Made by a program: the position numbers and the translations under genes. The notes beneath the pieces are model-generated. The model saw nothing but the letters and a program-made list of their open reading frames with translations. It was not told where the DNA came from and did not search any database. From positions 5,553,978 through 5,617,977 of the forward strand of contig NZ_JAHTIK010000001.1 of NCBI RefSeq assembly GCF_025655475.1: 64,000 nt of DNA, written 5' to 3'. This document shows, piece after piece, positions 1-64,000 of the stretch. The DNA is from Kitasatospora sp. DSM 101779. Lineage in GTDB: Bacteria > Actinomycetota > Actinomycetes > Streptomycetales > Streptomycetaceae. Every line of letters starts with the position of its first letter. Position 1 is the stretch's first letter.

Positions 1-5
1 CGCGC

Positions 6-938
6 TCAGGCGGCGCCCCGCGTGCGCTCCGACCCGGGCGCGCCGTGCGGGCACTCCGGCCGGACGCCGGCCGGCTCGGCCGCCATCCGCTCCAGCCGGA
101 GCCGGTCCTCCGGCCCCTCCGGGGTGTAGACGACCAGGTACACCTCCGGCCGGTCCGGGACGGTCAGGTACGAGGCCCGGACGTGCAGCACACCGACCCC
201 GGCGTGCCGGAAGACCTTGAGGGTGGTCCGCGGCGGTGCCACCTCCTGCCGCGCCCACAGCTCCCGGAAACGGCCGCTGGCCGCCGACAGGTCCCGCACG
301 TAGGCCTCCCAGGCGGGCTCGCCCAGGTGCCGCCCGTACGCCGCGCGCAGCACCCCGACCATCCGGGGCAGCTCCTCGTCCCGGTTGAGGAACGGGTTGC
401 AGCAGTCCGGCACGGTGAACGCACACCACATGTTGTTGCGCGGCTCGCCCGGCCGGGCCGGCCGGGTGGCCCGAGGGAAGAGCGCCTCGTACGCGGCGTT
501 GTGCCGCAGCACGTCGAACCGGGTGTTGCAGAGCGCCGCGGGCAGCGGGTTCAGCTGGTCGAGGACGGCCTGGGTGGCGCCGTCGAACTCCGGGTGGTCC
601 GGCTCGGCCGGCGACGGCGGCCGCACCCCGGCGAGCCGGAACAGATGGTCGCGTTCGGCGGCGTCCAGCCGCAGCGTGCGGGCCACCGCAGCCAGCACCT
701 GCTCGGAAGCGTTGATCGGGCGGCCCTGCTCCAGCCACGTGTACCAGGTCACCCCGAGGCCGGCCAGCTGCGCCACCTCCTCCCGGCGCAGGCCCGGTGT
801 GCGGCGCCGCAGGCCGGGCGGGAGGCCGACGTCCTCGGGCCGCACCCGGGCACGGCAGGCGCGGAGGAACTTGGCGAGCTCTTCGCGCCGCAGGTCCCTG
901 CGGGGCTCGGCGAGGGTGTCCGGTTCCGGCACGGTCAT
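6..938 (-). CDS. XRE-family regulator with MmyB-like ligand-binding domain
   Basis: A 310-residue DNA-binding regulator. Residues about 20-85 form an XRE-type helix-turn-helix; the GLPPGLRRRTPGLRREEVAQLAG signature and the YTWLEQGR segment are typical of actinobacterial MmyB-like proteins. The remaining ~200 residues match the MmyB ligand-binding domain (LDQLNPLPAALCNTRFDVLRHNAAYEALF, later YLVVYTPEGPEDRLRLERMA). The start at 938 is chosen over an in-frame start 72 nt upstream because it has a G-rich Shine-Dalgarno (GGGGGC). It is divergent from the MFS exporter gene, which suggests it controls that gene. The ligand is unknown. Family assignment is confident; the regulatory target is inferred from position and from the shared 20-bp element in the intergenic region. 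Confidence 0.9.
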   Translation of the reverse strand: MTVPEPDTLAEPRRDLRREELAKFLRACRARVRPEDVGLPPGLRRRTPGLRREEVAQLAGLGVTWYTWLEQGRPINASEQVLAAVARTLRLDAAERDHLFRLAGVRPPSPAEPDHPEFDGATQAVLDQLNPLPAALCNTRFDVLRHNAAYEALFPRATRPARPGEPRNNMWCAFTVPDCCNPFLNRDEELPRMVGVLRAAYGRHLGEPAWEAYVRDLSAASGRFRELWARQEVAPPRTTLKVFRHAGVGVLHVRASYLTVPDRPEVYLVVYTPEGPEDRLRLERMAAEPAGVRPECPHGAPGSERTRGAA

Positions 939-991
939 GCCCCCATCGTCGCCGACCGCGGCCGCCGCCGACAGGTGCTGCCGGTACCAGG

Positions 992-1011
992 ATCGGCAGG
1001 CTCTAACCACC
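992..1011 (+). promoter_or_regulatory. Putative MmyB-regulator operator, copy 1
   Basis: ATCGGCAGGCTCTAACCACC lies in the divergent intergenic region between the MmyB-like regulator and the MFS gene. A closely related 20-mer (15/20 identical) is found upstream of the second MmyB-like regulator gene at 20032-20051. The element is flanked here by two GGTACC hexamers. Operator function is inferred from the shared context only. Confidence 0.45.
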
Positions 1012-1039
1012 GGTACCGGCGGCCGACGACGATCCCGGT

Positions 1040-2665
1040 ATGACGGACGTACGGACTCCCGACCCCGCGACTCCCGGCCCTGCTTCCCCTGCTTCCCCCG
1101 TTTCCCCCACGGCTCCTGCGCCTGTGCCCCCGGTTGCCCCCGTGCCTCCGGTCGCTCCGGTTGCCCCGCGGGGTGCCGGTCGGCCGGGGGCGGTGCTCGG
1201 CCTGCTGCTCTCCGGCCAGTTCATGGCCCTGCTCGACGTCTCGGTGGTCAACGTGGCCGCGCCGAGCGTCCGCACCGACCTGCACGCCTCCGGCGCCGCC
1301 CTGCAACTGGTCATCGCCGGCTACACCGTCGCGTACGCGGTCCTGCTGATCACCGGCGCCCGGCTCGGCGCCCGCTTCGGCTACAGCCGGATGTTCCGGT
1401 ACGGACTGGCGGGCTTCACCGCGGCCTCGCTGGCCTGCGGACTCGCCCCCGCCACCGGCTGGCTGATCGGCTTCCGGGTCGCGCAGGGCGTCGGCGCGGC
1501 CCTGATGGTGCCGCAGGTGATGAGCGTGATCCAGCGGCTGTTCACCGGAACCGCCCGGGTGCGGGCGCTCGGCCTCTACTCCGCGGTGCTGGCCGGCGGC
1601 CTCGCGATCGGACAGGTGGTGGGCGGGCTGCTGGTCAGCGCCGACCTGTTCGGCACCGGCTGGCGGCCGGTCTTCCTGGTCAACGTCCCGCTCGGCCTGG
1701 TGCTCTTCGCGGCCTCCGGCCGGCTGCTGCCGCCGCTCCCCGGCGATGCCGGCCGCGGCTTCGACCTGCCCGGGCTGCTGACCCTGGCGGCCGCCCTCGG
1801 CCTGCTGGTGGTGCCGCTGGTGCTCGGGCACGAACTCGGCTGGCCCGCCTGGGGCTGGGCGATGCTCGCCGGCAGCGCCGTGCTGTTCGCCGTCTTCGCG
1901 GCGGTGGAACGGCGGGTGGCGGTGCGCGGCGGGCAGCCGCTCATCGCGGGGCGGGTGCTGCGGGCGCCCGGGCTGCTGCCCGCGGCCGGGTCGATCTTCC
2001 TGATCATGGCCGGGTTCGCCGGCTTCATGTTCGCGTTCGCGATGCACCAGCAGGCCGGCCTCGGCCACAGCGCGCTGCGCGCGGGACTGCTCTCGGTGCC
2101 GGTCTCGGTGGGATTCGGGGCGGCGAGCCTGCTGTGGCAGCGGATGCCGCTGCGCCTCCACCAGGTGCTTCCGGTGCTCGGCCTGGCCGTGGTCGCCCCG
2201 GGATACATGCTGGTCGGGCTGCTGCTGGGCGGGGGAGGACCGGTCGGCCCGGTCGTGCAGGCGGTGCTCGCCGTGACCGGGGTGGCCGCGGGCTGCGCGT
2301 ACAGTCCGCTGTTCGCCCGGGCGCTCGGGAGAGTGGACCCTGCGGACGCCGCCGACGCCAGCGGTGTGATGGTGACGGTGCTGCAGCTCGGCCAGGTGAT
2401 CGGGGTGACGCTGCTCGGCACGGTCTTCCTCGGCGCGGTCTCGTACCCGGCGCCCGCCCGCGACTCCGGGCATGCCCTGCTGGTCACCACGGCGGTGATC
2501 GGCGGCGCGCTGGCCGGGGCGGCCGGTCTCGCCGCCCTGGCCGGGCGGACGCCATCGGCAGGGCGGACGTCACCGACCAAGCGGACAACCTCGGCAGGGC
2601 GGACGGCATCGGCAGGGCGGACGGCGTCGGCCGGACCGAGCGGAGGGGCGGGGCGCGCGGGGTGA
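1040..2665 (+). CDS. MFS transporter, DHA2 (14-TM) drug:H+ antiporter family
   Basis: A 541-residue integral membrane protein of the DHA2 drug/proton antiporter type. A proline/alanine-rich cytoplasmic N-terminus (about 50 residues) precedes the first helix, which carries the LLDVSVVNVAAPSV signature; RVAQGVGAALMVPQ follows in the fifth-helix motif C region. Length and hydrophobic pattern fit 14 helices. The C-terminal ~40 residues are a low-complexity Gly-Arg-Thr-Ser-Ala tail made of short direct DNA repeats. No Shine-Dalgarno is visible; GACGAT ends 6 nt before ATG, compatible with leaderless transcription. It is divergent from the MmyB-like regulator, so it is probably an efflux pump under that regulator. 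The substrate cannot be told from sequence. Confidence 0.88.
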   Translation: MTDVRTPDPATPGPASPASPVSPTAPAPVPPVAPVPPVAPVAPRGAGRPGAVLGLLLSGQFMALLDVSVVNVAAPSVRTDLHASGAALQLVIAGYTVAYAVLLITGARLGARFGYSRMFRYGLAGFTAASLACGLAPATGWLIGFRVAQGVGAALMVPQVMSVIQRLFTGTARVRALGLYSAVLAGGLAIGQVVGGLLVSADLFGTGWRPVFLVNVPLGLVLFAASGRLLPPLPGDAGRGFDLPGLLTLAAALGLLVVPLVLGHELGWPAWGWAMLAGSAVLFAVFAAVERRVAVRGGQPLIAGRVLRAPGLLPAAGSIFLIMAGFAGFMFAFAMHQQAGLGHSALRAGLLSVPVSVGFGAASLLWQRMPLRLHQVLPVLGLAVVAPGYMLVGLLLGGGGPVGPVVQAVLAVTGVAAGCAYSPLFARALGRVDPADAADASGVMVTVLQLGQVIGVTLLGTVFLGAVSYPAPARDSGHALLVTTAVIGGALAGAAGLAALAGRTPSAGRTSPTKRTTSAGRTASAGRTASAGPSGGAGRAG

Positions 2666-2670
2666 GACCG

Positions 2671-2740
2671 GTGCCCGGCCCGTCGTACCCCCCGGCGGCG
2701 GCCCTGGGGCGGCCGATTGCGGGTACGACGGACCGGGCAC
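2671..2740 (+). terminator. Long-stem terminator after the MFS gene
   Basis: Arms 2671-2690 and 2721-2740 are complementary over 20 bp with a single mismatch (GTGCCCGGCC at the outer end), 5 nt after the MFS stop codon. There is no U-tract, as is common for Streptomyces terminators. It could also serve the convergent gene ending at 2833. Confidence 0.7.
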
Positions 2741-2832
2741 GGGGCCGGGGGGTGACGGACCCGGCGCGACGGACCGGGCGTGACGCACCGGGCGCGACGG
2801 ATCGCGCGCGGCGGTCCGCTGTCCGGGAGCGG

Positions 2833-3273
2833 TCAGGCGGTGACGGGGAGGCGGCTCAGCAGCTCCCGGCCGTCCGCACGGAGGGCGGTGGCGAAGGTCA
2901 GCTTCAGCTCCCGCTCCTCGCCCGCGACCGAGAGGTGCGTGGTGAGCAGAAGTCCGAAGGCAGCCTTGGCGGCCGGGGAGGCGGTGACCGCCTCACGGGG
3001 GAGCGCCATGACCAGCTTGTCGGGCTTGCCGCCGAGCTGGTCGACGCCGAAGAAGAGCAGTCGCCGGTCGGTCAGCGCCAGGTACACCGGACGAGGGGTG
3101 GCGATCGCGGTCACCGTACCGGCCGTCAGTACACCCACGACGGCGGTGGTGGCCAGGCGGCGGGCCGCGGAGACCGTCCCCACCTTGGTGAGGGTGGCGA
3201 ACTCGACCTGCTCGTCGGCGATCAGCAGCGGTGCGGCGGCCTTGAGCAGTTGGTTCCTGCGGCGGTTGTTCAT
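2833..3273 (-). CDS. PH-like domain protein of unknown function
   Basis: A 146-residue protein. After a basic N-terminus (MNNRRRNQLLKAAAPLL) comes a hydrophobic stretch near residues 45-65 and then VYLALTDRRLLFFGVD, the strand-turn pattern typical of bacterial PH-like/GRAM-like domains. The start at 3273 is preferred over one 39 nt upstream because GAGGAG lies just ahead of it. It faces the MFS gene convergently. Function is unknown; membrane association is likely from the hydrophobic segment. The domain call is from pattern recognition only. Confidence 0.6.
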   Translation of the reverse strand: MNNRRRNQLLKAAAPLLIADEQVEFATLTKVGTVSAARRLATTAVVGVLTAGTVTAIATPRPVYLALTDRRLLFFGVDQLGGKPDKLVMALPREAVTASPAAKAAFGLLLTTHLSVAGEERELKLTFATALRADGRELLSRLPVTA

Positions 3274-3464
3274 GGTACTCCTCGGTGCGCGACCGGCCTG
3301 ATGGCCGGTCATCGCCGGGCAGCCTATGGATGTTCCAGCACAAGCGGAGTCATATGTTCCGTAAATTCTTCGTCAAGCGGCCGACGACTTGCCCGGATTC
3401 GTAAGGGTTCGCACCCATCGGTCCCGCAGCCAGCTCCTCCGACAGCCGCTTACGATCGCCGCCC

Positions 3465-4397
3465 ATGAGCACCGAACCGCTCTTCGACCCGGCCGCCGCG
3501 CTCCCCGAGGCCGGCACCGTCCGAAACGCCGCAGAGCGGGGCGACTGGCCCGCCGTCTGCGCCGTGTTCGCCGAATGCCGGGAGGAGTACGGGCTGCTCC
3601 TGCTCTCGGGTCAGGTCGCCGGAGTGCCCGGCGCCGAGCACCTGCTGCGTCAGGCGCTCGGCCACCGTCCCGGCGATCCGCTGGCCACCGCGCTGCTCGC
3701 CGACCGGCTGATCCACGTCGGCTGGCAGGCCCGTACCACCCGGCGCGCGCAGGACGTCACCCCCGAGGGCTGGCGCGAGTTCCGTGCCCGGCTCAACGAG
3801 GCCGAGCAACTGCTCATCGCCGCCGTCGCCCGCGACCGAGGCGACGCGCTCGCCTGGATGCTGCGGATGACGATCTCCCGCGGGATCTCCCTGGGCATCA
3901 GCGAGACCCGCCGCCGGTACCGAGCCCTGGCCCGTGTCTCGCCGCACCACTACGCGGGGCAGCGCAGCCTGCTCCAGCAACTGCTGCCCAAGTGGGGCGG
4001 CAGCTGGGAGGAGGCCCACGCCTTCGCCCGCGACAGCTTCCGCGCCGCACCGCCCGGCAGCCTCAACGGCGCCCTGCTGGCCATGTACCACGCGGAGCGG
4101 GCCGCCTCCTTCGAGCGGGCCGAGCGGAACGCGTACGCCGCCCGCGCCGACGTCCGCCACGAGCTCGCCGAGGCCGCCCACGGCTCCGTCCTGCACCCCG
4201 ACTGCCGGATCCGGTTCGGCAGGCTCACCGCCCACAGCTCCTTCGCCCTGCTCGCCTCCCTCGGCGGCGACCGGGCCGCGGCCCGGACCCACTTCCAGGC
4301 CATGGGCCCGTACGGCAGCACCGAACCGTGGGAGTGGTTCGACAACACCCCGGAACGCACCTTCCGGGAACACCGCGACCGCGCCCTGGGAGGCTGA
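3465..4397 (+). CDS. Helical-repeat (TPR/DUF4034-like) protein
   Basis: A 310-residue soluble, helix-rich protein of unknown role. Its spaced Ala/Leu/Arg-rich segments (for example PGAEHLLRQALGHRPGDPLATALLADRLI) resemble tetratricopeptide-type repeats, and the overall pattern recalls DUF4034-type proteins. No catalytic motif is visible. ATG follows TACGAT by 8 nt without a Shine-Dalgarno, so the mRNA may be leaderless. The stop is 3 nt before the GTG of the M16 peptidase-like gene, which indicates one transcription unit and coupled translation. Confidence 0.65.
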   Translation: MSTEPLFDPAAALPEAGTVRNAAERGDWPAVCAVFAECREEYGLLLLSGQVAGVPGAEHLLRQALGHRPGDPLATALLADRLIHVGWQARTTRRAQDVTPEGWREFRARLNEAEQLLIAAVARDRGDALAWMLRMTISRGISLGISETRRRYRALARVSPHHYAGQRSLLQQLLPKWGGSWEEAHAFARDSFRAAPPGSLNGALLAMYHAERAASFERAERNAYAARADVRHELAEAAHGSVLHPDCRIRFGRLTAHSSFALLASLGGDRAAARTHFQAMGPYGSTEPWEWFDNTPERTFREHRDRALGG

Positions 4398-4400
4398 GCC

Positions 4401-6119
4401 GTGATCCACCGCTTCGAGGTCGACGGCGTACCGGCCCTGCACGCCCCGCGACCCGGCCGCACCGCCGCAGGCCTGGTCTTCCGGGTCGGCCGCGCCGACG
4501 AGACCCTCGCCCGCACCGGCATCACCCACCTCGTCGAACACCTCGCCCTGCACCGCAGCGGCGTCCAGGTGCACCGCTTCAACGGCGCCACCGGGCAGTT
4601 GCACACCCACTTCCTGCTGGAGGGCGACGACCACGAGATCCGGGCCTTCCTGCGATGCGTCTGCGAGTCGCTGACCGCCCTGCCGATGGACCGCCTGGAG
4701 ACCGAGAAGACGATCCTGCGCACCGAGGAGGCCGGCCGCGGCACCGGCGCCGCCGAGGCGACCGGCCTGTGGCGGTACGGCGCCCAGGGCCACGGTCTGG
4801 TCAGCTACCCCGAGTGGGGCGTGCCCGGCCTCGACCCGCAGACCGTCCAGCACTGGGCCGACACCTGGTTCACCCGCGAGAACGCAGCCCTGTGGATCGC
4901 CGGCGAACGCATCCCGGACGACCTGCGGCTGCCGCTGCGCCCCGGCCGCCGGATGCCCGCGCCGCAGCCGACGTCCGCCCTGCCCGTGACCCCGGCCTAC
5001 TTCGCCGCCGGACAGCGACAGGTCCTGTTCGAGACCCTGCTGCCCAGGACCGCCGCCGCCGACCTCTACACCGCCTGCCTGGACCGGGAGTTGTTCCAGG
5101 ACCTCCGGCAGGACGGCGGCCTCTCCTACACCGCCGGCGCCGACCACGCGGACCGCGGCGACGGCATCCTCACCGTCACCGCCCTCGCCGACGCCCTGCC
5201 CGAGCAGCAGGACGCCGTGCTCGGCGGCTTCGTCGACGTGCTGGCCAGGCTCGCCGTCGCCGGCGTCGACCCGGACACCCTCGACGCCCTGCGCCGCCGC
5301 GCCGACGCCGCGCACGCCGCCCCCGACGCGGACCCCGCCCGCCTGCCCGGCTGCGCCGCCGACCTGCTGCTCGACCTGCCCCTGCGCACCCCCGACGAGA
5401 TCCGCGCCGAACTCGCCGCCGTCACCGCCGAGGACGTCCGGACGGTCGCTCAGCAGGCGCTCGGGAACGGTCTGTTGCGGGTGCCCGCCGGACGTCGCGC
5501 GGACTGGGCCGGTTACGCGGAGGCGCCGCTCCACTCCGCCGACGCGGTCGAGGGCAGCCGCCACCGCTCCCACGAGTCCGGCGGACCCGACCTGGTGGTC
5601 GGCCGGGCCGGTGTCAGCCTCCTCCGGGAGGGTGAGGCCGCGACCGTCCGGTACGACGCCTGCGCCGCCTACCTCGCCTGGCCGGACGGCGGGCGGCGAC
5701 TCATCGGCACCGACGGCATCTGCATCGAGATCGAACCCGGATGCTTCGCCGTCGACGCCCACACACTCGCCTCGATCGACGCCTCGGTGCCGCACCCCGC
5801 GTACGTCCGGATGCCGCCGCGGCCGATACCGTCGCGGCCGACGCCCGCCCGGCCGTCCCGGTCGACCAGGTCGTCCACGTCCGGCCCCGCCGGGGCCGCG
5901 GGCACCGCCGTCCGCTCGTCGCCGGTGCAGCTCGCCGTGAACATGGTGCTCACGCTCGTTGCCGGTCTGTTCCTGCTGTTCGCTCTCGGCGGGGCCCTCG
6001 GGGCGGACGACGAGTCCCGGGCCGACCCGGTGTACTGGGGTGTGCTGGTGGTGGCCGCGGGCATCGCCGCGGCGCTGCTGCGGAGTGTGTGGCGGCGGAG
6101 CCGGCCGCGGCGCGGCTGA
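4401..6119 (+). CDS. Membrane-anchored M16B peptidase-like protein
   Basis: A 572-residue protein. The inverted zinc motif HLVEH (residues 43-47) is intact, and a candidate third ligand lies in ILRTEE about 62 residues later, a shorter spacing than in most M16 enzymes. The second M16 lobe (about 170-375) carries LFQDLRQDGGLSYTAG, the Arg/Tyr pair region. Residues about 395-475 look like a PH-type beta domain. A Pro/Arg/Ser linker leads to two C-terminal transmembrane helices (about 511-530 and 541-560). The GTG start has GGGAGG ahead of it and is coupled to the upstream gene. It is likely a zinc peptidase tethered to the membrane with the lobes cytoplasmic; the substrate is unknown. Confidence 0.75.
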   Translation: MIHRFEVDGVPALHAPRPGRTAAGLVFRVGRADETLARTGITHLVEHLALHRSGVQVHRFNGATGQLHTHFLLEGDDHEIRAFLRCVCESLTALPMDRLETEKTILRTEEAGRGTGAAEATGLWRYGAQGHGLVSYPEWGVPGLDPQTVQHWADTWFTRENAALWIAGERIPDDLRLPLRPGRRMPAPQPTSALPVTPAYFAAGQRQVLFETLLPRTAAADLYTACLDRELFQDLRQDGGLSYTAGADHADRGDGILTVTALADALPEQQDAVLGGFVDVLARLAVAGVDPDTLDALRRRADAAHAAPDADPARLPGCAADLLLDLPLRTPDEIRAELAAVTAEDVRTVAQQALGNGLLRVPAGRRADWAGYAEAPLHSADAVEGSRHRSHESGGPDLVVGRAGVSLLREGEAATVRYDACAAYLAWPDGGRRLIGTDGICIEIEPGCFAVDAHTLASIDASVPHPAYVRMPPRPIPSRPTPARPSRSTRSSTSGPAGAAGTAVRSSPVQLAVNMVLTLVAGLFLLFALGGALGADDESRADPVYWGVLVVAAGIAAALLRSVWRRSRPRRG

Positions 6120-6121
6120 GC

Positions 6122-6224
6122 CTGCCGGTCGCCCGCGCCTGCCGGTCGCCCGCGCCGCGGGCGGGCTCACGCTTCCGGTCGCGGGCGTTCGGCCGCTGGG
6201 CCGCTGGGCCGCTGGGCCGCTGGG
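6122..6224. repeat. Short tandem repeats in the M16/tRNA intergenic gap
   Basis: The ~335-bp gap 6120-6454 has no convincing gene. It opens with two adjacent copies of a 17-bp unit (CTGCCGGTCGCCCGCGC, 6122-6155) and then four copies of the octamer CCGCTGGG (6193-6224). The rest is G-rich sequence leading to the tRNA promoter region. Confidence 0.8.
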
Positions 6225-6454
6225 GCGTTGGCTGCGGAGCATTCGGCGGCGGGGCGTGGGCCGCAGAGCGTGCGGTCGCGGGGGCAGCGGCGGCGGGTGG
6301 CGGGCCTTGGGCGGCGGGTGCTCGCGGGCGCGGGCTGGGGTGCGGGGTTTCGGGCGGGCCTCGCCGGGTGGGCCCGAAACGGATTAGGGAAGCACCCCGG
6401 TAACCGTGTAAAGTGGTGCGTGTCGCCGGGGGAGATCGCCGGGGGCCGCAGCAA

Positions 6455-6527
<73 letters not shown>

Positions 6528-6535
6528 CAGTAAGT

Positions 6536-6566
6536 GAAGGGCCGTTCCCTCCGGGAGCGGCCCTTC
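6536..6566 (+). terminator. Terminator of tRNA-Ala
   Basis: Perfect 9-bp stem GAAGGGCCG/CGGCCCTTC starting 9 nt after the tRNA, with a 13-nt loop that can itself fold (CTCCGGGAG). Confidence 0.8.
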
Positions 6567-6630
6567 GCCGTTCCCCGGTAGGTGCGGCCGTCTTCACCCG
6601 TGGGACCTCCCGGCCCGCTACGGTCGAGAC

Positions 6631-7935
6631 ATGGCCGACCTGGTGCGCAAACGGAACGAAGAGCTCGCCCGGATACTCCACCAGCTCGGGTGGAGCCCCG
6701 AGCGGCTCGCCCGCGAGGTGAACGCCGTTCTGCCCGCCGGCCTGGCGATCAGCGCCACCGCGCCCTACAAGTGGCGAGACCGCGGCATGGTGCCGCGCGC
6801 CCCGCACGACCAGACCGTCTGCGAGGTACTCGGCCGAGCCGTCGGCATCGCCGTCACCTACGAGCAACTGTGGGGCCGCATGGGCAGCGGCCGCGGTGCC
6901 AAGATCCTCTCGCCGCGGCTGCTCACCGACGCCTGGACGGCCGACACCGCGCAGACCGCCCTCCGGGAGGCCGGAGCCGACGCCGCCCCCGTCCGGCTGA
7001 CCGACCTCTTCCGCGGCGACGAACTCGAACAGGCGGCCAGGCACTGGGCCTCCCCGCCGCCCGAGGTCACCGGCGGCGCCGGCGCCCTGCGCATCGCCCC
7101 CGAACAGCTCGCCGACCTCCGGCTCTCCTACGAGAGCAAACGGAGACTGGAACGCGCCTACGGCGGTGGCCTCATCCTCGACCTCGCCAAGGCCGAACTC
7201 GCCATGGTCGGCAAGCTCCTGGAACTCGGCGCCTACGACGAGAAACTCGGCCGCGAACTCTACGGCGCCGCCGGACGGCTCGCCCGGCTGGTCGGTTGGG
7301 CCAACTACGACATGGGCAACGACGCCGCGGCGCAGCGCGCCTTCGTCGCCGCGCTGCGCGCCGCACACGTCTCCGGCGATCCGCGGCTCGGAGTCGGCGT
7401 GGTCGGCTGCCTCGCGGTGCAGGCGACGTACAACTCCGGCGGGCGCGGTCTGGACGCCGTTGCCATGCTCTCCACCGCGCTGCGCGCCGCCGACGAGGTG
7501 CTGACCCCCCGTGAACGGGCGCTGCAACTCGGCCGGATCGCCCGCGCCCACGGTCGCAAGGGCGAACAGATCAGCGCCGAGGCCGTTGCCGAGCGGGCCT
7601 TCCAGGCGCTCGAGGGTGCCGACGACCACGCCCACGAGCGCGCCGACCTCGCCGGCATGGTGGGGGAGATGCACCTCTTCCTCGGGGACTTCGAACGCGC
7701 CCAGCGGATGCTCGGCGAGGCGGTCGCCGCACTGCCGGCCGAGCGTGCCCGGACCAGGGCCCTGCTGATGGTCCGGCTTGCGGAGGCGTACCGGCGGACC
7801 GGAGAGCGCGAGGAGGCTGCCCGTATCGCCGACGAGGCGCGGCTGCTCGCCGCCGGCATGCAGTCCGCCCGGGTGGCGCGGGCGCTGCGTGCCTTCGATG
7901 CGGCCGTGCGGGAGGAGGTACCGCTCGCGGGGTGA
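6631..7935 (+). CDS. HTH protein with TPR-like repeats (NsdA-like)
   Basis: A 434-residue protein. Residues about 5-75 look like a helix-turn-helix module (RKRNEELARILHQLGWSPERLAREVN, then a KWRDRG segment). Residues about 170-430 are helical repeats (LGRIARAHGRKGEQ, GDFERAQRMLGEAV, LAEAYRRTGEREEAARIADEA) typical of TPR arrays in Streptomyces developmental regulators such as NsdA. ATG lies 6 nt after TACGGT with no Shine-Dalgarno, so it is probably leaderless. The gene sits alone between tRNA-Ala and the leuS leader. It probably regulates transcription or acts as an adaptor; targets are unknown. Confidence 0.7.
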   Translation: MADLVRKRNEELARILHQLGWSPERLAREVNAVLPAGLAISATAPYKWRDRGMVPRAPHDQTVCEVLGRAVGIAVTYEQLWGRMGSGRGAKILSPRLLTDAWTADTAQTALREAGADAAPVRLTDLFRGDELEQAARHWASPPPEVTGGAGALRIAPEQLADLRLSYESKRRLERAYGGGLILDLAKAELAMVGKLLELGAYDEKLGRELYGAAGRLARLVGWANYDMGNDAAAQRAFVAALRAAHVSGDPRLGVGVVGCLAVQATYNSGGRGLDAVAMLSTALRAADEVLTPRERALQLGRIARAHGRKGEQISAEAVAERAFQALEGADDHAHERADLAGMVGEMHLFLGDFERAQRMLGEAVAALPAERARTRALLMVRLAEAYRRTGEREEAARIADEARLLAAGMQSARVARALRAFDAAVREEVPLAG

Positions 7936-8061
7936 GGCGCTGCGCGCAGCGAGAGCGGCCGCTTGCGAGGTGAGGTTGCGCTTGCGGGGGTGAGGATGCG
8001 CTTCTGGGTGAGGGCCGCGCCCTGCCTGCGGTGCGACCATGCCCGCGGTGTTGACCCTGCC

Positions 8062-8095
8062 TGCGGTGCGACCTGGCGTGCGGTGCGACCTGGCG
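8062..8095. repeat. 17-bp tandem repeat upstream of leuS
   Basis: Two adjacent perfect copies of TGCGGTGCGACCTGGCG, with partial copies on both sides (from about 8025 and up to about 8104). The gap 7936-8239 otherwise holds no recognisable gene. Confidence 0.75.
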
Positions 8096-8251
8096 TGCGG
8101 TGTGCCCCTGCCTGGTGTGTGTCCCGGCCGGTGGTGGGCCCTGTGAACGGACCGACCTGCGCACGGTGTGCCCGGGCCCGCGGCTGCCTGCCGGCGGCCC
8201 ACGGGTGGAATGTCCGGCAGGGCGTACGGGCCGTTGCGGTACCCTGACCCC

Positions 8252-8290
8252 ATGCGAACCGTGCGCCTGCTCCTTAGCCGGCCGCGCTGA
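8252..8290 (+). CDS. leuS leucine leader peptide
   Basis: A 12-residue ORF, MRTVRLLLSRPR, with three consecutive Leu codons (CTG CTC CTT). It lies 130 nt upstream of leuS and directly before a factor-independent terminator. TACCCT at 8240-8245 is a good -10 and places the likely transcription start on the A of the ATG, so the leader peptide would be translated without a ribosome-binding site. This is the arrangement expected of a ribosome-mediated transcription attenuator: leucine or Leu-tRNA shortage stalls the ribosome on the Leu codons and changes RNA folding. Leader peptides of this kind have been predicted ahead of actinobacterial leucine genes. Mechanism not tested. Confidence 0.82.
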   Translation: MRTVRLLLSRPR

Positions 8291-8296
8291 CCAGGA

Positions 8297-8347
8297 CCGG
8301 CCCGAGGCCGGAGTCGGCGTGGCGACCCCTCCTGCGAGGGGTTTTTT
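8297..8347 (+). promoter_or_regulatory. leuS attenuator: pause hairpin and U-tract terminator
   Basis: CCGGCC (8297-8302) pairs with GGCCGG (8306-8311). GGCCGG can alternatively pair with CCGGCC inside the leader ORF (8278-8283). The terminator CCCCTC-CTGC-GAGGGG (8326-8341) is followed by six T residues. GGAGTCG (8310-8316) could pair with CGAC/CTCC (8323-8332) and so sequester the 5' arm of the terminator. The alternative pairings are read directly from the sequence; the switching order is inferred. Confidence 0.8.
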
Positions 8348-8419
8348 GCTTTCCGAGTACGTGCTGTTCCGAGTGTGTGCCGCTGGTTCGCCACTGATGA
8401 CGACGGAGCCCGAAGGACC

Positions 8420-11305
8420 ATGAGCGAGACGACGACCCCTGCTTCCGGCGCGGCCGAGGCCGCTTCCGAGCCCTTCCGCTACGGTGCCGCGCTGGCGGCC
8501 GAGATCGAGTCCCGCTGGCAGGACCTGTGGGAGAAGGAGGGGACGTTCAACGCCCCCAACCCGGTCGGTCCGCTGGCCGAGGGAGCGGGCGGCGACGTCG
8601 CCGCGAAGCCGCACAGCTTCATCATGGACATGTTCCCGTACCCGTCCGGTGCCGGTCTGCACGTGGGCCACCCGCTGGGCTACATCGCCACCGACGTGTA
8701 CGCCCGCTACCAGCGGATGACCGGCCACAACGTGCTGCACACCCTGGGCTACGACGCCTTCGGCCTGCCCGCCGAGCAGCACGCCGTCGCCACCGGCCAG
8801 CACCCCCGGGTGACCACCGAGGCGGCCATCGCCAACATGCGGCGCCAGCTGCGCCGGCTGGGCCTGGGCCACGACTCGCGGCGCTCCATCGCCACGATCG
8901 ACCCGGACTACTACCGCTGGACGCAGTGGATCTTCCTGCAGATCTTCAACTCCTGGTACGACGAGGCGGCCGGCAAGGCGCGCCCGATCGCGGAGCTGGT
9001 CACGCAGTTCGAGTCCGGTGAGCGCGAGGTGCCGGGCGGCCGCGCCTGGTCCGAACTGTCGGTCGTCGAGCGCGACGAGGTGCTGGGCGAGTACCGGCTG
9101 GCCTACGCCAAGGAGGTGCCGGTCAACTGGTGCCCCGGGCTGGGTACCGTGCTGGCGAACGAGGAGGTCACCGCGGACGGCCGCTCCGAGCGCGGCAACT
9201 TCCCGGTCTTCAAGTCCAAGCTGCGCCAGTGGATGATGCGGATCACCGCGTACTCCGACCGTCTGATCGCCGACCTGGACAAGCTGGACTGGCCCGAGGC
9301 GATCAAGCTGCAGCAGCGCAACTGGATCGGCCGCTCCGAGGGCGCCCGGGTCGACTTCGCAGCGCCCGGCGGTGAGGCGATCACCGTGTTCACCACCCGC
9401 CCGGACACCCTGTTCGGTGCCACCTACATGGTGCTGGCACCTGAGCACGGCCTGGTCGACGCGATCGTTCCGGCGGCCTGGCCCGAGGACGTGCCTGCCG
9501 ACTGGACCGGTGGCGCCGCAACCCCGGCCGAGGCCGTCGCGGCCTACCGCGCCGAGGCCGCCGCCAAGTCGGACGTCGAGCGCCAGGTCGACGCCAAGAT
9601 CAAGACCGGTGTCTTCACCGGCGCCTACGCGACCAACCCGGTCAGCGGCGAGCAGGTCCCGGTCTTCATCGCCGACTACGTGCTGATGGGCTACGGCACC
9701 GGCGCGATCATGGCCGTCCCGGCCCACGACCACCGCGACTTCGCCTTCGCCCGCGCGTTCGGTCTGCCGATGCGCTGCGTGGTCGAGCCCACCGACGGAC
9801 GCGGCGAGGACCCGCACACCTGGGACGACGCCTTCGACACCTACGACTCGGTGATCGTCAACTCGGTCCACGACGACCTGTCGCTGAACGGCCTGAGCGT
9901 CGTGGACGCCAAGGCCGCCGTCACCCGCTGGCTGGCCGACCGCGGCATCGGCGAGGGCACCGTCAACTACCGCCTGCGCGACTGGCTGTTCAGCCGCCAG
10001 CGGTACTGGGGAGAGCCCTTCCCGATCGTCTACGACGAGGACGGCGCCATGCATGCGCTGCCCGAGTCGATGCTGCCGGTCGAGGTGCCCGAGGTCGAGG
10101 ACTACTCGCCGCACACCTACGACCCGGACGACGCCGCCTCCACCCCGAAGACCCCGCTGTCCCGCAACGAGGCCTGGGTCGAGGTCGAGCTGGACCTGGG
10201 CGACGGCCCGAAGAAGTACCGCCGCGAGACCAACACCATGCCCAACTGGGCGGGCTCCTGCTGGTACGAGCTGCGCTACATCGACCCGGCCAACTCCGAG
10301 AAGGTCGTCGACCCGGCGAACGAGGCCTACTGGATGGGCCCCACCGCCGACAAGCCGGCCGGCGGCGTGGACCTGTACGTCGGCGGTGCCGAGCACGCGG
10401 TGCTGCACCTGCTGTACGCCCGCTTCTGGCACAAGGTGCTGTTCGACCTGGGCCACGTGTCCTCCGTCGAGCCGTTCCACAAGCTGTTCAACCAGGGCAT
10501 GATCACCGCAGACGTCTACCGCGACGCGCGTGGCTTCCCGGTGCCCGCCGCCGAGGTCGAGGAGCGCGACGGCTCGTACTTCTGGCAGGGCGAGCCGGTC
10601 AAGCGCGAGGCCGGCAAGATGGGCAAGTCCCTGAAGAACGCCGTCGCCCCCGACGAGATCGCCGACGAGTACGGCGCGGACACCCTGCGGCTGTACGAGA
10701 TGTCGATGGGCCCGCTGGACGTCTCCCGCCCGTGGGACACCCGCGCCGTCGTCGGCTCGTACCGCTTCCTGCAGCGGCTGTGGCGCAACGTCGTCTCCGA
10801 GACCACCGGCGAGCTGGTCGTCACGGAGGAGGAGCCGGACGAGGCCACCCTGCGCGCCCTGCACAAGGCGATCGACGGCATCCGTGCGGACATGGCCGGG
10901 CTGCGCTTCAACACGGCCGTGGCCAAGGCGATCGAGCTGAACAACTTCCTGGTGAAGCGCGGCTCCACCCCGCGCAGCGTGGCCGAGCAGATCGTGCTGA
11001 TGGTCGCCCCGCTGGCGCCGCACATCGCCGAGGAGCTGTGGCAGCGCCTGGGCCACCACGAGTCGCTGGCCTTCGCCGACTACCCGGTCGCCGACCCGGC
11101 CTACGTCGTCGACGAGACGGTGACCTGCGTCGTCCAGATCAAGGGCAAGGTCAAGGCCCGTCTGGAGGTCGCGCCGAGCATCACCGACGCCGAGCTGGAG
11201 GCGCTGGCGCTGGCCGACCCGGCCGTGGTGGCCGCGCTGGGCGACGCCCAGGTCCGCAAGGTCATCGCGCGCGCACCGAAGCTGGTGAACATCGTCACCG
11301 GCTGA
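8420..11305 (+). CDS. leuS: Leucyl-tRNA synthetase
   Basis: A 961-residue class Ia aminoacyl-tRNA synthetase that charges tRNA-Leu in the cytoplasm. [16 protein letters not shown] near residue 80 carries the HIGH-type motif. The CP1 editing insertion spans roughly residues 300-560. The KMSKS-type loop appears as KMGKS (about residue 733). The C-terminus ([16 protein letters not shown]...) is complete. The start at 8420 is chosen for GGA six nt upstream; in-frame sequence upstream belongs to the attenuator. Expression is probably controlled by the leucine leader peptide and terminator just upstream. Confidence 0.98.
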
Positions 11306-11320
11306 CGCCGACCGACCTTT

Positions 11321-11358
11321 CCCGGGCCGGGCTCCCCACCAGGGGCGCCCGGCCCGGG
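11321..11358 (+). terminator. leuS terminator
   Basis: Perfect 12-bp stem CCCGGGCCGGGC/GCCCGGCCCGGG with a 14-nt loop, 15 nt after the leuS stop, followed by TGTTT. Confidence 0.85.
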
Positions 11359-11394
11359 TGTTTCCCGGTCGATGCGCGGGCGATGTCGGGATGG

Positions 11395-11530
11395 GCATCG
11401 GGCCACGTGTCGTCATGTACGTAGGGGTGCACATAGCAATGCACGTAGAGATGCAGGTAGGGATCCGCGTTGGCATGTGTGTCGGGATGCGTACAGGGAC
11501 GGAGACAGGGATGCATGCGGGGGTGGAGAC
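11395..11530. repeat. Degenerate ~12-bp tandem repeat array
   Basis: A run of imperfect units around GTAGGGATGCAN (for example ATGTACGTAGGGG, ATGCACGTAGAG, ATGCAGGTAGGG) fills the gap between the leuS terminator and the WYL regulator. Translated in one frame it gives a repetitive Val-Gly-Met pattern, but there is no ribosome-binding site and no recognisable product, so it is called as a repeat and not as a gene. Confidence 0.6.
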
Positions 11531-11598
11531 CGGGGCGAGGAGCGGGCTGAGCGACAGCCGGGGCAGGGGACGGGGTGTGCAATAAGTACGCCTTCGGC

Positions 11599-12567
11599 TC
11601 ACTCCTCGGCGGTCGGCGGGACAGCGTGGTGCAGGCGGTCGGCCAGGGCGGCCATGTGCGCCACGAGCTCCGGTGGCTCGTGGACGGTGAACCGGTACCC
11701 CAGCAGGGCAAGGTGGAGTGCCAGTCCGTCCAGGGAGTTGGAGCCCGCGCGCAGGGTGCAGCTCCGTTCGTCGATGGGCTCGACCATCGCCGAGGTCGGC
11801 GTGGTCTTCGCGACGACCTCCTCGGCCGGTGCCTGCACCGTGCAACGGGCCTGGTAGCGGTACTGGCCTACAGCGACCTCCCAGGACGCCCAGCGGCGGA
11901 TGTCCTCCTCCGGGGGATCCCGCGGAACGAACCGGGGCCCGTGCGGCGGGCGCAGCGTGATCCGGTCGACGCGGAAGTTCCGCCAGTCCGCCCGCGCGGT
12001 GTCCCAGGCCACCAGGTACCAGCGGGTGCCGGAGTGCACCAGCCGGTGCGGTTCGGCATCCCGGCGGCTCTCGTCGCCGTCGTGCGTGCGGTAGTCGAAA
12101 CGCAGCCGCTCGTGCGCCCGGCAGGCGGCGGCGATCGCGGTGAGTACTTCGGCCTGCACCACCGGCCCGTACCCCGGCATGGCCACCGTTGCATCGGCCA
12201 ACGCATCCACCCGGTGCCGCAGCCTGGAGGGCATGACCTGCAGCAGCTTCGCCAAGGCCCGCACCGAGGACTCCTCGATACCGGAGACCGTGCCGCCCGC
12301 CGCCGTCCGCAGCCCCACGGCCACCGCGACGGCCTCGTCGTCGTCCAGGAGCAGTGGCGGCATCTCTGCCCCCGCACCGAGTCGGTAGCCTCCCGCGGTG
12401 CCCGGCGTCGAGTCCACGGGATAGCCCAGCCCTCGCAGCTTGTCGACGTCCCGTCGAACCGTTCTGACGTCGACACCGAGCCGGTCGGCCAAGTCCGCCC
12501 CTGACCAGTCGCGGCGGACCTGGAGCAGGGACAGCAGACGGAGCAGACGAGCGGAGGTCTCCAGCAT
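11599..12567 (-). CDS. WYL-domain transcriptional regulator (YafY type)
   Basis: A 322-residue regulator. The N-terminal winged helix (MLETSARLLRLLSLLQVRRDWSGADLADRLGVDVRTVRRDVDKLRGLGYPV) is of the HTH_11/DeoR-like type. The WYL domain follows (RLRFDYRTHDG...AEPHRLVHSGTRWYLVAWDTARADWRNFRVDRI), then the WCX extension to the C-terminus. The start at 12567 fits the family N-terminus, with AGGA upstream. A 19-bp palindrome 22 bp upstream of the start is a plausible autoregulatory operator. WYL domains sense ligands or nucleic acids; the ligand here is unknown. No divergent target gene is obvious. Confidence 0.85.
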   Translation of the reverse strand: MLETSARLLRLLSLLQVRRDWSGADLADRLGVDVRTVRRDVDKLRGLGYPVDSTPGTAGGYRLGAGAEMPPLLLDDDEAVAVAVGLRTAAGGTVSGIEESSVRALAKLLQVMPSRLRHRVDALADATVAMPGYGPVVQAEVLTAIAAACRAHERLRFDYRTHDGDESRRDAEPHRLVHSGTRWYLVAWDTARADWRNFRVDRITLRPPHGPRFVPRDPPEEDIRRWASWEVAVGQYRYQARCTVQAPAEEVVAKTTPTSAMVEPIDERSCTLRAGSNSLDGLALHLALLGYRFTVHEPPELVAHMAALADRLHHAVPPTAEE

Positions 12568-12588
12568 GGGGCCATCCTGGCAGCCGAT

Positions 12589-12607
12589 GAGGACAACTGC
12601 TGTCCTC
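12589..12607. promoter_or_regulatory. Palindromic operator candidate for the WYL regulator
   Basis: GAGGACA-ACTGC-TGTCCTC is a perfect 7-bp inverted repeat with a 5-bp spacer, 22-40 bp upstream of the WYL regulator start. Size and symmetry suit a dimeric winged-helix repressor. Binding is inferred from position. Confidence 0.6.
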
Positions 12608-12803
12608 GGTGAGGCATCCGCCATCGGGAACGGCCCCGGAACTCCCCGGACCCGGCCCCTGAGCTCTCCCTGATCTCTTGGGCGGGCGCAGCATCCAAGG
12701 TCCGGCTTGACCCGTTCGGCGGCTACCGTGGATATTCCAGGGCGGCCGCGCGGGCCGCGTCCGGCGAGCGGGGCCGGTGGGCACCGCGGAAGGTGGGGTA
12801 GGG

Positions 12804-13628
12804 ATGGACGCGATCGGCGTGGTGATCGCCCTGGTGATGCTGTTCCTGGTGGCCGCCGCAGTCATGGCCGTCGTCGGCACGGTCAAGGCGGCCAAGGCCG
12901 TCGCCGCCAAGGTGGAGCGGCACGAGGCCCATGCACGGCGCGCCGTGGAGAACGCGGCCCTGCGTGCGAAGACCTTCACCAAGCCCGGCTCCCAGGGCCA
13001 GCTCGCCGCCGTCCGCCTGTCGCTGCGCACATCCCTCGACGCCACTCGGCAGGTACTGGAGTCCGGCCTCGCCGAGGACAGCCAGCTCGCCGAGTCCCTC
13101 CAGCTGCTCAACCGGCTCGACGCCCACGCCGCTGAGCTCGACCGCGAGATGCGCATCCTCGAGCGCGAGCCCGACAGCGCCCGGCTGGCCACCAAACTGC
13201 CCGAGCTTCGTGAGCGCGCCGGCCGGATCACCCATGCCGCGGAGACCATGCGGTGGGCGGCGCAGGACCGCATGCGCCGCTTCGCCGACGACGACCTGGC
13301 CCGGCTCGGCCGCGAGTGCGAGAACGAAGCAGGGGCGCTGCGGCACTGGGACCGGGTGGACGGCTCCGGCGATCCGGATGGCGCCGGTGCAGCAGCCTCG
13401 GCGGCTGGCGCCGGCACCGGGGCGGGGTCCGGCGCCCGCGGCACCGGTGCGCAGTCGGACGGTGTCTCCGCAGCTGCCGGCGGGACCGCGGCTGCCCGGT
13501 CCGAGGAGACCCAGCGCAAGGGTCTCACCGCAGGGAACCGCCTGCGGGCCGAGGACGTGCTCGGCCTGGGGGAGCCCCTCAACCGGCTCGCCGACCGACT
13601 GCGCAAGCCGAACACCGGTGGGGCATAA
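12804..13628 (+). CDS. Membrane-anchored coiled-coil protein, unknown function
   Basis: A 274-residue protein with one N-terminal transmembrane helix (IGVVIALVMLFLVAAAVMAVVG), then a long charged helical region (about 35-190: VKAAKAVAAKVERHEAHARRAVENAA through RMRRFADDDLARLGRECENEAGAL) predicted to form coiled coil. A Gly/Ala/Ser linker (about 195-235) and a short conserved-looking tail (LGLGEPLNRLADRLRKPN) follow. No enzyme motif is seen. The first start with G-rich sequence ahead of it was chosen. It lies upstream of the degV-like gene in the same orientation, but the 120-nt gap and a leaderless-type promoter for degV suggest separate units. Confidence 0.7.
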   Translation: MDAIGVVIALVMLFLVAAAVMAVVGTVKAAKAVAAKVERHEAHARRAVENAALRAKTFTKPGSQGQLAAVRLSLRTSLDATRQVLESGLAEDSQLAESLQLLNRLDAHAAELDREMRILEREPDSARLATKLPELRERAGRITHAAETMRWAAQDRMRRFADDDLARLGRECENEAGALRHWDRVDGSGDPDGAGAAASAAGAGTGAGSGARGTGAQSDGVSAAAGGTAAARSEETQRKGLTAGNRLRAEDVLGLGEPLNRLADRLRKPNTGGA

Positions 13629-13750
13629 GACTCCTGCCGGTCCGGGGCCATCGGTCCGGTACCTTCGTGGCCGGGCCGGCGCCGGTGCGGGGCGACGCTG
13701 TCGGCGTCCTGCGCTGTCATCTGCGCCGGTCGCGGAGTAACCTCCGGCTC

Positions 13751-14596
13751 ATGCCCGGCCACCTCGCCCTTGTCACCGATTCCACGGCCTACCTGCCCCA
13801 GGACGTCGTCGACCGCCATCGGATCGAGGTGGTCCCGCTCTCGGTCGTGGTGGGCGACGAGGTCCTCACCGAAGGTGTCGAGATCTCGCCCAAGGACGTT
13901 GCCGAGGCGCTGCGTGCCAAGCGCAGGGTCACCACCTCGCGCCCCAACCCGGAGACCTTCGCCACGGCCTACCGGGCGGCCGCCGAAGCGGGCGCCACAG
14001 GTGTCGTCTCTGTCCACATCTCCTCCGAACTCTCGGGTACGTACGAGGCCGCCAAGCTCGCCGCGGCCGGGGCGGACATCCCGGTCGAGGTGGTCGACAG
14101 CCGACTGGTCGGCATGGCCCTCGGTCACTGCGTGCTGACGGCCGCGCAGGCCGCCGAAGCCGGCCTCGGGCCCGCGGAGGCCGCCGCCGAAGCCGTCCGC
14201 CGGTCCTCGCTGACCAGCGGCTTCTTCTACGTCGACACGCTTGAGCACCTGCGCCGCGGCGGCCGCATCGGCGCCGCCCGTGCACTGCTCGGCTCGGCCC
14301 TCGCGGTGAAGCCGCTGCTCCACCTCGCCGGCGGCCGGATCGAACCGCTGGAGAAGGTCCGAACGGCGTCACGAGCGATCGCCAGGCTGGAGGAGATCGC
14401 CGTGGAACGCGCCGGCGAATCCGAGGTCGACATCGCTGTCCACCACCTTGCGGCCGAGGACCGTGCGGAGCCGCTCGCAGAGCGCCTCCGGGAGCGGGTG
14501 CCAGGCCTGCGCGACCTCTACGTGGGCGAGGTCGGCGCCGTCATCGGTGCCCACGTCGGGCCCGGTCTGTTGGCCGTTGTGGTGTCGCCGCGCTGA
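13751..14596 (+). CDS. DegV family fatty-acid-binding protein
   Basis: A 281-residue DegV-fold protein. LVTDSTAYLP opens the fold, TTSRPNPETF and VHISSELSGTYEAA follow, and the C-terminal GPGLLAVVV motif is present. The family binds fatty acids and includes the FakB subunit of fatty acid kinase, but no FakA-like kinase is encoded nearby, so the physiological role is open. The promoter is well formed: TGTCAT at 13715-13720, 17-nt spacer, TAACCT at 13738-13743, then ATG 7 nt later, indicating a leaderless mRNA. Confidence 0.92.
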   Translation: MPGHLALVTDSTAYLPQDVVDRHRIEVVPLSVVVGDEVLTEGVEISPKDVAEALRAKRRVTTSRPNPETFATAYRAAAEAGATGVVSVHISSELSGTYEAAKLAAAGADIPVEVVDSRLVGMALGHCVLTAAQAAEAGLGPAEAAAEAVRRSSLTSGFFYVDTLEHLRRGGRIGAARALLGSALAVKPLLHLAGGRIEPLEKVRTASRAIARLEEIAVERAGESEVDIAVHHLAAEDRAEPLAERLRERVPGLRDLYVGEVGAVIGAHVGPGLLAVVVSPR

Positions 14597-14823
14597 CGAA
14601 GCGGCAGCTCCGGCTCGAAGAGGAGTCGGCCCTCGCTGCCGTCCCGTCCTCGTTGCCGTCCCGTGCTCGCTGCCGTGACCGCGCCCTCCGTCGCCGCTGC
14701 ACCAGATTGCGGCGCGGCTCTGCCCCATCGTGGTTCCGCCTCGCAACGGCTCCGACCCGGCTGACGAACGGCGCCGCCCGGCAGGTTCCCGGCCTCTTCC
14801 TTTTCACCCTTGTGAGGGAAGGG
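14597..14823. other. Intergenic gap between degV-like gene and comEA
   Basis: No gene is recognised. It contains imperfect direct repeats of CGTTGCCGTCCCGTGCTCGC type around 14630-14680 and ends in the two DnaA-box-like sites annotated separately. Confidence 0.6.
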
Positions 14824-14825
14824 AG

Positions 14826-14851
14826 TTGTCCACACCCTGGAGTTATCCACA
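14826..14851 (+). promoter_or_regulatory. Two DnaA-box-like sites upstream of comEA
   Basis: TTGTCCACA (14826-14834) matches the Streptomyces-type DnaA box and TTATCCACA (14843-14851) matches the classical strong box. They lie in the same orientation, 17 bp apart, and 53-78 bp upstream of the comEA start. This is not oriC: dnaA, dnaN and a large box cluster are absent. Regulation of comEA-comEC by DnaA is a possibility, not shown. Confidence 0.6.
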
Positions 14852-14903
14852 GGCCGGCGGCATGGTGTGCACGGGGGAGCCCGGGCGTCCGTACCTTCCT
14901 CGC

Positions 14904-16061
14904 ATGAAGCACACCACCCGCGGCGCAGCACGGCGCCGAGAGACGACCGAGACCGTCCGCCGGCGACTGGCCGCGCTGTTCTCCGCAGCGCTGCGCAGTG
15001 GTCCCTCGCGCGTTGCGGCCGGCACACCCACCGGCACCTCCGGAGAAACGCGGGTAGGTGCCTCCGGGGGTGGCGCCGACACCATGGCCTCCGGGCCGCC
15101 GACCGGCCCGGCAACACAGGCAAGGTCGGCCGCACCCGGCGCGGCGGGTGCCGCGGGCGCTGCGAACACCGTGGCTGCGCCCGTGGCCGTGGCGCCCGGT
15201 GCCCGGGGCGACCGTCCGTCGAGCGGGCACCGGTTCGCCGCCCGCAGGTTCGGCTCCGACGCGTCTCCGGGCACAGGACGCTCGCCCCGCCGCCGAGCAG
15301 TACGGGACGGACCGTACGTCCCCGCTCCAGGTGCAGGGCTGCCGCCGCCGGAGACCTCCTCGCCCTTCGGTGCTGCGGCCGACCCGTTCACCGTCCCGCC
15401 CGACCTCCCGAAGTCGCCCTCGGCCCGTCGGCTCGCCTTCTCCCTGCCGGCCGGGCTGATGCTGGACAGAAGAGCCGCGCTGGGTCTGGCGGCACTGCTC
15501 CTACTTGCGGTCGGCTACGCCGTCCAGCACTTCTGGCTGAGCCGCCCGGAGCCGGTGGCTGTCCCCACTGTGAGTGGCAGTGCTGCGTCCGCCACGGGTG
15601 GCCCGCCGTCTTCCACGGTGGCCGGGACAACGGCCCCGCACGGTGCGCCGGCGCCCACCGTGGTGGTGGACGTGGCGGGCAAGGTCCAGCACCCGGGCCT
15701 GCGCACCCTGCCGACCGGCTCGCGTGTCGCCGACGCCTTGCGGGCCGCCGGGGGAGCCCTCCCCGGCACCGACACCGACTCCCTCAACCTCGCCCGGGTG
15801 CTCAGCGACGGCGAGCAGATCCTGGTCGGCCTGCCGGTCGGCCAGGGAGCACCGGGCACCACCACGGGCGGCCTGGTGAGCCTCAACCGGGCGACCGCCG
15901 AGCAGCTCGACACCCTGCCAGGGGTCGGTCCGACGCTCGCCCAACGGATCCTGCAGTACCGCCAGGCGCACGGCCCGTTCCGCTCCGTCGACCAGCTCCG
16001 CCAGGTGCCCGGCATCGGCCAGCGCAAGTTCGACGACATCAAGGGCCTGCTGACGCTCTGA
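14904..16061 (+). CDS. comEA: ComEA-like DNA-binding competence protein
   Basis: A 385-residue protein. A long low-complexity, Arg/Pro/Ala-rich cytoplasmic N-terminus (about 1-180) precedes one transmembrane helix (AALGLAALLLLAVGYAV). An SLBB domain follows (VVVDVAGKVQHPGLRTLPTGSRVADALRAAGGAL), then a C-terminal helix-hairpin-helix pair (VSLNRATAEQLDTLPGVGPTLAQRILQYR...FRSVDQLRQVPGIGQRKFDDIKGLL). ComEA binds incoming double-stranded DNA at the outer face of the membrane for ComEC. TACCTT ends 6 nt before ATG and no Shine-Dalgarno is present, so leaderless translation is likely. It is paired with comEC 119 nt downstream. Confidence 0.9.
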   Translation: MKHTTRGAARRRETTETVRRRLAALFSAALRSGPSRVAAGTPTGTSGETRVGASGGGADTMASGPPTGPATQARSAAPGAAGAAGAANTVAAPVAVAPGARGDRPSSGHRFAARRFGSDASPGTGRSPRRRAVRDGPYVPAPGAGLPPPETSSPFGAAADPFTVPPDLPKSPSARRLAFSLPAGLMLDRRAALGLAALLLLAVGYAVQHFWLSRPEPVAVPTVSGSAASATGGPPSSTVAGTTAPHGAPAPTVVVDVAGKVQHPGLRTLPTGSRVADALRAAGGALPGTDTDSLNLARVLSDGEQILVGLPVGQGAPGTTTGGLVSLNRATAEQLDTLPGVGPTLAQRILQYRQAHGPFRSVDQLRQVPGIGQRKFDDIKGLLTL

Positions 16062-16180
16062 CAGCAACATTTCCCGATCAGAGCAGGTCAGCTACGTGTT
16101 CTTTCAGCAGCCGACCACACCGGGCCCCTGCACGAGCCACCGCCCCACCGAGAACACCGCCCGCATTGAAAGGAGGTGCC

Positions 16181-18973
16181 GTGGTCGCTGCCACCCTCGC
16201 CCCGGCTGTCGACCCGTCGGCCCGGGCAGGCGCCCAGTCCTCCGGTCCCTGTGACTCGGTCGGGCCGAGCGGACGGACGACGGATCTGCGGTTGCTTCTG
16301 CCTGCGCTCACCGCCTGGGCAGTGACCTCCGCCGTGCTCGCGGTGGCGCCGACCTTTCACCAGCCCCTTGTCGTCGCAGCCGTTGTCGCTGCTGTGGCAG
16401 CCCTGTTCCTGCTCCGGAAACGTGCGGTCGGCGGCGCACGAGGAATCGCTCCGATGGCCGCCGCTGTCCTGCTCTCAGCGGCGGCGGCCACGCTGACCAC
16501 CGTCCTGCACACCGCAGATCTCCACCGCGGCCCGATCCCCGATCTCGTCCGACCGTCCCTCACCGTGCAAGCCGCCACCCCGTCGCGGGCGGCAGACCCA
16601 CCGCGTATCACAGCGTCAACGAGCGACGCGGCGCTGCCGAACGGCACAGCCGCACCGGACACGGAGACGGCGCCGACTGCCACCGCCACTGCCACAGCCA
16701 CCGCCACCGCCACCGCCACAGCGACGGTCCCGGGCTCGCCGACCGCCCCTGTTTCACCGGGTGCCAGCACCGAAGCCCGTGATGTCGAGGAGCCTTCCCC
16801 GGTCTACTTGTCGGTGGACCTCACTGTCGCCGGCGATCCGACAGCACGGACCGGGCGAGTCCACGGCACCGCGCCGGGGCAGGCCGTACTGACCTTCGAC
16901 GCAGTGGTGGACCGGGTGCGATTCCCCACCGATCCCGACCGCTCAGCCGTCGCAGTGCACACACCGGTCACCGTGCTCGTCCGGGCCCAGGACATCGCCG
17001 CCTGGCGCGGACTCGTCCCCTCGACCAGGGTGTCGGCAGACGTCCGCGCCACCGCCCCCGGCGAGCGCGACCACGACTCGGCAGCTCGACTCGTGGCCCT
17101 GGGCCCGCCGCACGTGCTGGCTCCGCCCGGCCGGTCGCAGCAGCTCGCGGCGCGGCTGCGAACAGGCCTCCGTGAGGCCTCCGACCACCTGTCGCCGGAC
17201 ATCAGGGGCCTCCTGCCGGGTCTGGTGGTGGGTGACACCTCGCGTCTCCCCGACGACCTTCGCGAAGCCTTCCGAGCCACCGACCTCGGCCATCTGACCG
17301 CTGTCAGCGGAGGGAATCTCGCGATTCTCCTCACCGTCCTGCTCGGCGCACCACGCAGGGAGGACGAAGAGGGCCGCGGCGGCCTGGCCGGGCTGCTCGG
17401 CCTGTCCATTCGGACGACTGCGCTCGTCGGCACCGGCCTGACACTCGCCTTCGTGACCGTCTGCCGTCCCGAGCCCAGCGTCCTCAGAGCGGCCGCCACC
17501 GGCCTCCTCGGACTGCTCGCCCTGGCCACCGGACGTCCCCGCCAAGGCGTACCGGCCCTCGCCGGAGCGGTCCTGCTCCTGATGCTGCTCGACCCTTACC
17601 TCGCCCGCTCCTACGGCTTCCTGCTCTCCACCCTCGCCACCGCGGGACTTCTCACCCTCGGCCCGCGTTGGACGGAGGCACTGTGCCGCAGAGGCTGGCC
17701 GACGACCCTCGCCACCGCAGCCGGCGCCACCGCGGCCGCCCAGGCCTTCTGTGCCCCGGTCACCGTCCTGCTCGCGCCGCGGGTGAGCCTGGTGGCCGTC
17801 CCCTGCAACCTGCTCGCCGAGGCAGCCGTCGCCCCCTCCACCCTGCTCGGCTTCGCGGCGCTGACAGTGGCACCGTTCGCCCCGGGCCTAGCCCGCCTGC
17901 TCGCGGACCTCGCAGCCGTTCCCACCGGATGGCTGGCGGCGGTTGCCCGACACGGTGCCGCGGTGCCCGGGGCGCTGCTGGACTGGCCCGACGGCCTGAT
18001 GGGGGTACTCCTGCTGGCCGCCACCATCGTGGCCCTGTGCTGGGGCGTACCCCCGTTGCTGGCAGTGCGGCGCGCTGCCCCTCGCCGGATCCGAACCGCC
18101 TTGGCAGTCTGCATCGTGCTGGCCCTCGCCGCCGTCCTCCTGCGTCCGCCCGCTGTCACCCGGATCGCCACCGGTTGGCCGCCTGCCGGTTGGCGCCTGG
18201 CCCTGTGCGACGTCGGTCAGGGCGACATGGCCGTGCTCCCGACCGGCGCCGACACCGCCGTGGTCGTGGACACCGGTCCGGACCCGACAGCCGCCGACAA
18301 CTGCCTGCGCGAACTCGGCATCACCAGGATCCCGCTGCTGATCCTCACTCACTTCCACGCCGATCACGTCGAGGGTCTGCCCGGTGTGCTGCGCGGGCGC
18401 ACGGTCGCTGCGCTCCAGGTGACCCTGCTGGGCACGCCACCCGGCGAGCAGGCCCGTGTGCTGCGATGGGCCTCGGCCGCAGGCATCCCGGTACTGCAGG
18501 CCCGCCGCGGGGAGCACCGCACCGCCGGAGAGTACCTCGCCTGGGACGTCCTCTGGCCTGACGACACCCTCGGACCGGCCACCCCGGGAGCCAACAACGC
18601 CAGCGTCGCACTGCTCGCCACCGTGGGTCCGCCGGGGGACCGGCTACGGCTCGCCCTGCTCGGCGACCTCGAACCACCCGCCCAAGCGGCACTCCTGCAG
18701 CGAGGCCCGCCGGGTCGGGTCGACGTCCTCAAGGTGGCCCACCACGGTTCGGCCAACCAGGACTGGGACCTCACCAGTGCGCTGCGCCCGTCACTGGCAC
18801 TGATCTCCTGCGGCCAAGACAACCCGTACGGGCACCCGGCCCCGCACACCGTCGACCGGCTGACCGCACTCGGCGCCACCGTGCTGCGAACCGACCGGGC
18901 CGGAGACGTGGCCGTCCTCGGAGGCCACCGTCACCTGCAGGTGGCCACCCACCCCCACCTCCACCGGAGCTGA
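16181..18973 (+). CDS. comEC: ComEC/Rec2 DNA-uptake channel
   Basis: A 930-residue polytopic membrane protein. Four parts are visible: N-terminal helices (about 35-115); an OB-like extracellular domain (about 200-330) after a repetitive Thr-Ala linker; the competence domain core (about 340-660, with LTAVSGGNLAILL); and a C-terminal metallo-beta-lactamase domain (LCDVGQGDMAVL, LTHFHADHVEGLPG, VAHHGSANQD). The GTG start has an excellent Shine-Dalgarno (AAAGGAGGTG). ComEC imports single-stranded DNA. Natural competence is not well documented in Streptomyces, so its use here is uncertain. The microsatellite-like Thr-Ala stretch at 16676-16726 is unusual. Confidence 0.93.
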   Translation: MVAATLAPAVDPSARAGAQSSGPCDSVGPSGRTTDLRLLLPALTAWAVTSAVLAVAPTFHQPLVVAAVVAAVAALFLLRKRAVGGARGIAPMAAAVLLSAAAATLTTVLHTADLHRGPIPDLVRPSLTVQAATPSRAADPPRITASTSDAALPNGTAAPDTETAPTATATATATATATATATVPGSPTAPVSPGASTEARDVEEPSPVYLSVDLTVAGDPTARTGRVHGTAPGQAVLTFDAVVDRVRFPTDPDRSAVAVHTPVTVLVRAQDIAAWRGLVPSTRVSADVRATAPGERDHDSAARLVALGPPHVLAPPGRSQQLAARLRTGLREASDHLSPDIRGLLPGLVVGDTSRLPDDLREAFRATDLGHLTAVSGGNLAILLTVLLGAPRREDEEGRGGLAGLLGLSIRTTALVGTGLTLAFVTVCRPEPSVLRAAATGLLGLLALATGRPRQGVPALAGAVLLLMLLDPYLARSYGFLLSTLATAGLLTLGPRWTEALCRRGWPTTLATAAGATAAAQAFCAPVTVLLAPRVSLVAVPCNLLAEAAVAPSTLLGFAALTVAPFAPGLARLLADLAAVPTGWLAAVARHGAAVPGALLDWPDGLMGVLLLAATIVALCWGVPPLLAVRRAAPRRIRTALAVCIVLALAAVLLRPPAVTRIATGWPPAGWRLALCDVGQGDMAVLPTGADTAVVVDTGPDPTAADNCLRELGITRIPLLILTHFHADHVEGLPGVLRGRTVAALQVTLLGTPPGEQARVLRWASAAGIPVLQARRGEHRTAGEYLAWDVLWPDDTLGPATPGANNASVALLATVGPPGDRLRLALLGDLEPPAQAALLQRGPPGRVDVLKVAHHGSANQDWDLTSALRPSLALISCGQDNPYGHPAPHTVDRLTALGATVLRTDRAGDVAVLGGHRHLQVATHPHLHRS
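16676..16726 (+). repeat. ACCGCC hexanucleotide repeat inside comEC
   Basis: Alternating Thr (ACN) and Ala (GCN) codons give eight to nine tandem Thr-Ala dipeptides in the linker between the first membrane segment and the OB-like domain. The core is perfect ACCGCC units. The 6-bp period means slippage would change linker length without shifting frame. Confidence 0.85.
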
Positions 18974-19117
18974 CCTGCCATGACCAACTGCGCCGCCGAC
19001 AGCATCGTGTACCGGATGACGGTGCCCCGAATGACCGTGCCCTGGGTGACCGTCCCCCGCACGGCCTCACCCCACCCGTCAGCACCGGGTGGCTCCGACA
19101 GGATCACGCCCCGGGCG

Positions 19118-20002
19118 TCACCGGACCTCGTCGTGCTCCGTGGCCGACCCGCGCGCGGTGGCGTCGAAGCGCTCGGTGCCGACCACTCGGAGCAACTCCA
19201 GGCATCCGGCCGCAGTGGTACCAGGTGCCGGCGTGAACAGCAGCAGCCTTTGGTCCTCGGTCGGCGTCAGCAGCGTCTCGCAGTCCAGACTGATCGGGCC
19301 GATCGTCGGGTGCACCACGCACATCCGGCTGGTCCGGCGCACAGCCACCTCGTGCAGCTCCCACAGCCGGGCGAACTCGTCGCTCGCGCCGGCGATCCGA
19401 GTCACCAGCGCCTCGGCCACGGCATCCCGGGACCGCCGGGCCACCGCGGCCCGCAGGTCGGCGACATGCACCCGGCTCCAGTGGTCGCGCTCCTCCTCCG
19501 GGTACGCCTGGCGGACCGTCGGGTCGGTGAACCAGCGCCAGACCACGTTGCGCTCGTCCTCGCGCAGCGAGCAGACACTGCCGAAGAGCGCGGTGGCCAT
19601 GGCGTTCTGGGCGAGCAGATCGCCGAGATCGCTGACGATCTGAGCCGGCGTCTCCTTCAACTGGTCCAGCAGATGGAGCAGAGCCGGGCGGACGTGCTCC
19701 CCGGCCTGCCGCCCGGCCGGCGGCCGGTGGCCCGCCAGCAGGTGCATGTGGTCCCGCTCGTCCTCCGAGAGACGCAGCGCCCGGGCGAGCGCGGTGAGCA
19801 TCTGGACGGACGGCTGCGGGCCGCGAGCCTGCTCCAGGCGCGTGTAGTAGTCGGCCGACATACCGGCGAGCTGCACGACCTCCTCGCGGCGGAGGCCAGG
19901 GGTACGGCGACGCAAGCCGCCCGGCAGCCCGACGTCCTGAGGGCTCAGCCGCTCGCGGGAGCGGCGAAGGAAGTCTGCAAGCTCACGGCGGTCCATCTCC
20001 AT
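19118..20002 (-). CDS. XRE-family regulator with MmyB-like ligand-binding domain (second copy)
   Basis: A 294-residue paralogue of the protein at 6-938. The helix-turn-helix region (RRELADFLRRSRERLSPQDVGLPGGLRRRTPGLRREEVVQLAG...YYTRLEQARG) and the MmyB ligand-binding domain (LAQNAMATALFG, LLLFTPAPGTTAAGCLELLRVVG) are both intact. Start 20002 (MEMDRRE) has GGGGA close upstream; 19996 is an alternative. Many relatives sit beside an oxidoreductase or exporter gene; here none is divergent, and the flanking genes are comEC and a small acidic protein. The upstream region carries the 20-bp element also found at 992-1011. Confidence 0.9.
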   Translation of the reverse strand: MEMDRRELADFLRRSRERLSPQDVGLPGGLRRRTPGLRREEVVQLAGMSADYYTRLEQARGPQPSVQMLTALARALRLSEDERDHMHLLAGHRPPAGRQAGEHVRPALLHLLDQLKETPAQIVSDLGDLLAQNAMATALFGSVCSLREDERNVVWRWFTDPTVRQAYPEEERDHWSRVHVADLRAAVARRSRDAVAEALVTRIAGASDEFARLWELHEVAVRRTSRMCVVHPTIGPISLDCETLLTPTEDQRLLLFTPAPGTTAAGCLELLRVVGTERFDATARGSATEHDEVR

Positions 20003-20031
20003 GATCCCCATGATGGGGCGACAGGACCGCG

Positions 20032-20051
20032 GGTAGCCAGGGTCTGCCGAT
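20032..20051 (-). promoter_or_regulatory. Putative MmyB-regulator operator, copy 2
   Basis: On the minus strand the sequence reads ATCGGCAGACCCTGGCTACC, 15/20 identical to the element at 992-1011. It lies 30 bp upstream of the regulator start. Gap 20052-20274 beyond it has no convincing gene. Confidence 0.45.
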
Positions 20052-20274
20052 ACCACCCTTCCCCTGCCGGACATGACCGCCACGGAGCATGCGGGCGACG
20101 CCGGCCCAAGCCGGCCCCGGACTCCCTCGGCCGGCCCCGTCAGCGCACTGTGCCAGCTCCCACCATCAGCCGGCACCGTCAGTCGTCTCGGCCAGCCCTC
20201 GCCCCTGGATCCACCCCTGGCCCACCCGCCTGCCCGCCCTCAAGCCGCCCACCCACCAGTACACGGTTCACCCC

Positions 20275-20550
20275 TCAGTCCTCCTCGCGCCAGCCGTCCT
20301 GGGCATCCGCCACGGTGTCGAGTTCTGCAAGCTGGGCAGGGGTCCAGCCGTCTTCGGGGGCCTCGAACACCAGCAGCCACTGGGCGTCCTCGGCATCGTC
20401 CTCACCGGCAAGCGCATCCCGGACGAGCTCAGGGTCATCGAGGTCCGGGCAGCGGGCGACGAGGTCCTCGCGGGCCTCCTCGGCGGCGTCGCGGTCGGGC
20501 AGGACGAGTAGCTGGCGGGCATGGTTCTTGATCACCGCACCATTCTGCAA
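20275..20550 (-). CDS. Small acidic hypothetical protein
   Basis: A 91-residue, strongly acidic protein (PDLDDPELVRDALAGEDDAEDAQWLLVFEAPEDGWTPAQLAELDTVADAQDGW). Codon third positions are GC-rich in this frame, which supports coding on this strand over the overlapping antisense frames. No family is recognised. It is divergent from holA with about 58 bp between the starts. Function unknown. Confidence 0.6.
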   Translation of the reverse strand: MQNGAVIKNHARQLLVLPDRDAAEEAREDLVARCPDLDDPELVRDALAGEDDAEDAQWLLVFEAPEDGWTPAQLAELDTVADAQDGWREED

Positions 20551-20608
20551 CCGGCCCCGGGGCCGTACGGTCCGGGGGTGTCACCGCCCCGTGCGATCCT
20601 GGTACGCG

Positions 20609-21604
20609 ATGGCCAGGAAGAGTGCACCCCACGACCTGCTCGCCCCGCTGACCCTCGCGGTCGGCCAGGAAGAGCTGCTGCTCGACCGCGCAGTGGCCGA
20701 GGTGGTGGCCGCCGCCAAAGCCGCGGACGCCGACACCGACGTCCGGGACCTCGCGCCCGGTGCTCTGCAGCCGGGCAGTCTCGCCGAGCTGACCACGCCC
20801 TCGCTCTTCGCCGAGCGGAAGGTGATCGTCGTCCGGGCCGCCCAGGACCTCTCCGCCGACTCGGTGAAGGAGGTCAAGGCGTACATCGAATCGCCCGCCG
20901 ACGAGGTGATCATGATCCTCGTCCATGCCGGCGGCGCCAAGGGCAAGGGTTTGCTGGACGCGGCGAAGAAGGCCGGCGCCCGCGAGGTCCAGTGCCCCAA
21001 GCTGACCAAAAGCAGCGACAAACTCGCCTTTGTCCGCAACGAGTTCCGCCAGCTCGGCCGCTCGGCGGGGCCGGAGGCCTGCCAGGCACTGCTGGATGCA
21101 CTCGGCAGCGACCTTCGCGAGCTGGCAGCCGCATGCAGTCAGCTGACGGCCGACATCGAGGGAACGATCGACGAAGCAGCGGTCGCCCGGTACTACAGCG
21201 GCCGGGCCGAGGCCACCGGCTTCGAGGTGGCCGACCTCGCGGTGACCGGCCGCGCGGCGGAGGCGCTGGAACGGCTTCGTTGGGCACTGGCGGTGGGCCA
21301 GCCGCCCACCGGCATCACCTATGCGCTGGCCTCCGGCGTCCGGAGCATCGGCCGACTGGCCACCGCCGGCCGATCGATGCGCCCGGCCGACCTGGCCCGC
21401 GAGCTCGGCATGCCGCCGTGGAAGGTCGAGCGCGTCCGCCAGCAGATGCGCGGGTGGACGGGCGACGGTGTGGCCGCCGCCCTGACCGCTGTCGCAGAGG
21501 CGGACGCCGCCGTCAAGGGCGGTTCCGACGATCCGGCCTACGCCCTGGAACGTGCCGTGGTCGCCGTCGCCCGCGCGGCCCGCTCAGGCGCCCGCCAGTA
21601 CTGA
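20609..21604 (+). CDS. holA: DNA polymerase III subunit delta
   Basis: A 331-residue clamp-loader delta subunit. The N-terminal AAA+-like domain starts APLTLAVGQEELLLDRAVAEVV (degenerate P-loop, as expected because delta does not hydrolyse ATP). SLFAERKVIVVR and the three-domain HolA layout follow to the C-terminal collar helices (AYALERAVVAVARAAR). Delta opens the beta clamp during loading. The start at 20609 gives the family N-terminus; no Shine-Dalgarno is visible. The conserved neighbours comEC, holA and rpsT match Streptomyces gene order. Confidence 0.95.
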   Translation: MARKSAPHDLLAPLTLAVGQEELLLDRAVAEVVAAAKAADADTDVRDLAPGALQPGSLAELTTPSLFAERKVIVVRAAQDLSADSVKEVKAYIESPADEVIMILVHAGGAKGKGLLDAAKKAGAREVQCPKLTKSSDKLAFVRNEFRQLGRSAGPEACQALLDALGSDLRELAAACSQLTADIEGTIDEAAVARYYSGRAEATGFEVADLAVTGRAAEALERLRWALAVGQPPTGITYALASGVRSIGRLATAGRSMRPADLARELGMPPWKVERVRQQMRGWTGDGVAAALTAVAEADAAVKGGSDDPAYALERAVVAVARAARSGARQY

Positions 21605-21607
21605 CAC

Positions 21608-21690
21608 CGGCCCCTTCCGGGGCGCCCGACAGTACCGGAGACCGGCGGTACCGCCGGTACTGCCAGGACCGGCAGTACCGGCAAGTACTG
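21608..21690. terminator. Cluster of palindromes between convergent genes
   Basis: After holA come CCCC-TTC-CGGGG, the 18-bp perfect palindrome ACCGGCGGTACCGCCGGT (21641-21658) and ACTGCC-6 nt-GGCAGT (21659-21676). GTACCGG and CAGTACC motifs recur. It probably acts as a bidirectional terminator for holA and the convergent membrane-protein gene. Confidence 0.65.
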
Positions 21691-21795
21691 GCGACGGCCC
21701 CATGCTGACCCTCGTCCGTGCCCGCGGCCTGCGGTAGCCGGGTGGCGTCCCGCTCACGCGAACGATCAGGCGCCGCCGCTGGCCCTGCCGCCGAA

Positions 21796-22665
21796 TCAGC
21801 CGCCGAGCGCCCGCAGCACCGCCCGGCTGTCGACCACCAGTGCCTGCCGGATCTGCTCCCGGTCGGGTGCCGTCGTCTTGCCCTCCTGGAACGACCCCGA
21901 CCAGCTCAGGTAGTACGTCAGGCCACGGTCCCGCACGTACAGCACATGGGTGAGGTAGTGCCAGCTGGAGTCCGAGCTGCTCGGATCGTCCAGGTAGCCG
22001 AGGTACGCCTCCTGCCCGAGGTCGGGTACCGAGGTGATCTGGTACTTCCGCTGCTGCAGCCCGGACCGCTGCGCCTCGAACTCGGGCTCGGGGTCGACGG
22101 CCTTGTGCAGCTGCGCCTCGACGTACAGGGACACGTAGTCGGTGTCCGCCCCGGTCTTCTTGAGGTACTGGCTGCAGTACATGTCGTCGAGGGCGGGGTG
22201 CCGGGTCGCGTAGTGGTACGGCTTGCCGTACTGCGAGGGGTAGAGCTGCTCGAAGGAGGCCAGCTTGGCCGTCGTGCAGATGTCGCTGACCAGGTGGTAC
22301 GGGCCCGTGCCCGGTGCCTTGCGGCCGGTGGCCACCAGCGATGGCACGGTGAGCACTGCGGCGGCCCACACGGCGGACGCGACCAGGACGCCACCCACCC
22401 CCCACAACAGCCCTCTTCGAGCACCGCCCCCGTTCGGACGTCCTGCCCCGGGACCCCCGCCGCCGGGAGCAGCCACACCGGCCCCGGTCGCCCCGCCGGG
22501 TACGGTCACCCCGCCGGGGCCGGAGATCCCACCCGGTCCGGCAACCCCACCGGGTCCGGCCGTGCTGACCGCGCCGCCGAATCCGCTGTAGGGGCCGGGC
22601 CCGTACGGGCCGGGTCCGGTGGCGCGGGAGGCCCCGGCGTGCGGTGGCGGCGGTGGTGTCGACAT
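21796..22665 (-). CDS. Gly/Pro-rich single-pass membrane protein, unknown
   Basis: A 289-residue protein. The N-terminal ~85 residues are Pro/Gly-rich (MSTPPPPPHAGAS, repeated GPGG units). One transmembrane helix follows (LLWGVGGVLVASAVWAAAVLTV). The extracellular domain of ~175 residues contains Cys residues (DICTTAKL, DDMYCSQYLKK) that could form a disulphide. This layout resembles other actinobacterial surface proteins with a proline-rich cytoplasmic tail. The start at 22665 has GGGGGCTCC upstream. No enzymatic motif is seen. Function unknown. Confidence 0.75.
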   Translation of the reverse strand: MSTPPPPPHAGASRATGPGPYGPGPYSGFGGAVSTAGPGGVAGPGGISGPGGVTVPGGATGAGVAAPGGGGPGAGRPNGGGARRGLLWGVGGVLVASAVWAAAVLTVPSLVATGRKAPGTGPYHLVSDICTTAKLASFEQLYPSQYGKPYHYATRHPALDDMYCSQYLKKTGADTDYVSLYVEAQLHKAVDPEPEFEAQRSGLQQRKYQITSVPDLGQEAYLGYLDDPSSSDSSWHYLTHVLYVRDRGLTYYLSWSGSFQEGKTTAPDREQIRQALVVDSRAVLRALGG

Positions 22666-22715
22666 CGGAGCCCCCAGTGGCCGTCCGGCGAGATGGTAGG
22701 ACCGAACCATACCGG

Positions 22716-22832
22716 TCAGTGGGTCGTGACAGAGAGTCGCCATTCGGCCGCACCGCGTACCAGCTCCGCCGCCAGATCCTCCCGTCCGAGGCCGACCTTC
22801 TCGTCGAGACCGATCGGGTCGAGGGCTGAAAC
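22716..22832 (-). other. Possible remnant of a small coding sequence
   Basis: Minus-strand translation gives a 38-residue helix-like segment, SALDPIGLDEKVGLGRED continuing to AAEWRLSVTTH and a stop, with protein-like composition but no start codon or ribosome-binding site at its 5' end. It sits just beyond the terminator at 22834. It may be the tail of a decayed gene or chance. The gap 22872-23101 holds nothing else recognised. Confidence 0.2.
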
Positions 22833-22833
22833 G

Positions 22834-22871
22834 CCGATTGCCCGCCCGGTGGGGACCGGACGGGCAATCGG
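22834..22871 (-). terminator. Hairpin terminator downstream of rpsT
   Basis: Perfect 11-bp stem CCGATTGCCCG/CGGGCAATCGG, with inner pairing CCGGT/ACCGG, about 230 nt past the rpsT stop on the minus strand. Confidence 0.65.
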
Positions 22872-23101
22872 GGAGGTGCCGGCGGGCCGGCTCCTCGGTG
22901 GAGCTGTGTGTACCGCACCCGCGTGGCGAACGCAGGCCGCGTGCGGTACGGAGTCGTGCATCTCGGAGCTCCGGGTAGAGGGCCGGTGCGGTCCGAGAGG
23001 TGGGTGGTCGGCGGGAGCGGGTAGAGGGCCGCGATCGCGCCGACCTCCGGGTCGTGCCCGGGGTGCCGTCACCGCCAGGGGCGGCACGGCGTCCGCGAAA
23101 A

Positions 23102-23362
23102 TCAGGCGGCGTTGACCAGCTTGGTGATCGCCGACTTCTTGTTGGCGGCCTGGTTCTTGTGGATGACGCCCTTGCTGGCGGCCTTGTCGAGGGCCTTGGC
23201 GGCCTCGCGGGCCAGCACGGTGGCCTTCTCGTTCTCGCCGGCGGCAGCAGCCTCGCGGGCCTTGCGGATCGCGGTCTTCAGCGAGGACTTGACGGCCTTG
23301 TTGCGCAGGCGCGCCTTCTCGTTGGTCTTGTTGCGCTTGATCTGGGACTTGATGTTCGCCAC
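23102..23362 (-). CDS. rpsT: 30S ribosomal protein S20
   Basis: An 86-residue, Lys/Arg/Ala-rich protein matching S20 over its full length ([35 protein letters not shown]... ending [15 protein letters not shown]). It binds 16S rRNA helix 44 and the 5' domain. Monocistronic, with its own promoter about 95 nt upstream and a long 5' untranslated region, a place where S20 autoregulation is known in other bacteria. Confidence 0.98.
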
Positions 23363-23458
23363 GAATGAGCCTCAGTCTGTGTGGAACGGTCTCGACGGTT
23401 GCACCGAAGCGGCTCCGGACCAGCTGAGAGGGCATGCCGAAACCAGGTGCAGCGCCCC

Positions 23459-23488
23459 ACGCTACCAGGGGCGGTCGACCGTCCCCAA
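23459..23488 (-). promoter_or_regulatory. rpsT promoter
   Basis: On the minus strand TTGGGG (23488-23483) and TAGCGT (23464-23459) are separated by 18 nt, a good match to the main sigma factor consensus. The resulting leader is roughly 90 nt. Confidence 0.6.
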
Positions 23489-23504
23489 ACCGGACGCCCC
23501 GCCG

Positions 23505-23600
23505 CGACGGACGGTCACACCGGGCGGACGGTCACACCGGCCGGGCGGCCACACCGTGCGGGCAGTCGCACCGGGCGGACGGTCACTCCAGGGCGGACGG
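23505..23600. repeat. Degenerate repeat GCGGACGGTCACACCGG
   Basis: Four to five imperfect copies of a ~17-bp unit around GGGCGGACGGTCACACC fill part of the gap between the rpsT promoter and the ABM-domain gene. No gene is recognised in 23489-23703. Confidence 0.65.
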
Positions 23601-23703
23601 CCCCCGTCGCGGCGGACAGCCTGCCGGGGCCAGGACGAACGCGCCCGCCGTCCCCGTCCCGGCTCCTGCCCCCTACCCCTGCGAGTCCCAGATCCCGCCC
23701 TTG

Positions 23704-24045
23704 TCACCCGTCTGATAGCCGGTCCGACGGCCGGACCGGCTGTGCCGTGAGCACAGGGTCCCCGTAGTGCTCCACCACCGGGAACGGCTCGTAGAAGTGG
23801 TGCAGTAGTTCCCCCCACCGCCGGTACTCGGCGGATCCGCGGAAACCCTCGGTGTGGTCGGCCAGCGTCTCCCACTCCACCTGCAGCAGGAAGCGGGAAG
23901 TGGCCCCCTCGTCCAGGCAGCGTCGCAGCTCCAGCGAGCGGAAACCGCGTTGGACGGCGATCAGCGGCCGGGCCTCGGCGAAGGCGGCGAGGAAGGCCTC
24001 CTCCTCGCCGGGGCGGACGTCCAGCAGCGCACTTTCGAGGATCAT
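23704..24045 (-). CDS. Antibiotic biosynthesis monooxygenase (ABM) domain protein
   Basis: A 113-residue ferredoxin-like fold protein of the ABM type: [47 protein letters not shown]...[37 protein letters not shown] proteins include small monooxygenases and haem-degrading enzymes, but many are uncharacterised dimers, and this one has no cluster context. The start at 24045 has GAAGGA upstream and gives the family N-terminus. It is divergent from lepA. Confidence 0.82.
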
Positions 24046-24336
24046 GGACGGCCATCCTTCCGGATCCGCGCACCGTCCGGAAGGCCCGTTCAGGCCCACC
24101 CCGGCCACACGCAGGCGCTCACCCCAAGGGTTCCACTCGGGCGTTCACCCCGGGCCCCGAGCGGCCCCACGCGGTCCCCGAGCGGCCCCCACCCGGCTCG
24201 CCGCCACAGCGCCTCGGGCTCGTGGGAGGATAGGGAGAGCCATTATCGATCGGACGAGACCGTCCGGTCCCCGGGAAGCCGGTCAGCGATGACCCGGACA
24301 CCCCGGCCCCCGGACCACACGGAGAATCGGACCAAG

Positions 24337-26205
24337 GTGCCCGCGACCCCCAGCAATGTGCCAGAGCCCAGCCGGACCGACCCGGCGGTGATCCGCAACT
24401 TCTGCATCATCGCCCACATCGACCACGGCAAGTCGACGCTCGCCGACCGGATGCTGCAGATCACCGGTGTTGTCGACCCGCGGCAGATGCGCGCCCAGTA
24501 CCTCGACCGCATGGACATCGAGCGCGAGCGCGGCATCACCATCAAGTCGCAGGCCGTCCGCCTCCCGTGGGCGCCGAAGACCGGCGCGAACGCGGGTACC
24601 ACGCACATCCTCAATATGATCGACACCCCGGGCCACGTGGACTTCACGTACGAGGTGTCCCGCTCCCTGGCGGCCTGCGAGGGCACCATCCTGGTGGTCG
24701 ACGCGGCCCAGGGCATCGAGGCGCAGACCCTCGCCAACCTCTACCTGGCGCTGGAGAACGACCTCACGATCATCCCGGTCCTCAACAAGATCGACCTGCC
24801 GGCCGCCCAGCCCGAGAAGTACGCGGCGGAGATCGCGCACATCATCGGCTGCGACCCGGAGGACGTGCTCAAGGTCAGCGCCAAGACCGGTCTCGGCGTC
24901 GAGGACCTGCTGGACCACATCGTCGACAACATCCCCGCTCCGGTCGGCGTCAAGGACGCCCCGGCCCGCGCGATGATCTTCGACTCGGTCTACGACTCCT
25001 ACCGCGGCGTGGTCACCTACGTCCGTGTCGTCGACGGCCAGCTCACCAAGCGCGAGCGCATCGCGATGATGTCCACCGGCGCCACCCACGAGCTGCTGGA
25101 GATCGGCGTCATCTCGCCGGAGCCGAAGGTCGCGGACGGCCTGGGCGTCGGCGAGGTGGGCTACATCATCACCGGTGTGAAGGACGTCCGGCAGTCCAAG
25201 GTCGGTGACACGATCACCTCCATGCACAAGGGCGCCACCGAGGCGCTGGGCGGCTACAAGGACCCGCGCCCGATGGTGTTCTCCGGCCTCTACCCGCTGG
25301 ACGGCTCGGACTACCCGCTGCTGCGCGACGCCCTCGACAAGCTGCGCCTGAACGACGCCGCGCTGGTCTACGAGCCGGAGACCTCGGTCGCCCTCGGCTT
25401 CGGCTACCGCTGCGGCTTCCTCGGCCTGCTGCACCTGGAGATCATCCGGGAGCGCCTGGAGCGCGAGTTCAACCTCGACCTGATCTCCACCGCCCCGAAC
25501 GTGATCTACCGGGTGGTCATGGAGGACGGCACCGAGCACACCGTCACCAACCCGAGCGAGTTCCCCACCGGCAAGATCGCCGAGGTGTTCGAGCCGGTGG
25601 TGCGCGGCACCATCCTGGCGCCGAACGAGTTCGTCGGCGCGATCATGGAGCTCTGCCAGTCCCGCCGCGGCAGCCTGCAGGGCATGGACTACCTCTCCGA
25701 GGACCGTGTCGAGCTGCGGTACACCCTGCCGCTCGCGGAGATCGTCTTCGACTTCTTCGACCAGCTGAAGTCCAAGACCCGCGGCTACGCCTCGCTGGAC
25801 TACGAGCCCATCGGCGAGCAGTCCGCCAACCTGGTGAAGGTCGACATCCTGCTGCACGGTGACGCGGTGGACGCGTTCTCCGCGATCGTTCACAAGGACA
25901 AGGCCTACAACTACGGCGTCATGATGGCGGGCAAGCTGCAGAAGCTGATCCCCCGTCAGCAGTTCGAGGTGCCGATCCAGGCCGCCATCGGCTCCCGGGT
26001 CATCGCCCGCGAGACCGTCCGTGCGATCCGCAAGGACGTCCTCGCCAAGTGCTACGGCGGTGACATCTCCCGCAAGCGGAAGCTGCTGGAGAAGCAGAAG
26101 GAGGGCAAGAAGCGCATGAAGATGGTTGGCCGGGTGGAGGTCCCGCAGGAGGCCTTCATCGCCGCGCTGTCCACCGACGCGGAAGCCCCCAAGGAGAAGA
26201 AGTAG
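24337..26205 (+). CDS. lepA: Elongation factor 4 (LepA)
   Basis: A 622-residue ribosomal GTPase. G1 AHIDHGKST, the G2 region [11 protein letters not shown]3 DTPGHVDF and G4 NKID are all present, followed by domains II, III and V and the LepA-specific C-terminal domain with [20 protein letters not shown]. It acts on stalled or initiating ribosomes. The GTG start at 24337 gives the conserved actinobacterial N-terminus [22 protein letters not shown]. The region 24046-24336 upstream contains its promoter and two copies of a CCCCGAGCGGCCCC repeat. Confidence 0.98.
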
Positions 26206-26220
26206 CGGCAGCAGACTGCA

Positions 26221-26269
26221 AACGGCGGAGGCCGCCGCCCGGGTCGACCGGGCGGCGGCCTCCGCCGTT
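26221..26269 (+). terminator. lepA terminator
   Basis: A perfect 22-bp stem (26221-26242 with 26248-26269; outer end AACGGCGGAG) and a 5-nt loop, followed by TCC. One of the strongest hairpins in the window; it may also stop the convergent sigma-factor gene. Confidence 0.92.
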
Positions 26270-26307
26270 TCCGCACAAAGGGCCTCTCCCCGCACGGGAG
26301 GGCACGC

Positions 26308-27186
26308 TCACTTCACGTGCGTGAGCTTCTCCGGGTTCACCACCACGTACGCCTCGGCGATCCGGCCGTCCGTGACGGTGAAGGCGATCACGCCGGCCAC
26401 CACGCCCGGCGAGGAGTGGATCACCAGGCCGAGCTCGCCGTTGACCTGGGCGAAGGCGACCGTGGCCTCGGCGGTCATGAACTTCGCCACCAGGCCAGCC
26501 ACCAGCCGGGAGACCCGGTCCGCGCCGACGATCGGCCGCACGCCCGCGCTGACCACGCCACCGCCGTCCGAGTGCCAGACGACGTCCGGGTCGAGCACCG
26601 CCAGCAGCGCCTGGAGGTCGCCGCCAGCCGTGGCCGCGGCGAAGGCGCTCACCGCCTGCCGGTGCTCGGCCGGATCGACGGTGCTCCGGCGGCTGCCGTC
26701 CTTGACCCGCCGCCGGGCCCGGGAGGCGAGCTGGCGGGCCGCCTCCGGGCTGCGCTCCAGGGTGGCGGCGATCTCGTCGAAGCCGACCGAGAAGATGTCG
26801 TGCAGGACGAAGGCGGCGCGCTCGGCCGGGCTGAGCTGCTCCATCAGGGTGAGCACCGCCATCGACACCGATTCGCCGAGCTCCGCGAGGTCGGCGGGGG
26901 AGGACTCGTCGGCGACCAGCGGTTCGGGCAGCCACTCGCCGTAGTACTCCTCGCGGCGCACCCGGGCCGAACCGAGCTGGTCGTAGCAGAGCCGGGTGAC
27001 CACGGTGGAGAGGAACGCGCGGGGCTCGGCCACCGCGGCCCGGTCGGCGGACTGCCAGCGCAGCCACGCCTCCTGCAGCACGTCCTCGGCGTCGGCCACC
27101 GAGCCGAGCAGCCGGTAGGCGACGGCGCCCAGGTAGCGCCGGTGGGTCTCGAACGGGTCGGCGAGCGCCGCATCGGTGTCGGTCAC
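26308..27186 (-). CDS. ECF sigma factor with C-terminal SnoaL-like domain (ECF41/SigJ type)
   Basis: A 292-residue extracytoplasmic-function sigma factor. Region 2 is YRLLGSVADAEDVLQEAWLRW, region 4 LSPAERAAFVLHDIFSVGFDEIAATLERSPEAARQLASRARRRV. A ~110-residue SnoaL/NTF2-like extension follows and ends VVNPEKLTHVK, matching the regulatory C-terminus of ECF41 (NPDKL-type motif). In this group the extension replaces a separate anti-sigma factor. The GTG start lies 6 nt after TAGCGT, so the mRNA is probably leaderless. The carboxymuconolactone decarboxylase or oxidoreductase partner usual for ECF41 is not adjacent. Confidence 0.92.
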   Translation of the reverse strand: MTDTDAALADPFETHRRYLGAVAYRLLGSVADAEDVLQEAWLRWQSADRAAVAEPRAFLSTVVTRLCYDQLGSARVRREEYYGEWLPEPLVADESSPADLAELGESVSMAVLTLMEQLSPAERAAFVLHDIFSVGFDEIAATLERSPEAARQLASRARRRVKDGSRRSTVDPAEHRQAVSAFAAATAGGDLQALLAVLDPDVVWHSDGGGVVSAGVRPIVGADRVSRLVAGLVAKFMTAEATVAFAQVNGELGLVIHSSPGVVAGVIAFTVTDGRIAEAYVVVNPEKLTHVK

Positions 27187-27341
27187 CCCGCCACGCTAGC
27201 GCGATCTTCCCCGAGCAGGTCGGACGTCCGCCGCACCTGCGGCCATGACCTGCCCCACAACGGCAGAGCCCATGGCGGCAGCACCCGCTGCAACAGCGCC
27301 CCACGGCAGCAGCAGCCCCGCAGCACCGGGCCCCGGACACA

Positions 27342-27380
27342 CGTCGGGGGAGGTCCGGCGACCCCGGATCTCCCCCGACG
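27342..27380 (-). terminator. Terminator of the ABC exporter operon
   Basis: Perfect 11-bp stem CGTCGGGGGAG/CTCCCCCGACG with a 17-nt loop, 29 nt beyond the stop of the second ABC gene. The remaining gap 27187-27341 shows no gene. Confidence 0.75.
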
Positions 27381-27409
27381 ATCAAGACGCCCGCCGCGGC
27401 GGCGAGGGC

Positions 27410-29389
27410 TCAGTCGACCTCGGCCACCGCCTCGGCGAACTGCGCCTGGTAGAGCCGGGCGTACGCGCCCTCCGCCTCGATCAGTTCGTCGTGCGAGCCC
27501 TGCTCGACGATCGAGCCGTTCTCCATCACCAGGATCACGTCGGCGTCCCGGATGGTGGAGAGCCGGTGCGCGATCACGAAGCTGGTGCGGCCGGTGCGCA
27601 GCCGTGCCATGGCCTTCTGGATGAGCACCTCGGTGCGGGTGTCGACCGAGCTGGTCGCCTCGTCCAGCACCAGGATGGACGGCTGGGCGAGGAACGCCCG
27701 GGCGATCGTGATCAGCTGCTTCTCGCCCGTGCTGACGCCGGTGCCCTCGTCGTCGATCACGGTGTCGTAGCCGTCCGGCAGGGTCCGCACGAAGCGGTCG
27801 ACGTGTGCGGCCTTCGCGGCCTCCACCACCTGCTCGCGGGTGGCGCCCGCGGCGCCGTACGCGATGTTGTCGGCGATGGTGCCGCCGAACAGCCAGGTGT
27901 CCTGGAGCACCATGCCGATGCCGGAGCGCAGCTCCTCGCGGGACATCGCGGCGATGTCGACCCCGTCGAGGGTGATCCGGCCGCCGCTGACCTCGTAGAA
28001 CCGCATCAGCAGGTTGACCAGCGTGGTCTTGCCCGCGCCGGTCGGGCCGACGATGGCGACGGTCTGGCCGGGCTCGACCTTCAGCGACAGGCTCTCGATG
28101 AGCGGCTTCTCGGGCTCGTAGCTGAAGGCGACGTCCTCGAAGGCGACCCGTCCGGCCAGCTCGGCGGGGCGCTCCGGCATGGCCGGCTCCGGGGTCTGCT
28201 CGGGGGCGTCGAGCAGTTCGAAGACCCGCTCCGCGGAGGCCACGCCGGACTGCACCAGGTTCGCCATCGAGGCGACCTGGGTGAGCGGCTGGCTGAACTG
28301 CCGGGAGTACTGGATGAAGGCCTGCACGTCGCCGATGGAGAGCGCACCGCTCGCCACCCGCAGACCGCCGACCACCGCGACCAGCACGTAGTTGAGGTTG
28401 CCGATCAGCATCATGGCCGGCTGGATTATTCCGGAGATGAACTGGGCCCGGAAGCTGGAGTTGCAGAGTGCCTCGTTCTCGCGGCGGAAGATCTCCGCGG
28501 CCTCCTTCTGGCGGCCGAAGGTCTTCACCAGGGTGTGCCCGGTGTACATCTCCTCGATGTGCGCGTTGAGGGCGCCGGTCGTCTTCCACTGGGCGACGAA
28601 CTGCGGCTGCGCCCGCTTGCCGACCCGGGCGGCGACCACGACCGACAGCGGCACCGAGATCAGCGCGATCACGGCCAGCAGCGGGGAGATCCAGAACATC
28701 ATCCCCAGGACGCCGACGATGGTGAGCAGGGAGTTCACCACCTGGCCGGTGGTCTGCTGCATGGACTGGCCGATGTTGTCGATGTCGTTGGTGACCCGGC
28801 TGAGCACCTCGCCGCGGGGCTGCCGGTCGAAGTAGCTGAGCGGCAACCGGGCGATCTTCGCCTCGACGTCGGCGCGCAGTCGGAAGACCGCCCGCTGGAT
28901 GGCGGTGGTGGCGAGCCGTCCCTGGAGGATGCCGAAGACGGCGGAGACCACGTAGATGGCCAGTACCCAGAGCAGCACGGTGCCGATGGCGTCGAAGTCC
29001 ATGCCCTGGCCGGGCGTGAACGGCACGGTGGAGAGCACGTCGGCGATGCCGCCCTGGCCGTCGTGCCGGAGCTCCGCCAGTGCCTGCTGCTCGGACATGC
29101 CGGCCGGGAAGCGGGAACCGACCACGCCGGCGAAGATCAGGTCGGTGGCGCGGCCGAGGACGTACGGGCCGGCGACCGCGCAGCCGATGCTGACGGCGCC
29201 GAGCGCGAGCACGCCGCCCAGCAGCCGGCGTTCGGGGCGGAGCGTGCCGAGCAGCCGCCGGCCGGAGCCCTTGAAGTCCATGGACTTCTCGGCGCCCTGG
29301 CCGCCCATGAAGCGGCCGGGGCCGGCCGGGCCGCGCCGGGCGGCGGCCTCCTGCGAGGCGCTGCGGGGCTTCTGACCGGGGGTGGTCAC
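27410..29389 (-). CDS. Heterodimeric ABC exporter subunit (consensus nucleotide site residues)
   Basis: A 659-residue fused exporter: a transmembrane domain of six helices (about 55-380), then an ATPase domain. Walker A is GPTGAGKTT, Walker B ILVLDEATSSVD with catalytic Glu, and the H-loop is AHRLST, all canonical. The signature loop is degenerate (GVSTGEKQL instead of LSGGQ). The GTG start overlaps the upstream gene's stop by 4 nt (GTGA) and has GGAGG upstream. Read with its partner, this subunit supplies the intact Walker/H-loop half of the active ATP site. Probable lipid or drug exporter; substrate unknown. Confidence 0.93.
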   Translation of the reverse strand: MTTPGQKPRSASQEAAARRGPAGPGRFMGGQGAEKSMDFKGSGRRLLGTLRPERRLLGGVLALGAVSIGCAVAGPYVLGRATDLIFAGVVGSRFPAGMSEQQALAELRHDGQGGIADVLSTVPFTPGQGMDFDAIGTVLLWVLAIYVVSAVFGILQGRLATTAIQRAVFRLRADVEAKIARLPLSYFDRQPRGEVLSRVTNDIDNIGQSMQQTTGQVVNSLLTIVGVLGMMFWISPLLAVIALISVPLSVVVAARVGKRAQPQFVAQWKTTGALNAHIEEMYTGHTLVKTFGRQKEAAEIFRRENEALCNSSFRAQFISGIIQPAMMLIGNLNYVLVAVVGGLRVASGALSIGDVQAFIQYSRQFSQPLTQVASMANLVQSGVASAERVFELLDAPEQTPEPAMPERPAELAGRVAFEDVAFSYEPEKPLIESLSLKVEPGQTVAIVGPTGAGKTTLVNLLMRFYEVSGGRITLDGVDIAAMSREELRSGIGMVLQDTWLFGGTIADNIAYGAAGATREQVVEAAKAAHVDRFVRTLPDGYDTVIDDEGTGVSTGEKQLITIARAFLAQPSILVLDEATSSVDTRTEVLIQKAMARLRTGRTSFVIAHRLSTIRDADVILVMENGSIVEQGSHDELIEAEGAYARLYQAQFAEAVAEVD

Positions 29390-31119
29390 GCCGCCTCCTG
29401 TTCGGTGAGCTGGGAGAGGACGATCTCCCGGTAGGTCGGGTTTTCGGCCATCAGCTGGTGGTGGGTGCCGATACCGACCACGGCGCCCTCGTCGAGGACG
29501 ATGATCCGGTGGGCGTCGCGGATGGTGGAGACCCGCTGGGCGACGATGACGACCGTGGCGTCGGAGGTCTCGGTGGCCAGGGCCCGGCGCAGCTTGGCGT
29601 CGGTGGCGTAGTCGAGGGCCGAGAAGGAGTCGTCGAAGAGGTAGATCTCCGGCTTGCGGACGAGCGCGCGGGCGATCGCCAGGCGCTGGCGCTGGCCGCC
29701 GGAGACGTTGGAGCCGCCCTGGGAGATCGGGGCGTCCAGGCCCTCCGGGAACTTCTCGACGAACTCCTTGGCCTGGGCGGTGGCCAGCGCCTCCCAGAGT
29801 TCCTCGTCGGTGGCCTCGGGCCGGCCGTAGCGGAGGTTGGAGGCGACGGTGCCGGAGAAGAGGTAGGGCTTCTGCGGGACGACGCCGATGACCTCGGACA
29901 GCCGGGTCGGGTCGATCTCCCGGACGTCCACGCCGTTGACCAGCACCTGGCCGCCGGTGGCGTCGAAGAGCCGGGGGACGAGGCCGAGCAGGGTGGACTT
30001 GCCGGAGCCGGTGGAGCCGATGATCGCGGTGGTCTCGCCGGGGCGGGCGAGGATGTCGATGCCGCGTAGCACGGGGGCCTCGGCGCCGGGGTAGCGGAAC
30101 TCCACGTCGCGCAGTTCCAGCCGGCCGCGGCCGTCGAGCTCGGTCACCGGGGCGGTGGGGGCCGCGATGCTCGACTCGGTGGTGAGGACCTCCTGGATGC
30201 GCTCGGCGCAGACCTCGGCGCGCGGCACCATCATGAACATGAAGGTGGCCATCATGACGCTCATGAGGATCTGCATGAGGTAGGAGAGGAAGGCCGTCAG
30301 CGCGCCGATCTGCATGCCGCCGCTGTCGATCCGGTGGGCGCCGAACCAGAGCACGGCGACGCTGGAGATGTTCACCACGGACATCACGGCGGGGAACATG
30401 AACGCCATCAGGCGGCCGACGCGGAGCGACACTTCGGCGAGGTCCTGGTTGGCGCCGCCGAACCGCTCCTGCTCGTGACCGTCCTTCACGAAGGCCCGGA
30501 TCACCCGGATGCCGGTGATCTGCTCGCGCAGGATGCGGTTGACGCCGTCGATGCGCTGCTGCATGCCGCGGAACTGCGGGCGCAGCTTGCGGACCAGCAG
30601 GACGACGACGATGCCGAGCAGCGGGACGACGGCGAGCAGCAGTGCGGAGAGCGGGACGTCCTGGTTGAGCGCCATGACGATGCCGCCGACGCACATGATG
30701 GGTGCGGCCACCATCAGGGTGAACGCCATCAGCACCAGCATCTGGATCTGCTGGACGTCGTTGGTGGTGCGGGTGATCAGCGAGGGGGCGCCGAACTGGC
30801 CGAGCTCGCGGCTGGAGAAGCCCTGGACCCGGTCGAAGACGGTGGCACGGAGGTCCCGCCCGATGCCCATCGCCGTCCGGGCGCCGAAGTAGACGGCGCA
30901 GATCGAGCAGACGGCCTGGGCGAGCGAGACGGCGATCATCACGCCGCCGATCTGCAGGATGTAGCCGGTGTCGCCCTTGATCACGCCGTTGTCGATGATG
31001 TCGGCGTTCAGCGTGGGCAGGTACAGGGCACCGATGGTGGAGACGAGCTGGAGCAGGACCAGCAGCAGGATCGGTTGGCGGTAGGGCCCCAGATGGGCCC
31101 GCAACAGTCTGATCAGCAC
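29386..31119 (-). CDS. Heterodimeric ABC exporter subunit (degenerate nucleotide site residues)
   Basis: A 577-residue fused exporter with six helices and an ATPase domain. Walker A is GSTGSGKST and the signature NVSGGQRQRL is canonical. Walker B reads IYLFDDSFSALD, with Asp replacing the catalytic Glu, and the switch His is Gln (AQRVST). These are the marks of the degenerate member of TM287/288- or BmrCD-type heterodimers. Start 31119 (GTG) fits the family N-terminus MLIRLLRAHLGPYRQP. First gene of a two-gene operon, with a 14-bp palindrome upstream. Confidence 0.93.
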   Translation of the reverse strand: MLIRLLRAHLGPYRQPILLLVLLQLVSTIGALYLPTLNADIIDNGVIKGDTGYILQIGGVMIAVSLAQAVCSICAVYFGARTAMGIGRDLRATVFDRVQGFSSRELGQFGAPSLITRTTNDVQQIQMLVLMAFTLMVAAPIMCVGGIVMALNQDVPLSALLLAVVPLLGIVVVLLVRKLRPQFRGMQQRIDGVNRILREQITGIRVIRAFVKDGHEQERFGGANQDLAEVSLRVGRLMAFMFPAVMSVVNISSVAVLWFGAHRIDSGGMQIGALTAFLSYLMQILMSVMMATFMFMMVPRAEVCAERIQEVLTTESSIAAPTAPVTELDGRGRLELRDVEFRYPGAEAPVLRGIDILARPGETTAIIGSTGSGKSTLLGLVPRLFDATGGQVLVNGVDVREIDPTRLSEVIGVVPQKPYLFSGTVASNLRYGRPEATDEELWEALATAQAKEFVEKFPEGLDAPISQGGSNVSGGQRQRLAIARALVRKPEIYLFDDSFSALDYATDAKLRRALATETSDATVVIVAQRVSTIRDAHRIIVLDEGAVVGIGTHHQLMAENPTYREIVLSQLTEQEAA

Positions 31120-31142
31120 CGTGACACTCTCGTCCTCGACGC

Positions 31143-31156
31143 GGATGCGCGCATCC
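31143..31156. promoter_or_regulatory. Palindrome upstream of the ABC exporter operon
   Basis: GGATGCGCGCATCC is a perfect 14-bp palindrome, 24 bp upstream of the first ABC gene start. It could bind a dimeric regulator or be chance in this base composition. No regulator gene is adjacent. Confidence 0.35.
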
Positions 31157-31265
31157 TCATTTAGGTCTACTCGCGACTGGGTATTTCGTGCTAGGACCGC
31201 CTCAGTCGCCGGGGCGGATCCTCCTGCACTGCAGCTCCGGCGGTGTGCCAGCTGTCCGGACCCCC

Positions 31266-31328
31266 TTACGGAACGGCCGATCACGCCCTAGGCTGCTGCC
31301 TGGTTCTTGTTACTTGCTGGTTAACAAG
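31266..31328 (+). promoter_or_regulatory. Promoter and operator candidate for the acyl-CoA synthetase gene
   Basis: TTACGG (31266-31271), a 17-nt spacer and TAGGCT (31289-31294) form a plausible promoter. CTTGTTA (31306-31312) and TAACAAG (31322-31328) form an inverted repeat with a 9-bp spacer just downstream of the expected start site. AT-rich operators like this stand out here and are typical of TetR-family fatty-acid regulators. The regulator is not encoded in the window. Confidence 0.55.
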
Positions 31329-31400
31329 GCGGGCCGGGCCCGGTCGCCCCCACGGCCGCCCGTCCCTCACCCTCGGCCACCCGCCCCCCGGAGGTCCTCG

Positions 31401-33299
31401 TTGAGTTCCGTGCAGTCCATGATCGAGCGGCGTCCGCCCTCCGTGGCCCATCTCTTCCTCAGCAGGGTAAAGGCCACGCCCGACGGTGAGGCCTACCGGT
31501 ACCCCGTGCCGGTCGACGAGCATGCCGCCGACGGCGCGCCCGGTGCCGAGCAGTGGCGCTCGCTGACCTGGGCGCAGACCGCGGAGCGGGTCAGAGCGGT
31601 CGCGGCCGGCCTGATGTCGCTCGGTATCGAGGCCGAGGACCGCGTGGCGGTCTCCTCGACCACCCGGGTCGAGTGGATCATCGCGGACCTCGGGAACATG
31701 TGCGCCGGCGCTGCCACCACCACCGTGTACCCCAGTACCAATGCGGACGAAACGGCGTTCATCCTCGCCAACTCGGCCAGTCGGGCGATGTTCGCCGAGA
31801 ACGAGAAGCAGCTGGCCAAGGCGGTCGACCGGAAGGCCGAGCTGCCCGCCCTCGAAACGGTGATCCTCTTCGACGCCCCCGCCGGGCAGCCGGAGACGGC
31901 CGGCCTGACCGTTCTCACCCTGGCGGAGCTGGAGGAACGCGGCGCCGCCTACCTCGTCGACCACCCCGACGCGGTCGACAAGGCCGTCGACGCACTGGAG
32001 CCCGAGCAGCTCGCCACCCTCATCTACACCTCCGGCACCACCGGCCGCCCCAAGGGCGTGCGCCTGGTGCACGACTGCTGGTCCTACGAGGGACTGGCGC
32101 AGGAGCAGAGCGGGCTGCTGCGCGCCGACGACGTGCAGTTCATGTGGCTGCCGCTGTCGCACGTCTTCGGCAAGACGCTGATCTCCGGCCAGATCGCCAC
32201 CGGCCACGTGATGGCGGTGGACGGTCGGGTGGACCGGATCATCCACAACCTGCCGGCGATCCGGCCGACCCTGATGGCCTCCGCCCCGCGCATCTTCGAG
32301 AAGGTCTACAACGGCATCGCGGGCAAGGCCCGGGCCGAGGGCGGCGCCAAGTACAAGATCTTCCTGTGGGCGGCCAAGGTCGCCCGTGACTACGCCCGCA
32401 CCACCCAGGCCAACCAGATCGCCACCGGCACGGCCTCCGCGCCGTTCGCGCTGAGCCTGCAGCACAAGCTCGCCGACAAGCTGGTGTACGCCAAGATCCG
32501 CGCCGCGTTCGGCGGCCGGATGCGCGGCTCGGTCTCCGGCAGCGCCGCGCTCGCCCCCGAGATCGGCTTCTTCTTCATGGGCGCCGGCGTGCCGATCCTG
32601 GAGGGCTACGGCCTGACGGAGACCTCGGCCGGCTCCACCGTCAACCGCGACGGCGCGACGCGCGTCGGCACGGTCGGCCTGCCGCTGCCCGGCACCGAGG
32701 TCCGGATCGCCGAGGACGGCGAGATCCTGCTCCGCGGCCCCGGCGTCATGCGCGGCTACCACCAGCTGCCCGAGCAGACCGCCGAGGTGCTGGAGCCGGA
32801 CGGCTGGTTCCACACCGGCGACATCGGCGAGCTCGACAAGGACGGCTACCTGCGGATCACCGACCGCAAGAAGGACATGTTCAAGACCTCGGGCGGCAAG
32901 TACGTCGCACCCAGCGAGGTCGAGGGCAAGTTCAAGGCCATCTGTCCGTTCGTGAGCAACATCCTGGTCATCGGCAACCAGCGGAACTTCTGCACCGCGC
33001 TGATCGGCCTGGACGAGACCGTGCTCATGCCGTGGGCCGCCGAGCACGGCCTGGCCGGCAAGAGCTACGCCGAGGTGGTCGCCGCTCCGGAGACCAAGGA
33101 GCTCATCGAGGGCTTCGTGAAGCGCCTCAACGGCGAGCTGCAGCGCTGGCAGACGATCAAGAAGTTCACCCTGCTGCCGCGCGACCTCGACATCGAGCAC
33201 GGCGAGCTGACCCCGAGCCTCAAGATCAAGCGGCCGGTGGTCGAGCGCGAGTACGCCGACGCCATCACCGACATGTACGCCGGGTCCAACGAGGCCTGA
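31401..33299 (+). CDS. fadD: Long-chain fatty acid-CoA ligase (AMP-forming)
   Basis: A 632-residue adenylate-forming enzyme. The P-loop motif is TLIYTSGTTGRPKGV. YGLTETSAGSTV and FHTGDIGELDKDGYLRITDRKKDMFKTSGGKYVAPSEVE are the A5 and A7-A8 motifs, and LTPSLKIKRPVVE carries the A10 lysine. It activates long-chain fatty acids to acyl-CoA via acyl-adenylates. A TTG start at 31401 is chosen because GGAGG lies 6 nt upstream; an ATG 18 nt further in has no Shine-Dalgarno at suitable distance. Probably controlled by the inverted repeat upstream. Confidence 0.92.
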   Translation: MSSVQSMIERRPPSVAHLFLSRVKATPDGEAYRYPVPVDEHAADGAPGAEQWRSLTWAQTAERVRAVAAGLMSLGIEAEDRVAVSSTTRVEWIIADLGNMCAGAATTTVYPSTNADETAFILANSASRAMFAENEKQLAKAVDRKAELPALETVILFDAPAGQPETAGLTVLTLAELEERGAAYLVDHPDAVDKAVDALEPEQLATLIYTSGTTGRPKGVRLVHDCWSYEGLAQEQSGLLRADDVQFMWLPLSHVFGKTLISGQIATGHVMAVDGRVDRIIHNLPAIRPTLMASAPRIFEKVYNGIAGKARAEGGAKYKIFLWAAKVARDYARTTQANQIATGTASAPFALSLQHKLADKLVYAKIRAAFGGRMRGSVSGSAALAPEIGFFFMGAGVPILEGYGLTETSAGSTVNRDGATRVGTVGLPLPGTEVRIAEDGEILLRGPGVMRGYHQLPEQTAEVLEPDGWFHTGDIGELDKDGYLRITDRKKDMFKTSGGKYVAPSEVEGKFKAICPFVSNILVIGNQRNFCTALIGLDETVLMPWAAEHGLAGKSYAEVVAAPETKELIEGFVKRLNGELQRWQTIKKFTLLPRDLDIEHGELTPSLKIKRPVVEREYADAITDMYAGSNEA

Positions 33300-33307
33300 C
33301 GCCCGCC

Positions 33308-33346
33308 GTCCCGTACGGCTCCGGGGCAACCCGAGCCGTACGGGAC
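33308..33346 (+). terminator. fadD terminator, overlapping the hemW -10 region
   Basis: Perfect 14-bp stem GTCCCGTACGGCTC/GAGCCGTACGGGAC with an 11-nt loop. The last bases of the 3' arm are part of GACAAT, the likely -10 box of hemW, so the two signals share sequence. Confidence 0.8.
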
Positions 33347-33356
33347 AATGGGGGGT

Positions 33357-34586
33357 ATGCCCTCCGCACTCCCCGACGGCGAACCGGTGCCGTCCGACGG
33401 TTCGCTGCCCGCACACGCCCTCACCGGGCTCGGCACCCGGCCGTTCGGCTTCTACCTGCACGTGCCGTACTGCGCCAGCCGCTGCGGCTACTGCGACTTC
33501 AACACCTACACCGCCACCGAACTGCGCTCCTCGGGCGCGGTCGCCTCGCAGGAGACGTACGCCGACAACGTGATCGCCGAGATCCGGCTCGCCCGGAAGG
33601 TCCTCGGCGACACCGACCTGCCCGTGCGGACCGTCTTCCTCGGCGGCGGCACCCCCACCCTGCTGCCCGCCCGCGACCTGGTGCGGATGCTCGCCGCGCT
33701 GCGCGAGGAGTTCGGGCTCGCCCCGGACGCCGAGGTCACCACCGAGGCCAACCCGGAGTCCGTCGGCCCCGCGTACCTGGCCGAGCTCCGCGAGGGCGGC
33801 TACAACCGGATCTCCTTCGGCATGCAGAGCGCCCGCCGGCACGTGCTGCAGGTCCTCGACCGCCACCACACCCCGGGCCGCCCCGAGGCCTGCGTCGCCG
33901 AGGCCCGGGAGGCCGGCTTCGACCACGTCAACCTCGACCTGATCTACGGCACCCCCGGCGAGTCCGACGACGACTGGCGGGCCTCCCTGGACGCCGCGAT
34001 CGGCGCCGGCCCCGACCACGTCTCCGCCTACTCCCTGATCGTCGAGGAGGGCACCCGCCTCGCCGCCCGCGTCCGGCGCGGCGAACTCCCGATGATCGAC
34101 GACGACGTGCACGCCGACCGCTACCTCATCGCCGAGGACGCCCTCAGCCGCGCCGGCTACTCCTGGTACGAGGTCTCCAACTGGGCCACCACCCCCGAGG
34201 GCCGCTGCCGGCACAACGAGCTCTACTGGACCGGCGCCGACTGGTGGGGCGCCGGCCCCGGCGCGCACAGCCACGTCGGCGGCGTCCGCTGGTGGAACGC
34301 CAAGCACCCCGCCGCCTACGCCCAGGCCCTCGCCGAGGGGCGCACCCCCGCCCTCGGCCGGGAGGTGCTCGCCGAGGAGGACCGCCGGGTCGAGCGCATC
34401 CTGCTGGAACTGCGCCTGGTCGACGGCTGCCCGCTCGACCTGCTCACCGAGGACGGCCGCAAGGCCGCCCGGCGCGCCCTGGAGGAGGGACTGCTCGACG
34501 CCGACGCCCACACCGCGGGCCGGGCCGCCCTCACCCTGCGCGGCCGCCTGCTGGCCGACGGCGTCGTCCGCGACCTCGTGGACTAG
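33357..34586 (+). CDS. hemW: HemW, radical SAM haem chaperone (formerly HemN-like)
   Basis: A 409-residue radical SAM protein. The cluster motif CASRCGYCDFN (C-x3-C-x2-C) with FYLHVPYC ahead of it, GGGTPT, and the HemW C-terminal domain (HNELYWTGADWWGAGPGAHSHVGG) are present. HemW proteins bind and transfer haem and lack the fourth cysteine feature of true HemN, so they are not coproporphyrinogen dehydrogenases. The start at 33357 gives the conserved MPSALPDGEPVP N-terminus; GACAAT lies 7 nt upstream, suggesting leaderless mRNA. Confidence 0.92.
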   Translation: MPSALPDGEPVPSDGSLPAHALTGLGTRPFGFYLHVPYCASRCGYCDFNTYTATELRSSGAVASQETYADNVIAEIRLARKVLGDTDLPVRTVFLGGGTPTLLPARDLVRMLAALREEFGLAPDAEVTTEANPESVGPAYLAELREGGYNRISFGMQSARRHVLQVLDRHHTPGRPEACVAEAREAGFDHVNLDLIYGTPGESDDDWRASLDAAIGAGPDHVSAYSLIVEEGTRLAARVRRGELPMIDDDVHADRYLIAEDALSRAGYSWYEVSNWATTPEGRCRHNELYWTGADWWGAGPGAHSHVGGVRWWNAKHPAAYAQALAEGRTPALGREVLAEEDRRVERILLELRLVDGCPLDLLTEDGRKAARRALEEGLLDADAHTAGRAALTLRGRLLADGVVRDLVD

Positions 34587-34650
34587 AACCTCGTGGACCA
34601 GAAGGGGCCGGCCCCCACGCGCCCTGAGTGGTCGTCCCTGAGGGCCGGTC

Positions 34651-35478
34651 TCAGTCCGTCGCGGTCACGAAGTCGATCAGTTCTTCGACGCGGCCGAGGA
34701 GGGCCGGGTCGAGGTCCCGATAGGAGTGCACCGAGGCGAGGATGCGGCGCCAGGCCGCGGGCGGGTCCACCGGCCAGCCCAGCCGGCGGCAGACGCCCTC
34801 CTTCCACACCTCGCCGCGCGGCACCTGCGGCCATGCCTCGACACCGACCGCGGCGGGCTTCACGGCCTGCCAGACGTCGACGTACGGGTGGCCCACCACC
34901 AGCACCGAGTCGCCGGAGACCCGTTCGGCGATCCGGTGCTCCTTGGTGCCCGGCAGCAGGTGGTCGACCAGTACGCCGAGCCGGCGGCCCGGGCCGGGCG
35001 CGAACTCCGCCACGATCGCCGGGAGGTCGTCCACGCCCTGCAGGTACTCCACGACGACGCCCTCGATCCGCAGGTCGTCGCCCCAGACCCGCTCCACCAG
35101 CTCCGCGTCGTGCCGCCCCTCCACGTAGATCCGCGACTCCCGGGCGACCCTGGCGCGCGCCCCCGGAACCGCGATCGACCCGGAGGCGGTCAGCCGCGGC
35201 CCGGCGGCCGGAGCCGGCGCGGAGGGCCGTACCAGGGTCACCACGCGCCCCTCCAGCAGGAAGCCGCGCGGCACCATCGGGAACACCCGGTGCTTGCCGA
35301 AGCGGTCCTCCAGGGTGACCGTCAGCCCCTCCGCCGTCTTCTCGCAGCGCACCACCGCCCCGCAGAAGCCGGTCGCCGCCTCCTCGACCACCAGGTCCCG
35401 CTCGGCGGGCACCTCCGGGGCCGGTTGCTTCCGCTTCCACGGCGGGGTCAGATCGGGGCCGTACTGCCTGCTGCGCAT
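34651..35478 (-). CDS. DUF3097 family protein
   Basis: A 275-residue conserved actinobacterial protein. A first OB-like part (about 25-85: GFCGAVVRCEKTAEGLTVTLEDRFGKHRVFPM) is followed by IYVEGRHDAELVERVWGDDLRIEGVVVEYLQGVDDLPAIV, which resembles a Toprim-type fold with conserved E and DD, and then VLVVGHPYVDVWQAVKP. Biochemical role is unknown; a nucleic-acid-related function is suggested only by the fold. TAGACT, an exact consensus -10, ends 7 nt before ATG, so transcription should be leaderless. Convergent with hemW. Confidence 0.85.
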   Translation of the reverse strand: MRSRQYGPDLTPPWKRKQPAPEVPAERDLVVEEAATGFCGAVVRCEKTAEGLTVTLEDRFGKHRVFPMVPRGFLLEGRVVTLVRPSAPAPAAGPRLTASGSIAVPGARARVARESRIYVEGRHDAELVERVWGDDLRIEGVVVEYLQGVDDLPAIVAEFAPGPGRRLGVLVDHLLPGTKEHRIAERVSGDSVLVVGHPYVDVWQAVKPAAVGVEAWPQVPRGEVWKEGVCRRLGWPVDPPAAWRRILASVHSYRDLDPALLGRVEELIDFVTATD

Positions 35479-35615
35479 GGACGGGAGTCTACGAGCCCTG
35501 ACATCCGCTCATCCCCCGTCCGGCGTACGGCGCGCCGGGCCGCGCCCGCGCCCCCGACAGCCCCTGCACGCGGTGCCGGAGCGTCCGGGCGCTCGGTGCG
35601 GGGGCGTCCGCGCGG

Positions 35616-36206
35616 TCAGTCGGCCAGGCCCGGGGCGCCCCAGACCGGGAACCAGCGGGACAGGTCCGACTCCAGCCGCAGGTCGTTCCCGAGCATGGCC
35701 TTCACCTGCAGCTCCAACGGGCTGTTCCGCTTCTCGCCGCCGCCCGGCATCGGTGCGAACGGGTAGAACGTGCCGCGCTTGTAGAGGTAGACCAGCGCCA
35801 GCGAGCGGCCCTCCGCGTCCCGGAAGACCACCAGCGAACAGAGCAGCTGCGGGCCGAAGCCGTGCGCCTCCAGCTCGCTGTTGACCGCGTGCAGGTCGTT
35901 CACCAGGTCCGGCAGTTCCTCGGGCGTGTGTCGGGCGAGCAGCCAGGAGTACCCGTAGTCGTCCCTGGAGGCCTCCACCGGGACGCCGCCCCGGCCGGTG
36001 TCCGCGTCAAGCAGGGCCCGCACCTGCTGCTTCACCTCCTCGAAGGCGCCGCCCTCGACCGCCGCGAAGCAGACCGAGCCCAGCCCGGTGGGCCGGAACC
36101 CGGCCGCAGCCTCCAGGGTCAGCGCGGCCGACGGAATGCCGAACAGCTGGTCCAGGTCCGGCTTCACCGGCTTGCTCCGGCCCAGCAGCGCGTCCAGGAA
36201 TCCCAT
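35616..36206 (-). CDS. pspAB: PspA-associated protein PspAB
   Basis: A 196-residue protein matching the actinobacterial PspAB family, usually encoded next to htpX (MGFLDALLGRSKPVKPDLDQLFGIPSAALTLEAAAGFRPTGLGSVCFAAVEGG...LVYLYKRGTFYPFAP...WFPVWGAPGLAD). The family is linked by name and context to the phage-shock membrane-stress response; its molecular activity is unknown. It begins 19 nt after the htpX stop, so the two are one operon. No pspA is present in the window. Confidence 0.85.
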   Translation of the reverse strand: MGFLDALLGRSKPVKPDLDQLFGIPSAALTLEAAAGFRPTGLGSVCFAAVEGGAFEEVKQQVRALLDADTGRGGVPVEASRDDYGYSWLLARHTPEELPDLVNDLHAVNSELEAHGFGPQLLCSLVVFRDAEGRSLALVYLYKRGTFYPFAPMPGGGEKRNSPLELQVKAMLGNDLRLESDLSRWFPVWGAPGLAD

Positions 36207-36225
36207 GAGCGGTCCTCTCCGGCCG

Positions 36226-37146
36226 TCAGCGGCCGAGCTCGGCGGAGATCCGGGCCAGCTGCTCCAGCCGCTTCTCCAGCGAGGGGTGGGTGGAGAAGAG
36301 CTGGGTCGCGGCGTCCCGCGCGCTCAGCGCCGGGGCGAAGTAGAAGGCGTTGTACGGCTGGGCCTTGCGCAGGTCCTCGGTCGGGATGGCCGCGATCTGC
36401 CCGGTCACCTTCGTCAGCGCCGAGGCCAGGGCACTCGGCCGGCCGGTCAGCTGGGCCGCCGAACGGTCGGCCGCCAGCTCCCGGTAGCGCGACAGCATCC
36501 GGGTCAGCAGGAAGCTCAGCGCGTACACCACCATGCTCACCAGCGGGACGATCACCAGCGCGATCGCCGTGTTGGGGTCGTTGCTGTTGCGGTTGTTGCC
36601 CAGGAACCCGCCGTACAGGGCGATCCGGGTCGTCACGCCGGCCAGCACGCCGAGGAAGCCGGCCACCGTCATCACCGCCACGTCCCGGTGCGCCACGTGC
36701 GACAGCTCGTGCGCGAGGACGCCCTCCAGCTCCTCCGGCTCCAACCGGCGCAGCAGGCCGGTGGTCACGCAGACCACCGCCTTCTCCGGGTTGCGGCCGG
36801 TGGCGAAGGCGTTCGGCATGTCGTTGCGGGCGACCGCCACCCGGGGCTTCGGCATGTCGGCCAGCGCGCACAGCCGGTCGATCGTGCCGTGCAGCTGCGG
36901 GTACTCCTCGGGGGACGCCTCGTGGGCGCCCATGGCCTTCTCGGTGATCTTGTCGCTGAACCAGAACTGCACGACGAACAGCCCGCCCGACAGCAGCAGG
37001 ATCAGCGGCCAGGCGCCGCGCAGTATGACGATCAGCAGCCCGGTGAACCCCACGTAGACCAGGCCGATGAGGAACATCGTCGTGACCATCCGGCCGGTCA
37101 GGCCGCGGTCCGGCGCGAAGCGGGAGTGCTGCCGTGTCGACGACAT
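36226..37146 (-). CDS. htpX: HtpX, M48 zinc membrane metalloprotease
   Basis: A 306-residue membrane protease. Two N-terminal helices (about 20-60) precede the zinc motif HELSH (near residue 145) followed by VAHRDVAVM; two further helices and the downstream Glu ligand region RELAADRSAAQLTGRP complete the M48B layout. HtpX degrades misfolded membrane proteins with FtsH. First gene of the htpX-pspAB operon, divergent from hrcA, which places two stress-response units back to back. Confidence 0.95.
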   Translation of the reverse strand: MSSTRQHSRFAPDRGLTGRMVTTMFLIGLVYVGFTGLLIVILRGAWPLILLLSGGLFVVQFWFSDKITEKAMGAHEASPEEYPQLHGTIDRLCALADMPKPRVAVARNDMPNAFATGRNPEKAVVCVTTGLLRRLEPEELEGVLAHELSHVAHRDVAVMTVAGFLGVLAGVTTRIALYGGFLGNNRNSNDPNTAIALVIVPLVSMVVYALSFLLTRMLSRYRELAADRSAAQLTGRPSALASALTKVTGQIAAIPTEDLRKAQPYNAFYFAPALSARDAATQLFSTHPSLEKRLEQLARISAELGR

Positions 37147-37250
37147 CGCTGCTCCTTCGGTAGCTCGCTGCCTTCGATGCTGCCACTCACCGGCGCACCG
37201 GGCACTGCCCGCGGCCCGGGGAATCGGTCGAGGATCACGCGGGAGGCCCG

Positions 37251-37319
37251 TTCCTGCCGTCGGGGGTGGGCCTTACACTGGCAGGTACGAATCTGGCACT
37301 CTGCCTTCCGGAGTGCCAG
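37251..37319 (+). promoter_or_regulatory. hrcA promoter and CIRCE operator
   Basis: TTCCTG (37251-37256), a 17-nt spacer and TACACT (37274-37279) form the promoter. CTGGCACTC-N9-GAGTGCCAG (37293-37319) is a perfect inverted repeat matching the CIRCE element bound by HrcA. It lies just downstream of the expected start site and about 50 nt before the GTG, so hrcA and dnaJ are autorepressed. Confidence 0.92.
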
Positions 37320-37370
37320 GGATCGGATCGGTCACCAGGTCCAACGGGCGAAGACGGAGGTGCGTGCCCC

Positions 37371-38441
37371 GTGGCCAACGAGCGCAGGGACGAGCGTCTC
37401 ATCGACACGCGTGCTGGCGTGCGCCCGCTCGACGAGCGCAGGCTCGCCGTGCTCCGGGCGATCGTCCAGGACTACGTGGGCACCGAGGAGCCGGTCGGGT
37501 CCAAGGCACTCGTCGAGCGGCACAACCTCGGCGTCTCGCCGGCGACGGTGCGCAACGACATGGCGGCGCTGGAGGAGGACGGCTTCATCCACCAGCCGCA
37601 CACCAGCGCCGGCCGTATCCCCACCGACAAGGGCTACCGCCTGTTCGTCGACCGGCTGGCCGAGGTCAAGCCGATGACCGCGCCCGAGCGGCGCGCGATC
37701 CGGCACTTCCTCGAGGGCGCCGTCGACCTCGACGACGTCGTCGCCCGGACCGTCCGGCTGCTCGCCCAGCTCACCCGGCAGGTCGCCGTGGTGCAGTACC
37801 CGTCGCTGACCCGGTCCACCGTGCGGCACATCGAACTGGTCGCACTGGCACCCGCGAAGGTGATGCTCGTCCTGATCACCAACACCGGTCGGGTGGAGCA
37901 GCGCATCGTCGACTGCCCCGGCACGGTCGGCGAGACCGTCCTCGCGGACCTTCGGGCCAAGCTCAACGCCAACGCCGCCGGCCGCCGGCTGCCGGACGTC
38001 CCCGCGACGCTGGAGGACCTGCCGAACGCCTTCGAACAGGCCGACCGGCCGGTCGTCTCCACCGTCCTCGCCACGCTCTTCGAGACCCTCGCCGAGCAGA
38101 ACGAGGAGCGCATCATGCTGGCCGGCACGGCCAACCTGACCCGCTTCGGGCACGACTTCCCGCTGACCATCCAGCCGGTGCTGGAGGCGCTGGAGGAGCA
38201 GGTGGTGCTGCTGCGCCTGCTGGGTGAGACCGCGGAGTCCGGGATGACCGTCCGGATCGGCCGCGAGATCGACTACGAGGGGCTGAATTCCACGTCCGTG
38301 GTCTCCGTCGGTTACGGTTCGGGCGACCAGAGCGTGGCAAAGCTGGGTGTGATCGGTCCGACCCGGATGGATTACCCGGGCACAATGGGGGCGGTGCGAG
38401 CGGTGGCACGGTACGTGGGTCAGATCCTGGCCGAGTCGTAA
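37371..38441 (+). CDS. hrcA: Heat-inducible transcription repressor HrcA
   Basis: A 356-residue repressor. The winged helix is [73 protein letters not shown]; the C-terminal effector domain ends [28 protein letters not shown]. It represses heat-shock genes via CIRCE and is stabilised by GroEL. The GTG at 37371 has GGAGG 10 nt upstream and gives a ~20-residue extension before the usual start (LDERRL), so a later start is possible but lacks an ATG/GTG with a Shine-Dalgarno. Confidence 0.96.
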
Positions 38442-38513
38442 CAGCGTGCTGCGCCAAGCGGCGCAGCCGGTCGGACGCAAGCACTTCCAGAAGCGGAACA
38501 AGCGGAGCATTTG

Positions 38514-39656
38514 GTGGCCACGGACTACTACGCGGTACTCGGCGTCCGACGGGATGCGGGGCAGGACGAGATCAAGAAGGCGTTCCGGCGCCTCGCGCGC
38601 GAACTGCACCCGGACGTCAACCCGGACCCGAAGACCCAGGAGCGGTTCAAGGAGATCAACGCCGCGTACGAGGTCCTCTCCGACCCCGCCAAGCGGCAGG
38701 TCTACGACCTCGGCGGCGACCCACTGTCGCCGAACGGCGGCGGTGGCGCCGGTGCGGGCGGCTTCGGCGCCGCGGGCTTCGGCTTCTCCGACATCATGGA
38801 CGCCTTCTTCGGCGCCGCCGGCGGCCAGCGCGGCCCCCGCTCGCGGACCCGCCGCGGCCAGGACGCCATGATCCGCCTGGAGATCACCCTGGAGGAGGCC
38901 GCCTTCGGCACCACCAAGGAACTCCAGGTCGACACCGCCGTCACCTGCACCACCTGCTCCGGCGAGGGCGCCGCGCCGGGCACCTCCGCGCAGACCTGCG
39001 ACATGTGCCGCGGCAAGGGCGAGGTCTCGCAGGTCACCCGGTCCTTCCTCGGCCAGGTCATGACCTCCCGCCCCTGCCCGCAGTGCCAGGGCTTCGGCAC
39101 CGTCGTGCCGACCCCCTGCCCGGAGTGCGCCGGCGACGGCCGCGTCCGCGCCCGCCGCAACCTCACCGTCAAGATCCCCGCCGGTGTCGACAACGGCACC
39201 CGGATCCAGCTGGCCGGCGAGGGCGAGGTCGGCCCCGGCGGCGGCCCGGCCGGCGACCTCTACGTCGAGATCGCCGAGACCAGCCACGCGGTGTTCCAGC
39301 GCCGCGGCGACGACCTGCACTGCACCGTCACCATCCCGATGACGGCCGCCGCACTCGGCACCCAGGTGCCGCTGCAGACCCTCGACGGGCTGGAGGAGGT
39401 CGACATCCGGCCCGGCACCCAGTCCGGGCAGTCGATCCCGCTGCACGGCCGCGGCATCACGCACCTGCGCGGCGGCGGCCGGGGCGACCTGATAGTGCAT
39501 GTCGAGGTGCAGACGCCGACCAAGCTCGACCCCGAGCAGGAGGAACTGCTGCGGCGGCTCTCCATGCTGCGCGGCGAGGAGCGCCCGTCCGGCCAGTTCG
39601 CACCGGGCCAGCAGGGCCTCTTCTCCCGCCTCAAGGACGCCTTCAACGGGCGCTAG
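38514..39656 (+). CDS. dnaJ: Chaperone DnaJ (type I)
   Basis: A 380-residue Hsp40. The J-domain (ATDYYAVLGV...RLARELHPDVNP) has the HPD motif; a Gly/Phe-rich region (about 70-100) is followed by four zinc-finger repeats CTTCSGEG, CDMCRGKG, CPQCQGFG and CPECAGDG, and the C-terminal substrate domain. It stimulates DnaK ATPase. The GTG at 38514 follows GGAG by 6 nt; a TTG one codon earlier is less well placed. It follows hrcA by 72 nt and is presumably cotranscribed from the CIRCE-controlled promoter. Confidence 0.97.
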   Translation: MATDYYAVLGVRRDAGQDEIKKAFRRLARELHPDVNPDPKTQERFKEINAAYEVLSDPAKRQVYDLGGDPLSPNGGGGAGAGGFGAAGFGFSDIMDAFFGAAGGQRGPRSRTRRGQDAMIRLEITLEEAAFGTTKELQVDTAVTCTTCSGEGAAPGTSAQTCDMCRGKGEVSQVTRSFLGQVMTSRPCPQCQGFGTVVPTPCPECAGDGRVRARRNLTVKIPAGVDNGTRIQLAGEGEVGPGGGPAGDLYVEIAETSHAVFQRRGDDLHCTVTIPMTAAALGTQVPLQTLDGLEEVDIRPGTQSGQSIPLHGRGITHLRGGGRGDLIVHVEVQTPTKLDPEQEELLRRLSMLRGEERPSGQFAPGQQGLFSRLKDAFNGR

Positions 39657-39666
39657 GCCGACCACT

Positions 39667-39802
39667 GGGGGCGCGGCGGGGCACCTCCCGGCCGAAGGCC
39701 GGGGGAGAACTGCGCAGTCCGGGGCCGGGTCGCCGCACGATCAGGGGCAACCCCTGGTTCGTACGGCAGCCCGATCCGAATTGCGCAGTTCCCCGCGCCC
39801 CT
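39667..39802. repeat. Intergenic palindromic repeat element, copy 1
   Basis: The ends are complementary: GGGGGCGCGG at the left and CCGCGCCCCT at the right, plus AACTGCGCAGT/ATTGCGCAGTT inner arms. The left arm is interrupted by a nested hairpin (CTCCCGGCC/GGCCGGGGGAG), and the centre folds as CAGGGG-CAA-CCCCTG. From memory this GGGGCGCGGGGAACTGCGC-type element is a common noncoding repeat in Streptomyces. A second copy is at 45403. Confidence 0.75.
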
Positions 39803-39834
39803 GTCCTACTCCACACTCGTAAGGAAGACCCCTC

Positions 39835-40584
39835 ATGACCGCGCCGGTGTTCGTCGTCGAGAGTGCGGCGCTGGCCGGGGCCGTGCCGGGTGCGGTGGTG
39901 CGGTTGGACGGGCCGGAGGGGCGGCACGCCGTCGCGGTGAAGCGGCTGGAGGTCGGCGAGGCGATCACGCTGGCCGACGGGGCCGGTCTCGGGGTCGACG
40001 GCACGGTGGCCGCCGTGCACGGCAAGGACGCGCTGGACCTCACCGTCGACGCCGTCCGCACCGAGCCCGCGCCCGGCCCGCGGATCGTCGTCGTCCAGGC
40101 GCTGCCCAAGGGCGACCGCGGGGAGCTGGCGGTCGAGACGATGACCGAGGTCGGCGTCGACGCGGTGATCCCGTGGGCGGCCTCCCGCTGCATCACGCAG
40201 TGGAAGGGCGACCGGGGGGCCAAGGCGCTCGCCAAGTGGCGGGCCACCGCCCGGGAGGCCGGCAAGCAGTCCCGCCGGCTCCGCTTCCCCGAGGTGGGGG
40301 AGCTCATGACCACCCGTCAGCTCGCCCCGGTGCTGGCCGCCGCGGCCTTCGCCGCCGTGCTGCACGAGGACGGCGCCGAGCCGCTGGCCACCGCGGCGCT
40401 GCCGCACGAGGGCGACATCGTGCTGGTGGTCGGCCCGGAGGGCGGCGTCTCGCCGGACGAGCTGGCCGCGTTCGCCGCGGCCGGAGCGGCGCCGTACCGG
40501 CTCGGTCCGTCGGTGCTGCGCACCTCCACGGCCGGTGTCGCGGCCGGCGCCCTGCTGCTGGGCCGCACCGGCCGCTGGTCCTGA
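39835..40584 (+). CDS. rsmE: 16S rRNA (uracil-1498-N3)-methyltransferase
   Basis: A 249-residue SPOUT-class methyltransferase. The N-terminal PUA-like domain contains DGPEGRHAVAVKRLEVGEAI; the knot contains VVVQALPKGDRGELAVETMTEVGVDAVIPWAASRCI, VVGPEGGVSPDE and LGPSVLRTSTAGVAA. It methylates U1498 in the decoding region of 16S rRNA. ATG has AAGGAAG upstream. The canonical LRxET is LRTST here, a conservative change. It follows dnaJ but is separated by the palindromic repeat. Confidence 0.95.
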   Translation: MTAPVFVVESAALAGAVPGAVVRLDGPEGRHAVAVKRLEVGEAITLADGAGLGVDGTVAAVHGKDALDLTVDAVRTEPAPGPRIVVVQALPKGDRGELAVETMTEVGVDAVIPWAASRCITQWKGDRGAKALAKWRATAREAGKQSRRLRFPEVGELMTTRQLAPVLAAAAFAAVLHEDGAEPLATAALPHEGDIVLVVGPEGGVSPDELAAFAAAGAAPYRLGPSVLRTSTAGVAAGALLLGRTGRWS

Positions 40585-40718
40585 CCCGCCGGCCTGCCCC
40601 GACCCCGGCCGGTGCGGACGGCCGCCCGCGGGCCCGTCCGGACACCGGTGGCCGGCCGGCTCGTACGCTCAAGAAGAAACCTCCTGCGGCGCCGGCGGGC
40701 GGTGCCTAGGGTGCTGGT

Positions 40719-43700
40719 GTGACCGAACCGCAGAGCACCTTCGAGGGCGCCTACCTGCGCCACCCCCACCTGCACGGCGACCTCGTCGCCTTCGTCGCCG
40801 AGGACGACGTCTGGCTCGCACCGCTGGACGGCGGCCGGGCCTGGCGGCTGACGGCGGACCAGACCCCGGTCAGCCACCCGCGTTTCTCCCCGGACGGCCG
40901 GCACGTCGCCTGGACGTCCACCCGGGACGGCGCGCCCGAGGTCCACGTCGCACCCACCGACGGCGGCCCGTCCCGGCGCCTCACCCACTGGGGCAGCGCC
41001 CGTACCGCGCTGCGCGGCTGGACGCCCGACGGCCGTCCGGTCGCCGTGACCACCGCCGGCCAGGCCACCCTGCGCCGCACCTGGGCCTTCGCGCTGCCGC
41101 TGGACGGCGGCGAGCCGGCCCGCCTGCCGTACGGGCCGGTCGGCGGGCTCGCGTTCGAGCCGGGCGGCGAGCGCGTGCTCCTGCTGTCGGCGTTCAGCCG
41201 GGAGCCCGCGCACTGGAAGCGCTACCGCGGCGGCACCGCCGGCAAGCTGTGGATCGGCGAGCGGGACTTCGAGCGGCTGCACACCGGTCTCGACGGCAAC
41301 ATCGACTCGCCGCTGTGGGTGGGCGGGCCCCAGCACTCCAGGATCGCCTTCCTGTCGGACCACGAGGGCACCGGGCAGCTGTACTCCAGCCTCCCCGACG
41401 GCTCCGACCTGCGGCGGCACACCGACGGCGGGTTCTACGCCCGCAATGCCACCACCGACGGCACCCGGGTCGTCTGGCACAGCGGCGGCGACCTCTGGCT
41501 GCTCGACGACCTGGACGGCGCCGAGCCCCGCCGACTGGAGATCCGGCCGGCCGGCCCGCGCACCCGCCGCCAGCCGCACCCGGTCTCCGCCGCGGGCCGG
41601 CTGGAGTCGGTCGCGCCGGACCGCACCGGCCGGGCCGGCGCGGTCGTCGTCCGCGGCACCGTGCACTGGCTGACCCACCGTGAGGGCCCGGCCCGGGTCC
41701 TGGACGCCACCCCCGGGGTGCGCGCCCGGCTGGCCCGGGTGGTGCCCGGCGCCGACGGCGGCCAGGGCGTCGTCTGGGTGACCGACGCCGAGGGCGACGA
41801 CGCGATCGAGTTCGCGCCCGTCGTACTCGGCGCCGAGCGCCGCCGGCTGGCGGCCGGCCGGCTCGGCCGCGTCCTCGACCTGGCCGTCTCGCCCGACGGC
41901 AAGCAGCTCGCGGTCGCCTCGCACGACGGCCGGGTGCTGCTGGTCGCGCTCTCCGACGGGACCGTGCACGAGCTCGCCCGCAGCGAGAACGGCGAGGTCA
42001 CCGGCCTGGCGTTCAGCCCGGACTCCAGCTGGCTGGCCTGGTCGAGCCCGGCGCTCGGTGCCTGGTCGCTGCGCCAGATCATGCTGGCCGACCTGACCAG
42101 CCGCACGGTCAGTGAGGCCACCCCGCAGCGCTTCGTCGACTACGCGCCGGCGTTCACCGCGGACGGCAAGCACCTGGCCTTCCTCTCGGTCCGCAACTTC
42201 GACCCGGTGTACGACTCGCACTCCTTCGACCTGTCCTTCCCGACCGGCTGCCGCCCCTACCTGATCACCCTGGCCGCCGACACCCCGTCGCCGTTCGGAC
42301 CGCAGCGGGCCGGCCGACCGGTCGGTGCCGAGGACGACGACAGCGGGGCCGGCAAGGCCGCGAAGGACGCGAAGGACGCCGCCGACGGCGAGGAGACGAC
42401 CGTACGGACGCGGGTCGACCTGGAGGGGATCGCCGACCGGATCCTCGCCTTCCCGGTGGAGGGCGGCTCCTTCGGCAGCCTGCGGGCCACCAAGGAGGGC
42501 GTGGTCTGGACGCGGATGCCGCTGCTCGGCGAACTCGGCGACACCGCCGCCTCGCTGGAGGACGACCACCCGCGGCCCGTGCTGGAGCGCTTCGACTTCA
42601 AGCGGCGCCGCGCCGAGGAGCTCGTGCACGCCCTGGACGCGTTCGCGGTCAGCGGCGACGGCAGCAGGCTCGCCGTGCTGGACGACGCCCGGCTGCGGAT
42701 CGTCCCCGCCGACCAGAAGGCCGGCGAGGACGACGAGGTGGACGTCGACCTCGCCCGGCTGCGGGTCACCGTCGACCCGTCCGCCGAGTGGCGGCAGATG
42801 TTCGACGAGAACGGCCGCGTCATGCGCGACAACTTCTGGCGCGCGGACATGAACGGCGTCGACTGGGCGGGCGTCCTCGACCGCTACCGCCCGCTGGTGG
42901 ACCGCCTCGGCAGCCACGACGACCTGGTCGACCTGCTGTGGGAGACGGTCGGCGAGCTCGGCACCTCGCACGCCTACGTCACCCCGCCCGGCCGCGGCAC
43001 CGAGGCCGCCCGCCGGCAGGGCCTGCTCGGCGCCGACCTCGTCCGCGACGGCGACGTCTGGCGGGTCGAGCGGATCCTGCCCGGCGAGTCCTCCGACCCG
43101 CGGGCCCGTGCGCCGCTCGCCGCGCCCGGCGTCGCCGTCCGGCCCGGCGACGCCGTGCTCGCCGTCGACGGCCGCCCGGTCGACCCGGTCGCCGGCCCGG
43201 CCCCGCTGCTGGCGGGCACCGCCGGCCAGCCGGTCGAGCTGACCGTGGCCGGCAAGGACGGCGTCCCGCGGCACCCGGTGGTCGTGCCGCTCGCCGACGA
43301 CGAGGCGCTGCGCTACCACGACTGGGTGGCCGGCCGCCGCGCCGAGGTCCGCGAGCGCTCCGGCGGCCGGCTCGGCTACCTGCACGTGCCCGACATGGTC
43401 AGCTCCGGCTGGGCGCAGCTCCACCGCGACCTGCGGGTCGAGCTCGCCCGCGAGGGCGTGGTCGTCGACCTGCGGGAGAACCGCGGCGGCCACACCTCCC
43501 AGCTGATCGTCGAGAAGCTGAACCGGCGGATCGTCGGGTGGGACCGCGGCCGCGACCTGGCCAACCCCGAGCCGTACCCCGGGGACGCCCCGCGCGGCCC
43601 GGTGGTGGCGCTCGCCAACGAGTTCTCCGGCTCCGACGGCGACATCGTCAACGCCGCGATCCAGGCGCTCGGCATCGGCCCGGTGGTCGGCACCCGCACC

Positions 43701-43961
43701 TGGGGCGGCGTGATCGGCATCGACAGCAAGTACTCCCTGGTCGACGGCACCTCGATCACCCAGCCCAAGTACGCCTTCTGGCTGGAGGGCTACGGCTGGG
43801 GCGTGGAGAACCACGGCGTCGACCCGGACGTGGTGGTGGACTGCGCCCCGCAGGACTGGGCGGCCGGCCGCGACCCCCAGCTCGCCGAGGGCGTCCGGCT
43901 GGCGCTGGAGGCGCTCGCCGAGCGGCCGGCGAAGACCCCGCCGCCGCTGCCCGAGCTGTAG
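40719..43961 (+). CDS. Tricorn-like S41 peptidase
   Basis: A 1080-residue protease of the tricorn type. Two WD40/PD40-like beta-propellers span about 1-330 and 340-660 (repeated SPDGRHVAWTS, SPDGKQLAVAS, FSPDSSWLAWSS blades). A tricorn C1 segment follows (WRQMFDENGRVMRDNFW...DWAGVLDRYRPLVDRL), then a PDZ domain (about 765-850) and the C2 catalytic core with NEFSGSDGDI containing the nucleophile Ser, and GTRTWGGVIGID. Tricorn trims peptides released by the proteasome. The GTG start lies 6 nt after TAGGGT and looks leaderless. Cytoplasmic; no signal peptide. Confidence 0.92.
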   Translation: MTEPQSTFEGAYLRHPHLHGDLVAFVAEDDVWLAPLDGGRAWRLTADQTPVSHPRFSPDGRHVAWTSTRDGAPEVHVAPTDGGPSRRLTHWGSARTALRGWTPDGRPVAVTTAGQATLRRTWAFALPLDGGEPARLPYGPVGGLAFEPGGERVLLLSAFSREPAHWKRYRGGTAGKLWIGERDFERLHTGLDGNIDSPLWVGGPQHSRIAFLSDHEGTGQLYSSLPDGSDLRRHTDGGFYARNATTDGTRVVWHSGGDLWLLDDLDGAEPRRLEIRPAGPRTRRQPHPVSAAGRLESVAPDRTGRAGAVVVRGTVHWLTHREGPARVLDATPGVRARLARVVPGADGGQGVVWVTDAEGDDAIEFAPVVLGAERRRLAAGRLGRVLDLAVSPDGKQLAVASHDGRVLLVALSDGTVHELARSENGEVTGLAFSPDSSWLAWSSPALGAWSLRQIMLADLTSRTVSEATPQRFVDYAPAFTADGKHLAFLSVRNFDPVYDSHSFDLSFPTGCRPYLITLAADTPSPFGPQRAGRPVGAEDDDSGAGKAAKDAKDAADGEETTVRTRVDLEGIADRILAFPVEGGSFGSLRATKEGVVWTRMPLLGELGDTAASLEDDHPRPVLERFDFKRRRAEELVHALDAFAVSGDGSRLAVLDDARLRIVPADQKAGEDDEVDVDLARLRVTVDPSAEWRQMFDENGRVMRDNFWRADMNGVDWAGVLDRYRPLVDRLGSHDDLVDLLWETVGELGTSHAYVTPPGRGTEAARRQGLLGADLVRDGDVWRVERILPGESSDPRARAPLAAPGVAVRPGDAVLAVDGRPVDPVAGPAPLLAGTAGQPVELTVAGKDGVPRHPVVVPLADDEALRYHDWVAGRRAEVRERSGGRLGYLHVPDMVSSGWAQLHRDLRVELAREGVVVDLRENRGGHTSQLIVEKLNRRIVGWDRGRDLANPEPYPGDAPRGPVVALANEFSGSDGDIVNAAIQALGIGPVVGTRTWGGVIGIDSKYSLVDGTSITQPKYAFWLEGYGWGVENHGVDPDVVVDCAPQDWAAGRDPQLAEGVRLALEALAERPAKTPPPLPEL

Positions 43962-43968
43962 CGCGAAC

Positions 43969-44008
43969 GGCGCGGGGGAGTGCGGCACCGGCCGCCCGCC
44001 CCCGCGCC
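43969..44008 (+). terminator. Terminator of the tricorn-like gene
   Basis: Perfect 10-bp stem GGCGCGGGGG/CCCCCGCGCC with a 20-nt loop, 7 nt after the stop codon. Confidence 0.72.
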
Positions 44009-44089
44009 GGACCCGCGGCCGCCGCGGCGGAGTGCGCAGCTCGGCTAGGCTGCGGACCGTCAGGAACGTGCACCCGCAAGGAGACCGCC

Positions 44090-44449
44090 ATGGCCGGCGA
44101 GGCCCAGCCCGACTGCCTGTTCTGCAAGATCGTGGCGGGGGAGATCCCGGCGACCGTCGTCCGGGAGACCGAGCGCACCGTCGCCTTCCGGGACATCAAC
44201 CCGCAGGCGCCGACGCACGTCCTGGTGATTCCGAAGGTGCACTACCCGAACGCGGCCGCGCTCGCCGCCGCCGAGCCGGAGATCACCGCCCAGCTGCTCA
44301 CCGAGGCCGCCCGGGTCGCCGAGGACGAGGAGATCGACGGCCACGGCTACCGGATGATCTTCAACACCGGCTCCGGCGCCGGCCAGACGGTCTTCCACGC
44401 CCACCTCCACGTGCTCGGCGGGGTGCAGCTGCGCGAGGGCCTGGTCTGA
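44090..44449 (+). CDS. HIT family nucleotide-binding protein
   Basis: A 119-residue histidine-triad protein of the HINT branch: [17 protein letters not shown] at the start, [17 protein letters not shown], and the triad [17 protein letters not shown] enzymes hydrolyse AMP-lysine and similar phosphoramidates. The N-terminal FCKI Cys may bind zinc with downstream His. AAGGAG precedes ATG by 6 nt, and TAGGCT at 44045-44050 is a likely -10. One nucleotide separates its stop from the GTG of rnz, so the pair is cotranscribed and probably coupled. Confidence 0.95.
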
Positions 44450-44450
44450 A

Positions 44451-45371
44451 GTGTCCCAGCGCGAACTCGTCGTCCTCGGCACCGCCAGCCAGGTCCCCAC
44501 GCGACACCGCAACCACAACGGCTACCTGCTGCGGTGGGACGGCGAGGGCCTGCTCTTCGACCCCGGCGAGGGCACCCAGCGGCAGATGCTGCACGCCGGC
44601 GTATCCGCCACCCAGATCACCCGGATCGCCGTCACCCACTTCCACGGCGACCACTGCCTGGGCCTGGCCGGCGTCGTCCAGCGGATCAACCTGGACCGCG
44701 TGCCGCATCCGGTGGACGCCTACTACCCGGCCTCCGGCCAGGTCTTCTTCGACCGGCTGCGGTACGCCTCGGCCTTCCACGAGACGGCGGAGCTGCGGCA
44801 GCGGCCGATCCTCGACCCCGGGCCGCTGGAGGCCCCGGGCGCGCCGTTCGAGCTGGCCGCGGCCCGGCTGTCGCACCCGGTGGAGTCCTTCGGCTACCGG
44901 CTCACCGAGCCGGACAGCCGCCGGATGCTGCCCGAGCGGCTCGCCGCCCTCGGCCTGCGCGGGCCCGCGGTCGGCGCGCTCCAGCAGCACGGCCGGGTCG
45001 AGCTGGACGGCCGCACCGTCACCCTGGACGAGGTCAGCGAGACGCGGCCCGGCCAGCGTTTCGCCTTCGTGATGGACACCCGTCTGTGCGACGGCGTCGG
45101 CGAGCTCGCCGAGGGCGCCGACATGCTGGTGATCGAGGCGACCTTCGTGGACGCCGACGAGCACCTGGCGTCCGAGCACGGCCACCTCACCGCGGCGCAG
45201 GCCGCCCGGGTCGCGGCCGAGGCCGGTGTGCGCACCCTTGTCCTCACGCACTTCTCGCAGCGCTACCCCGTCCTCGACCAGCACCTCGCCGAGGCTCGCA
45301 AGCACTTCGACGGGGAGATCGTGATCGCCGAGGACCTGGCCCGCGTCCCGGTCCCCCGCCGCCGCGCCTAG
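44451..45371 (+). CDS. rnz: Ribonuclease Z
   Basis: A 306-residue metallo-beta-lactamase-fold tRNA 3' endonuclease. [40 protein letters not shown], the zinc motif [38 protein letters not shown] and LTHFSQRY are all in place. It removes 3' trailers from tRNA precursors lacking CCA, fitting the tRNA-Ala above, which has no encoded CCA. GTG start 1 nt after the HIT stop. Confidence 0.96.
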
Positions 45372-45402
45372 GGTGTGTCTTCACACGACATGGGTGCGCC
45401 AC

Positions 45403-45509
45403 AAGGGCGCGGGGAACCGCGCGGTGCGGATGCGGGTCACGGTACAGATCACGGCTCGGCCCGTGCTGTCGTGACACCCACCCCGGATTGCGCAGGTCCC
45501 CGCGCCCCT
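45403..45509. repeat. Intergenic palindromic repeat element, copy 2
   Basis: Left arm AAGGGCGCGGGGA and right arm TCCCCGCGCCCCT are complementary; the inner arms (ACCGCGC, TTGCGCAGG) resemble copy 1 at 39667, and the centre contains GTCACG/CGTGAC. It is inserted between rnz and phoH. The remaining gap to 45758 contains the phoH promoter region (TACCCT at 45682-45687). Confidence 0.72.
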
Positions 45510-45758
45510 GAGGCGACCACCCAAACGCGCCGGACCCCGGTGACGTCCCGGAGGCCGCCCGCGGGCACGGCCGGGACGGGAAAACCATTCGCGCGGTCCG
45601 GACGTGTGGCCCACCATCGAAACCGGCCGCCGCGGGCGGAGACGTGCCGCCCCTGCCCTCCGGGAGAGGGCCCGTGCGGCGTACCCTGGTGACCTCGGAC
45701 ACCCCGAGCTGCACCCCGAGATGACGGATTGGGATGAGGCAGGCCGCAGCGCCGACCC

Positions 45759-46874
45759 ATGAGTGACACACCGCAGACCCACACCAACGGACAGCCGCGC
45801 CGTGAGGCGCCGGCCAGCACCCGGATCGTGATCCCCGAGAAGCACCCGATGGTGACGCTGCTGGGTGCGGCCGACTCGCTGCTGCGAGTGATCGAGCAGG
45901 GGTTCCCGCAGACCGACATCCACGTGCGCGGCAACGAGGTGACGGCCACCGGCGACCGCTCCGAGGTCAGGCTGGTCGAGCAGCTCTTCAACGAGATGAT
46001 GCTGGTGCTGCGCACCGGCCAACCCCTGACGGAGGACGCCGTGGAGCGCTCCATCGCCATGCTCAGGAGCGCCGCCGAGGACCCGAACCACCCGGCGCCC
46101 TCCGAGGTGTTCACGGCGAACATCCTGTCCAACCGGGGCCGTACGATCCGCCCCAAGACGCTCAACCAGCAGCGTTATGTCGACGCGATCGACAAGCACA
46201 CGATCGTCTTCGGCCTCGGCCCGGCCGGCACCGGCAAGACCTACCTGGCGATGGCCAAGGCCGTGCAGGCCCTGCAGGCCAAGGAGGTCAACCGGATCAT
46301 CCTGACCCGGCCCGCCGTCGAGGCGGGGGAGCGGCTGGGCTTCCTGCCCGGCACGCTCTACGAGAAGATCGACCCGTACCTGCGCCCGCTCTACGACGCG
46401 CTGCACGACATGATGGACCCGGACTCGATCCCCCGGCTGATGGCCGCGGGCACCATCGAGGTCGCCCCGCTCGCCTACATGCGCGGCCGGACCCTCAACG
46501 ACGCCTTCATCATCCTCGACGAGGCCCAGAACACCTCGCCCGAGCAGATGAAGATGTTCCTGACCCGGCTCGGCTTCAACTCGCGCGTGGTGGTCACCGG
46601 TGACACCAGCCAGATCGACCTGCCCGGCGGCACCCGCAGCGGCCTCAAGGTCGTCCAGGAGATCCTCGCCGACGTGCCGGACATCCACTTCTCGGTGCTG
46701 ACCAGCACCGACGTGGTGCGGCACAAGCTGGTCGGCCGGATCGTGGACGCCTACGAGCGCTGGGACGCCCAGCAGGAGGCCGACCAGACCGGCACCGACC
46801 GCAAGCCCGTCCAGCGCCGGGGCGCCCGTGCCCCGCGTCAGTCCCAACGCCAGTCCCACCGCACCGAAAGCTGA
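45759..46874 (+). CDS. phoH: PhoH-like ATPase
   Basis: A 371-residue PhoH family protein. A KH-like N-terminal part ([25 protein letters not shown]) precedes the P-loop [35 protein letters not shown], the Walker [25 protein letters not shown] and [13 protein letters not shown]. The C-terminal ~45 residues are a charged Gln/Arg tail. PhoH neighbours YbeY in many genomes and is linked to RNA processing or ribosome quality control. Stop is 14 nt before ybeY. The upstream Shine-Dalgarno is weak. Confidence 0.93.
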
Positions 46875-46888
46875 GTCACAAGCCCTCC

Positions 46889-47383
46889 ATGTCGATCGAC
46901 ATCGCCAACGAGTCCGGGTGGGACGTCGACGAGGAAGCCATCCTCGACGTCGCCCGCTTCGCCCTCGACAAGATGCGGATCCACCCGCAGTCCGAGCTCT
47001 CCGTGATCCTCGTCGACAGCGACGCGATGGCGGAGCTGCACGTCCAGTGGATGGACCTGCCCGGGCCCACCGACGTGATGTCCTTCCCGATGGACGAGCT
47101 GCGTCCCGGCAAGGAGGGCCAGGAGCTGCCGCAGGGCCTCCTCGGCGACATCGTGCTCTGCCCCGAGGTCGCCCAGCAGCAGGGCAAGGCCGCCCCCTCG
47201 CAGCACTCGATGGACGAGGAGCTGCAGCTGCTCACCGTCCACGGGGTGCTCCACGTGCTCGGCTACGACCACGAGGAGCCGGACGAGGAGAAGGAGATGT
47301 TCGGGCTGCAGAAGCGCATCCTGGACGACTGGCGCTCCGGCCGCGGCCTGTCCGGGATCTCCCCGGCGCCGACCGTCCACTGA
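46889..47383 (+). CDS. ybeY: Endoribonuclease YbeY
   Basis: A 164-residue zinc endoribonuclease needed for 16S rRNA 3' maturation and ribosome quality control. The metal motif [21 protein letters not shown] is intact, as is [10 protein letters not shown] and [11 protein letters not shown]. The length is normal for actinobacteria. Part of phoH-ybeY-corC, with 14-nt and 13-nt gaps; functionally coherent with era further downstream. Confidence 0.97.
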
Positions 47384-47396
47384 AGGCCGGCCGCTT

Positions 47397-48731
47397 GTGA
47401 GTGGTGATAGTACGAGCTTCCTCGTCGGGGCTCTGCTGCTGGTCGTGGTCGGCTGGCTCGCCGCGTGCGCCGAGGCCGGCATCTCCCGGGTCTCCCGGTT
47501 CCGCGCCGAGGAGGCCGTCCGGGCGGGCCGCAAGGGTTCGGCCCGGCTGCTGACGGTGGCCACCGACCCGATCCGCTACCTCAACCTGGCCACCCTGATC
47601 CGGGTGGCCTGCGAGATGGCGGCGGCCGTCCTGGTCACGGTGGTCTTCGTCCGGAACGTCGACAAGACCTGGCAGGCGGTGCTCTCCGCGATCGCCGTGA
47701 TGGTGCTGGTGTCCTTCGTCGCGGTCGGTGTCTCGCCGCGCACCATCGGCCGCCAGCACCCGCTGACCACGTCGACCGCCGCCTCCTTCGTGCTGCTGCC
47801 GCTGGCCCGGATCCTCGGGCCGATCCCGCGGCTGCTGATCCTGGTCGGCAACGCACTGACCCCGGGCAAGGGCTACAAGGAGGGTCCGTTCGCCTCCGAG
47901 GCCGAGCTGCGCGCCCTGGTCGACCTCGCCGAGAAGGACGACCTGATCGAGGACGAGGAGCGCCGCATGGTGCACTCCGTCTTCGAGCTCGGCGACACCA
48001 TCGTCCGCGAGGTGATGGTGCCGCGCACCGACCTGGTGATGATCGAGCGCCACAAGAGCATCCGGCAGGCGCTCACCCTGGCGCTGCGCTCCGGCTTCTC
48101 GCGGATCCCGGTGGTCGGCGACAACGAGGACGACGTGGTCGGCATCGTCTACCTCAAGGACCTGATCCGGCGCACCCACGTCAACCGGGACGCCGAGTCC
48201 GAGCAGGTCGGCACGGTCATGCGGCCCGCCGTCTTCGTCCCGGACTCCAAGCCGGCCGGCGACCTGCTGCGCGAGATGCAGCAGATGCGCTCGCACGTGG
48301 CGATCGTGATCGACGAGTACGGCGGCACGGCCGGTCTGGTCACCATCGAGGACATCCTGGAGGAGATCGTCGGCGAGATCACCGACGAGTACGACCGGGA
48401 GATCGCGCCGGTCGAGGACCTCGGCGACGGCTCGTACCGGATCACCGCGCGGCTGCTGGTCGAGGACCTCGGCGAGCTGTTCGGGCTGGAGCTGGAGGAC
48501 GAGGACGTCGAGACCGTCGGCGGCCTGCTCGCCAAGCACCTCGGGCGGGTGCCGATCCCCGGCTCCTCCTGCGACATCCCCGTCCCGGACGAGACGGCCA
48601 CCGACCTGGTGGCGATCCGGCTGAGCGCCGAGAGCTCGGCCGGCCGCCGCAACCGCATCGACACCGTCGTCGCCGCGCCCGTCCGGGCCGTCGAGGACCC
48701 GGAGGACGAGCTCGCCGACCAGCAGAGCTGA
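47397..48731 (+). CDS. Hemolysin/CNNM-CorC family transporter-like protein
   Basis: A 444-residue membrane protein. The DUF21/CNNM membrane domain (about 1-180: FLVGALLLVVVGWLAACAEAGISRVSR...) is followed by two CBS domains (about 200-330: REVMVPRTDLVMI, VVGIVYLKDLIRR, IVIDEYGGTAGLVTIEDILEEIVGEI) and a CorC_HlyC domain. The family is linked to divalent cation (Mg/Co) transport. GTG start. Third gene of the phoH-ybeY operon, ended by a strong terminator. Confidence 0.92.
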   Translation: MSGDSTSFLVGALLLVVVGWLAACAEAGISRVSRFRAEEAVRAGRKGSARLLTVATDPIRYLNLATLIRVACEMAAAVLVTVVFVRNVDKTWQAVLSAIAVMVLVSFVAVGVSPRTIGRQHPLTTSTAASFVLLPLARILGPIPRLLILVGNALTPGKGYKEGPFASEAELRALVDLAEKDDLIEDEERRMVHSVFELGDTIVREVMVPRTDLVMIERHKSIRQALTLALRSGFSRIPVVGDNEDDVVGIVYLKDLIRRTHVNRDAESEQVGTVMRPAVFVPDSKPAGDLLREMQQMRSHVAIVIDEYGGTAGLVTIEDILEEIVGEITDEYDREIAPVEDLGDGSYRITARLLVEDLGELFGLELEDEDVETVGGLLAKHLGRVPIPGSSCDIPVPDETATDLVAIRLSAESSAGRRNRIDTVVAAPVRAVEDPEDELADQQS

Positions 48732-48750
48732 CCCCAGCCCACCGCGCCGA

Positions 48751-48784
48751 CGGCCGGTCCCCCGCATCCGGGGGACCGGCCGTT
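48751..48784 (+). terminator. Terminator of phoH-ybeY-corC
   Basis: Perfect 14-bp stem ACGGCCGGTCCCCC/GGGGGACCGGCCGT with a 6-nt loop, 20 nt after the stop. Confidence 0.88.
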
Positions 48785-48846
48785 CGTGCGACCACGGACC
48801 CCGCCGCGTTTGCCGCCGGGGCCCGGGCGTTTGCACCATGGAGGGT

Positions 48847-49083
48847 ATGACGCACCAACTGCGCGCGGAGTACGGCCCGGCGGGCCGGTCCGGCGAAGTG
48901 AGAAGGTGGCACATCGTCCGGACCGCCAACCCCGCCGAGGGCATGTGCGGCGCCACGATCGAACCCGATGCCGAGACCAGGCCGGAGACGGACTGGGGGA
49001 CGGGGCTGCGGACCTGCCAGCAGTGCGGTTCGCTCTACCTCCACGAGATTCCCTTCCACCGCGACTACCACGGCCACGGCTGA
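48847..49083 (+). CDS. Small conserved actinobacterial protein
   Basis: A 78-residue protein (MTHQLRAEYGPAGRSGEVRRWHIVRTANPAEGMCGATIEP...TDWGTGLRTCQQCGSLYLHEIPFHRDYHGHG). C-x2-C plus a separate Cys and a His-rich tail suggest a small zinc-binding fold. An upstream in-frame ATG (48838) is an alternative; CACCAT 7 nt before 48847 could be a leaderless promoter. The 20-nt gap to the next gene suggests coexpression. Function unknown. Confidence 0.7.
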   Translation: MTHQLRAEYGPAGRSGEVRRWHIVRTANPAEGMCGATIEPDAETRPETDWGTGLRTCQQCGSLYLHEIPFHRDYHGHG

Positions 49084-49102
49084 CGTACGGCGGAGGCAGC
49101 AG

Positions 49103-49639
49103 ATGAAACTGCAAGACGAACTTCCCGTGGACCACAGGCTCGCCCAGATCTACCGCTGGACGGCGGGCCTCGGCGGAGTGTTCCTGGTGGTCTTCGGCAT
49201 CCTCGGCCTCGTCGACCAGGTCGGGTTCTTCGACACCGACGGCAAGGAGACCCTCGGCCTGTCCAGCAACGGCGCCCTCAGCGTGCTGTCGATCGTGGTC
49301 GGCGCCATCCTCATGATCGGTGCGGTGATCGGCGGCAACTTCGCGTCCACCCTGAACATGATCGTCGGGGTGCTGTTCATCCTCGCCGGCTTCGTCGGCC
49401 TCATGGTGCTCGACAGCAGCGCCAACCGGCTGGCCTTCCAGATCCCCAACGTGGTGTTCAGCTTCGCCTTCGGCTTCGCGGTGGTCACCTTCGGCATGTA
49501 CGGCAGAGTGAGCAGCCACCTGCCGCATGACAACCCGTACTGGCGCGAGCGCCACAGCGGCCCGGAGACCGCGCCCAGCGGCCCGCAGACCCTCGTCAAG
49601 GTGCTCAAGCCCGGGCCGCCCAACCCGATCGGCCACTGA
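49103..49639 (+). CDS. DUF4383 four-helix membrane protein
   Basis: A 178-residue protein with four transmembrane helices (GGVFLVVFGILGLV, SIVVGAILMIGAVIGG, MIVGVLFILAGFVGLMVL, VFSFAFGFAVVTFGM) matching DUF4383. The N-terminus (ELPVDHRLAQIYRWTAGLGG) and the C-terminal HLPHDNPYWRERHSGPE are cytoplasmic-type tails. CGGAGG precedes ATG. Role unknown; common in actinobacteria. Confidence 0.88.
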   Translation: MKLQDELPVDHRLAQIYRWTAGLGGVFLVVFGILGLVDQVGFFDTDGKETLGLSSNGALSVLSIVVGAILMIGAVIGGNFASTLNMIVGVLFILAGFVGLMVLDSSANRLAFQIPNVVFSFAFGFAVVTFGMYGRVSSHLPHDNPYWRERHSGPETAPSGPQTLVKVLKPGPPNPIGH

Positions 49640-49782
49640 TCCGGCCGTCGGCCACCGAGTGCAGCGGGAGGCCGGGATGCCAGCCGTCCCGGCCTCTCGG
49701 CGTGCCCGGCAAAGACTTTGACGGACCGTCGGATTCCGGGGGAGGGTGGGCGCCGACCGCACACCACCACGGAGGGGGACGG

Positions 49783-50781
49783 ATGAGCCAGCGCTCACTC
49801 GGAGGGCTGAGGACCGCACCCGTCGGCTTCGGAGCCATGGTGCTCTCGCCCGGCATGTACGGGCGGACCGACGACGACCGGGGCGTCGCCGCCCTGCACG
49901 CCGCGCTGGACGCCGGCGCCACGATGATCGACACCGCCGACGGCTACGGCGCCGACGGCCACAACGAGGCCCTCGTCGGCCGGGCCGTCGCCGGCCGCCG
50001 CGACGAGGTGGTGATCGCCACCAAGTTCGGCTTCCGGATCCCCGAGGGCGCCGAACCGCATGCCTTCCCGGTCGGCTACGCCTTCGGCGAGCTGGCCGTC
50101 AACGCCGAGCCGAAGTACGTGCGCGGCTACGCCGAGCAGTCGCTGCGCAACCTCGGCACCGACGTCATCGACCTGTACTACCCGCACTTCCCCGACCCGC
50201 AGGTGCCACTCGAGGACACCGTCGGCGCCGTCGCCGACCTCGTCGCCGCCGGACTGGTGCGCCACCTCGGCCTCTCCAACGTGACCGCCGAACAGCTGCG
50301 CGCCGCGCACGCCGTCCACCCGGTGGCCGCCGTGCAGACCCAGTGGTCGATGTGGCAGCCGGTCGACCCGGAGCTGCTGGCCGCCGCCCGCGAACTCGGC
50401 ACCGGCCTGGTCGCCTGGAGCCCGCTCGGCGGCGGCTTCCTCACCGGCACCGTCCAGCAGCTCGGCGAGGACGACTTCCGCCGGCACATCCCCCGCTTCG
50501 ACGAGGCCAACCTGCGGACCAACAACGACCGCTACGCCCCGCTGCGCGGCATCGCCGCCGACCTCGGCCTCACCCCCGGGCAACTGGCGCTGGCCTGGCT
50601 GCTGCACCAGGACGAACACGTGGTGCCGATCCCCGGCAGCCGCACCCCCGCCCACATCGCCGAGAACACCGCGGCGGCCGGGGTGACCCTGGACGCCGCC
50701 GTGCTGCGCCGCATCGACGAGGCCCTCGCGCTGTTCGCCCCGGCCGGCCGGGGCGCCCTGCTGGCGGAGGCCGACGGCTGA
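49783..50781 (+). CDS. Aldo/keto reductase
   Basis: A 332-residue NADPH-dependent AKR. The tetrad is visible: Asp and Tyr in MIDTADGYGADGHNEALVGRA, Lys in VIATKFGF, His in IDLYYPHFPD. PLGGGFLTG and the C-terminal IPGSRTPAHIAENTAA cofactor-binding region are present. GGAGG lies 8 nt before ATG at 49783. It stands alone, so the substrate cannot be inferred; relatives reduce aldehydes and ketones. Confidence 0.92.
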   Translation: MSQRSLGGLRTAPVGFGAMVLSPGMYGRTDDDRGVAALHAALDAGATMIDTADGYGADGHNEALVGRAVAGRRDEVVIATKFGFRIPEGAEPHAFPVGYAFGELAVNAEPKYVRGYAEQSLRNLGTDVIDLYYPHFPDPQVPLEDTVGAVADLVAAGLVRHLGLSNVTAEQLRAAHAVHPVAAVQTQWSMWQPVDPELLAAARELGTGLVAWSPLGGGFLTGTVQQLGEDDFRRHIPRFDEANLRTNNDRYAPLRGIAADLGLTPGQLALAWLLHQDEHVVPIPGSRTPAHIAENTAAAGVTLDAAVLRRIDEALALFAPAGRGALLAEADG

Positions 50782-50847
50782 ACGGGCGGCGTCCGCCCCG
50801 CGGTCCGGCGCGAACGGCGCGGGGGCGCCCGCCTATGCTCAGGGCCC

Positions 50848-51201
50848 ATGAGTGAGATCACCGAACTGGACCCCGAGGACAAGAAGATCATCACCCTGGC
50901 CCGCTCCGTCCGCGCCCGCAACGGCGTGGCGGAGGGGGCCGCGGTGCGCGACGAGACCGGCCGCACCTACACGGCCGGCAGCGTCGCCCTGGAGTCGCTG
51001 CGCCTCAGCGCGCTGCAGACCGCGGTGGCCATGGCCGTGGCCAGCGGGGCCAAGGGCCTGGAGGCCGCCGCGGTGGTCACCGAGGCCGACACCCCGGCCG
51101 AGGCCGACCTCGCCGCCGTGCGCGACCTCGGCGGCGCCGGCACCCCGCTGCTGCTGGCCGGCCCCGACGGCACCCTGCGGAGCCGTACCGGGGCGCGCTG
51201 A
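50848..51201 (+). CDS. Cytidine-deaminase-like protein lacking zinc ligands
   Basis: A 117-residue protein with the layout of a homotetrameric cytidine deaminase (MSEITELDPEDKKIITLARSVRARNGVAEGAAVRDETGRTYTAGSVALESLRLSALQTAVAMAVASGAKG). The catalytic CAE segment is replaced by SALQ, and no PCxxC follows, so the zinc ligands and catalytic Glu are missing. It cannot be a conventional deaminase. Immediate context is aldo/keto reductase upstream and era downstream. TATGCT lies 8 nt before ATG, indicating leaderless mRNA. It may bind a nucleoside or act structurally. Confidence 0.75.
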   Translation: MSEITELDPEDKKIITLARSVRARNGVAEGAAVRDETGRTYTAGSVALESLRLSALQTAVAMAVASGAKGLEAAAVVTEADTPAEADLAAVRDLGGAGTPLLLAGPDGTLRSRTGAR

Positions 51202-51215
51202 CCCGGTCGCCCAGG

Positions 51216-51275
51216 CAGGGGCGCGTGGGGGCACCGCCCGGCCCCTCGGCCGTCGGGTGCCCCCACGCGCCCCTG
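51216..51275. terminator. Perfect 20-bp hairpin after the deaminase-like gene
   Basis: CAGGGGCGCGTGGGGGCACC (51216-51235) is exactly complementary to 51256-51275, with a 20-nt loop. The CAGGGGCGCG ends resemble the palindromic elements at 39667 and 45403, so it may be a related repeat acting as a terminator. Confidence 0.75.
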
Positions 51276-51340
51276 AGGGACCGCCCCCCGGGGCCGATAG
51301 TCTGATCGGGCGGGGTGGTTCGGGGGCAGGGGGAGGGGAC

Positions 51341-51496
51341 ATGGGCGTACTGGCGTTCTTCGCGGGGCTGCTGCTCACCGTCATGGGCTTCGGCCGCTGG
51401 CGGGAGACCGGCTCGCCCTACTGGCTGATCGGCTCGCTCGTGCTGCTCGTTCTCGTCCTGGTCGGAGCGCTGACCGGTGGCAAGAAGACCGGCTGA
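51341..51496 (+). CDS. Small two-helix membrane protein
   Basis: A 51-residue protein with two hydrophobic helices (VLAFFAGLLLTVMGFG and LIGSLVLLVLVLVGALTGG) joined by a charged turn (RWRETGSPYW) and a basic end GGKKTG. GGGAGGGGAC precedes ATG. It lies 57 nt upstream of era. Function unknown. Confidence 0.7.
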   Translation: MGVLAFFAGLLLTVMGFGRWRETGSPYWLIGSLVLLVLVLVGALTGGKKTG

Positions 51497-51553
51497 GCCG
51501 CGGCCCCGGCGCAGCGTCCGTCCGGCCGTCGGTGATCAGGGAGAATGGTGCCC

Positions 51554-52483
51554 ATGAATGCCCCTTCCTCCCCGTACCGCTCCGGGTTCGCGTGCTTCGT
51601 CGGCCGTCCCAACGCGGGCAAGTCGACCCTGACCAACGCCCTGGTCGGGACGAAGGTCGCGATCACCTCCGACCGACCGCAGACCACCCGGCACACCGTG
51701 CGCGGCATCGTGCACCGCCCGGACGCACAGCTCGTCCTGGTCGACACCCCGGGCCTGCACAAGCCGCGCACGCTGCTCGGCGAGCGGCTCAACGACCTCG
51801 TCCGCTCCACCTGGGCGGAGGTCGACGTGATCGGCTTCTGCCTGCCCGCCGACCAGAAGCTCGGCCCCGGCGACCGGTTCATCGCCAAGGAGCTCGCCGA
51901 GGTCCGCAAGACCCCCAAGGTCGCGATCGTCACCAAGACCGACCTGGTCGACTCCAAGCGGCTGGCCGAGCAGCTGATCGCCATCCACCAGCTCGGCGCC
52001 GAGCTCGGCATCGAGTGGGCCGAGATCATTCCCGTCTCCGCCGTCGGCGACCAGCAGGTCGCACTGGTGGGCGACCTGATCACCAAGCTGCTCCCCGAGG
52101 GCCAGCCGCTCTACCCGGACGGCGACCTGACCGACGAGCCCGAGCAGATCATGGTCGCCGAGCTGATCCGCGAGGCCGCCCTGGAGGGCGTCCGCGACGA
52201 GCTCCCGCACTCGCTCGCCGTGGTCGTCGAGGAGATGCTCCCGCGCGAGGGCAGGCCGGCCGACCGCCCGCTGCTCGACATCCACGCCAACGTGTACATC
52301 GAGCGGCAGAGCCAGAAGGCGATCGTCATCGGCGCCAAGGGCTCCCGGCTGAAGCACGTCGGCACCACCGCCCGCAAGCACATCGAGGCGCTGCTCGGCA
52401 CACCCGTCTACCTCGACCTGCACGTCAAGGTCGCCAAGGACTGGCAGCGCGACCCGAAGCAGCTGCGCAAGCTGGGCTTCTGA
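51554..52483 (+). CDS. era: GTPase Era
   Basis: A 309-residue ribosome-assembly GTPase. G1 GRPNAGKST, G2 SDRPQTTRHT, G3 DTPG and G4 TKTD are followed by the C-terminal KH domain (IERQSQKAIVIGAKGSRLKHVGTTARKHIEALLGTPVYLDLHVKVAKDWQRDPKQLRKLGF). It binds the 16S rRNA 3' end. Start 51554 is preferred over 51545: GAGAAT ends 7 nt upstream (leaderless type) and GGGAG is 10 nt upstream. Confidence 0.98.
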   Translation: MNAPSSPYRSGFACFVGRPNAGKSTLTNALVGTKVAITSDRPQTTRHTVRGIVHRPDAQLVLVDTPGLHKPRTLLGERLNDLVRSTWAEVDVIGFCLPADQKLGPGDRFIAKELAEVRKTPKVAIVTKTDLVDSKRLAEQLIAIHQLGAELGIEWAEIIPVSAVGDQQVALVGDLITKLLPEGQPLYPDGDLTDEPEQIMVAELIREAALEGVRDELPHSLAVVVEEMLPREGRPADRPLLDIHANVYIERQSQKAIVIGAKGSRLKHVGTTARKHIEALLGTPVYLDLHVKVAKDWQRDPKQLRKLGF

Positions 52484-52504
52484 GCCGCCGCCCCGCAGCC
52501 CCGT

Positions 52505-52535
52505 ACGGCCCACCGGCACCGCGCCGGCGGGCCGT
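52505..52535 (+). terminator. era terminator
   Basis: 13-bp stem ACGGCCCACCGGC/GCCGGCGGGCCGT with one mismatch and a 5-nt loop, 21 nt after the stop. Confidence 0.72.
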
Positions 52536-52543
52536 CGCCGTTT

Positions 52544-52605
52544 CCTGGCCCTGCCGCACTGGTCTGCCGGGCGCGCGCCCGGCAGACCAGTGCGGCAGGG
52601 CCAGG
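52544..52605. repeat. Perfect 62-bp palindrome
   Basis: The 31-nt arm 52544-52574 (beginning CCTGGCCCTGCCGCACTGGT) is exactly complementary to 52575-52605, with no loop or mismatch. It lies 8 nt after the era terminator and at the left edge of the decayed region. It could be a second terminator, a mobile-element scar or a recombination product. Confidence 0.9.
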
Positions 52606-52629
52606 CGGACCCGCGAACGACCGGCGCGG

Positions 52630-52772
52630 CGAACCGTCGCCGGGCAGCAGGCCCATCCGCACCGCGGTCAGGGGCGCAGCAGCCGGGCCGGCATCAGGTC
52701 GTCGGCGCCGACCAGGGCGGCGTCACCGGGGACGTCCGAGCCGGCGTCCTGCAGCGCCCGCAGCACCGGCGC
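52630..52772 (-). pseudogene. LacI-family regulator remnant (C-terminal fragment)
   Basis: Minus-strand translation gives APVLRALQDAGSDVPGDAALVGADDLMPARLLRP then a stop; in the next frame PLTAVRM continues. This matches the end of the LacI/GalR effector domain (ALREAG..VPGDVAVVGFDD...RPPLTTVR) with one frameshift. No DNA-binding domain or start remains. It joins the GH3 remnant on the opposite strand at about 52770. Confidence 0.65.
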
Positions 52773-53030
52773 CCGGCCAGGCCGCGAGACCGTCCAGCTG
52801 TACCTCGCCCCGGACGGCTCCGACCGCAGCCGACCCGACCGCCACCTGGCCGGATCCGCCGTGGTGGAGGCGGCGCCCGGCGAGGTGGCGACCGCCCGGG
52901 TGACCGTCCCGCCGTGCGCCGTGCAGACCTGGGAGGCCGCCGCCCGGGCGTGGTGCACCCGGCCCGGTGTCACACCGTGGAGGCCGGCCGCAGCGCCGCC
53001 GACCGCCCGCCGACCGGGGCCCTCCAGGGC
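52764..53030 (+). pseudogene. GH3 beta-glucosidase remnant (Fn3-like C-terminus)
   Basis: TGARPGRETVQLYLAPDGSD...LAGSAVVEAAPGEVATARVTVPPCAVQTWEAAARAW matches the fibronectin-III-like C-terminal domain of family 3 glycoside hydrolases (typically GxEVVQLYL...LxGFxRVxLxPGE). After CTRPG the similarity continues in another frame as HTVEAGRSAADRP, so there is a frameshift. The catalytic domains are gone. Together with the LacI fragment it marks a deletion that removed a glycoside-utilisation locus. Confidence 0.65.
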
Positions 53031-53205
53031 CGGACTCCGACTGACGAGCCATCGGATGCGCACGTACGGTGTGCGAGTCGTGGAGGCTGCGCCCACCGTC
53101 CGTTCACGCGACCGGTGTCCGTCCTTCATGTGGGCGAATCTGCTCGTCCCTCGGGGACCGAGACGGTCTCTTCCGGCAACAGCGCTCCGGAAGGCGAAGA
53201 ACGGC

Positions 53206-53598
53206 ATGGGACAGCCGAGGTTCCTGATCGTCAGCAGACCCGCCCGACCAGGCACCGTCGGCGGTGACGCCGTATGGCGGCTGCTCGGGGCGAACAACCG
53301 CCACCTCGGGCAGGGCGGCGAGCCGTTCCGCGACGTACCCGGCTGCCTCACCGCCATCGACAGCCTGCGCCTCGGCCTCGACCGCGGCCGCCCCTCGATC
53401 GCCCCCGTCGACCACGGCCAGCTCTGGCGCTGGCGGCTCGACCTCGACGGCCGCACCGTCGCCTGCTCCACCCGCGCCTACCGGCGGCAGCGCGAGTGCC
53501 AGGACAGCCTGGCCCGCTTCCTCGCCGGCGCCAGCAGCGCCGAGCCCGCGCTGCTCGCCCACACCGCGTCCGCCCTCCGCCCGCGCAGCACCGCGTGA
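53206..53598 (+). CDS. Small protein with two DUF1508/YegP-like repeats
   Basis: A 130-residue protein. MGQPRFLIVSRPARPG is followed by two similar halves: ANNRHLGQGGEPFRDVPGCLTAIDSLR and LWRWRLDLDGRTVACSTRAYRRQRECQDSLARFL, the pattern of YegP-type repeats. GGAAGG lies upstream of ATG. It is intact within an otherwise decayed region and overlaps the following pstC-like pseudogene by 4 nt (GTGA). Whether it is expressed is uncertain; function unknown. Confidence 0.6.
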   Translation: MGQPRFLIVSRPARPGTVGGDAVWRLLGANNRHLGQGGEPFRDVPGCLTAIDSLRLGLDRGRPSIAPVDHGQLWRWRLDLDGRTVACSTRAYRRQRECQDSLARFLAGASSAEPALLAHTASALRPRSTA

Positions 53599-54190
53599 GC
53601 GCCGCCGACCCGGCCGCGGCGTCGGCAGCCGCCCCCGCACCGGACGCCCCGCGGACCCTGCACGCCGACGCCGGCCTCGCCGACCGCCTCTTCCCGCCTG
53701 GGCCGCCCGCGGCAGCGGCGCCTTCGTCCTGGTGGTGATCTCTCCGCCGGCGGCCACCTCGCCGTGCGCGCCACCGACGCGCTGCGCACCGCCGGCCTCA
53801 GCATCCTCACCGTCGAGAACTGGAACCCCGACGGCGGCCGTGGCCAGTTCGGCATCGCCGCCGTGCTGCTCGGCACCGTGTTCATCGGCGGCATCGCTGT
53901 CGGCCCGGCACTGCCCCTCGCCCTCGGCGGTGCCCTCTACATCGCGAGTACGCGCCCCGCCGACTGCGCCGCACCCTGGTCGGCCTGGTCGGCCTGATGG
54001 CCGCGCGCCCGGCGTCGTCTACGGCGTGGGGGCTTCGTCCTGCTGCAGTGCGAGCTCACCCCCACCGCCAGGTGGCTGGCCGCCAACCTCGGCTGGATCC
54101 CGCTGCTGAGGGTGGACGGCGTAGACCCGGACGACCCGCTCAACCCGCCGTTGATCTACACCGCCTCCACCCTGATGGCGGGGACTACGT
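53595..54190 (+). pseudogene. pstC-like phosphate ABC permease, frameshifted and truncated
   Basis: Fragments in successive frames align to PstC: GTG-AGC start with LADRLF and SGAFVLVVI; then RTAGLSILTVENWNPDGGRGQFGIAAVLLGTVFI; then EYAPRRLRRTLVGLVGLMAA; then PGVVYGVG; then GFVLLQCELTPTARWLAANLGWIPLL continuing to LIYTASTLMAG. At least four frameshifts separate them, and the C-terminal third of PstC is missing. No pstS, pstA or pstB is nearby, so this is an isolated decayed copy. Neighbouring genes are all intact, which argues against general sequencing error. Confidence 0.75.
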
Positions 54191-54217
54191 CAACGGCCGC
54201 TTCGGCCGAGGCACCTC

Positions 54218-54242
54218 CCCCCGGGGCGTACGTGCCCGGGGG
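54218..54242 (-). terminator. Terminator of the emfourin-like gene
   Basis: CCCCCGGG/CCCGGGGG 8-bp stem with a 9-nt loop, 15 nt past the stop of the minus-strand inhibitor gene. Confidence 0.6.
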
Positions 54243-54257
54243 ACGCGCCACGGGCGG

Positions 54258-54524
54258 TCAGGCGCCCTCGCGCAGGACCAGGCCGACCAGTTCGCGCTGG
54301 GAGTCGGTCAGCTTGGGGTCGGCGCAGTACACGGTGCGGCCGTCCACCGTGATCTCGTAGTGGAAGCCGTCCGGGACGCCGTACGAGGGCGCGCGCAGCC
54401 CGCCGGCCATCGCCTCGCGGGCCAGTGCGTGCACGTGCGGTGCGTCGTGGCGCGCGGCGGTGTCCAGCTCGGCGTGCTTGGCGTGGCCGGCGAAGCCGCC
54501 GGTCCTGGTGACCTGGATACGCAT
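54258..54524 (-). CDS. Emfourin-like inhibitor of the adjacent M4 protease
   Basis: An 88-residue protein (MRIQVTRTGGFAGHAKHAELDTA...YGVPDGFHYEITVDGRTVYCADPKLTDSQRELVGLVLREGA). The RTGGFAG start, the YEITVDG strand and the DPKLTDSQRELV helix match the protealysin inhibitor emfourin, a family typically encoded beside protealysin-like M4 peptidases. Here it lies 63 nt downstream of one on the same strand. It is inferred to be a slow-binding inhibitor that blocks its partner inside the cell or after release. Confidence 0.85.
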   Translation of the reverse strand: MRIQVTRTGGFAGHAKHAELDTAARHDAPHVHALAREAMAGGLRAPSYGVPDGFHYEITVDGRTVYCADPKLTDSQRELVGLVLREGA

Positions 54525-54587
54525 GGTTGTCAGTGTGCTACGCAGGGCTGGGCTTTGCCGAGGTCTTTCACAGAGTCCACCCGTACC

Positions 54588-55619
54588 TCAGGTTGTGCTG
54601 ATTCCCACCTGTGACCACGCACGGGCCACCGCGTCCGCGACACCGCTCACCCGCGGGTAGTGCGAGGCGGCGGTGGCGACGGTGGCCCGGGCGAAGGCGG
54701 CGAAGCCGGTGGTGGGGGAGAGCCGGCCGCTGGTGAGGGTGTCGTACCAGATCCGCCCGGCGCCCTCCCAGGCGTGGCCGCCGATCGCGACCGCGGCCAG
54801 GTAGAAGGCGCGGTTGGGGATGCCGGAGTTGATGTGCACCCCGCCGGAGTCGCGACGGGTGCGGACGTAGCCGTCCATGTGCCCGGGCTGCGGGTCGGTG
54901 CCGAGCCGCTCGTCGTCGTAGGCGGTGCCGGGCGCTTTCATGGAGCGCAGGGCGACCCCGCGCACCCCGGGGGCGAGCAGTCCGGCGCCTATCAGCCAGT
55001 CCGCCTCCTCGGCCCGCTGGCCGAGCGCGTACTGCTTGACCAGCGAGCCGAAGACGTCCGAGAGCGACTCGTTGAGCGCCCCGGGCTGGTCCCGGTACTC
55101 CAGGTCGGCGGTGAACTGCGTGACGCCGTGCGTGAGTTCGTGGCCTATGACGTCCAGGCAGGCGGTGAAGTCGACGAAGATCTCGCCGTCCCCGTCGCCG
55201 AAGACCATCCGGCTGCCGTTCCAGAACGCGTTGTCGTAGCGGTCGCCGTAGTGGACGGTGGCGTCCAGCGGCAGCCAGGCGTCGTCGATCGAGGCCCGCC
55301 CGTACACCTCGCGGTAGAGCGCGAAGGTGGCGCCGAGGCCGTCGTAGGCGCGGTTGGCGGACTCGTCGGGGACGGGACCGTCGCCCTCGGCGCGGACGGT
55401 GCGGCCCGGCAGGCTCTCGCCGTGGCCGGCATCGGCGACGGTGCGGGACAACCGCTCGGGCGCGGCGCCGGCGGAGGGGCCGGCGAGCAGTCGCTGCGCG
55501 CGCAGCGCGGTGTCGATGGCCACGGAGCGCCGGGCCGGGGCGTGGCCCAGTTCGGCCAGTCGGTCGAGGACGTGGGGCGGGACGATGGCGCAGCACGGGT
55601 ACGCGGAAGTCGCAGCCAT
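54588..55619 (-). CDS. M4 (protealysin-like) metallopeptidase
   Basis: A 343-residue thermolysin-family protease. HELTHGVTQF holds two zinc His, GALNESLSDVFG the Glu ligand, and DSGGVHINSGIPNRAFYL the substrate-binding His. The short N-terminal propeptide contains CCAIVPPHVLDRL, a variant of the PPxML maturation motif of protealysin-like enzymes. No signal peptide is seen, as in protealysin. The start 55619 removes a 13-residue upstream extension. Neighbours: emfourin-like inhibitor downstream, leuA leader divergent. Confidence 0.92.
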   Translation of the reverse strand: MAATSAYPCCAIVPPHVLDRLAELGHAPARRSVAIDTALRAQRLLAGPSAGAAPERLSRTVADAGHGESLPGRTVRAEGDGPVPDESANRAYDGLGATFALYREVYGRASIDDAWLPLDATVHYGDRYDNAFWNGSRMVFGDGDGEIFVDFTACLDVIGHELTHGVTQFTADLEYRDQPGALNESLSDVFGSLVKQYALGQRAEEADWLIGAGLLAPGVRGVALRSMKAPGTAYDDERLGTDPQPGHMDGYVRTRRDSGGVHINSGIPNRAFYLAAVAIGGHAWEGAGRIWYDTLTSGRLSPTTGFAAFARATVATAASHYPRVSGVADAVARAWSQVGISTT

Positions 55620-55747
55620 GTCGCCCAGGGTGACGCATCCATGACGACTTGTCACCACCCTTGCGGAAAACGAACCGTCTCAGTGGGTGGAATCGTGGCG
55701 GGCTTCACTTCGTGTGCCCGATGAGCTGGGTTACGCTGGGGAACATC

Positions 55748-55776
55748 ATGCGTTACGGGCTGCTTCTTCTTAGCTG

Positions 55777-55795
<19 letters not shown>
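55748..55795 (+). CDS. leuA leucine leader peptide
   Basis: A 15-residue ORF, MRYGLLLLSCRGEGL, with four consecutive Leu codons (CTG CTT CTT CTT) and another CTT before TAG. CTT is rare at this base composition, which should sharpen sensitivity to Leu-tRNA supply. TACGCT at 55732-55737 is a good -10 box, so the transcript begins only a few nucleotides before the ATG. The ORF lies 132 nt upstream of leuA and overlaps the first arm of the competing RNA stem. Leucine leader peptides ahead of leuA are known predictions in actinobacteria. Confidence 0.88.
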
Positions 55796-57709
<1,914 letters not shown>

Positions 57710-57729
57710 CACCCCGAAGCGACGTGTAC

Positions 57730-57757
57730 GAGGGGCCGCCCGCAGGGGCGGCCCCTC
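57730..57757 (+). terminator. leuA terminator
   Basis: Perfect 12-bp stem GAGGGGCCGCCC/GGGCGGCCCCTC with a 4-nt loop, 20 nt after the stop. The following gap to 57971 contains only the terB promoter region. Confidence 0.88.
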
Positions 57758-57971
57758 GCCGCGTTTCCGGGCCGTCCGGCCCCACCCGCCACCCCGTGTG
57801 TCCTGCGCCACATTTTTTCGTCCCGGCACCCGTTCGGGGTGCTGACACGTGCCCGTAACCGTGGCAACATCGACGCACCGGAACCGGGGTCGGTGGGACG
57901 GCCAGCGGAGTCCGGTCGCGTGACCTGCCCGCAGACGTGCAGGCCGCCTGCCATGTCTGGGGAGTGGCGCC

Positions 57972-58649
57972 GTGACAGGGTTGTGGGGTGTCCGTCCTCG
58001 CTGGCGGACTGACGTCCTCGGTGACTTCTTCTGCCCGGGCTGCGGCGGCGACCGCAACTACCGCCGACAGCACGGCCGGCGGTGGCTGCGGTTGCTCGGC
58101 ACCCCGGTCCTGCCGCTCGGCCCCGTCATCGGCAGCGTGCAGTGCACCAGCTGTCACGGCCGCTACGGCGTCGAGGCGCTGGAGCAGCTCACCTCCGTCC
58201 GGCTCGCCGCGATGCTCCGCGACGCCCAGTACACCGTCGCCCTCGCCGTCCTCGCCGCCGGCGGCTCCGGCAGCCGGCCCGGCCGCGACGCCGCCTGCGC
58301 CCTCATCCGTGAGGCCGGCTTCGAGGACTGCGGCGAGGCCCAGGTGCTCGCCTCCCTCGCCGCACTGACCGGCCGCAGCGGCGGCGAACCCCAGGACGTC
58401 GACGACACCGCCGCCAGCGGCGCCGGCGGCCTCGCCATCGAACTCCACGCCGCCCTCGAACCGCTCGCCCCGCACCTGGCACCGGCCGGCCGCGAGCGCC
58501 TGGTCATGCAGGGCGCCTGGATCGCCCTGGCGGACGGCGGCTACCTCCCGCAGGAGCGGGCCGCCCTCGCCGCGGTCGGGCGCTGCCTGCGGATCGGACC
58601 CCCGCGGGTCGAGGACCTGCTGGAGGCCGCCACCCGCGCCCCGCGCTGA
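57972..58649 (+). CDS. TerB-family protein with zinc ribbon
   Basis: A 225-residue protein. An N-terminal zinc ribbon (FFCPGCGGDRNYRRQ...VQCTSCHGRYGVEAL) is followed by a TerB-like helical bundle (about 80-220: VALAVLAAGGSGSRPGRDAACALIREAG, WIALADGGYLPQERAALAAVGRCL). TerB domains occur in tellurite-resistance and membrane-stress systems, but no other ter genes are here, so tellurite resistance should not be assumed. GGGGAG precedes the GTG. Confidence 0.85.
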   Translation: MTGLWGVRPRWRTDVLGDFFCPGCGGDRNYRRQHGRRWLRLLGTPVLPLGPVIGSVQCTSCHGRYGVEALEQLTSVRLAAMLRDAQYTVALAVLAAGGSGSRPGRDAACALIREAGFEDCGEAQVLASLAALTGRSGGEPQDVDDTAASGAGGLAIELHAALEPLAPHLAPAGRERLVMQGAWIALADGGYLPQERAALAAVGRCLRIGPPRVEDLLEAATRAPR

Positions 58650-58982
58650 CGCCGGGCGCCCCCGTCCCCCGCTCGTCCACCCTTCCCGAGCCGGCGTCCG
58701 TTCGTCCGGGCTCCCGTCCTGTCGTCCTGTCGTCCTCTTGTCCGTCCGGACTCCCGCTGCAGCACCATCCCTCGCGCGCCGGTCTCCCGGGCCGCGCCCC
58801 CGACCGGGCCCGACTCCCCCCTCCCGGGCCCGCCGTGTCCCGCACCGACAGGGCAACCCCCCGGCCCCGGTGCGGGCTCACGGCTGCCCGCACACGGCTC
58901 GGCGGCCTCGGCCCCGCCGGCCCGTCCGGCCCCGCCGCTCGGCCCCGCCGTGCGGGTCCGCCCGAAGCCCGGCCGGCGTGCG
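58650..58982. other. Pyrimidine-rich intergenic region upstream of recO
   Basis: About 330 bp with no gene recognised. The plus strand is strongly C/T-rich, with repeated GTCCTGTCGTCCT units near 58720-58745 and several CCGGCCCCGCC units near 58910-58960. The start signals of the recO unit lie at its right end. Confidence 0.55.
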
Positions 58983-58995
58983 CGAGAATGGGGGG

Positions 58996-59040
58996 ATGCC
59001 CATACTGCCCGCCGCCGTCGCCCGGAGTGCCGCCGCATGA
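58996..59040 (+). CDS. Leaderless 14-codon upstream ORF overlapping recO
   Basis: [14 protein letters not shown] followed by TGA; its stop overlaps the recO start codon as ATGA. GAGAAT (58984-58989) ends 6 nt before its ATG, so it would be translated from the transcript 5' end and would deliver ribosomes to recO. No leucine or other amino acid run is present, so this is a coupling or tuning ORF and not an amino-acid attenuator. Expression is inferred. Confidence 0.45.
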   Translation: MPILPAAVARSAAA

Positions 59041-59783
59041 GCCTGTTCCGCGACGACGGCGTGGTGCTGCGCACCCAGAAGCTCGGCGAGGCCGACCGGA
59101 TCATCACCCTGCTCACCCGGCAGCACGGCCGGGTCCGCGCCGTCGCCCGCGGCGTGCGCCGCACCAAGTCCAAGTTCGGCGCCCGACTGGAGCCGTTCTC
59201 CCACGTCGATGTGCAGTTCTTCAGCCGGGGCAGCGACCTGGTCGGCCGCTCCCTGCCGCTGTGCACCCAGGTCGAGACCATCGCCCCCTACGGCGGCCGG
59301 ATCGTCGGCGACTACGCCCGCTACACCGCCGGTACCGCCATGCTGGAGACCGCCGAGCGCTTCGCCGAGAACGAGGGCGAGCCCGCCGTCCAGCAGTACC
59401 TGCTCCTGGTCGGCGGCCTGCGCACCCTCGCCGCGGGCGAGCACGAGCCGCACCTGGTGCTCGACGCCTTCCTGCTCCGCTCCCTCGCGGTCAACGGCTA
59501 CGGCGCGAGTTTCGACGCGTGCGCCAAGTGCGGCCTGCCCGGACCCAACCGTTTCTTCTCGCTCCAGGCGGGCGGCGTGCTCTGCGGCGACTGTCGGGTC
59601 CCTGGAAGTGCCGTACCCTCCCCTGAGACACTGGTCCTGCTCGGCGCACTGCTGTCGGGGGACTGGCAGACGGCGGACTCCTGCGAGCCGCGGTACTGGC
59701 GCGAGGGCAGCGGGCTGGTGGCCGCATATCTGCAGTGGCACCTGGAGCGGGGCATCCGCTCGATGAGATACGTGGAGAAGTGA
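59037..59783 (+). CDS. recO: DNA repair protein RecO
   Basis: A 248-residue recombination mediator. The N-terminal OB fold starts [42 protein letters not shown]; the C-terminal helical domain has a zinc finger (CAKCG...CGDC). It loads RecA with RecR on SSB-coated DNA. GGAG lies 10 nt upstream and the start overlaps the small upstream ORF. Stop is 2 nt before uppS, indicating an operon. Confidence 0.96.
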
Positions 59784-59785
59784 GC

Positions 59786-60634
59786 ATGGCAGCACGACGG
59801 CTCTTCGGCAGCAAGCAGCGGGTGTACGAGACCCCGGCGCCGCACCCGAGCGGCGCCCGGCCGCCGAAGATCCCCGGCGAGCTGGTGCCGAACCACGTGG
59901 CCTGCGTGATGGACGGCAACGGCCGCTGGGCCAAGGAGCGCGGCCTGCCCCGCACCGAGGGCCACAAGGTCGGCGAGGCCGTCGTCCTCGACGTACTCCG
60001 CGGCTGCCTGGAGATCGGCGTCAAGAACCTCTCGCTCTACGCCTTCTCCACCGAGAACTGGAAGCGGTCCCCGGAAGAGGTGAAGTTCCTGATGAACTTC
60101 AACCGGGACGTCATCCGCCGCCGCCGCGACGAGATGGACGCCATGGGCATCCGCATCCGCTGGGCCGGCCGCATGCCCAAGATGTGGAAGAGCGTCGTCC
60201 AGGAGCTCCAGGTCGCCCAGGAGCAGACCAAGGACAACACCGCCATGACGCTGTACTTCTGCGTCAACTACGGCGGCCGGGCCGAGATCGCCGACGCCGC
60301 CCAGGCCATCGCCCGCGACGTCGCCGCCGGCCGGCTCGACCCCAAGAAGGTCAACGAGAAGACCTTCGCCAAGTACCTGTACTACCCCGACATGCCGGAC
60401 GTCGACCTGTTCCTGCGCCCCAGCGGCGAGCAGCGCACCTCCAACTTCCTCGCCTGGCAGTCCGCCTACGCCGAGTTCGTCTTCCAGGACGTGCTCTGGC
60501 CGGACTTCGACCGCCGCGACCTGTGGCGCGCCTGCGAGCAGTACGCGCGGCGCGACCGCCGCTTCGGCGGGGCGATCCCCAACGAGGTGCAGCAGGAGAC
60601 CGCCTCCCCCGCCGAGGTGCCCGCCCAGCGCTGA
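59786..60634 (+). CDS. uppS: Isoprenyl (di-trans,poly-cis-decaprenylcistransferase type) synthase
   Basis: A 282-residue cis-prenyltransferase that makes the polyprenyl diphosphate carrier for cell-wall synthesis. Motif [27 protein letters not shown] (catalytic Asp), [13 protein letters not shown], and motif [32 protein letters not shown] are intact. About 45 residues of Pro-rich N-terminus precede the core. ATG lies 2 nt after the recO stop, so translation is coupled. Confidence 0.96.
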
Positions 60635-60688
60635 GCGGGCGGCCCGCGAACACACACGGGCACACACGGATACACACGGATGCGCGGC

Positions 60689-60717
60689 GAGGCCCGGGTC
60701 GGAAGGACCCGGGCCTC
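60689..60717 (+). terminator. recO-uppS terminator
   Basis: Perfect 12-bp stem GAGGCCCGGGTC/GACCCGGGCCTC with a 5-nt loop, preceded by ACACACGG direct repeats (60651-60680). Also placed to stop the convergent zur transcript. Confidence 0.85.
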
Positions 60718-60785
60718 GTGCTGTTGCAGTTGCGTCCGCGGTTGTACGTGCGGTGGTGGTGAAGCTGTGCCCGCGGTGGTGCCGG

Positions 60786-61196
60786 TCAGGCCTTCTGCGC
60801 GCAGTTGCCGCAGGTACCGAAGATCTCCAGTGTGTGCGCGATGTCGCTGAAGCCGTGCTCGGCGGCGACCGCGTTCGCCCAGTGCTCCACCGCCGGGCCC
60901 TCCACCTCGACCGTCGCACCGCAGCTGCGGCACACCAGGTGGTGGTGGTGCCCGCTGCTGCACCGCCGGTAGACCGCCTCGCCCTCGGCCGTCCGCAGCA
61001 CGTCCACCTCACCGGCCTCGGCGAGGGACTGGAGCGTGCGGTACACCGTGGTCAGACCCACCGAGTCGCCCCGGTGCTTGAGCATGTCGTGCAGTTCCTG
61101 CGCGCTGCGGAAGTCCTCGATCTCGTCCAGCGCCGCCGAGACGGCGGCTCGCTGCCGAGTGGATCGGGCTCGCGGCGTCGGGCCTGCGGTGGTCAC
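60786..61196 (-). CDS. zur: Zinc uptake regulator Zur (Fur family)
   Basis: A 136-residue Fur-family repressor. The winged helix is STRQRAAVSAALDEIEDFRSAQELHDMLKHRGDSVGLTTVYRTLQSLAEAGEVDVL; the metal region GHHHHLVCRSCG and the C-terminal CGNC give two CxxC pairs for structural zinc. The GTG start has GGAGG upstream. The position after znuB in a znuA-znuC-znuB-zur order matches the Streptomyces zinc locus, so Zur is preferred over Fur or Nur. CACAAT in the 35-nt gap before it may be an extra promoter. Confidence 0.93.
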   Translation of the reverse strand: MTTAGPTPRARSTRQRAAVSAALDEIEDFRSAQELHDMLKHRGDSVGLTTVYRTLQSLAEAGEVDVLRTAEGEAVYRRCSSGHHHHLVCRSCGATVEVEGPAVEHWANAVAAEHGFSDIAHTLEIFGTCGNCAQKA

Positions 61197-61231
61197 CGTG
61201 GGTCCTCCTGGGGGTGGGATGCTGTCGCACC

Positions 61232-62206
61232 TCATTGTGCCAGCCCCCGGCCCGCGGACGGCTCGCTCTCACGCCGTCCGTCCCGGCCCGCGGACGCCCC
61301 CTCCCGGCCCGGAGCGGTGCCGTCCCGGCCCGCCGACTGGGCGGGCAGCACCACGTCGCAGACCTCGGGACCGGAGTCCGGCGCCGCCCGGTGCCGGCGC
61401 CGGGACAACGGCCCGGCCACCGCCCCCAGCAGGGCGAAGGCGGCGATGGCCAGCAGCACGATGGCCGGACCGGACGGCACGTCGGCCTGGTACGAGCCCG
61501 CCACACCGAGCACCGCCACGGTGATGCCGAGACCGACCGCCGCCGCCTGGGTCGCCCGGAAGGAGCGCGTCACCTGCTGCGCCGCCGCCACCGGGACGAC
61601 CATCAGCGCGCTGACCAGCAGCAGGCCGACCACCCGCATCGCCACCGTCACGGTGACCGCGGCCATCACGGCCAGCAGCAGGTTCAGCAGCCGGACGGGG
61701 ATGCCGGTGACCCGGGCGAACTCCTCGTCCTGGCAGATCGCGAACAGCTGACGGCGCAGCCCGAAGGTGACGGCCACGACCACGGCGGCCAGCACCGCGA
61801 TGGTCGCGAGGTCCTCGGGGCCGACGGTGAGGATGGAGCCCCACAGGTAGCTCTCCAGGTTGCCGCTGCCGGCCTGCGCGCTCACGCTGACCAGCAGTTT
61901 TCCGCAGGCCATGCCGCCGTAGAAGAGCATCGCGAGGGCGATGTCGCCGCGCTGGTTGCCGCGCGAGCGGACGAGTTCCATCACGACCGCGCCCAGCACG
62001 CAGACCAGGACGGCCATCCAGACCGGGCTGGTCTGGAACAGGAAGCCGAGGCCGACGCCGGTGAGGGCGACGTGCCCGATGCCGTCGCCCATCAGCGCCT
62101 GGCGCCGCTGCACCAGGTAGACGCCGACGGCCGGCGCGGTGATCCCGACCAGCACGGCGGCGACCAGCGCCCGCTGCATGAAGTCGAACTGGAGCATCTC
62201 GATCAT
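61232..62206 (-). CDS. znuB: Zinc ABC transporter permease ZnuB
   Basis: A 324-residue ABC-3 family permease with about eight to nine helices (MLQFDFMQRALVAAVLVGITAPAVGVYLVQRRQALMGDGIGHVALTGVGLG...). The HVALTGVGLG and RVVGLLLVSALMVVPVAAA segments are family signatures. The C-terminal ~55 residues are a charged Arg/Gly/Ser tail beyond the membrane core, longer than usual. ATG overlaps the znuC stop by 4 nt, so translation is coupled. Confidence 0.94.
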   Translation of the reverse strand: MIEMLQFDFMQRALVAAVLVGITAPAVGVYLVQRRQALMGDGIGHVALTGVGLGFLFQTSPVWMAVLVCVLGAVVMELVRSRGNQRGDIALAMLFYGGMACGKLLVSVSAQAGSGNLESYLWGSILTVGPEDLATIAVLAAVVVAVTFGLRRQLFAICQDEEFARVTGIPVRLLNLLLAVMAAVTVTVAMRVVGLLLVSALMVVPVAAAQQVTRSFRATQAAAVGLGITVAVLGVAGSYQADVPSGPAIVLLAIAAFALLGAVAGPLSRRRHRAAPDSGPEVCDVVLPAQSAGRDGTAPGREGASAGRDGRRESEPSAGRGLAQ

Positions 62207-63135
62207 GCGAGCAGTCCTCGGGTGTGGGTGTGGTCGTCGGCGTGCGGGTGGACGTGGTCGTGACCGGGCAGCGCGTGCTGCCCGACCCCCTGGGGCGGCG
62301 GGCCGTCGTGCGCCACACAGCCGTCCCGCAGCACCACGGCGCGGTCGATGAGCGGCTCCAGCGGGCCGAGTTCGTGCAGGACGAGCAGGACGGCGCAGCC
62401 GCGCTCGGCCTCCCGGCCCAGGATGTCGGCGAGCACCTGCTGGCTGGCGACGTCCACCCCGGCCATCGGCTCGTCCATGATCAGCAGGTCCGGTTCGCCG
62501 ACCAGGGCGCGGGCGATCAGCACCCGCTGGTGCTGGCCGCCCGAGAGCCCGGCCACGCCGTCCTCGGCGCGGTCCAGCATGCCGACCGCGGCCAGCGCCC
62601 GGTCGACCGCCGCGCGGTCGCGCCGGCGGAAGGGCAGCAGTCGGTGCTGCGGCAGGCGTCCGGTGGAGACCACCTCGCGGACGGTCGCCGGAACGCCGCC
62701 GGCGGCGGTGGTGCGCTGCGGCACGTAGCCGATCCGGCGCCAGTCGCGGAACGAGCGGTACGGGGTGCCGAACAGCTCCAGGTGCCCGCGGTCCAGCGGG
62801 ACGCCGCCGATCACCGCCTTGACGGTGGTCGACTTGCCCGAGCCGTTGGCGCCGAGCAGGGCCACCACCTCGCCGGGGCGGACGGTGAGGTCGACGCCGC
62901 GCAGCACCGGGCGGCCGCCAACGGAGGCGACCGCTTCGCGGAGACGGACGGCGGGCGGCTGCCCACCGGGGGCTGCGTCGGCGGCTGCGTCGGCCGTGGT
63001 GGTTGCGTCGGGTGCGGTGGCTGCTTCCGGCGCGGTGGTTGCTTCGGGTGCGGGGCTTGAGTCGGGCGCGGTGGTTGCTTCGGGTGCGGGGCTTGAGTCG
63101 GGCGCGGTGGTGCGCTCGGGGAGGACTGGGCTCAT
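62203..63135 (-). CDS. znuC: Zinc ABC transporter ATPase ZnuC with His-rich tail
   Basis: A 310-residue ATPase. Walker A GANGSGKST, signature LSGGQHQRV, Walker B LLIMDEP and H-loop LVLHELG are canonical. The N-terminal ~60 residues are a repetitive Thr/Ala/Pro/Glu/Asp extension encoded by 36-bp direct repeats. The C-terminus ends GHDHVHPHADDHTHTRG, a likely zinc-binding His-rich tail. Second gene of the zinc operon. Both extensions are unusual for ZnuC. Confidence 0.94.
   Translation of the reverse strand: MSPVLPERTTAPDSSPAPEATTAPDSSPAPEATTAPEAATAPDATTTADAAADAAPGGQPPAVRLREAVASVGGRPVLRGVDLTVRPGEVVALLGANGSGKSTTVKAVIGGVPLDRGHLELFGTPYRSFRDWRRIGYVPQRTTAAGGVPATVREVVSTGRLPQHRLLPFRRRDRAAVDRALAAVGMLDRAEDGVAGLSGGQHQRVLIARALVGEPDLLIMDEPMAGVDVASQQVLADILGREAERGCAVLLVLHELGPLEPLIDRAVVLRDGCVAHDGPPPQGVGQHALPGHDHVHPHADDHTHTRGLLA
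63032..63103 (-). repeat. 36-bp direct repeat in the 5' end of znuC
   Basis: Two perfect adjacent copies (63032-63067 and 63068-63103) encode the 12-residue unit TTAPDSSPAPEA; degenerate copies continue on both sides. Confidence 0.92.
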
Positions 63136-63149
63136 GGCGTGGTGTCCCG

Positions 63150-64000
63150 TCAGCTGGTGGCGCCGAGCGCCGCCCGGAGGTTGGTCAGGTTCTGCCGCAT
63201 CACGGAGAAGTAGTCGCCCTTGCCGCCCTTGATGCCCTCGATGGGGTCCAGCACGGCGGTCTGCAGCTTCAGGTCCTTGGCGACGCTGGTGGCGAGCGCG
63301 GGGCTCACCAGGCTCTCGAAGAAGATGGTGGTGACGCCGTGCTCGCGGGCCGCCCGCTGGATCGTGGCGAGCCGGGCCGGGCTGGGCTCGGCCTCCGGGT
63401 CGACCCCGTTGATCGCGATCTGCTCCAGGCCGTAGTGGTCGGCGAGGTAGCCGAAGGCGGCGTGGCTGGTGACGAAGGCCTTCGTCTTCGAATCCCTCAG
63501 GCCGTCCTGGAACTCCTTGTCCAGCGCGGTGAGTCGGGTGACCAGGTCGGCGGTGTTCTTCTCGTAGTCGGCGGCGTGCGCCGGGTCGGCCTCGGCGAAC
63601 TCCGCGCCGACCGCCTTGGCGACCGCCGCGTACCGGGTCGGGTCGAGCCAGATGTGCGGGTCGCCGGCCGGGCCGCCGTGCTCGTGGCCGTGGCCGTCGG
63701 CCTCCTCGCCGCCCTCGTCGAGGTGGTGGTCGACCAGGGGGGAGGAGGCCGTGGCGTCGACGATGTGCTGGGAGTGGGACTGGGCGACCGCCTTGTCGAC
63801 CGTCGGCTGCAGCCCCTTCAGGTAGAGCACGGCGCCGGCCTTCTGGACGGCGCCGACCTGCTTGGCGGTGAGCTCGAGGTCGTGCGGCTCCACGCCGACG
63901 GCCGTCAGATCGGTCACCTTCACGTGCTCGCCGCCGATCTGCGAGGCGAGGAACTCCATCGGGTAGAAGGACGCGACCACCGTCAGCCTGCCGCCGGCGT
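63150..64000 (-). CDS. znuA: Zinc ABC transporter substrate-binding protein ZnuA (5' end outside window)
   Basis: Partial: at least 283 residues, lacking the signal peptide/lipobox, which lies beyond position 64000. LTVVASFYPMEFLASQIGGEHVKVTDLTAVGVEPHDLELT carries the first zinc His. A His/Asp/Glu-rich loop (DHHLDEGGEEADGHGHEHGG) is typical of zinc-specific binding proteins, then DPHIWLDP and VTSHAAFGYLADHYGL provide further ligands. It captures Zn(II) outside the membrane for ZnuBC. First gene of znuA-znuC-znuB-zur; 14-nt gap to znuC. Confidence 0.95.
   Translation of the reverse strand, partial: AGGRLTVVASFYPMEFLASQIGGEHVKVTDLTAVGVEPHDLELTAKQVGAVQKAGAVLYLKGLQPTVDKAVAQSHSQHIVDATASSPLVDHHLDEGGEEADGHGHEHGGPAGDPHIWLDPTRYAAVAKAVGAEFAEADPAHAADYEKNTADLVTRLTALDKEFQDGLRDSKTKAFVTSHAAFGYLADHYGLEQIAINGVDPEAEPSPARLATIQRAAREHGVTTIFFESLVSPALATSVAKDLKLQTAVLDPIEGIKGGKGDYFSVMRQNLTNLRAALGATS

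Follow-up and report, generated by a model that had tools for sequence, protein, structure and literature searches.

A probable transcription attenuator with a leaderless leucine leader peptide upstream of leuS in Kitasatospora and other actinomycetes

Why should a short reading frame with three consecutive leucine codons, followed by an intrinsic terminator, stand directly before leuS, the gene for leucine--tRNA ligase, and could a ribosome enter that frame at the bare 5' end of the transcript? We asked this of Kitasatospora sp. DSM 101779, in a window (the whole stretch of DNA that was analysed) of 64,000 nucleotides, which is part of a contig from an 8.5 Mb genome. The LeuS of the window scores 878 bits against TIGR00396 leuS_bact (cut-off 548), and the start of its gene was placed at 8420, the first ATG in frame that agrees with the family. 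Upstream of the leader, at 6631-7935, lies a gene for an NsdA-family TPR-like regulatory protein (NF053720).

Anatomy of the leuS leader and its known relatives

A preliminary description of this locus had pointed to a TACCCT followed after 6 nt by a 12-codon ORF at 8252, to three consecutive Leu codons in that ORF, and to a CCCCTC-CTGC-GAGGGG hairpin with six T before leuS. All of these parts are where they were said to be (Table 1). The sequence from 8235 to 8254 reads TGCGG-TACCCT-GACCCC-ATG, with GACCCC as the 6-nt spacer; the Leu codons are CTG CTC CTT; and the terminator is made up of CCCCTC at 8326-8331, the loop CTGC, GAGGGG at 8336-8341 and six T at 8342-8347. The stop codon of the leader ORF, TGA, lies at 8288-8290, and stem 1 overlaps the end of the ORF. 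The same description spoke of overlapping hairpins, which is not what folding gives: the strong stem 1:2 hairpin and the terminator stand side by side, and overlap is confined to weak alternatives. The leader RNA gave a better fold than shuffled copies of it did (z -2.54; 2 of 200 shuffles were equally good), and a terminator scan made two overlapping calls of the 8326-8347 hairpin, against a mean of 0.3 in shuffled sequence. The inner hairpin at 8297-8311 differs in length and sequence among relatives and is missing in some of them.

Table 1. Features of the leuS leader region, in window coordinates
Feature	Position	Strand	Basis or remark
-10 element TACCCT	8240-8245	+	sequence; kept in genus loci
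TGCGG, upstream TG element, no -35 consensus	8235-8239	+	adjoins the -10; locus alignments
Leader ORF, MRTVRLLLSRPR and stop, 12 codons	8252-8290	+	start probably at the transcript 5' end
Control codons CTG CTC CTT	8267-8275	+	CTT at 8273-8275, 5 nt 5' of stem 1
Stem 1 (GCCGCGCTGAC), 5' half of the long leader hairpin	8281-8291	+	pairs with 8313-8323; covariation
CAGGA, candidate antiterminator strand, Kitasatospora-type	8292-8296	+	pairing with 8330-8334 predicted; not conserved in Streptomyces-type leaders
Variable inner hairpin between stems 1 and 2	8297-8311	+	folding
Stem 2 (GTCGGCGTGGC), 3' half of the long hairpin	8313-8323	+	folding; covariation
Stem 2 as candidate competitor for the terminator 5' arm	8313-8323	+	weak support
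Intrinsic terminator CCCCTC-CTGC-GAGGGG-TTTTTT	8326-8347	+	sequence; terminator scan; covariation
leuS, leucine--tRNA ligase, 961 aa	8420-11305	+	TIGR00396

An element of this kind is already known, for leuS itself. Classical attenuators before leuS, with a leader peptide, an antiterminator and a terminator, were predicted in S. avermitilis and S. coelicolor by Seliverstov et al. 2005 (PMC1262725, in excerpt); for leuS, the excerpted text of that paper names only these two Streptomyces, and the word "leaderless" is absent from it. In S. lividans TK24 the peptide LeuL2, MRAVRLLLSEPR followed by a stop codon, lies before leuS and was reported from 5'-end sequencing to be "transcribed leaderless" (PMC8079986, in excerpt). 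The window element is the Kitasatospora-type ortholog of LeuL2. With leuL2, as the excerpted report describes it (PMC8079986), it shares a 12-residue LLL peptide, in all probability a leaderless start, a hairpin with a U-tract, and leuS downstream. The Kitasatospora peptide is MRTVRLLLSRPR instead of MRAVRLLLSEPR, and compared with the Streptomyces loci the terminator loop of the Kitasatospora form is shorter (CTGC, not CTGTGC), and its stop codon is usually followed by CAGGA. With this ortholog in view, the preliminary reading of a leaderless leucine leader followed by a terminator is still the best one. The added remark that a leaderless attenuator peptide is uncommon fared less well: the S. 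lividans reannotation gives eight leader peptides, of which seven are called leaderless (PMC8079986, in excerpt), so that an attenuator ORF of the leaderless type is hardly exceptional among these bacteria.

We found no description of a leuS leader outside Streptomyces in the open-access literature searched. The attenuators of Proteobacteria (the trp, leu and phe operons and pheST) also combine tandem control codons, an intrinsic terminator and a cognate gene, but their ORFs are Shine-Dalgarno-led and lie inside a longer leader, whereas the ORF of the window would start at the end of the RNA. Leaderless polycysteine attenuator ORFs were reportedly found in mycobacteria by Canestrari et al. in 2020; those ORFs and the one described here are both short, probably leaderless in our case, and carry codons for the amino acid that is sensed, which in the mycobacterial case is said to be cysteine.

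Spread of the leader and spacing of its promoter

All 61 genus genomes in the sample, among them that of the window, matched the DNA of 8230-8480, and every one of them keeps the TACCCT, a 6-7 nt spacer, the ATG and a 12-residue LLL peptide. When loci were ranked by LeuS similarity, the leader was present in all of the best 80 of at least 591 named loci (78 by pattern and two, L098 and L125, by eye, with Cys as second codon); nearly all are Streptomyces, and a few are shared with the 61 genomes. R1, a covariance model that was trained on 33 Streptomyces-like leaders and contains the -10, matched 150 of 150 sampled genomes of the family, in 17 of 17 genera. Conservation in all genus and family genomes sampled therefore indicates that the leader is not a chance arrangement. 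Secondary DNA matches near 8277-8313 (E 3e-6 to 1e-3) were set aside as chance GC-rich similarity; nine were fetched, and none had the leader pattern.

Beyond the family, R1 matched 92 of 246 genomes of a class-wide sample, 22 of them in the family, with at least one place before cimA (citramalate synthase) and one before leuC among the matches. Sixty R1 places were fetched, 58 from the class list and two from further family members. A second covariance model, R2, lacks the -10 and start codon; it was trained largely on R1 hits and Streptomyces-like loci, and is thus free of promoter columns but tied to R1's choice of relatives. R2 matched 185 of 394 genomes of the class and, in a sample of the phylum, 13 of 149, figures that include places before cimA; the 185 is not a count of leuS leaders, and 22 of 24 weaker places that were re-examined precede cimA. 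Forty R2 places were fetched, excluding the family and places fetched earlier; one of them (G611) is outside the class. LeuS was found by tblastn behind 96 of the 100 fetched places, the other four being a contig end (L222), two cimA genes (L240, L316) and one leuC (L242). By our tally, the families of the class with a leader before leuS number 25 in addition to that of the window (the re-examination of weaker places contributed one, f8), and G611 carries such a leader as well.

Upstream of the -10, T and G at fixed positions are conserved in the family and common in the class. TGCGG adjoins the -10 in 133 of 138 family loci, and its T and G recur in place in 28 of the 57 class loci from R1 and in 21 of the 39 from R2. 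A -35 match (TTGAC, TTGCC or TTGTC) was seen in the -35 region of just two of the 138 family loci and of none of the 57 R1 class loci or 39 R2 loci; a sigma-70 scan of the leader region, which demands a -35, found no promoter. The leader pattern used for the R1 places (TAnnnT, a spacer of 4-10 nt, ATG or GTG, and a Leu-rich ORF) was matched by 57 of 60, and the spacer was 6 or 7 nt in all 57, with a model that includes the -10. In the R2 places, TAnnnT ends 6 (31 places) or 7 nt (eight places) before an in-frame ATG or GTG in 39 of 40; all other spacings from 0 to 34 nt combined gave six occurrences, and the sole place without the 6-7 nt spacing is a cimA leader. Of the 25 further families, 24 show the spacing, the contig of the remaining one (f10, L225) ending before the promoter, and with the window's own this makes 25 families. 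A leaderless gene should have its -10 element at just this distance, 6-7 nt, from the start codon. Because the -10 sits so close, there would be no room for a Shine-Dalgarno sequence, given the usual distance of transcription starts. Judging by this spacing and by the S. lividans ortholog, RNA polymerase probably begins the transcript with the A of the start codon at 8252.

Control codons, stems and the genes downstream

The position of the control codons relative to stem 1 is fixed. Between the last Leu codon and stem 1 there is a gap of 5 nt in 139 of 141 family rows (the remaining two, misframed by the script, also fit) and in 53 of 57 rows from R1 places, a set in which the leuC leader and two family members are counted. 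A set of 94 class leaders was assembled from 55 of the 60 R1 places (without L225, L240, L242, L245 and L246) and 39 of the 40 R2 places (without L316). In these, the three codons before the 5-nt gap are Leu in 79, 92 and 94 of 94, respectively; in the one closest to stem 1, Leu is encoded by CTT 87 times and by CTC seven times. CTT is a rare codon here, with 12 of 1409 Leu codons (0.85%) in 34 ORFs of the window chosen by composition. One leader (L235) has a single Leu codon at the control position, and that codon is CTT. All 70 Leu codons of leuS itself are CTG, against the rare CTT in its leader.

If a ribosome has the usual footprint, one that holds CTT in the A site would cover the leader RNA to about nt 34. 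With the RNA masked to nt 34, stem 1:2 had a probability of 0.33 in the window leader, and of 0.83 and 0.31 in the two Streptomyces leaders that were folded; with masking extended to nt 36 it was abolished in all three (P 0 to 0.06). With that assumed footprint length, a ribosome on the control codons could cover the 5' half of the leader hairpin.

Both stems covary. In 73 sequences fitted to R1, double changes were seen in 12 of the 18 pairs of stem 1:2 and the terminator, 97.7% of cells pair, and none of 500 shuffles reached any of five covariation measures. A MAFFT alignment of 33 sequences gave double changes in seven of 18 pairs (0 of 500 shuffles), with the number of pair types reached by 18 of 500 shuffles. 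Within the family alone, double changes occur in two of the 11 pairs of stem 1:2, which 14 of 500 shuffles reach. In some lineages the ORF ends right after the Leu codons (LLLT and stop) or is lengthened (GPHRPSRR or GPYRI and stop), and stem 1 is kept. As the tail of the peptide varies while stem 1 persists, it is the RNA, not the peptide tail, that is under selection.

The same leader stands before two types of LeuS. Of the proteins behind the 96 leaders, 37 are at least 55% identical to the N-terminus of the window LeuS, 58 fall below 45%, and one is partial. Identity between the two groups is 29-50% (median 35.8), against within-group medians of 67.4 and 70.3. One genome (G368) has both types, each with a leader of its own (L188 and L219). 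Either the leader outlived replacement of its gene, or paralogs that had the same leader were sorted.

The weaker R2 matches are leaders with Ile codons, such as MPSQVLIIVRRAG followed by a stop codon, before the citramalate synthase gene cimA. We examined 24 of them (L327-L350, of 30 loci returned), of which 22 precede cimA, one precedes leuS and one could not be assigned to a gene; two are places already fetched (L316 is the same place as L327, and L240 the same as L328, leader 1477-1582). The identity of cimA rests on TIGR00977 for one partial protein (331 bits, against a cut-off of 450 for the full length) and on tblastn with that protein for the others. The cimA leaders share the hairpin-plus-terminator plan of the leuS leader. 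A loosened -10, [TC]AnnnT, ends 6-7 nt before an in-frame ATG or GTG in 15 of the 22; the remaining seven were scored without such spacing, two of them being missed with a model start out of frame. Finally, one genome (G332, L242) carries a Leu leader, MRTVLLLLSGRDETSF followed by a stop codon, upstream of leuC, with TAATCT 6 nt before its ATG. The match between codons and gene, with Ile before cimA and Leu before leuC, supports amino-acid-specific sensing.

Attenuation, alternative explanations and meaning

We consider it very probable that leuS is controlled by a ribosome-mediated transcription attenuator with a leaderless leader ORF. Tandem cognate codons (LLL before LeuS) and an intrinsic terminator between ORF and gene, by which attenuators are recognized, are both present, and sequence and comparison show the parts and their spacing, that both stems covary, and that the control codons keep a fixed position. 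In the model that we favour, a ribosome would load directly on the 5' AUG and read the three Leu codons. With ample charged tRNA-Leu it would pass and leave, stem 1 would pair with stem 2, and with 1:2 paired the terminator just downstream would form, so that most transcription would stop near 8347. With charged tRNA-Leu scarce, the ribosome would wait at the rare CTT (8273-8275), the third of these codons. The leading edge of the stalled ribosome would presumably cover about half of stem 1, if the assumed footprint length is right, and the freed stem 2 could then compete for the C-rich 5' arm or the loop of the terminator and let the polymerase read into leuS. A ribosome stalled at the first Leu codon would miss stem 1, and one resting at the stop codon would cover it; the simple model therefore needs a stall at CTT and fast release.

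The competition step is the part of the model for which several candidate pairings were considered, and no conserved antiterminator pairing was established in nascent folds, full-length folds, covariation tests or comparison with random loops. Nascent folds were made for 141 family rows, with nt 1-36 masked and the 3' arm of the terminator not yet made (two rows, L115 and L116, were framed from the wrong ATG in these folds and were corrected in the full-length count). CAGGA x UCCUG had a mean probability of 0.65-0.74 in the 60 Kitasatospora-like rows and about 0.06 in the 81 Streptomyces-like rows, in which GCGCGG x CUGUGC was favoured instead (mean P 0.72-0.78). We rejected CAGGA x UCCUG as a general antiterminator, as it is hardly predicted in Streptomyces-like rows and has no supporting double changes; nor did any double changes support GCGCGG x CUGUGC. 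In the covariation test of stem 2 with the terminator loop there were no double changes, and all 500 shuffles equalled the observed values. Compared with random loops, the same pairing ranked at a median percentile of 0.32 (at or below 0.5 in 55 of 73 sequences and at or below 0.1 in 11 of 73), a modest gain. In full-length equilibrium folds with nt 1-36 masked, 128 of 141 rows kept the terminator at a probability of 0.9 or more, and six had it below 0.5. Since the terminator persists in these folds, any antitermination must be kinetic.

These results bear on a variant that we regard as possible, if rather doubtful, in which leuS is controlled without a 2:3 antiterminator. Stem 1:2 would then be a protector hairpin that mainly aids the folding of the adjacent terminator, and a stalled ribosome would lower termination by removing this help or by keeping the RNA unfolded. 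The covarying stem 1:2 does directly adjoin the terminator, and no single antiterminator pairing is conserved; however, competing pairings appear in nascent, stem-1-masked folds of most family sequences, and classical attenuators use such pairings. It is a good deal less probable that terminator and ORF are real while leucine regulation is weak or absent, the device setting a constant fraction of read-through. The leucine nearest stem 1 in 94 of 94 leaders, mostly as rare CTT, speaks against this, as does the switch to Ile codons before cimA, which would be needless in a constant device. A precedent for it exists in S. coelicolor ilvB, where substitution of the candidate control codons was without effect on regulation (cited in PMC1262725, in excerpt), and the open-access literature searched, in the parts accessible, yielded no data on the leucine response of a leuS leader.

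The remaining alternatives concern the kind of leader and its 5' end. A transcript that begins farther upstream, with an ordinary 5' UTR ahead of the ATG, seems to us highly improbable. The 5' end in this strain is deduced from spacing and orthology, but that spacing holds class-wide and leaves no space for a Shine-Dalgarno sequence at the usual start distance, and the S. lividans ortholog is reported to be leaderless (PMC8079986, in excerpt). To control by a T-box or another known riboswitch we give practically no credence. Most aminoacyl-tRNA synthetase genes of Firmicutes are under T-boxes (PMC1262725, in excerpt), but the conserved core of the leuS leader is an ORF with its control codons, and Rfam has no match there: a search of the whole window at gathering thresholds returned one tRNA (6455-6527) and nothing else, and a search of 8200-8440 gave no match, to a T-box or any other family, at E up to 1.

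What our analysis adds to the attenuator favoured here is its class-wide spread, its conserved leaderless start and its fixed rare codon. We tentatively propose, with confidence that stops somewhat short of even, that one ancient design has been kept before leuS through the radiation of the actinomycete class, with the start on a bare 5' AUG as a conserved working part. This design would stand before two LeuS types of about 36% identity, sense leucine at a rare CTT 5 nt from a hairpin, have been re-coded to Ile before cimA, and may lack a conserved antiterminator. Leaderless starts are often viewed as a by-product of promoter position. The 6-7 nt spacing in 25 families suggests instead that loading of a ribosome on the nascent 5' end helps the switch keep time with the polymerase. 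The fixed distance from CTT to stem 1 would also allow a direct test of where the leading edge of a stalled ribosome lies. As the window leader has no match in Rfam, the leaders of leuS, cimA and leuC across the actinomycetes could be annotated with R1 and R2.
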